Virus record (IMG/VR): IMGVR_UViG_3300032229_000078
Span: 1 to 24,069 of that record
DNA: 24,069 bases
Direction: 5' to 3' (one strand)
Origin: a virus
Shown: positions 1 through 24,069 of the stretch, piece after piece
How positions within the stretch are numbered: position 1 is the first letter of the stretch
Layout of the letters: each line of letters begins with the position of its first letter
Position numbers and translations under genes: made by a program
Notes under the pieces: model-generated
The model's database searches: none
What the model saw: the letters and a program-made list of their open reading frames with translations, nothing else
Told to the model about the DNA's origin: nothing

Positions 1-228
1 ATCCACAATTATAAGCTCGAGTTATTCGAGCAGCTGAGCAAGGGAGGTGCGAAAGATTTTTTCTCAAGCTTGGGTATCGATCCGCTGATGCCCTTGTTAA
101 CTATGTCTCCAGAAGACTTTCAGACATTATGGGAGTACAACCTGGTACAGCAAAGAAATCTCAAAGAGTCCTTGTTCCGGCTGAATTCTCACCGAGAGTC
201 AGGGCGCAGAAAGCAGGAGACTACATGA
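1..228 (+). CDS. Tail assembly chaperone-like protein (partial, C-terminal 75 residues)
   Basis: This frame is open from the first base to a TGA at 226-228, so the N terminus lies outside the window. The readable part is acidic and hydrophobic and contains LGIDPLMPLLTMSPEDFQ and LWEYNL, ending in a basic tail. Codon use matches the genes downstream. I assign it from position: in siphophages the gene or gene pair directly before the tape measure encodes the G/GT tail assembly chaperones, which coat the tape measure during tail-tube assembly. An in-frame T TTT TTC heptamer at 57-63 could support a -1 shift into the overlapping frame that ends at 344. I do not recognise the family from sequence alone. 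Confidence 0.55.
   Translation: MHNYKLELFEQLSKGGAKDFFSSLGIDPLMPLLTMSPEDFQTLWEYNLVQQRNLKESLFRLNSHRESGRRKQETT
57..63 (+). promoter_or_regulatory. Candidate -1 frameshift heptamer T TTT TTC
   Basis: The codons GAT TTT TTC of the partial chaperone-like gene give the heptamer T TTT TTC in the zero frame, which fits X XXY YYZ. A -1 slip enters the frame that stays open to 344, next to the tape measure start. Location and direction fit the widely conserved tail-chaperone frameshift. Against it, the joined -1 product between 63 and 225 does not look strongly coding. Confidence 0.3.
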
Positions 229-344
229 GGGAGCAGGTGATGATTCTCAGCGGTGGCAGCGTTGTTGAGTATAATGAGATGATGAGTGGTGATGTTGACT
301 TTTATTTGCGTAAATTTGAGGCGAACATCAAAGCGCAAAAGTAA
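225..344 (+). CDS. Small ORF before tape measure; possible second part (T-like) of a tail chaperone pair
   Basis: An ATG at 225 overlaps the preceding stop as ATGA and has an AGGAG Shine-Dalgarno sequence at 215-219, unusual for this window. It encodes 39 residues ending FYLRKFEANIKAQK, and its stop overlaps the tape measure start as TAATG. The same frame is open upstream to position 15, and it is exactly the -1 frame relative to the preceding gene. The segment could therefore be reached either by starting at 225 or by slipping at T TTT TTC (57-63), as in lambda-type G-GT genes. Between 63 and 225 the -1 frame is arginine-rich and looks less coding than the zero frame, which favours independent initiation. 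Another in-frame ATG at 129 is less convincing. Confidence 0.45.
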   Translation: MREQVMILSGGSVVEYNEMMSGDVDFYLRKFEANIKAQK

Positions 345-2662
345 TGGCCACAGCTACCATCCAAGTTGCATACGAAGCGGAAACATCCAGTCTTAGGGCA
401 ACCGTCAACGAGATCAATCAGATTAACGACAAGGTAGTAGAGGGGGCTAATGATACCGCGAAGAAAGTCAAGCAGCAATACACGAGCATCGCGCAAACCT
501 TCGCAGCGGCATTCAGCGGCAAGACGGTTGAGCAAGTTCTAAGAGGGCAAACGACAGCCATCGAAACATTGGGCAAGTCGGGCAAGAGTCTAACTGGGCA
601 GCTAAGAGGATTGAAGCAGGAGCTCGCGGCACTTGAGACGGCAGGCAAAGATGGAACGGCTGCATTTCAGCAGTTGCTAATTACCGCAGCTAAGTTGGAG
701 GATCAGATAGGTGACACAAGAGACCGAGTTAGAATCTTGGCATCCGACACCTTTAAATTTGATGCGGCGGTAGGTGCAACACAAGCACTTGCTTCAGGCT
801 TTGAGATTGCGCAAGGTGCAGCGGCATTGTTTGGCAGTGAGTCTGAAGACTTACAAAGGGCATTGCTTAAGGTGCAAGCAGCAACGGCAGTGGCTAATGG
901 AGTGCAGCAAGTTGCTGCATTGATTACACAGGAGAGCGCAGTTAAGACGGCGGTGCTTACTGGAGCACAGGCTGCTTATGCGGCGGTGGTCGGTGCATCG
1001 ACAGGAGCGTTGAGGTTATTCCGCTTGGCACTTGCCGGAACAGGAATTGGTGCACTTGTGCTTGCCATTACTGAGCTCATTGGATACTTCAATGATCTAC
1101 AAGCGGAATCGGCAAAGACACAGACTGTGTTCGGCAGATTCAAGGATACATTTGCAAACGCCAAGACGGCGATAGAAGGCTTTCGTGATGCCATCATCGA
1201 TGCTCAAAGTCGTATCGATGTTGCGCTTGGAAGAACAAGCAAGACTGAAGCGGATATAAACAAGACCAGACGAGAAGGATACAAGCAACTTGAGACCGAC
1301 CTTAAGCAGTTGGTATTTGCTCAGGAGTTATTGCGCATCGAATACCAAAGAGAAGTTGCAGCCAGTAAAGATGCCAATGCTTCATTTGAGGAAAGAATCA
1401 AGGCGAGCAACAGAGCAGAGCAGAAGCTTAAGGAATTAACAACAGTTGAGAAAGCGGTTAACACGGCAAGAGCAGAGGGGCAGAAATCAATCGAGTTAAC
1501 TGTTAAGGCATTGATTGAAGAGGAGAAGGCAACCGAGAGAGCTAAGAAGGAAAAGGATGCTAACAAGAATAAGATTAAGGAGACCAGACTCGAATATGTC
1601 AAGCTAAGCGAGACACTGGACGAGTACACTAAAAAGCAATTAGCAGCTATTAAGATTGATGTTGGACTTTCAGAACTCAACTTAAAAACAGCAGAGGAGT
1701 TTGCTCAATCGAGAGTATTCTTCTTGCAAGCTGAAGAGGCGGCAGGAGATAAATCGCTTGAGAATAGGCTTAACATCATAAGGGCAGAAGGCGAAGCAAG
1801 AAAGGCAGCACTGGAATTAAATGAAGACTTTGCAAATCGCTCAAAGATTATTGATGCGGAGACACAGGCGGCAATCACTGCAACTACTAAAACGGAGTTT
1901 GATAAGCGTGTTGAATTAGCTTTGCAATATGCTCAACAAGTGACTGCATTATTTAATACTATAAACGAATTAAGTAAGCAGCAATCTGAAAACAGATTAA
2001 CAGAAATAACAGCGACAAGCGAAGCGGAATTAAATGCAATCAATGCGAGTAGTGACCTTGAGCGCGATAAGGCAAGGCAGCGAATCGCATTGGAGAAAAG
2101 AACAAACCAAGCAATTGCAAACGAGAAGACAAAGCAAGCGAGATCAGATAAGGCACTTGCGTTGTTTAACATTGCAGTTAACACAGCAACATCAATCATA
2201 AAGACTGGAGCACAACTTGGTTATCCTGCCGCTATTCCCTTTCAGATTCTTGCCGGTGCTATAGGAGCAATTCAATTGGCAGCAGTCGCAGCCAAGCCAT
2301 TGCCAAAGTTCGAGAAGGGTGGATTAATTGGAGGTAAGTTGCACAGCCAAGGCGGAACATTGATTGAGGCGGAACAAGGCGAGTACATGGTGAACAGAAG
2401 ACAGAGCGCGAAGCATCGCAGAGAACTGGAAGCGATGAATACCTCAACGGAAGCCTTCCGCCGAATGATTGACGAGAAGTATGTGCGGCCTGCTCTGATG
2501 AGTTACTCGGCAGGAAGAAGAGGCAAGGAGGGTGTAATTGTCAACGCATCGCTAAACAGCAAGAGCATGGAGAAAAAACTGGACACCATCAACAAAAGTC
2601 TTAAGGGGCGTAATGTGATTGTGAACATTAACCAACAAGATTCGAGATACTCATGGCAGTAG
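344..2662 (+). CDS. Tape measure protein
   Basis: The protein has 772 residues. It sets tail length by filling the tail tube during assembly and is usually ejected during infection. The layout is typical: an alpha-helical N terminus, a hydrophobic Gly/Ala-rich stretch at about 221-249 (core ALAGTGIGALVLAITELI), long charged coiled coil to about 600, a second Ala/Ile-rich patch near 615-645, then a Gly-rich C-terminal part with FEKGGLIGGKLHSQGGTLIE and GEYMVNRR. At roughly 1.5 angstroms per residue, a family rule of thumb, it implies a tail near 115 nm. The start overlaps the previous stop as TAATG, with no Shine-Dalgarno, and the last 10 bases overlap the next gene. No protease or lysozyme domain is apparent. 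The family call is secure. Confidence 0.9.
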   Translation: MATATIQVAYEAETSSLRATVNEINQINDKVVEGANDTAKKVKQQYTSIAQTFAAAFSGKTVEQVLRGQTTAIETLGKSGKSLTGQLRGLKQELAALETAGKDGTAAFQQLLITAAKLEDQIGDTRDRVRILASDTFKFDAAVGATQALASGFEIAQGAAALFGSESEDLQRALLKVQAATAVANGVQQVAALITQESAVKTAVLTGAQAAYAAVVGASTGALRLFRLALAGTGIGALVLAITELIGYFNDLQAESAKTQTVFGRFKDTFANAKTAIEGFRDAIIDAQSRIDVALGRTSKTEADINKTRREGYKQLETDLKQLVFAQELLRIEYQREVAASKDANASFEERIKASNRAEQKLKELTTVEKAVNTARAEGQKSIELTVKALIEEEKATERAKKEKDANKNKIKETRLEYVKLSETLDEYTKKQLAAIKIDVGLSELNLKTAEEFAQSRVFFLQAEEAAGDKSLENRLNIIRAEGEARKAALELNEDFANRSKIIDAETQAAITATTKTEFDKRVELALQYAQQVTALFNTINELSKQQSENRLTEITATSEAELNAINASSDLERDKARQRIALEKRTNQAIANEKTKQARSDKALALFNIAVNTATSIIKTGAQLGYPAAIPFQILAGAIGAIQLAAVAAKPLPKFEKGGLIGGKLHSQGGTLIEAEQGEYMVNRRQSAKHRRELEAMNTSTEAFRRMIDEKYVRPALMSYSAGRRGKEGVIVNASLNSKSMEKKLDTINKSLKGRNVIVNINQQDSRYSWQ

Positions 2663-4674
2663 ATATAAAGTTCCTAATCGATGGAGCTGACAGAGGACAG
2701 CCGACAAATGCAGAGGAGTTCGGTGTAAGTGTATCACTCGACCAAACTATCAATGCACGTATTGTATCATTTGATAATGACTTGACCTTTGTTGGTGGTG
2801 TTTATCAGTACATCTTCGACAACCTTGTTGAGACTGGAGGTTGTTCGCTTATCGATGTTGAGGTGCAATATCAATGCGCCGGAACATGGAAGAGAATTGC
2901 AAATGGTTACATCATTGTAAGCGAGTGCAACTTCGACTTGGATAAGTGCCAGGTAAGGACTAAGATTTACGATGATAGCTTCAGCACCAAGATAAACAAC
3001 AACAAGAGCATCCCGTTCTACTCGAACTCAGACATCACAAAGAACTTGCAGACGGCAATGCCGCCAACTATTTACGATGTATCCTTCTTCAATGCTTCCA
3101 ATGGTGATTACGATGTTGTCAACCTTGTCGGCTGCATTAAGATTTACGATGCGCTTAAGTTTCTTGTGAGCTGCATGAGCGACAACTTCGTGGACTTTGA
3201 AAGCGACTATTTCCGCAATCAGATCAACAGCGATGGATACGGCAAAACGCTGATGATGACAAATGGCTTGGCGATAAGAACGCCAAACCAAGCACCAACG
3301 CAGATGACCTTTGATAAGTTGTATGAGGCATTGAACAAGAAGATAAGATTAGGGATGGTGATTGAGCGGCAGTCGAATGGAAGGCCATTGCTTCGCATCG
3401 AGAACTATGACTACTTCCAACAGCTCGGAGCAAGTTGCAACCTATACGATCAGCCAAATATTAAGATGGCATTCGATAAGACTCAACTTTATGCGGCTGT
3501 CAACTTTGGCTCTGAGCCGTTCTTATATCCTGCGGAATGCGATGGAGGAAACGGCGGTTGCACATTTCCACAGATTGCCTTTCGTGGCTTCAGAGATGAG
3601 ACCTTCGGTATACTTGGAGAATGCAATACAGGCAACGTGATGGACTTAAAAAGCAGCGATGTTGTATTTGATACCAACATCATCGATGACTGCTTTAGAT
3701 TCAACAATGACCAGTACGACTTGGGAATGGTGCTTGTGGATGCCAACTTCTTTGGCCCAAGCAATATGATTTTTGCCGATGACCAAGATCCACTTGGTTA
3801 TGGTGCGCACGTATACAATGCTGATTACATCAATGAGCAAGTATCTCAGAACTGGCTTGGCGGTTTTCCGAATAGCTTATTTCAATATCTGTCTGTTGGC
3901 TTTAATCCTGCCGATACATTGCTCGTTGCTTATTCAAATTATACAGCAGGATCAGAACCATTTTGGCAGATTGACTTCGGGAGTAATTTAGATTACAGCA
4001 CATACAATGGAACATACATTCCGTTTGGCAATGAAACAGATCCGAATAACTTGTTTGATGGGCAAACGTACACAGTGCCATTCACAGGATTATACAATGT
4101 CAAAGGAAGCATCGCGCTTTCGAAGATACTGCTTGGAGCTGCAAACACAACACCAAGAAATTTCCAAGTAATGGTGCGCAGATTTGATTCATCAGCTGCA
4201 TTGATTCAGACAACCTTTGGCGCACTATCTCAAAGTGTGGTGGGGCAGTTTGATATGTATGCAGATTATGATGTTCAGGTTGCTTGCAATGCTACTGACT
4301 TAATCCGCATTGATATTGTTGGTAACTTTACAACTAACACAGCCGGACTTCTCGGACAAGGCTTACTTAACATTGTGACCTACAATGGCCAGACAAGAGC
4401 GACATACTTAGAAATCAAGGGCGAGCCATTCGAGCCAACTGCATTGGTAGATGTTGACCCTAACTCAGTGCGCCGCTTGGATTACTCCTTCGACCGCCCA
4501 CTGCGCATGGAGGAGATTGAGGCGATACTCGACAACACATCAAGGCCGATTAAGTTCGGGCAGTTCGATGATCCGCTGCGAGTGATTGAGGGATACATCA
4601 ACAAGGTAGACATCAAGAGCATCATCAAGCAGGATGCTTCAATACAACTTAAATCAAACAAGATACTTCGATGA
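2653..4674 (+). CDS. Tail tip / baseplate-like structural protein
   Basis: The protein has 673 residues, starts 10 bases inside the tape measure gene and overlaps the next gene by an ATGA. The N-terminal part (about 1-120) is beta-rich with motifs such as FLIDGADRGQP and KIYDDSFSTKINNNKSIPF. The middle is mixed alpha/beta. Residues about 430-590 form a beta-sandwich-like block (YTVPFTGLYNVKGSIALSK) that resembles C1q/TNF-like or other trimeric tail beta domains. The C terminus has RRLDYSFDRPLRMEEIEAIL. Position directly after the tape measure is where distal tail and hub proteins lie in siphophages, so a baseplate or hub role is inferred. I did not recognise a catalytic domain. It contains many cysteines, as do several other virion proteins here. 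Confidence 0.6.
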   Translation: MAVDIKFLIDGADRGQPTNAEEFGVSVSLDQTINARIVSFDNDLTFVGGVYQYIFDNLVETGGCSLIDVEVQYQCAGTWKRIANGYIIVSECNFDLDKCQVRTKIYDDSFSTKINNNKSIPFYSNSDITKNLQTAMPPTIYDVSFFNASNGDYDVVNLVGCIKIYDALKFLVSCMSDNFVDFESDYFRNQINSDGYGKTLMMTNGLAIRTPNQAPTQMTFDKLYEALNKKIRLGMVIERQSNGRPLLRIENYDYFQQLGASCNLYDQPNIKMAFDKTQLYAAVNFGSEPFLYPAECDGGNGGCTFPQIAFRGFRDETFGILGECNTGNVMDLKSSDVVFDTNIIDDCFRFNNDQYDLGMVLVDANFFGPSNMIFADDQDPLGYGAHVYNADYINEQVSQNWLGGFPNSLFQYLSVGFNPADTLLVAYSNYTAGSEPFWQIDFGSNLDYSTYNGTYIPFGNETDPNNLFDGQTYTVPFTGLYNVKGSIALSKILLGAANTTPRNFQVMVRRFDSSAALIQTTFGALSQSVVGQFDMYADYDVQVACNATDLIRIDIVGNFTTNTAGLLGQGLLNIVTYNGQTRATYLEIKGEPFEPTALVDVDPNSVRRLDYSFDRPLRMEEIEAILDNTSRPIKFGQFDDPLRVIEGYINKVDIKSIIKQDASIQLKSNKILR

Positions 4675-6311
4675 GCTTTACTTCCATACCGAATCAGCCT
4701 ATTGTCTTTACAAGCAACACTGTTGTTGACTGCCCAGATTGCGGCGGCGATTACAAGCAGCTGCTTGACTTCAACGATCAAGTGTTTTTTCAGGTGGAGT
4801 CGACACCTTGTGATTTGTCGGTGCTATTCAAGTACGACACAGTTGAAAGTGATTGGGGTGTTCCTGTCGATGGTCAAGTATGCTCGACTGCTTTGGATGA
4901 GAGCGGCATCTACTGCCAACTGCTGCGTACCAACTTCATCTATCAGCTTTACCAAGTCGAGTTCACCATCTTGACATTGGATGAGGGAAGCTTAACAGTT
5001 GGGATGAATGGCTCAAGCAGTTATGTGCTTACATTGCCTGGCACTTACACGCTGTACTTCGCCAATCCAACGATGACCAATGACAGCGTGACTTTATGCT
5101 TTGGGAGTGATAGCTGGATAGGATGCTTAAGCACCGCAGGCATAAAGGTCTACGGCCTTGCATCGGCAAATCAGATGAAGGTGGGTATCGTGGATGCAGT
5201 GACACTCGAGACGGTTGACATCCTTGCGCCGCTTTACACGGTTAAGGACAATAAGATTACAGCTGCATTTGCATTGACCGATGTGATACTTGGAGAGGGA
5301 TGCTATCGACTTGCGATGACTGATTTCTGCACCAACACTTGCGGACAGAATTACATCTACAATGGCGTATTCAGAGATGCAGGCGGAGTGGCAGGATGGA
5401 CGACAAGCAATGCCCTTGTGACATTAAGCGAAGGGACAGCTGCATTTAACCTTCCAATGGCAGGCGATGATGCCACAATAACGCAGAACATAAGCAACGA
5501 CTTATGCGATGGATTAGAATACTATGTTAGCGTGTTTATTGAAAGCCGCAGCAATGTTAAAATATTTGCAAAGGTTGGTGCAAACCAAGAGCAGTTTGCT
5601 GGAACAGGATATCAGACGGTACTTATCACTGCTGATGGCAACAACCCACTTGAGATATTTGTTCAAGAGTTCGGAGGAGCACCTGCCTCTGCCGTCATCA
5701 AGCTTGTTGAGGTAAGCATCGAAAACGAATCCATCCAATGGGATTTGTACTCTGATGTTCTTGCTATTGGTGACTACAATGACGAATGCAAGTACTTTAA
5801 GATTGAAGGCTGCAACGCAGAGGATCAGTTCAACCTTGCATTCGGTGGCAGTAGCTTCTTGCCAGCCATCAGACTTGAGGGCCGCAAGTTCAGAGCGCAG
5901 TATGTTACCGAGGTAAACAACTTCCGCTTTGCTTCCGGCAAGTATCAGACGACCTATGTTGATCGCGAGAAGAAATGGACATTTGCTTTCGGCAGATTGC
6001 CTGAGTACGTGCTCGACTTCTTATCGACAATCTTCTATTATGACAACTGCTATGTGAATGGCGACTTGTACTATGCCATTGATGGCGAATTCCCAGATGT
6101 GGAGTACAATGATGCTGATGACCTTGGTGCATTGAACATCGACCTTGCTCTTAAGTCATCGAAGGTGCGCAAGACGATATGCAGCAACACGGATGCTGAC
6201 TGCTTGCCATCGATATTGGATAATGGCGATGAGCCGTTCTTGTTGGGGCAAGATGGTCAAAGATTGACAACTGAAAATTCTGTTAATCTATATCAAGAAT
6301 TTATTTTGTAA
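4671..6311 (+). CDS. Tail / baseplate protein with carbohydrate-binding-like jelly-roll domain
   Basis: The protein has 546 residues and starts at an ATGA overlap. The N terminus includes a CPDC motif. Residues about 226-353 read as a jelly-roll carbohydrate-binding or galactose-binding-like fold: an NGVF..GGVAGWTTS opening, ATITQNISNDLCDGLEYYVS, then alternating beta strands. The C-terminal part (WTFAFGRLPEYVLDFLSTIF) is more compact. The last 30 residues, with LDNGDEPFLLGQDGQRLTTE, resemble the imperfect LL-x-E/Q-x-G repeats often seen at the ends of Bacteroidota phage virion proteins. I count 16 cysteines. A role in host glycan binding at the tail tip is inferred from the domain and the position after the tape measure and hub genes. 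Confidence 0.55.
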   Translation: MSFTSIPNQPIVFTSNTVVDCPDCGGDYKQLLDFNDQVFFQVESTPCDLSVLFKYDTVESDWGVPVDGQVCSTALDESGIYCQLLRTNFIYQLYQVEFTILTLDEGSLTVGMNGSSSYVLTLPGTYTLYFANPTMTNDSVTLCFGSDSWIGCLSTAGIKVYGLASANQMKVGIVDAVTLETVDILAPLYTVKDNKITAAFALTDVILGEGCYRLAMTDFCTNTCGQNYIYNGVFRDAGGVAGWTTSNALVTLSEGTAAFNLPMAGDDATITQNISNDLCDGLEYYVSVFIESRSNVKIFAKVGANQEQFAGTGYQTVLITADGNNPLEIFVQEFGGAPASAVIKLVEVSIENESIQWDLYSDVLAIGDYNDECKYFKIEGCNAEDQFNLAFGGSSFLPAIRLEGRKFRAQYVTEVNNFRFASGKYQTTYVDREKKWTFAFGRLPEYVLDFLSTIFYYDNCYVNGDLYYAIDGEFPDVEYNDADDLGALNIDLALKSSKVRKTICSNTDADCLPSILDNGDEPFLLGQDGQRLTTENSVNLYQEFIL

Positions 6312-6316
6312 CTTTG
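6309..6316 (+). promoter_or_regulatory. Bacteroidota -7 promoter element TAACTTTG
   Basis: The sequence matches TAnnTTTG and overlaps the stop codon region of the preceding gene. It lies 77 bases before the next ATG. No TTG was found at the usual -33 distance, so the match is partial. The leader 6317-6393 is A/C-rich and ends CTACTACAAATG, similar to the capsid gene leader. Together with the codon use of the downstream gene this supports separate strong transcription of 6394-6930. Confidence 0.55.
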
Positions 6317-6393
6317 CAATTACATAGAGACCAAGTAGGTGTATTGCCGCGACCTATCCAACAGCGAAACAACAACACAAACTTCTACTACAA

Positions 6394-6930
6394 ATGGCCT
6401 GTGTATCCTATTGCGACACATCCTTGCTTGAGCACGACTTGGTGCTCTGCAACGAATACAAACTTGGCGGAGTTTCCGCCATCATAGTTGGTTCGTGTGG
6501 AACAGAGCTTGTTGATCCTTCTGATGCTGTTGAAATTGATGCGTTGCTTTTATCTGGCGAAGCCAGAATGATTAGCGACATCAGATTCGCACTTCCTGCC
6601 GGCTCACCAATCACTGTTGATTCACCAATCGGCTGCGGTACTTCAATCCGTATCAACGAAGACCGTACTGCTACTCTTTACGATGCTAATGTTACTGATG
6701 GTAACAGCATCTTCTGGAACGATGTTAACAACCGCCGTATCTCTTGGATACTTGCGTACATGTGCGACAGCGGAAAAGTTCTTTATGTAACTGCTCCAGT
6801 TGGAATCACAACATCTGCAAACTTCATCTTGCCTGAGCAGAACAACGAGCTTCAGCGTTATGAGGTGACATTCTCTTGGAGAAACAAAAACATTCCTGCA
6901 CAATACGATGCGCCTCCAGGTGTATTCTGA
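6394..6930 (+). CDS. Probable abundant virion protein (tail tube candidate)
   Basis: The protein has 178 residues beginning MACVSYCDTSLLEHDLVLC, with six cysteines and a mainly beta-strand pattern (TATLYDANVTDGNSIFWNDV). It has its own promoter-like element and an 80-base leader. Its codons favour T-ending forms (GCT, ACT, GTT), as in the major capsid gene and unlike the tail genes before it, which suggests high expression. Size, beta content, position among tail genes and expression features fit a major tail tube protein, but I did not recognise a family motif. A capsid decoration protein is another possibility. The next gene starts two bases after its stop. Confidence 0.5.
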   Translation: MACVSYCDTSLLEHDLVLCNEYKLGGVSAIIVGSCGTELVDPSDAVEIDALLLSGEARMISDIRFALPAGSPITVDSPIGCGTSIRINEDRTATLYDANVTDGNSIFWNDVNNRRISWILAYMCDSGKVLYVTAPVGITTSANFILPEQNNELQRYEVTFSWRNKNIPAQYDAPPGVF

Positions 6931-6932
6931 TA

Positions 6933-7856
6933 ATGGCTGAGGAATTGACACAAACCACTCAGAGCATCACTCCATCAACTGGAGTGGTGCTTCTTGCGTT
7001 TGGTAAACCGCAATATTATTGGATGGCTTACAACATGGCGTGGTCAATCTACCGCTCCAATCCAACAATAAACATTGCTTTAATTTCCGATAGTGAAACA
7101 AGAGCAGTGAATCACGTTCACGAGCTGTCAGAGCTCATCGATATACATGTTGAACTGCAAGAGCAGGACATGTACACGAATAAGAAATTAGATCCGGGCA
7201 AGGCGAAAGTTTTGCTTTATGATTACCTACCATTCGACAATAATCTTTATCTTGATGTCGATGGTATTTGCTTGAAAGATTTAGGGCCACTCATTGATGG
7301 CTTAGTAAATAGGGGAATCGATTATGGCACATCGATACACGGCACTCATACATTAGACAAAGGCCGCGACTTTAGTGAGATGGTTTGGTCTTATGCAGAT
7401 GAGTTCATAAGTCATTTTGGTATCAAAGAAGATGCGATGCTTTATGGCATTAATAGCAGCATTCAGTTTATAAAGAAAGGCGATGTATGCGCTAACCTTT
7501 TCAAGGTTGCAGCGGAACAGTTTATAAATAACCCAATGCCACTGCACAAGCTTCGAGCAAAGTGGGGCGGAGGGCAGCCAGACGAATTATATTACAATGC
7601 GGCTTTATGCTTGACGGAAACAACACCGCAGCACATTGAGGCGGTATGCTTTCAGACTAAGCGAAGCTTGACCTTTGAGCAGATACAAGACGGATTCTAC
7701 ATTATGAGTTATTATGGAGGTAAGAGATTCACTCCAACATTCTACATTGATTGGCTTGATAGATTGATGAAGTCATGGATGCAGCAAGATGGAAAGAAGC
7801 ATAATTATTTGATTAACCGAATAACAGACTATAAATATGTCGATGGAAAACGCTAA
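6933..7856 (+). CDS. GT-A fold glycosyltransferase
   Basis: Starting at ATG 6933, just after the previous stop (TGATAATG), the protein has 307 residues. An in-frame ATG at 6876 would run into the previous gene and add a non-homologous-looking stretch. The N terminus VVLLAFGKPQYYWMAYNMAWS and following ALISDSE fit the nucleotide-sugar-binding part of a GT-A fold. YLDVDGICLKDL at 107-118 carries the DxD motif (D108, D110), which binds metal and the sugar nucleotide in this fold. GGGQPDELYYNAAL at 212-225 resembles the conserved acceptor/catalytic region of GT8-like enzymes. The substrate is not readable. It lies between virion genes and overlaps the methyltransferase gene by 20 bases, so the two are probably co-expressed late and may modify a virion protein or a host surface glycan. 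Confidence 0.75.
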   Translation: MAEELTQTTQSITPSTGVVLLAFGKPQYYWMAYNMAWSIYRSNPTINIALISDSETRAVNHVHELSELIDIHVELQEQDMYTNKKLDPGKAKVLLYDYLPFDNNLYLDVDGICLKDLGPLIDGLVNRGIDYGTSIHGTHTLDKGRDFSEMVWSYADEFISHFGIKEDAMLYGINSSIQFIKKGDVCANLFKVAAEQFINNPMPLHKLRAKWGGGQPDELYYNAALCLTETTPQHIEAVCFQTKRSLTFEQIQDGFYIMSYYGGKRFTPTFYIDWLDRLMKSWMQQDGKKHNYLINRITDYKYVDGKR

Positions 7857-8442
7857 ACCAAAGAAAGGCCGCAAGCCTAAAGCAGTGGCAGTCGCTCCTG
7901 CACCAGTTGAGATTGTAACCACTGAAACATTCAAGGAGGTTGCTCGCCATGAGTGGAGTTCTGAAGATGAGTGCGGCCTGTTTATGGCATCACTTATTAA
8001 GATGAGCAACTATAAGACTGTGCTTGAAATTGGAGTATTCCAAGGCGAGACATCGAGGCATCTTATCAATGCGATTCCATTAGGTGGGCAGTTTGTCGGG
8101 ATTGATATCAACGATTATCGCACAGACCTAACCAAGGCGGCAATGAGCGTAGGAGGTAAGTCAATTGACTTTATCTTGGGTAACTCATTAAATGAATTAA
8201 AAAACTTGCCTCATGGTCATTTCGACCTTATCTTTGTTGACGGAGACCACAGCATCAATCATGTGCTTCAAGAGTTCAGATTGATTGAGAAGCTTGTTGC
8301 TAAAGGTGGAGTGATGGTATACCATGATACATTGCATCTTGAAGGCCCAAGCAAAGTTGTAAAGTTCACAAGCAATTACAGATATAAATCAGTCACGCTT
8401 AACACACCTGAAGGGCGAGGCATCTCAATCATACACCGATGA
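7837..8442 (+). CDS. Class I SAM-dependent methyltransferase
   Basis: The protein has 201 residues. A basic, Ala/Pro-rich N-terminal tail (KPKKGRKPKAVAVAPAP) precedes the catalytic domain. Motif I is VLEIGVFQGETS at 62-73, the acidic end of strand 2 is VGIDIND with D90, and FDLIFVDGDH at 129-138 plus KGGVMVYHDT at 156-165 complete a Rossmann-type methyltransferase of the Methyltransf_24 kind. That group contains enzymes acting on sugars and small molecules, so a sugar-methylating role alongside the neighbouring glycosyltransferase is plausible but inferred. No DNA-methyltransferase catalytic motif (such as DPPY) is present. ATG 7843 is an alternative start two codons downstream. The gene overlaps the glycosyltransferase by 20 bases. 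Confidence 0.8.
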   Translation: MSMENAKPKKGRKPKAVAVAPAPVEIVTTETFKEVARHEWSSEDECGLFMASLIKMSNYKTVLEIGVFQGETSRHLINAIPLGGQFVGIDINDYRTDLTKAAMSVGGKSIDFILGNSLNELKNLPHGHFDLIFVDGDHSINHVLQEFRLIEKLVAKGGVMVYHDTLHLEGPSKVVKFTSNYRYKSVTLNTPEGRGISIIHR

Positions 8443-8513
8443 AACCAAACTACTGCCGCTCAAAATCTTGTGGATCTAACATAATGGAAAGACCAAATGG
8501 CTCTAAGTTCTGA
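8439..8513 (+). CDS. Possible 24-residue small ORF, Cys-containing
   Basis: An ATG overlaps the methyltransferase stop as ATGA, the linkage used by many genes here. It encodes 24 residues including NYCRSKSCGSN and stops inside the start of the portal gene. It fills the otherwise empty 54-base gap. The C-x4-C pair is suggestive but no family is recognisable, and such a short ORF can occur by chance. Confidence 0.22.
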   Translation: MKPNYCRSKSCGSNIMERPNGSKF

Positions 8514-10404
8514 GGACATTCAAAAAATCGTAAACCGATTCGCGGCTAAGCGAAAGGGTTGGGAGCAGATGACACAATCTACTCCACTTAATCCAATCAC
8601 TAAGCAGCGAGCATCGAGCCAGTATCCAGAATATTGGAGCGGTTACAATTATGCCGCGAAGATGTATGATAGCATCTTGCCGCATAGCCGCTCCGATGTT
8701 TATCCTGAGCACTTACTTTCGGTGCGTGCTCCTAACCAAACCGATGCACAGGCGTTGTACATCAAAGCGAATTACAAGGCTACAACCTTGAGCGTGTTTG
8801 AGGACTTCAGAGCAACGATTAGCAGAGCATTCGCGGATCAGAACTGGAGCATCAGATACTCGCCTGAGTTGGATGAGCGATTTGGTGAGGAGACCTTTCA
8901 GCGATACGTAAATAATGAGATTGAGAAGTTTGGCAGCTTGGAGATGTTCGTTAAGAACATGCTTCCAACGCTGAAGCTTGTCGATGCCAATGGTATCATC
9001 GCAATTTATCCAGATGATATCGAGTACTTAGACGAGGAAGAGTTCGAGGAGCCAGTGATTGGCAACGAGCTGCTTCGCCCAATGCCAACCTACTACAACT
9101 GCAAGAACATTGTCGGTCAGAAGTTCGGTGAGTATTACTTGGTGATAAGCGATGACCATAGCTACGTGAAGAACGGCAGCAAGATGGAAGAGACTGGTAT
9201 CGTGCTTTACTTGTACGACCAAAATGCCATCTACAAGATTGAGCAGACAGGCAAGAAGAGCGACATGACATTCAGCGAGCCGGAGCTTTACTTTCAGCAT
9301 AACTTGGGATATGTGCCATGTATCAAGCTGATGGGCGCACCTCAACTTATCAATGACGAGATTGCATTTCAATCGCCATTCATTACGGCTGTTCCTCTTT
9401 TGGATCAGGTGGTGCTTGACGAAAGCTACTTGCAGATGAGTAAGGCAACAAGTGCATTCCCATTCATGGTGGCACTTGGTGAGATATGCGATTTCGTAGA
9501 TCGAGAAGGTAACAAGTGTAACGATGGGCAGATATTCGACCCGATAAACGGAGGATACAGAACTTGCGGCAGCTGCTCAGGCAGCGGAGTAAAGAGCAGA
9601 TTCTCTCCAACCGGTATGCTCTTAATCAAGCCAAGAACATCACTAAGCGAAGGTGATACTGGACTGAGCGGCGAGTACTTAAAGTTTGTAAGTCCTCCGA
9701 TGGACACGCTTACATTCCTGCGCACTGAGATTGAGCAGCAGATGGCGAAATCACGCCGCATACTGCACTTGCCATCAAGCGATGAAAGTGGAACTATTGG
9801 CGAGGCATCGACTGCAACAGGAAGCCTAAACAAGCTTCGCAGCTTATATGCTTTCATTAAGCCTATCTCCGATCAGCTATTTACCATCTATGAATTCTGT
9901 TTGGTGACAATTGGGAAGATGCGCTATGGCGATTTGTTTGGTGGCGTAAACTTAGTTTATCCAACCTCATTCGACATCAGCACACCAAGCGACTACCTTG
10001 CGGTAATCAGCGAAGGAGTTAAGGCAGGAGTGCCGCCATCGATTACGTTCTCGAATGTTTACAACTACATCAGAGCAATCCACTACACCGATGAGGAGAC
10101 CAGTGCAGTGTACGATCTAATCATCAATGCAGATGAGTTGTTACTTATGAGCAATGCCGATATCCTTGCCCGACTTGCAAGCGGCAGCGTTGAGAAGTGG
10201 CAAGATGTGCTGCATAACTCTGGGCCGCAGTTAATCATGGAGCTCATCAGGGACTTTATTCCAACTGAAGGCTCACAGCGATTCCTTGACCAACCGATGA
10301 GCGACCAGATTACACAGCTAAGAGCGAAGGCGGCAGAGAAGATTGCAGTGACATTGGATCCGATTCAGCAGGCACAACAAACTCTATTGAATGGCATCGT
10401 TTGA
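8497..10404 (+). CDS. Portal protein
   Basis: The protein has 635 residues. It forms the dodecameric ring at the capsid vertex through which DNA is packaged and ejected. It has the length and helical/beta alternation of the SPP1/HK97-type portal class, with N-terminal YWSGYNYAAKMYDSILPHS, a central stem/wing region, and a C-terminal segment typical of Bacteroidota phage portals (SRRILHLPSSDESGTIGEAS). Four cysteines at 331, 341, 357 and 360, including TCGSC, form a zinc-finger-like insertion. The gene overlaps the Mu F-like gene by 14 bases, the usual portal then minor-head order. Terminase genes are not in the window and would be expected outside it. Confidence 0.8.
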   Translation: MALSSEDIQKIVNRFAAKRKGWEQMTQSTPLNPITKQRASSQYPEYWSGYNYAAKMYDSILPHSRSDVYPEHLLSVRAPNQTDAQALYIKANYKATTLSVFEDFRATISRAFADQNWSIRYSPELDERFGEETFQRYVNNEIEKFGSLEMFVKNMLPTLKLVDANGIIAIYPDDIEYLDEEEFEEPVIGNELLRPMPTYYNCKNIVGQKFGEYYLVISDDHSYVKNGSKMEETGIVLYLYDQNAIYKIEQTGKKSDMTFSEPELYFQHNLGYVPCIKLMGAPQLINDEIAFQSPFITAVPLLDQVVLDESYLQMSKATSAFPFMVALGEICDFVDREGNKCNDGQIFDPINGGYRTCGSCSGSGVKSRFSPTGMLLIKPRTSLSEGDTGLSGEYLKFVSPPMDTLTFLRTEIEQQMAKSRRILHLPSSDESGTIGEASTATGSLNKLRSLYAFIKPISDQLFTIYEFCLVTIGKMRYGDLFGGVNLVYPTSFDISTPSDYLAVISEGVKAGVPPSITFSNVYNYIRAIHYTDEETSAVYDLIINADELLLMSNADILARLASGSVEKWQDVLHNSGPQLIMELIRDFIPTEGSQRFLDQPMSDQITQLRAKAAEKIAVTLDPIQQAQQTLLNGIV

Positions 10405-11299
10405 TGAACTTGTTAAACAAAAAATCAAACTGCTTGAGACTGTTCCGGAGAATATTGTTACGGCGGCAGAGAAGGCACAGCGAGATGCGTGGCGCAAACT
10501 TGCACCGCTACTCGCAGAGATGGATGTTGATGCAACAGGCAACATCAGACAGACCGAGGATAACATTCGAAGAATTGGATTAATTACAGAGGAGCTTAAC
10601 AAGGTGCTTGCAGGCGGCGAATACAGAGCCGCCGTGCAGTCCTTCCTTGCTTCAATCGATGAAGGTGTGCAGCTCACTGATGAGATTGCAAAGAAGATAG
10701 ACAGCACCTTCCAACCTGACAACGTACAAAAGCAACTACTCGCCATCTCCAAGCAGAATGCAATCAATGCCTTCTTTGGTTCTGGACTCCGCGAGAATGT
10801 TACTCAGCCATTCCTTGAGCAGCTGACGGCAAACGTAGCTGCTCGTGCTCCACTGCGCGAAGCGGTGAAAGCATTGCAAGGAGTGATTGAGGGAACAGAT
10901 GCAAACGATGGCAGGCTGCTTGCCAATGTGCGAACGACTGCCAACACCGCACAAGCCATCGCAGATAGAAGCTATGCGGCGGCAGTTAATGAGGAGCTCG
11001 GCATTGAATACTTCCAATACTTGGGCGGAGAGATACCTACAACAAGACCGTTCTGCGCACATCGAGAAGGCGAGATATATCACCGAAAGGAGATTGAAGC
11101 TTGGGGCGATGGCAAGAACTCGGCAGGTATCAACGACATCAGAAACGGCACATGGGATGGTCGTATCGATGGCACTGACTCACGCAGCATCTTCACCTTT
11201 GTTGGTGGTTGGAACTGCCGCCACTTCCTTGTTCCAGTAATCAAGCAGCGAGTTCCTGCAAGTGTTATTGCAAGAGCGGAGGCGGAAGGTTTTGCTTAG
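10391..11299 (+). CDS. Phage head morphogenesis protein, Mu gpF-like
   Basis: The protein has 302 residues: a helical N-terminal two thirds, then the compact C-terminal domain of the Mu F-like minor head family. The diagnostic part is TTRPFCAHREGEIYHRKEIE followed by GGWNCRHFLVPV, with paired Cys and His residues probably binding a metal. Members are internal or portal-associated head proteins, sometimes ejected with the DNA. The position straight after the portal fits. The TAG at 11297-11299 runs into the stop of the convergent minus-strand gene (TAA, complement of 11296-11298), so the two coding regions meet tail to tail. Confidence 0.8.
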   Translation: MASFDELVKQKIKLLETVPENIVTAAEKAQRDAWRKLAPLLAEMDVDATGNIRQTEDNIRRIGLITEELNKVLAGGEYRAAVQSFLASIDEGVQLTDEIAKKIDSTFQPDNVQKQLLAISKQNAINAFFGSGLRENVTQPFLEQLTANVAARAPLREAVKALQGVIEGTDANDGRLLANVRTTANTAQAIADRSYAAAVNEELGIEYFQYLGGEIPTTRPFCAHREGEIYHRKEIEAWGDGKNSAGINDIRNGTWDGRIDGTDSRSIFTFVGGWNCRHFLVPVIKQRVPASVIARAEAEGFA

Positions 11300-11832
11300 G
11301 AATTTAGCTTGCTCTTTAGATCGGATTCAATTGATTCAAGTTCAGAGTTTAAATCTTTAAGTTTGTTAGCCATTTCATTACACAGTTTTACCGCTTCGTT
11401 AGCTTTATCAATTGCCTCATTCTTACTTAAATCTCTTTGAGTCTGCAAATTATAAACTCTTTGTGAGTATTCCTTTTTAGTTTTCTCCAATTTAATAATT
11501 TGAGAATTAAGTAATCTAATTTTTTCATCCCTCTCATGTATTTTTATAAGTGATGATTTATATTTTATTTCTAATTCAACAATTTTAGAATTGCTTATAT
11601 CAATATTTAATTTTTTTAGTTTATTAAATTTCGCCTCTTGTTCATCAATTGCAATTTTAAGATTTTCGTTCTTAGATTTAAGTTTTCCATTTAGATCTTT
11701 TGATTTATTAAGCAATGATTCAAAATCCTTAATGATAACATTTAAACATTTGTTTCTATCAATCTTATCTATTAAAATTACCAAAGATATAATTAGCATT
11801 ATTGCAATCACGACAATTATCATTGTTTCCAT
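11296..11832 (-). CDS. Minus-strand membrane-anchored coiled-coil protein (moron-like)
   Basis: This is the only minus-strand gene in the window, 178 residues. Residues about 4-21 are one hydrophobic segment (IIVVIAIMLIISLVILI), followed by a Lys/Glu-rich region to the end with heptad-like spacing, predicted as a long coiled coil (KSKNENLKIAIDEQEAKFNK). No catalytic motif is seen. Base composition differs sharply: 11521-11580 has 13 G/C in 60, against 35 in 60 at 10801-10860 in the gene beside it. It has its own promoter (TTG, 18 bp, TACATTTG). These are hallmarks of a late-acquired moron. A superinfection-exclusion or host-membrane role is possible but only inferred. Confidence 0.7.
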   Translation of the reverse strand: METMIIVVIAIMLIISLVILIDKIDRNKCLNVIIKDFESLLNKSKDLNGKLKSKNENLKIAIDEQEAKFNKLKKLNIDISNSKIVELEIKYKSSLIKIHERDEKIRLLNSQIIKLEKTKKEYSQRVYNLQTQRDLSKNEAIDKANEAVKLCNEMANKLKDLNSELESIESDLKSKLNS

Positions 11833-11855
11833 TTTATTTGGGGTTTTAGTTTCCG

Positions 11856-11863
11856 CAAATGTA
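11856..11863 (-). promoter_or_regulatory. Minus-strand promoter, -7 element TACATTTG
   Basis: The complement of 11856-11863 is TACATTTG, a match to TAnnTTTG, 23 bases upstream of the minus-strand ATG. A TTG (complement of 11882-11884) lies 18 bp upstream, within the 17-23 bp known for Flavobacterium/Bacteroides promoters. It drives the antisense coiled-coil gene. Confidence 0.7.
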
Positions 11864-11871
11864 ATTCATAT

Positions 11872-11916
11872 TTTGATTAAGCAATGCGCAATAGAATAAT
11901 ATTTTGCGCAATCAAA
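11872..11916. promoter_or_regulatory. Dyad and repeated TGCGCAAT between divergent promoters (operator candidate)
   Basis: Arms at 11872-11884 (TTTGATTAAGCAA) and 11904-11916 (complement TTTGATTGCGCAA) match at 11 of 13 positions around a 19-base AT-rich centre. In addition TGCGCAAT occurs at 11885-11892 and 11905-11912, start to start 20 bp, about two helical turns. The left arm contains the -33 TTG of the minus promoter, and the right arm overlaps the -33 TTTG of the plus promoter. A dimeric regulator bound here could control both genes. No regulator gene is visible nearby, so a host factor or a gene outside the window would be needed. Confidence 0.5.
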
Positions 11917-11931
11917 CTTTTACTATCTTTG
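11903..11931 (+). promoter_or_regulatory. Plus-strand promoter TTTG-N17-TATCTTTG
   Basis: TTTG at 11903-11906 and TATCTTTG at 11924-11931 with 17 bp between them match the Bacteroidota promoter (TTG/TAnnTTTG). Transcription would start near 11936-11938 and serve the small gene and the scaffold-like gene. Confidence 0.7.
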
Positions 11932-11950
11932 CCTTATGACTTACTACATC

Positions 11951-12157
11951 ATGGCAGACGGCACGATTAAGCGTGCAGATGATGTACTCGCTGCTTATCT
12001 TATCAAGCGAGGCGCAAGAGAATTAAAACTAACACCAATAACAATAGACTATGGCAATCAAATCGGAGGAAGCACTGGAGCTGATGAAGTTCCTCAACCT
12101 CGAAGAAGCAGCGGATCTCGAAGCCGCAAAAGAAAAGTTTCAGGAAAACTGGATTAA
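11951..12157 (+). CDS. Small head-region protein of unknown function
   Basis: From ATG 11951 the protein has 68 residues: MADGTIKRADDVLAAYLIKR, then a neutral middle and a strongly basic C-terminal tail (RSSGSRSRKRKVSGK). An in-frame ATG at 11936 would add five residues, but it falls at the predicted transcription start, and the TTACTACATC just before 11951 resembles the leaders before 6394 and 13057, so I prefer 11951. The last 107 bases overlap the next gene in another frame. The basic tail could bind nucleic acid or the acidic scaffold, but this is a guess. I do not recognise a family. Confidence 0.6.
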   Translation: MADGTIKRADDVLAAYLIKRGARELKLTPITIDYGNQIGGSTGADEVPQPRRSSGSRSRKRKVSGKLD

Positions 12158-12872
12158 GCAAGAAGAAGTAAGCGGCAAAATTGGAAAGCTTACTGGCACC
12201 ATTGCCAATGTAACTCGCAAAGCATTTGAGCCATTTGGCATCGTGCTGACCGATGAAGATTTCAAAGGGCAGAAGGTTGAGGAGGTAATCCGCAGCGCAT
12301 CGGAAAGAGCAAAGAGCGAGTTTGAAAAGCAGCGCGAAGATTGGGAGAAGCGTGCATCGGGCAACGGCTCAGAGGCATTGCTGCAAGAGTGGGAGAAAAA
12401 GTACAAATCACTTGAGCGCAAGACTAACGAGCTTGACTCCGCTCGTCAAGATGTGATGAATCAGTTCGAGTCTTACAAGGTGCAAGTTGCAACCGACATC
12501 AAGACAAGCAAAATCAACTCATCATTCGAAAAAGAACTCGGAGCATTGAAGCTTGACCCATCTGTTAACGAGTACACCATTCGCGGCTTTAAGTCGGCGG
12601 TAACTGACAAGTATGCAATCGACCTTGAGGAAGATGGGGCATTTGTAGTTAAGGATAAGGCAACAGGCGAGCGGTTGAAGAGCAAAGAGAAGGCAGGCTC
12701 ATTCCTAACAATGAGCGATGTGCTTATCAAAGAAGCGACAGAGGCAGGCATCATCCAAAAGAATCCTCATGCAGGATCTAAGATTCCAATGCGCAGCCCA
12801 TTGATTCCGCAGATGGAAACACAAGGAGAAAAAAAGTTAAAAGGAATCAACCCGAGATTCTATACAAAGTAG
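12051..12872 (+). CDS. Scaffold-like coiled-coil head protein
   Basis: The protein has 273 residues and is highly charged, with a coiled coil from about 10 to 165 (KSEFEKQREDWEKRASGNGS, KKYKSLERKTNELDSARQDV), then a mixed region with the NEYTIRGFKSAVTDKYAID motif and a Pro/Lys-containing C terminus ending NPRFYTK. Size, charge, coiled coil and position just before the capsid gene fit a phage scaffolding protein (Gp20/minor-structural type), which directs capsid assembly and leaves the mature head. A rho-independent terminator follows 33 bases after the stop. ATG 12051 has an A-rich leader and no Shine-Dalgarno. Function is inferred from context and general features. Confidence 0.65.
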   Translation: MAIKSEEALELMKFLNLEEAADLEAAKEKFQENWIKQEEVSGKIGKLTGTIANVTRKAFEPFGIVLTDEDFKGQKVEEVIRSASERAKSEFEKQREDWEKRASGNGSEALLQEWEKKYKSLERKTNELDSARQDVMNQFESYKVQVATDIKTSKINSSFEKELGALKLDPSVNEYTIRGFKSAVTDKYAIDLEEDGAFVVKDKATGERLKSKEKAGSFLTMSDVLIKEATEAGIIQKNPHAGSKIPMRSPLIPQMETQGEKKLKGINPRFYTK

Positions 12873-12905
12873 TATATTAGCACTGGGGTTAATGTTTAAT
12901 TTTAG

Positions 12906-12933
12906 GCCGCACTTGTGAGAGTGCGGCTTTTTT
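12906..12933 (+). terminator. Rho-independent terminator before capsid gene
   Basis: GCCGCACT at 12906-12913 pairs with AGTGCGGC at 12920-12927 across a 6-base loop, followed by six T residues (12928-12933). It ends the scaffold transcript and isolates the capsid unit. Confidence 0.85.
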
Positions 12934-12937
12934 ATTT

Positions 12938-12945
12938 TACCTTTG
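12938..12945 (+). promoter_or_regulatory. Capsid gene promoter, -7 element TACCTTTG
   Basis: TACCTTTG matches TAnnTTTG and starts four bases after the terminator T-run. A TTG at 12913-12915, in the loop region of the terminator, lies 22 bp upstream and could act as the -33 element. A leader of about 105 bases follows to ATG 13057. It contains a weak hairpin (AGCAAC at 12999-13004 with GTTGCT at 13019-13024) and then an A/C-rich unstructured stretch with TTACTACAA. Confidence 0.7.
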
Positions 12946-13056
12946 TGGTTCTCTATGGTAGTCGGCAGGACTTTCAGCTGCAAAAAAGTAGGCATCAAAG
13001 CAACAGCCTTCAGAATAAGTTGCTAAAAATTACTACAACTACAAACGACTATTATC

Positions 13057-14100
13057 ATGTCAATAGACAGAATACTTTCCGAATGCCCTAACGTGCAAAT
13101 GTCACTGGGCGAATTATTCATTGAGGTTGGACAGCGCGAGCAGTTACCTTTTCTTGAATTCTTATTATCTCCTGAAAACGCGAAGATGATCCGCACTGAA
13201 GTTGCTCCAGGCAATGGAAAACTAAAGACGGTTCAAGCTCGTTGGATTCAGCGTTTACCTGAAACAGAAGTTGAAACAGAAGGCAACATCTTAACATGTA
13301 CTTCTGACAATGTTTACGGAGACACAACAGCAACCTACACAGTTGATGTTACTGACACTTACACTGCTTCTCAGTTAATCAATGCTGCGGACATCGCTCG
13401 CCATTGCCAAGAGAACAGCCGCTATGTATTGGAATCAATCATGCGTTTGATGGATGTATTAGATCGTAAGATTGCATCTGCTGCCGCTGTTCAAGCTGTT
13501 GCTGCAATCGGTAACTGGGGAACTGAAGTAGAAGCATTCTACACAGTTACTTCTGATTGCTTAGTTGTTCCAACTATGGTTTCTGCTAACGAGCCAAACG
13601 CATTCGCAATTGCTGACATTCAGCAAGCAACACGTATGGCTAACTATCCAGGTGCACCAATTGCATTCGGTGGAGCAGCAATGCAGCGTTATGCTAACGC
13701 GATGGCAGCAGGATGCTGCACGCAGTACGGCATCGACTTACTTGCAATCACTCAGCAGAACGGTTTCGGCTTTGCTTATGATGCACGTTTGGCTGCTGCA
13801 CAAGGTTCTCAGTCTAAAGCGTTGGTTACAACAGCAGGAGCAATCCAGTGGTTGTCATTTAACTTGGCTGAGTGGAACACTGGCATCACTCCAACAGCAG
13901 GAAGCAACTACTCTAAGACTTTGGTGTTCACACCGGCAGGAGTGCCAGTTGACTTGACTATGAAGGATGATTGCGGTAACTTATCAATTGTATTGACTGC
14001 AACTGGTATCATCGCAACATTGCCAACTGACATCTACGAGTCTGCGGATAAGTATGCAGGTGTTAACTACGTGAATTGCGTATCTATCGTAAACCCGTAA
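13057..14100 (+). CDS. Major capsid protein
   Basis: The protein has 347 residues. The features are a short helical N terminus (LGELFIEVGQREQLPFLEF), a long mixed alpha/beta body with an alanine-rich helix (KIASAAAVQAVAAIGNW), and a beta-rich C-terminal part, consistent with an HK97-fold shell protein of the kind found in Bacteroidota phages. It follows the scaffold-like gene. It is the only head gene with a dedicated terminator-promoter-leader before it and a terminator after it. Its codons favour T-ending forms (GCT, ACT, GTT), as expected for the most abundant protein. The product ends VSIVNP at TAA 14098-14100. An open -1 frame immediately past this stop encodes a repeat peptide, so a longer minor form may exist. 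Confidence 0.8.
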   Translation: MSIDRILSECPNVQMSLGELFIEVGQREQLPFLEFLLSPENAKMIRTEVAPGNGKLKTVQARWIQRLPETEVETEGNILTCTSDNVYGDTTATYTVDVTDTYTASQLINAADIARHCQENSRYVLESIMRLMDVLDRKIASAAAVQAVAAIGNWGTEVEAFYTVTSDCLVVPTMVSANEPNAFAIADIQQATRMANYPGAPIAFGGAAMQRYANAMAAGCCTQYGIDLLAITQQNGFGFAYDARLAAAQGSQSKALVTTAGAIQWLSFNLAEWNTGITPTAGSNYSKTLVFTPAGVPVDLTMKDDCGNLSIVLTATGIIATLPTDIYESADKYAGVNYVNCVSIVNP

Positions 14101-14174
14101 CGAGCTCTCAGAATCTGCTGAGCGAAGGCTCGGATGATCTGTTGAGCGAGGGAGGCGATAATTTGCTTTCATAA
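14091..14174 (+). other. Candidate -1 frameshift extension of the capsid protein (25 residues)
   Basis: The last sense codons GTA AAC CCG before TAA contain A AAC CCG (14091-14097), which fits X XXY YYZ. A -1 slip bypasses the stop and reads VTSS then QNLLSEG, SDDLLSEG, GDNLLS, stopping at TAA 14172-14174, ten bases before the terminator. The repeats keep the peptide but use different codons (CTG CTG AGC GAA; CTG TTG AGC GAG; TTG CTT TCA), which points to selection on protein. The frame has no ATG after its upstream stop at 14064. Alternatives are a decayed C terminus or a missing base in the A/C homopolymer run of the assembly. Confidence 0.5.
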
Positions 14175-14183
14175 TGAATTAAG

Positions 14184-14209
14184 GGAGAGGTGCAAGCCTC
14201 TCCTTTTTT
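14184..14209 (+). terminator. Rho-independent terminator after capsid gene
   Basis: GGAGAGG at 14184-14190 pairs with CCTCTCC at 14197-14203 around a 6-base loop, followed by six T residues (14204-14209). It ends the capsid transcript. Confidence 0.85.
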
Positions 14210-14212
14210 ATT

Positions 14213-14220
14213 TATCTTTG
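14213..14220 (+). promoter_or_regulatory. -7 promoter element TATCTTTG
   Basis: TATCTTTG matches TAnnTTTG, starts three bases after the terminator T-run and lies 18 bases before ATG 14239. No TTG is seen at the -33 distance. It would restart transcription for the long neck, fibre and lysis operon. Confidence 0.65.
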
Positions 14221-14238
14221 TAAAAAAATCAACAGCCA

Positions 14239-15285
14239 ATGTGCTACGAAAAACTTCTTGGCCTTCAAGGGTGCGACAGACCAGAGCCAACGACAGGCCT
14301 CTACATTGACGACCTCGGCATAAATCAGACTTTACTCGGGCAGCTAATCACTGACCAATACAATAGCGGAGTTGAACTCTTCGAAGCAAAGCGAGCATTC
14401 GCTTGGCGCAAGATGTCGACTGATGTTTTAAGCCGCTTAAATCCAATGATGAAAGCCGATACGGTTGTGGAGAGTAAGCGTATCGGTCAAGTGGTAAGCA
14501 ACTCAAGCAATGTGGACTTGGCACTTGGCGCAGGAAAGTATGCAGGCATCAGAGTAACAATCGACCCGAATACTTCAAGCTTCTTGAACTTCTACTTGTC
14601 GAACTTTCAGATTGATATCTACACGATGCAAACGCCAGTGGAGATATTTGTCTATGACATGGCAACGCTAAAGCTGATTGATTCTTTCTTCTACCAATCG
14701 GAAGCAGTTGAGGAGTTCATCGGCAAGACCTTTAGAGCGAACCGCCGCAAGATGGATCTCGCTTTTGTTTATGAGTCGCTTTATGACACAACAAGGATGG
14801 TTCCTAAAAGAGGCAGCTGCACTGATTGCGGAGGTAACTTAAGAGCGGTGCACGTTTGCCCATTTGTGGATGCTATCGGAATTGAATTGACAACGGACGG
14901 CACTAACGTGCTATCATCAAAGTCTAAGAAATATACGCAAGGCATGTCGATGGTTTACAATGTGAACTGCGACAGAGAAGCATGGCTGTGTTCGATTGGT
15001 GGATTGATGGCGATGCCGCTTGCATACGCAACGGCTGTTGAGGTTTATAACTATGGCCTCAGCGTGTCACCAAATCAGCGTGTCAATACAACTGTCAGCA
15101 TCAACATAGGAAGCAAGCCATTTGCAACAGCTGATGCCAACGATGGAATGATTGCAGGGCGAGACATTGCAGCAACAAGATACAACGAAGAGCTCACGGC
15201 CATGTTGCAGAACATGAGGATGCCTGACGACAATACGTGCTTTGATTGCCGCCGCAACATGAAGTATGTAACTGCTCTACCTTAA
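14239..15285 (+). CDS. Cys-rich structural protein of unknown role
   Basis: The protein has 348 residues beginning MCYEKLLGLQGC and is the first gene of the transcript after the capsid unit. I count nine cysteines, mostly paired: SCTDCGG, VHVCPF, CDREAWLC, TCFDCRR. The pattern is beta-rich in the middle (DIYTMQTPVEIFVYDMATLK). No enzyme motif is seen. Position between the capsid gene and a tail-completion-type gene suggests a head-tail or virion structural protein, possibly stabilised by zinc or disulfides. I do not recognise the family. Its stop overlaps the next start as TAATG. Confidence 0.6.
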   Translation: MCYEKLLGLQGCDRPEPTTGLYIDDLGINQTLLGQLITDQYNSGVELFEAKRAFAWRKMSTDVLSRLNPMMKADTVVESKRIGQVVSNSSNVDLALGAGKYAGIRVTIDPNTSSFLNFYLSNFQIDIYTMQTPVEIFVYDMATLKLIDSFFYQSEAVEEFIGKTFRANRRKMDLAFVYESLYDTTRMVPKRGSCTDCGGNLRAVHVCPFVDAIGIELTTDGTNVLSSKSKKYTQGMSMVYNVNCDREAWLCSIGGLMAMPLAYATAVEVYNYGLSVSPNQRVNTTVSINIGSKPFATADANDGMIAGRDIAATRYNEELTAMLQNMRMPDDNTCFDCRRNMKYVTALP

Positions 15286-15746
15286 TGGCTACGCCGAAAG
15301 AGATAAGTGATCGCATCAATGCTCTGTTCTCTGATTGGAATAGCGGCTTCACTCCACTATCTTTTGCAGTGCAGGACATGAGACGAGAGATGTATATCCG
15401 CATCTTTGGTATTGATACTGGAAGAGGTAGGAATCAAGCAGGCAACTTCTTACCGACTAAGCCTTACACTCCTGCTTATGCTAAAATAAAACAAGCAAAT
15501 GGCCGTCCTCCATTGGAGCTTACAGGATTCCTCAAGCGATCGTTTGCAACAGACCAAACTACGATTATAACCGAAGGATTTGATACTGCAATCTACACTG
15601 TTGCAGATGAAGCAGGCAAGGTAGAAGGGCTTGAGAAACTTTACGGAACAATATTTAAACCAACAAAAGAGGAGCAAGATAGAATGTTGCAACTTCACGC
15701 AGACTTGTTGGTTGAGCAAATATCAATACAGATTTCTAAACCATGA
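15285..15746 (+). CDS. Tail completion / virion morphogenesis protein
   Basis: Using the TAATG overlap start at 15285 the protein has 153 residues, MATPKEISDRINALFSDWNS. An in-frame ATG at 15246 lies inside the previous gene and is less likely. The helical N terminus, the segment YTPAYAKIKQANGRPPLELT followed by GFLKRSFATD, and the C-terminal IFKPTKEEQDRMLQLHADLL match the pattern of Mu gpG / HK97 gp10-like neck proteins that join tail to head. The position after head genes and before the fibre gene agrees. It overlaps the fibre gene by an ATGA. Confidence 0.6.
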   Translation: MATPKEISDRINALFSDWNSGFTPLSFAVQDMRREMYIRIFGIDTGRGRNQAGNFLPTKPYTPAYAKIKQANGRPPLELTGFLKRSFATDQTTIITEGFDTAIYTVADEAGKVEGLEKLYGTIFKPTKEEQDRMLQLHADLLVEQISIQISKP

Positions 15747-18298
15747 ATCTACTTAAGACCATCATTGAGCGGCTTAACCAAAGGGTTGAGGTAGCAAATA
15801 TCTTCGACAAGCAGTTCGGCCTTTGCGAGCTTAATGCAAACGGCAACGAGAAGGCTTGGGTGCATTACATCGGCAATGGTCAAGCGGAGGTTGTTACCAA
15901 CTTCGATGCTAAGCAAGGGACGTTGTTCTGGGCTAAGCGTGGCAAGGTAACAGTTACCAAGACTGATGCCTATAAGATGAGTGGCTGCAAGCAGTTGTAC
16001 GTGACAAGCTTTCCGCTGACTGCTTATGCAGTGGTGCGCAAGAGTCATCTGCCATGCGATGGAGATGATGCTCAGGATTGGCTTGCTTCGAGAATTTACA
16101 AGCTGACGAGTGGCACTGATTCACAATTTAAGCAGAGCATAGGTGTTATTAACTACGAGGTAATTCCGAGCGGTTACATCAACGAGATTAAAAGCCTAAC
16201 AGCAAACTATGAATTTGCTTGTGTGACTGTCGACTTTGATGTGCAAGTTATAACTACCACTGAGGATGGATGCTATGACATCTGTGCAACAGGCGACATT
16301 CCACTTCCAGACTTCCAACCTTGCACACCTTGTTTGACAGAGGTTGCTGTTGATGGTGTTACCATCACCGGAAACGGAACTCCTTCAGATCCATTGGTGG
16401 CAGTTGGTGGCGAAGGTGGAGCGATATCGGTGGAGGAAGAAGGAGTTGAGGTAACACCAGTTGCAACGACATTGAACTTTACAGGCGAAGGAGTCACAGC
16501 ATCACTGACATCACCTGGAGTGGTTGAGGTAAATGTGCCGGGCGGAAGTAGCACATTATTAGCCTTGCCGTTTAGCACAGACCATTTAATTGCAACAGGC
16601 AACGCTTATGCTGTTAATGATGTCGTATACTATTTAGGAAATGTTTACCGCTGCATTGCGTCTAATGATTCAATACTTCCAACAAATGCAACGTACTGGA
16701 CAAGTCTTGGCTCAGGCTTTCCGCTTGTCCAAAGGCCTGCCGATTGGAATGCAACAACCGGCAATAATCAGATATTAAACAAGCCGACAATTCCAGTGCT
16801 TCCTGCAACCATTGTGGAAGATGTAACTGCAACAGCTCCATTGTCATCAAGCGGTGGAGCAAATCCCGACATCAGCATCACTCAAGCAGATGGAAGCACT
16901 GATGGATACTTGAGCTCTACCGATTGGAGCACCTTCAATGGCAAGTTCGATGTGCCAACAGGAACAAACACCGACTACCTTGATGGCACTGGAGCACCGA
17001 CTGCATTTCCGACATTACCTACCGGCACTGTCACCTCGGTCGACCTTACAATGCCTGCCGCATTCTCTGTCACTGGCAATCCTGTGACAACGAGCGGAAC
17101 ATTGGCGGTTGCTGCGGCAGGACTCAGCACGCAGTACATCAGAGGTGATGGGCAGCTTGCAAACTTTCCGACATCAATCGGCGGTGGATCAAGTGTTAGC
17201 TACTACCTCAACGGATCAGTAAATCAAGGTACAATTGGCGGCTCTACTTATTACGAGATGAGCAGGACACCAATCTTAGGAGCTGGAACTGACTTCCAAA
17301 GAACCAATGCTCAAGGAAATGGATTGATTGCACAATTTATCACAGATGCAGGCGATCCTAATCTCTTAGCAATACCGGCAGGGAATTGGAATCTTGAGTT
17401 ATATTTTAGCTCATCGGCAAGCGGTGGCAGTCCATCAATTTATGTTGAATTATACAAGTATGATGGTGCAACATTTACTTTGATTGCAACTGATTCAGCA
17501 ACACCGGAAGGCATCACAAACGGAACTACAATCGATGCTTACTTTACTGCTTTGGCAGTTCCTTCGACAACACTTGCGCTTACTGATAGACTTGCTTTGC
17601 GTGTATTTGTAACTACCTCGGGGCGCACAATAACATTGCACACAGAGAATGGTCACTTATGCCAAGTTATTACCACTTTCTCAACTGGGTTAAATTCCTT
17701 AAACGGCTTGACTGCTCAAGTGCAAAACTTTGCAGTAGGAACAAGTGGTACTGATTTTGGCATTAGTTCAGCAACAAGCACTCACACCTTTAACCTACCA
17801 ACGGCATCAGCTACTAACAGAGGTGCATTGAGCACAGCTGATTGGACTACCTTCAACGGCAAGCAAGATGCACTGGTAAGCGGCACTAACATCAAGACAA
17901 TCAACTCGACATCGATACTTGGAAGCGGAAACTTTGCCACTCCATTCGAGCTTGTTGTTGCTGCATCAGATGAGACTACTGCGCTAACTACCGGAACCGC
18001 TAAGATAACTTTCCGCATGCCGAGGGCTGTGACACTTACTTCTGTAAGAGCATCGCTCACAACGGCTCAGGCAAGTGGTAGCATCTTCACAGTTGACATC
18101 AATGAAGGCGGAACAAGCATCTTAAGCACTAAACTGACAATCGACAACACCGAAAAGACAAGCACAACGGCTGCCACTCCTCCAGTGATCAGCGATGCTA
18201 ACCTTGCCGATGATGCAGAGATGACAATCGATATTGACCAGATTGGAAATGGTACGGCAAAAGGATTGAAGGTAATGTTAATAGGTACTTACGCATGA
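15743..18298 (+). CDS. Tail fibre protein with a distinct N-terminal neck/tail-like domain
   Basis: The protein has 851 residues. Residues 1 to about 175 form a separate alpha/beta domain (MNLLKTIIERLNQRVEVANI, QFGLCELNANGNEKAWVHYI), probably the attachment domain or a fused tail-completion domain. A Cys-containing linker (CATGDIPLPDFQPCTPC) leads to classic fibre modules: VDGVTITGNGTPSDPLVAVG, GTVTSVDLTMPAAFSVTGNP (from 428), STQYIRGDGQLANFP (about 462), and two copies of an LSSxDWxTFNGK motif near 390 and 696, the second followed by SGTNIKTINSTSILGSGN. The C-terminal 120 residues are a beta-sandwich-like tip (AKITFRMPRAVTLTSVRASL). It overlaps both neighbours by ATGA. It recognises the host surface; the receptor is not readable. 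Confidence 0.8.
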   Translation: MNLLKTIIERLNQRVEVANIFDKQFGLCELNANGNEKAWVHYIGNGQAEVVTNFDAKQGTLFWAKRGKVTVTKTDAYKMSGCKQLYVTSFPLTAYAVVRKSHLPCDGDDAQDWLASRIYKLTSGTDSQFKQSIGVINYEVIPSGYINEIKSLTANYEFACVTVDFDVQVITTTEDGCYDICATGDIPLPDFQPCTPCLTEVAVDGVTITGNGTPSDPLVAVGGEGGAISVEEEGVEVTPVATTLNFTGEGVTASLTSPGVVEVNVPGGSSTLLALPFSTDHLIATGNAYAVNDVVYYLGNVYRCIASNDSILPTNATYWTSLGSGFPLVQRPADWNATTGNNQILNKPTIPVLPATIVEDVTATAPLSSSGGANPDISITQADGSTDGYLSSTDWSTFNGKFDVPTGTNTDYLDGTGAPTAFPTLPTGTVTSVDLTMPAAFSVTGNPVTTSGTLAVAAAGLSTQYIRGDGQLANFPTSIGGGSSVSYYLNGSVNQGTIGGSTYYEMSRTPILGAGTDFQRTNAQGNGLIAQFITDAGDPNLLAIPAGNWNLELYFSSSASGGSPSIYVELYKYDGATFTLIATDSATPEGITNGTTIDAYFTALAVPSTTLALTDRLALRVFVTTSGRTITLHTENGHLCQVITTFSTGLNSLNGLTAQVQNFAVGTSGTDFGISSATSTHTFNLPTASATNRGALSTADWTTFNGKQDALVSGTNIKTINSTSILGSGNFATPFELVVAASDETTALTTGTAKITFRMPRAVTLTSVRASLTTAQASGSIFTVDINEGGTSILSTKLTIDNTEKTSTTAATPPVISDANLADDAEMTIDIDQIGNGTAKGLKVMLIGTYA

Positions 18299-19122
18299 GT
18301 TTCTTAGTCAACCCATACGCTTATGCTCCATTTGTTTGCGCCGATGCAGATGCACTTGCATTCTTAACAGCGGCAGGAATTACAAATTCAACGATAACTT
18401 CAGCCATTTGCTCATTGGTTACAACAATGAAAGCTGACGGAACATGGGCTAAGATGAATGCAATATATCCGATGGTAGGTGGAACGGCGGCAACGCACAA
18501 GTTCAACCTTAAAAATCCACTTGACACCAATGGAGCATTCCGACTTACATTCAGTGGTGGAATTACTCACTCAGCTAATGGTGTTGCTTTCAATGGTACT
18601 AATGGATATGCAGATACATTCATGGCTGCATCAACGACATTGACTGCAAATAATAATTCATTATCGTACTATTCAAGAACTGCTACTGCAAGTAGTGCGA
18701 CATTTGCTATTGACATGGGTGCAGCACCAAATCAAACTCTTCCTCCAAGCAATTATGCACTTGTACTTAGAAGGCCAGGTGATTCAACTATATTTATTAC
18801 TGCTACAAACATTATCGTAGTTAATGCTCAAACAACTACAACCAATGGTAGTGGTTTATTTACTGGTTCTATTGTTAGTTCTTCATCAAGAAAGTTATAC
18901 AGAAACGGCTCTGCGATTGCGACAAATACAACTACTGGTATTCAATCATTGCCACCTCAAAAAATATTCATAGGTGCATTGTCAAACGGTAATACTCCAA
19001 GTTTATTTTCAAATAAAGAATGCGCATTTGCATCGATTGGTAGCGGATTGAGTGATGCTGAAGCATTGGCACTTTATAACTCTGTTCAAGCATTTAACAC
19101 AACTTTAGGAAGGCAAGTGTAA
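18295..19122 (+). CDS. LamG/ConA-like lectin tail protein
   Basis: The protein has 275 residues and starts at an ATGA overlap. The N-terminal 90 residues (AYAPFVCADADALAFLTAAG, WAKMNAIYPMVGGTAATHKF) are a recurring lead-in of Bacteroidota phage fibre proteins. From about 98, VAFNGTNGYADTF opens a concanavalin-A-like LamG domain, with YSRTATASS, SSRKLYRNGSAIATNT and IFIGALSNGNTPSLFSNKEC following in the usual order. The last part (AFASIGSGLSDAEALALYNS) is the standard LamG end. It probably binds a surface glycan next to the main fibre. The second half is more AT-rich than the fibre gene. Confidence 0.75.
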   Translation: MSFLVNPYAYAPFVCADADALAFLTAAGITNSTITSAICSLVTTMKADGTWAKMNAIYPMVGGTAATHKFNLKNPLDTNGAFRLTFSGGITHSANGVAFNGTNGYADTFMAASTTLTANNNSLSYYSRTATASSATFAIDMGAAPNQTLPPSNYALVLRRPGDSTIFITATNIIVVNAQTTTTNGSGLFTGSIVSSSSRKLYRNGSAIATNTTTGIQSLPPQKIFIGALSNGNTPSLFSNKECAFASIGSGLSDAEALALYNSVQAFNTTLGRQV

Positions 19123-19325
19123 TGGAAGTTCACCTACTCACAGAAGAACAAGCAGGATGGCTCGATGGTGTCGAGTTTGTTGCTGATAATTACTTCAACC
19201 CAATCCAAGATGCAGATGGCAATTGGATAATCTCAATCGAAGAGGTCGAGCAGTCGTCACTCGATTGGGTAAAATTCTTACCTTTGATAACCTACAACCC
19301 AAAACTAACATCATGGCAGGAGTAA
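19122..19325 (+). CDS. Small fibre-region protein of unknown function
   Basis: The protein has 67 residues, begins at a TAATG overlap with the lectin gene and is acidic, with the core FNPIQDADGNWIISIEEVEQ. Similar short proteins with a 'PIQDADGNW' segment are familiar to me from Bacteroidota phage fibre regions, but I cannot assign a role. The last 13 bases overlap the next gene. A chaperone or cap for the fibre is possible but speculative. Confidence 0.6.
   Translation: MEVHLLTEEQAGWLDGVEFVADNYFNPIQDADGNWIISIEEVEQSSLDWVKFLPLITYNPKLTSWQE
19279..19286 (+). promoter_or_regulatory. Weak candidate -7 element TACCTTTG inside a gene
   Basis: A TAnnTTTG match lies 26 bases before ATG 19313 but within the preceding coding region and without a TTG at the right distance. 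Several such matches are expected by chance in 24 kb, so this is a weak candidate. Confidence 0.2.
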
Positions 19326-19795
19326 AGATAACCGATTTAACACCACTTGCTACGGCAGCCAGTGGAGACCTATTATATATCGTTGATATATCCGACACAA
19401 CGGAATCCCCTCAAGGTACATCGAAGAGCATTGAGGTGGGAAACTTAGCTGCTAATGCAAGTGCTGCATTTGCACCAACATTAAGTGGTTTAACAGATGC
19501 AATTATATCAACTGGCGGGCCAGATGGAATGTATTCTAAAAATGGCAATGTTGTAACATTAACATTTTTATTTAATATAGAATTAGATTTTACAATTGCT
19601 TTAACTGGCACTTTAAATTTTACTTTGCCATTTGCAATTGGCAGTGGTTTTGGATATGGAGTTGGAGTTGTAGATACTGAAGAAAATATCAATGTTACTA
19701 TTTCTGGCAATGTTTTTAAAGTTAATACTGATAACTCATCATTAGTTTTAGGCTTGACTCCAGTATATTGTACTATGCAATATATTATCATCTAA
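19313..19795 (+). CDS. Fibre tip / accessory tail protein
   Basis: From ATG 19313 the protein has 160 residues, starting MAGVKITDLTPLATAASGDL, a very common opening of phage tail fibre and neck-fibre proteins. An in-frame ATG at 19223 lies in the previous gene and adds an unrelated basic stretch. The C-terminal half is a short beta-rich domain (VVTLTFLFNIELDFTIALTG) encoded by clearly AT-rich DNA (about 19540-19760), unlike the N-terminal half, which suggests a swapped receptor-contacting domain. The stop overlaps the lysozyme start as TAATG. Confidence 0.65.
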   Translation: MAGVKITDLTPLATAASGDLLYIVDISDTTESPQGTSKSIEVGNLAANASAAFAPTLSGLTDAIISTGGPDGMYSKNGNVVTLTFLFNIELDFTIALTGTLNFTLPFAIGSGFGYGVGVVDTEENINVTISGNVFKVNTDNSSLVLGLTPVYCTMQYIII

Positions 19796-20250
19796 TGAAA
19801 ACCTCTGACAACGGCCTGCGCCTCATACAGGAGTTTGAGGGCTTGCGCTTAACCAGTTACCTCTGCTCGGCAGGAGTGCCGACCATTGGCTACGGCGCGA
19901 CCTACTATGCAGATGGCAGCAAGGTAAAGCTCGGGCAGACAATCACCAATGCTCAAGCGGTGCAACTTCTTAAGGATCATGTTAAGGAATTCGAGCAAAG
20001 TGTGATTGGTCTGCTTAACACAACCAAGGTAAATCAGAATCAGTTTGATGCGCTTGTAAGTTTTGCATTCAACCTCGGTGCGGCAAACCTTGCAAAGTCT
20101 CAGCTGCTAAGATTCATCAAAGCCAACCCAAACGACCCGAAGATTGCAGCTGAGTTCGCAAAGTGGAACAGAGCAGGCGGAGAAGTTTCTCGCGGACTTG
20201 TAAGAAGAAGAAAGAAAGAAGCGGAACTATACTTCACAAAAATCGTTTGA
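19795..20250 (+). CDS. Endolysin, GH24 lysozyme (muramidase)
   Basis: From the TAATG start the protein has 151 residues, a usual length for the family. It cleaves the MurNAc-GlcNAc bond of peptidoglycan. The catalytic region is FEGLRLTSYLCSAGVPTIGY with E15, C24 and T30, an exact E-8-(D/C)-5-T spacing as in the P21/P1-type GH24 enzymes, here with Cys in place of the more common Asp. The rest (FDALVSFAFNLGAANLAKSQ, GGEVSRGLVRRRKKEAELY) is typical. No signal peptide or SAR segment is visible, so export should depend on the holin-like product of the next gene. The in-frame ATG at 19768 is rejected because it lies inside the previous gene. Confidence 0.9.
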   Translation: MKTSDNGLRLIQEFEGLRLTSYLCSAGVPTIGYGATYYADGSKVKLGQTITNAQAVQLLKDHVKEFEQSVIGLLNTTKVNQNQFDALVSFAFNLGAANLAKSQLLRFIKANPNDPKIAAEFAKWNRAGGEVSRGLVRRRKKEAELYFTKIV

Positions 20251-20255
20251 CAATT

Positions 20256-20456
20256 ATGGCCGCAAGAAGAGTCAATAAGCCCAGGCAAGTGCTTGACATA
20301 ATTATCAAGTACTGGAGGCCGACCATTGGCTCATTGGTAATTCTTAGTTCTGTGTTTGCGCTTATCTTTAAGCAGATAACCACAGAGACTCTTGCAGCTA
20401 TTGTGGCCGCAATGGTAGCCGCAGGATACATACCTAAAGCAAACGACAATGGATGA
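20256..20456 (+). CDS. Holin-like small membrane protein
   Basis: From ATG 20256, five bases after the lysozyme stop, the protein has 66 residues. A basic N terminus (MAARRVNKPRQ) is followed by a hydrophobic segment at about 20-40 (YWRPTIGSLVILSSVFALIF) and a shorter Ala-rich one (ETLAAIVAAMVAAGYIP). Size, two hydrophobic segments and the neighbouring lysozyme fit a holin that opens the inner membrane. An in-frame ATG at 20163 lies in the lysozyme gene and is rejected. The overall family is not identifiable by motif. Confidence 0.65.
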   Translation: MAARRVNKPRQVLDIIIKYWRPTIGSLVILSSVFALIFKQITTETLAAIVAAMVAAGYIPKANDNG

Positions 20457-20925
20457 AGGAAGAGACTCAACGTATACTACAATTGACGAGGGTTGCGTGG
20501 TAGGTCTTGGGTGCAAAGTCCATACTCATCATCACACAATTCATATCGAGCCGCAAATCGTTTACCAATCGATGGTGAAATTCACTATCTTTGGCAAGCA
20601 ATATTGCACTAATCAATGGGGGCAAACTTATGAGCTTCCTGCCGATGAGCCAATACCAGAGCCGACTCTTATGCAGCAGACCTACGCAAGCGATACAATC
20701 ACACCAACCACATCTGCATTCTTGCTTGCTCCTAAGCCAGAGGCAAAAATCATCATTAAGCCTCGCACTGAGTTCGCAGAGTACAAGCCGACAATGGATG
20801 GGCCTGTGATGGGAACTTTGCTTGTGTTTACAATTTACATCACTGCACATTGGGCATGGAACTCAATGGGCGCATGGAATAATCTATATAGCGAACTCTC
20901 GGCATGTCTTCGCTCTTCATCTTAG
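20449..20925 (+). CDS. Membrane protein with Cys/His cluster, unknown function
   Basis: The protein has 158 residues. The start overlaps the holin-like gene by 8 bases and the end overlaps the PAS-HisKA gene by 22 bases. The N terminus carries C16, C22, H25, H27, H28, H29 and H32 (CKVHTHHHTIHIE), a potential metal site. The middle is Pro-rich (ADEPIPEPT), and one hydrophobic segment lies at about 122-140 (MGTLLVFTIYITAHWAW). This could be a membrane-linked lysis accessory or a partner of the next gene's product, but nothing in the sequence decides this. I do not recognise the family. Confidence 0.55.
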   Translation: MDEGRDSTYTTIDEGCVVGLGCKVHTHHHTIHIEPQIVYQSMVKFTIFGKQYCTNQWGQTYELPADEPIPEPTLMQQTYASDTITPTTSAFLLAPKPEAKIIIKPRTEFAEYKPTMDGPVMGTLLVFTIYITAHWAWNSMGAWNNLYSELSACLRSSS

Positions 20926-21470
20926 AACGATCCATCGACCTCTTTTATGTGGTCACCGACCTTGAAGGTAAGATTTTCACGAACAATGAACTGTTCAAGA
21001 ACTATGTCAGCCATATCAAGCCAAGCAAAATCACTGATATCATCAGCATCGAAGGTGACAAAGCAGACTTTATCGAGGCCATTGAACGAGCTCGCAAACA
21101 TTCGCCTGAGCCTTCAAGAGTCTATGCTCGCACACGACAGAAGAACACAAGCGACAGATATAATGTTTGGAATTGCTTTGCGATTGATGACACTCTACAC
21201 TTTGTTGGCATCCAGATAGTCGATGTAACTTCAATCAGCTCGCATGAGCATGAGCGGCAGAAGAATCTTCTTGAGGAGTTCCGCTTCATGCTTAGCCATG
21301 AGCTCCGCCAACCACTGACTAACATCGCAGGACTTGTGCAAATGCTCATTCAGCATCATGTTGCAGATGATATTGATCGCAAGGAACTGCTCGGCATGAT
21401 AAGTTCATCAGTTAACAAGCTTGACGATGCCATCAAGGCATTGGTAAAAAAAGCCGCTCGAGAATTATGA
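20904..21470 (+). CDS. PAS + HisKA (DHp) protein lacking the kinase ATPase domain
   Basis: The protein has 188 residues. Residues about 5-110 read as a PAS sensor domain (FYVVTDLEGKIFTNNELF to HFVGIQIVDVTS). Residues 118-185 are a histidine-kinase dimerisation and phospho-acceptor domain, with FRFMLSHELRQPLTNIAGLV holding the H box: H132 (codon 21297-21299), E133 and P137 intact. It stops at TGA 21468-21470, and neither this gene nor the next encodes the N, G1 or G2 boxes of a HATPase_c domain. It has no membrane segment. It cannot autophosphorylate alone; it might take or return phosphate with host proteins, or form mixed dimers with a host kinase. It sits in the lysis region and is linked by ATGA to the next gene, so it is probably expressed late. 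Confidence 0.8.
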   Translation: MSSLFILERSIDLFYVVTDLEGKIFTNNELFKNYVSHIKPSKITDIISIEGDKADFIEAIERARKHSPEPSRVYARTRQKNTSDRYNVWNCFAIDDTLHFVGIQIVDVTSISSHEHERQKNLLEEFRFMLSHELRQPLTNIAGLVQMLIQHHVADDIDRKELLGMISSSVNKLDDAIKALVKKAAREL

Positions 21471-21649
21471 CAGAGCAGGAAGCGGACGAAAGACTTGTTA
21501 AGGTTGCCGCTTGGTACGTGATTGAGCGTGAGATGCCTATCTGTGTCGCACTTCAAATCCTGCAAGCTGAGCTCAATGACAAGCGACTATTCTGGGAATC
21601 ATCAAAGACATTGATTAAACTCATTCAAGATGGCATCTGTACGTACTGA
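21467..21649 (+). CDS. Small protein of unknown function
   Basis: The protein has 60 residues, begins at an ATGA overlap with the PAS-HisKA gene and ends 20 bases inside the spanin-like gene. It is predicted mainly helical (EADERLVKVAAWYVIEREMP, ALQILQAELNDKRLFW), with no membrane segment. The tight coupling on both sides supports a real gene. It is not a HATPase domain or a response-regulator receiver: there is no conserved phospho-Asp pocket. Confidence 0.55.
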   Translation: MTEQEADERLVKVAAWYVIEREMPICVALQILQAELNDKRLFWESSKTLIKLIQDGICTY

Positions 21650-22277
21650 AACAATATATCTGGTAGGACTTGTTGTTCTTCTATTTGCTTTGCTCAAGTG
21701 CTGCTCTGATAATGTGACTTCAGATTACCGCCTTAAGCACACGATTTATGAGGACAGCATAGTTATAGCCTCACAAAAGAAGATAATCGCACAGGCGGGC
21801 TCTGATGCAGCCAAACAAGCACAGCAGATTGCTGAGCTCGAAGTTAAAGTCAAGAACGCATCGGAGGTTGTGAAGATTGAGACTCGCACAATCATCAAAA
21901 CGCAAATCAAGCTTGGCGATACGGTGATGATTGATAAGCAGCCATACATCCAACTGCCAAAGCCATTCATAAAGAAAACCGAGTGGTACACAATCGGCGG
22001 CATGATAAACCGACTCGGATGGTTGCAGATTGATTCACTCGTCATTCCGGCAAAGTTCACCTATGCAGTTGGTGACACCATGCGCACTGGCTTTGTCAAC
22101 CGACTGCTTAAGAAGAAGGATACGGTGGTGCGACTAAGAGTCGACAATCCGAATGTGGCCATCGTTGGATTGGAGAACATCTACATCAAACAAGACAAGA
22201 AATGGCATCAGACAACCGCGTTTAAGGTGGGGGTTGGGGTGCTGATTGGAGTGGTTGCAGTCACTGCTGTAAAATAA
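21630..22277 (+). CDS. Spanin-like / Rz-like membrane protein
   Basis: The protein has 215 residues. An N-terminal hydrophobic segment (YLVGLVVLLFALLKCCSDN, about 9-28) is followed by a coiled coil (AKQAQQIAELEVKVKNASEV), a beta-containing middle and a C-terminal hydrophobic segment (FKVGVGVLIGVVAVTAV). The coiled coil between two membrane anchors, last in the lysis region, fits a spanin that disrupts the outer membrane. The Cys pair after the first segment is not a clean lipobox (LLKC). Together with the C-terminal anchor it recalls the unimolecular spanin plan, but an ordinary i-spanin-type protein is also possible. No separate small lipoprotein gene is seen. Confidence 0.55.
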   Translation: MASVRTETIYLVGLVVLLFALLKCCSDNVTSDYRLKHTIYEDSIVIASQKKIIAQAGSDAAKQAQQIAELEVKVKNASEVVKIETRTIIKTQIKLGDTVMIDKQPYIQLPKPFIKKTEWYTIGGMINRLGWLQIDSLVIPAKFTYAVGDTMRTGFVNRLLKKKDTVVRLRVDNPNVAIVGLENIYIKQDKKWHQTTAFKVGVGVLIGVVAVTAVK

Positions 22278-22402
22278 TCGTGCTGATTCTGTGCGACTTA
22301 GGATAATTTCGTGTAAATAGTTTTGAAAGGTAGTGTATAATCAAAAATAAGATATACATTTGCCCATCAATCATTCAATCATTTACTCATTAATCTATTC
22401 CT
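22278..22402 (+). promoter_or_regulatory. Intergenic region with early-gene promoter candidate
   Basis: TACATTTG at 22355-22362 matches TAnnTTTG, 40 bases before ATG 22403. No TTG lies 17-23 bp upstream; a TTTTG at 22321-22325 is too far. The leader (22367-22400) is an A/T/C-rich low-complexity stretch of ATC/ATT-type repeats with no G, likely unstructured. No terminator hairpin with a T-run was found after the preceding gene. The gap separates the late operon from the replication genes. Confidence 0.5.
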
Positions 22403-22690
22403 ATGAACACATTTTTCAAATCACACGACAGCACGCAGTTTTTTAACTACGATCATCTATCTGGCATTATGCTCACAATTGTGCAAGACGGTTGCCATCA
22501 AGGGCTCTTCCAGAGATGCGACAAAAACTCACTTGTACTTGTTCGCCAATACTCAAAAGAAATGCAACAAGGCCTACATGAATCGGTTCGCACTTATCAT
22601 CCGTCAGATGTTAACGAGTTCTTCAGAATGTATCAAAAGACACTGCACAATACTCAAGTATCATTCAATCAATTAATAACTCAATTCTAA
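22403..22690 (+). CDS. Small protein of unknown function, first gene of the early region
   Basis: The protein has 95 residues, MNTFFKSHDSTQFFNYDHLS, rich in Phe, Gln and His, with a helical C-terminal part (DVNEFFRMYQKTLHNTQVSF). There is no membrane segment or recognisable motif. It is the first gene after a promoter-like element and lies seven bases before the ssDNA-binding-like gene. First genes of early phage transcripts often target host functions, but nothing in the sequence shows that here. Confidence 0.6.
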   Translation: MNTFFKSHDSTQFFNYDHLSGIMLTIVQDGCHQGLFQRCDKNSLVLVRQYSKEMQQGLHESVRTYHPSDVNEFFRMYQKTLHNTQVSFNQLITQF

Positions 22691-22697
22691 TTTAAAC

Positions 22698-23342
22698 ATG
22701 GGCTTAAAAGCACCTTCAGGGAATAACACCTCCCGCCAAATCGCTCCGGAAGGAGCATTCGTGGCAAGATGTTACCAAATCGTTGACCTTGGAACAACGA
22801 TGCAAACTGGTCAATTTCCAGGCAAAAAACGCAAAGTGCAGTTTATCTTTGAACTGCCGACTGAAACGCACGCATTCGAGGAAGGCGGCGAAGAGAAGCC
22901 GTTCTATGCTCGCAGCATCTACAACCTCTCAATGAACGAGAAGGCGGTGCTCCGCAGAGATATCGAATCATGGGCAGGTAAAAAGATGAGCAATCAGATT
23001 GCGGAAGACTTCGATATTTTCACGCTTGTTGGTAAGCCTTGCATGGTTAACTTGACTCACGTAACGAAAGGCGACATGACTTATGCCAACATCATTGGAA
23101 TATCTCCAGTGCCAAAAGGTTTGGTTTGTCCTCCTGCATTCAATACGCCGCTATGCTACAACACAGAAGAGCATGATGATGCAATCTTTGCTCAGCTGCC
23201 TGAGTTTATCCAAGATAAAATCAAAATGTCTGATGAGTGGATTGCGAGAGTTTCTAAGCCATTGACACGAGTGGTTGTAGCTTCGATGGATTCCGCTGCA
23301 TTCGAGGTTGAGTCTACTGAAGATGACGGCTTTCCGTTCTAA
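22698..23342 (+). CDS. Phage single-stranded DNA-binding-like protein
   Basis: The protein has 214 residues. The beta-rich core opens PEGAFVARCYQIVDLGTT and continues KRKVQFIFELP, FYARSIYNLSMNEKAVLRRD and IESWAGKKMS, the order seen in a phage family related to DUF669 and similar ssDNA-binding OB-fold proteins. The C terminus is acidic and ends STEDDGFPF, like the DDDIPF tip with which bacterial SSB recruits partner proteins. The second half includes VGKPCMVNLTHVTKGDMTYA, a further OB-like strand pair. It probably coats replication or recombination intermediates, together with the next gene's product. A hairpin follows the stop. Confidence 0.65.
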   Translation: MGLKAPSGNNTSRQIAPEGAFVARCYQIVDLGTTMQTGQFPGKKRKVQFIFELPTETHAFEEGGEEKPFYARSIYNLSMNEKAVLRRDIESWAGKKMSNQIAEDFDIFTLVGKPCMVNLTHVTKGDMTYANIIGISPVPKGLVCPPAFNTPLCYNTEEHDDAIFAQLPEFIQDKIKMSDEWIARVSKPLTRVVVASMDSAAFEVESTEDDGFPF

Positions 23343-23349
23343 AATAACA

Positions 23350-23372
23350 AAGGGCGGTGGTAAGCCGCCCTT
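23350..23372 (+). terminator. Strong hairpin after ssDNA-binding-like gene, no T-run
   Basis: AAGGGCGG at 23350-23357 pairs with CCGCCCTT at 23365-23372 around a 7-base loop. It is followed by CATTAAAAAC rather than a T-run, so it may stabilise the mRNA end or attenuate transcription rather than terminate fully. It lies between two genes on the same strand. Confidence 0.45.
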
Positions 23373-23401
23373 CATTAAAAACAATCAATAAAACAATCGC
23401 T

Positions 23402-24058
23402 ATGAACGCAGCAAATATAGACAATATCACCGACTTCTACAAGTCGCTGAACTCAACCAAGATGCTTGAGGCGCAGAGCATGATAAAAGGCGCACCATCT
23501 GCCATCGAAGATAAGCTGACATACGACATGAGTGCCGTATCCATCAAAGCAGCTAACGAGGCCATCAAGCACATTGAGACCAACCGCAAGCTCGTAACTC
23601 TTCCACTGGATACCTACAAGAAAGAAATCATGGAAGTCGAGCGCGATGCCGTCGCTCCTCTGAAGGCTTACATCGAAGAGCGCAAGCAGATGATGATTGA
23701 CTACTCCAACGAGCTCGAGCGCAAGAAGGCAAAAGCAGATGCAAAGATTGCACAGCAAGCAGCCGATGCGCTGATGTCAGCAAGCACAAGCGATGTGAGT
23801 GATATCTTCGCAACATTCACCGATGCGACCACCTCAACCACTCTTGAGCTCGACCACACCAAGAACATCCGCATCAGTAAAAAAGCGGAGATAGTTGGCG
23901 AGGTAGATTGGGCAACACTACTCTGGACACTTATGCAAGCAGAGATGTTTGATGTGGCCGAGTTACTCCGCAAGCTGCCAAAGGCAATGGAGATCACAAA
24001 CATATCAGAAATTAGAGGCATTGAACTAACCGAAGTTAAAACACAAGTAATCCGATGA
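23402..24058 (+). CDS. Coiled-coil protein resembling phage recombination-associated (DUF1351-like) proteins
   Basis: From ATG 23402 the protein has 218 residues. An in-frame ATG at 23357 lies within the preceding hairpin and adds 15 unlikely residues. A helical, charged central region (TYKKEIMEVERDAVAPLKAY, LERKKAKADAKIAQQAADAL) is followed by a small C-terminal domain ending GIELTEVKTQVIR. This plan, and the position after an ssDNA-binding-like gene, resemble phage proteins found beside RecT/Erf recombinases and exonucleases. The family name is a resemblance, not a firm match. The next gene overlaps by ATGA. Confidence 0.5.
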   Translation: MNAANIDNITDFYKSLNSTKMLEAQSMIKGAPSAIEDKLTYDMSAVSIKAANEAIKHIETNRKLVTLPLDTYKKEIMEVERDAVAPLKAYIEERKQMMIDYSNELERKKAKADAKIAQQAADALMSASTSDVSDIFATFTDATTSTTLELDHTKNIRISKKAEIVGEVDWATLLWTLMQAEMFDVAELLRKLPKAMEITNISEIRGIELTEVKTQVIR

Positions 24059-24069
24059 GCACATTCGAC
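24055..24069 (+). CDS. Start of next gene (partial, 5 codons)
   Basis: ATG 24055 overlaps the preceding stop as ATGA and reads MSTFD before the window ends. The overlap style matches the other gene junctions. Nothing can be said about its product, though recombination or replication genes are expected here. Confidence 0.4.

Follow-up and report, generated by a model that had tools for sequence, protein, structure and literature searches.

What would a phage do with a protein that carries the phospho-acceptor domain of a sensor histidine kinase, stops where the CA domain should begin, and is encoded among the lysis genes? The question is raised by a gene at 20904 to 21470 (plus strand, ATG start, 188 amino acids [aa]) in an IMG/VR virus record analyzed here over its whole 24,069-nucleotide stretch (the window). 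A preliminary description of this DNA, made without database searches, had noted a PAS-like domain, an intact H box, and no HATPase_c domain in this open reading frame, and Pfam HisKA, AlphaFold2, VIA-align, and NCBIfam PhoR bore these points out. The PAS domain spans residues 11 to 107 (20934 to 21224), the signaling helix and DHp helix α1 span residues 113 to 150 (21240 to 21353), and DHp helix α2 spans residues 156 to 187 (21369 to 21467), all on the plus strand. The H box, LSHELRQPL (from residue 130; 21291 to 21317), contains the candidate phospho-acceptor H132 (21297 to 21299). A conserved stretch, RQxxLLEEFRF, runs directly into the H box, and K183, A184, and R186 are invariant immediately ahead of the stop codon.

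Profile searches placed the end of this protein at a domain boundary. HisKA (PF00512) matched residues 129 to 179 of the window protein with 35.4 bits (E = 1.1e-8; curated cutoff, 26.9 bits) and also matched 32 of 32 relatives scanned (E ≤ 1). The NCBIfam PhoR model aligned across both the PAS and DHp regions (query 15 to 182 onto model 19 to 173 of 333), and the rest of the model, where its CA domain lies, had no counterpart; the PhoR and AtoS profiles both aligned from residue 15 to about 182, ending where their CA part begins. Pfam gave no PAS match in the window protein and matched PAS_9 in 2 of the 32 relatives (best E = 0.007). Despite this, the PAS assignment is supported by the AlphaFold2 models, VIA-align, and the PhoR alignment.

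In two AlphaFold2 models, built from 32 and 44 relatives, strands and helices follow one another as in a PAS domain from residue 11 to residue 105 (strands 11 to 18 and 23 to 27; helices 29 to 34, 43 to 46, and 50 to 65; strands 71 to 78, 84 to 94, and 97 to 105). Both contained the two-helix hairpin (residues 113 to 150 and 156 to 187), with pLDDT values of about 80 to 90 for PAS and only about 50 to 75 for the DHp helices. VIA-align, whose matches concern the PAS domain only and have no bearing on DHp, scored residues 11 to 107 at a Z of about 13 to ARNT PAS-B (root mean square deviation of about 2.1 over about 94 residues). In the PDB, Foldseek ranked two LOV-histidine kinases highest, 4gcz and SB2F1, with about 200 aligned columns. 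The fold prediction, proposed earlier as a check on the HisKA assignment, is HisKA-like, and so is the sequence. PAS-HisKA sensor kinases such as PhoR, AtoS, ThkA (3a0r), and LOV-HK YF1 (4gcz) share the order of PAS, signaling helix, and DHp, and align with the phage protein in sequence and predicted fold through both domains; the phage protein differs from them in lacking the CA domain and a transmembrane part, in carrying Q at H+4, and in its lysis locus. We conclude that the product of 20904 to 21470 is a PAS domain, a signaling helix, and a complete HisKA/DHp hairpin that ends at the expected start of the CA domain.

To gather relatives, we scanned IMG/VR viral contigs with several family members as queries and found hundreds. 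At least 336 loci (some contigs stand under two locus ids) carry a full-length copy, representing 184 distinct proteins, every one 186 or 188 aa long, with pairwise identity down to about 52%; no full-length kinase, the other finding named in advance as evidence against the earlier reading, was found among these close relatives. Chance origin is excluded because the 184 distinct homologs keep the length, the domain end, and the H box. None of the 184 distinct proteins departs from H132, E133, R135, or P137, and each thus has the phospho-acceptor His, an acidic residue at +1, and Pro at +5; at H+4 (Q136), 183 keep Q and the remaining one has H. The ratio of nonsynonymous to synonymous change (dN/dS) was 0.085 overall in sampled pairs, and was 0.032 across the H box (residues 126 to 140) versus 0.138 in the remaining DHp. 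Invariant columns make up 24 of the 77 in DHp, and six preselected H-box columns would all fall among them by chance with a probability of 6e-4. Along α1, positions that presumably face a response regulator, going by EnvZ/HK853 numbering, varied less than the other positions (0.87 versus 1.83 bits). A GTG start is used in 40 of 221 copies. A single exception among several hundred contigs, L233 (1200 to 1220), has lost the first 30 codons at a site away from the contig ends, through a deletion or an assembly error.

The surrounding genes, all on the plus strand, form a compact lysis cassette. A phage lysozyme (endolysin; 19795 to 20250; Pfam Phage_lysozyme, 4.4e-42; phrog_7 endolysin, 1.5e-57) is followed by a 66-aa holin candidate (20256 to 20456; hydrophobic segments 22 to 38 and 46 to 62) and a 158-aa protein with one C-terminal hydrophobic segment (20449 to 20925; residues 120 to 136), neither of which matched a family. 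Downstream of the PAS-DHp gene lie a 60-aa soluble protein (21467 to 21649) and a 215-aa protein (21630 to 22277) with N- and C-terminal hydrophobic segments in what appears to be a spanin-like layout. Apart from lysozyme, these neighbors are named from hydrophobic segments and position and are best read as candidates. The 215-aa two-transmembrane protein is a possible spanin of this phage lineage; it gave a weak DUF6549 match below that family's cutoff (E = 2e-4). A Cys is nearly invariant after its first hydrophobic segment, and the residue preceding this Cys is unlike a standard lipobox.

The gene order (lysozyme, 66-aa, 158-aa, PAS-DHp, 60-aa, and 215-aa genes) was fixed across all loci with enough sequence (100% for each gene; 192 to 221 loci per gene). 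The preliminary description had proposed ATGA linkage to small genes within a cassette at 20449 to 22277. An ATGA overlap does join the PAS-DHp stop to the downstream start (21467), but the upstream overlap is 22 nt (20904 to 20925) and that of the next downstream pair, the 60-aa and 215-aa genes, is 20 nt (21630 to 21649). The cassette stands as a conserved set of overlapping genes in the lysis region, with its start moved to the lysozyme gene at about 19795. Across loci, the 22-nt upstream overlap was found in 143 and the 4-nt downstream overlap in 189 of 207. To avoid sampling on PAS-DHp itself, we anchored contigs on the holin and major capsid candidates: the gene was carried by 53 of 53 capsid-anchored and 49 of 49 holin-anchored contigs reaching the site, in a set that represents one phage lineage, with capsid identity down to 78%. 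The 158-aa and 60-aa neighbors diverge much more than PAS-DHp does.

The genomes of the relatives are mostly about 34 to 38 kb, and two (34,584 and 38,391 bases) are taken as complete because they have identical 127-base ends. No HATPase_c or CA domain was detected in the window record, the adjacent genes included as reported earlier, or in 18 relatives (two of them apparently complete), with the same search detecting the domain in 14 of 14 control genomes; nor was a response regulator or receiver domain (Response_reg) found in the 18 relatives. A Bacteroidota host is likely, judging from the portal protein, because the only isolate phages matching it, at 23.6% identity, infect Polaribacter (Bacteroidota).

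Among 84,980 genomes of bacteria and archaea, whole-protein patterns found no relative. The H-box pattern gave only two DHp-level matches in bacterial genomes, in Consotaella and a Vicinamibacterales metagenome-assembled genome, and therefore no prophage copy was seen. Plasmids yielded nine weak PAS or kinase matches, and PADLOC yielded a single weak match (E = 0.01), which gives no sign of a known defense family. Viruses occasionally carry whole histidine kinases (BFVD and PHROG matches). Among the closest known systems is the phage kinase family phrog_10912, which matches 37 of 44 members (query 14 to 181 onto profile 631 to 797 of 970); that profile describes a large multidomain kinase, not a stand-alone PAS-DHp protein. 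The earlier remark that two-component fragments are rare in phages agrees with the isolate-phage collection, where PAS-DHp had no match at the limits used and looser criteria, applied with a distant member as query, brought up DHp-level or chance similarity only, but it does not describe the uncultivated lineage, in which the gene is never missing where the site is covered. The open literature searched made no mention of a phage protein of this kind. Its parts are already known (PAS, HisKA, and, in cells, the kinase-less ChrS and DivL); a kinase-less PAS-DHp protein kept as a constant lysis-cassette component throughout a large phage lineage was absent from the collections and open literature searched.

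Given these features, we tentatively favor, at somewhat short of an even chance, a reading in which the phage encodes a kinase-less partner that docks to a response regulator or kinase of its host, probably a member of the Bacteroidota, and PAS serves as the switch. That all full-length copies end cleanly at the DHp/CA boundary indicates that the protein works without catalysis of its own, and the invariant H box indicates that the phospho-acceptor face is important. A dimer bundle with a purely structural role is not expected to need all of the invariant H-box residues, which counts for a host partner, as do the retention of E133, the H-box dN/dS, the six-column probability, and the lower variability of the regulator face of α1. 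Any partner with a CA or receiver domain should be the host's, since none was found in the 18 relatives. The PAS-DHp protein, small, soluble, and probably dimeric, would be made late together with the lysis proteins, and its DHp bundle would engage a host two-component protein at a time set by the PAS domain. A host response regulator might dock on the DHp face; alternatively, mixed dimers might form with a host histidine kinase, whose CA domain could phosphorylate H132. Near the moment of lysis, host signaling, for example an envelope-stress response, would then be weakened or rerouted. Of the roles put forward in the preliminary description, those as a decoy, a phosphate sink, a trans substrate, or a link to lysis timing are conjectural.

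Cellular precedents bear on this reading in part. The CA-loss pseudokinases ChrS_CA-fs and DivL and the kinase-modulating kinases RetS/GacS likewise present a kinase-dead DHp that could modulate another kinase, and CA-truncated ChrS, which we count as a precedent, keeps signaling effects via a paralogous kinase (PMC9491836). These proteins are cellular, and the ChrS effect is independent of its His, whereas the phage H132 is invariant. The His is dispensable in the ChrS pseudokinase and, in the passage where that paper cites it, in DivL, and truncated ChrS showed no heterodimerization in a two-hybrid test (PMC9491836); the precedents therefore do not prove phospho-chemistry. Against a host partner, the fixed cassette position could equally mean a lysis-protein target, the H box could be conserved for folding or binding, and the conservation of the α1 face may in part be core packing.

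The first of these objections leads to the main rival, which we regard as unlikely though still a serious contender: a phosphorylation-independent PAS switch acting on lysis, that is, a lysis-timing regulator or antiholin, in which PAS-controlled opening would let the two-helix bundle bind the 158-aa protein, the 60-aa protein, or the holin candidate. Consistent with this, the gene always lies between the holin candidate and the two-transmembrane protein, overlaps its neighbors by 22 and 4 nt in most loci, and is never lost where the site is covered. A precedent exists in the two-helix output sensor (HOS) of RpBphP1, a post-PAS DHp homolog without a kinase domain; opening of its four-helix bundle lets it bind a repressor (PMC6899989). 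That element follows a photosensory core, is presented only as a distant DHp homolog, and has no phage context. Such a switch would leave the invariant H132, E133, R135, and P137 and the near-invariant Q136 unexplained, and the 158-aa and 60-aa proteins diverge much more than PAS-DHp does, where one might expect a tight partner to change in step with it.

Quite unlikely, in our estimate, is a phosphorylation-gated lysis switch, in which the stand-alone PAS-DHp protein would be a noncatalytic subunit, trans-phosphorylated by a host kinase and relaying the host's signaling state to the neighboring lysis proteins. A phosphotransferase or phosphate shuttle of the Spo0B/HPt type, in which H132 would move phosphate between host receivers, appears more doubtful again. 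The intact phospho-acceptor without a catalytic domain speaks for it: Spo0B and HPt proteins likewise are helical dimers that carry a phospho-acceptor His and have no kinase activity, and the DHp-type bundle of Spo0B performs phosphotransfer. Spo0B, however, has no PAS domain and keeps a degenerate C-terminal CA-like domain that is absent here, as every full-length copy of PAS-DHp ends with DHp helix 2; no sequence match between Spo0B and PAS-DHp was found, and the search of 18 relatives turned up no receiver domain.

A phosphatase role, an option raised in the preliminary description, in which the protein would act on a response regulator and so silence a host regulon, is highly improbable, since the family carries Q at H+4 in place of T or N. 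Kinases of the FixL type also carry Q at H+4, which keeps this evidence from being final. DHp domains of bifunctional kinases do dephosphorylate regulators, but Willett and Kirby found that T or N at H+4 is needed only for HisKA phosphatase activity and that the N-to-Q substitution at this position in CrdS (N375Q) left no measurable phosphatase activity (PMC3510030). In CrdS and HK853, the Glu after the His is needed exclusively for kinase (phosphorylation) activity (PMC3510030). The PAS-DHp family keeps that Glu despite having no CA domain in cis; the retention of E133 together with Q at H+4 argues for accepting or docking and not for dephosphorylating, and, judging from these residues, a phosphatase role is disfavored. 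Finally, although the CA domain is missing and the L233 copy lacks its first 30 codons, a decayed kinase, a frameshift, or an assembly break, which the earlier reading had left as an alternative, is discarded as practically excluded by the full-length copies with the same end, the overall dN/dS, and the downstream genes that follow directly.

The preferred host-partner reading suggests that hundreds of related phages carrying PAS-DHp plug into the host's own signaling during infection. If the protein does act on host two-component proteins, it would offer a natural model for viral control of bacterial phospho-signaling and would naturally put to the test the capabilities of a DHp domain that lacks its catalytic domain. 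Point mutation of H132, E133, and Q136 provides a direct way to address the question.

Several other loci in the window and its relatives were also observed. Within the structural gene block, an O-methyltransferase-like gene (7837 to 8442; PF01596, E = 2e-19) adjoins a gene (6876 to 7856) that has no Pfam match and looks glycosyltransferase-like in relatives by eye; the pair possibly serves virion or host-surface modification. The C-terminal part (residues 757 to 851) of an 851-aa tail-like protein (15743 to 18298) shares about 43 to 69% identity with tail or virion proteins from phages infecting Rhodobacteraceae, Sphingomonas, Microcystis, Planktothrix, and Xanthomonas, and this segment is apparently a module common to very different phages. 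A 178-aa open reading frame without a Pfam match lies on the reverse strand among forward genes (11296 to 11832) and clusters with a 251-aa reverse-strand open reading frame located between the same two genes in one relative (G007). In the 38,391-base relative (L137/G018; C1:28417-34616), the structural and lysis genes are kept, and the c27/c28 module is replaced by other genes, which by eye resemble DnaB-like helicase, DNA methyltransferase, and nuclease-like genes.
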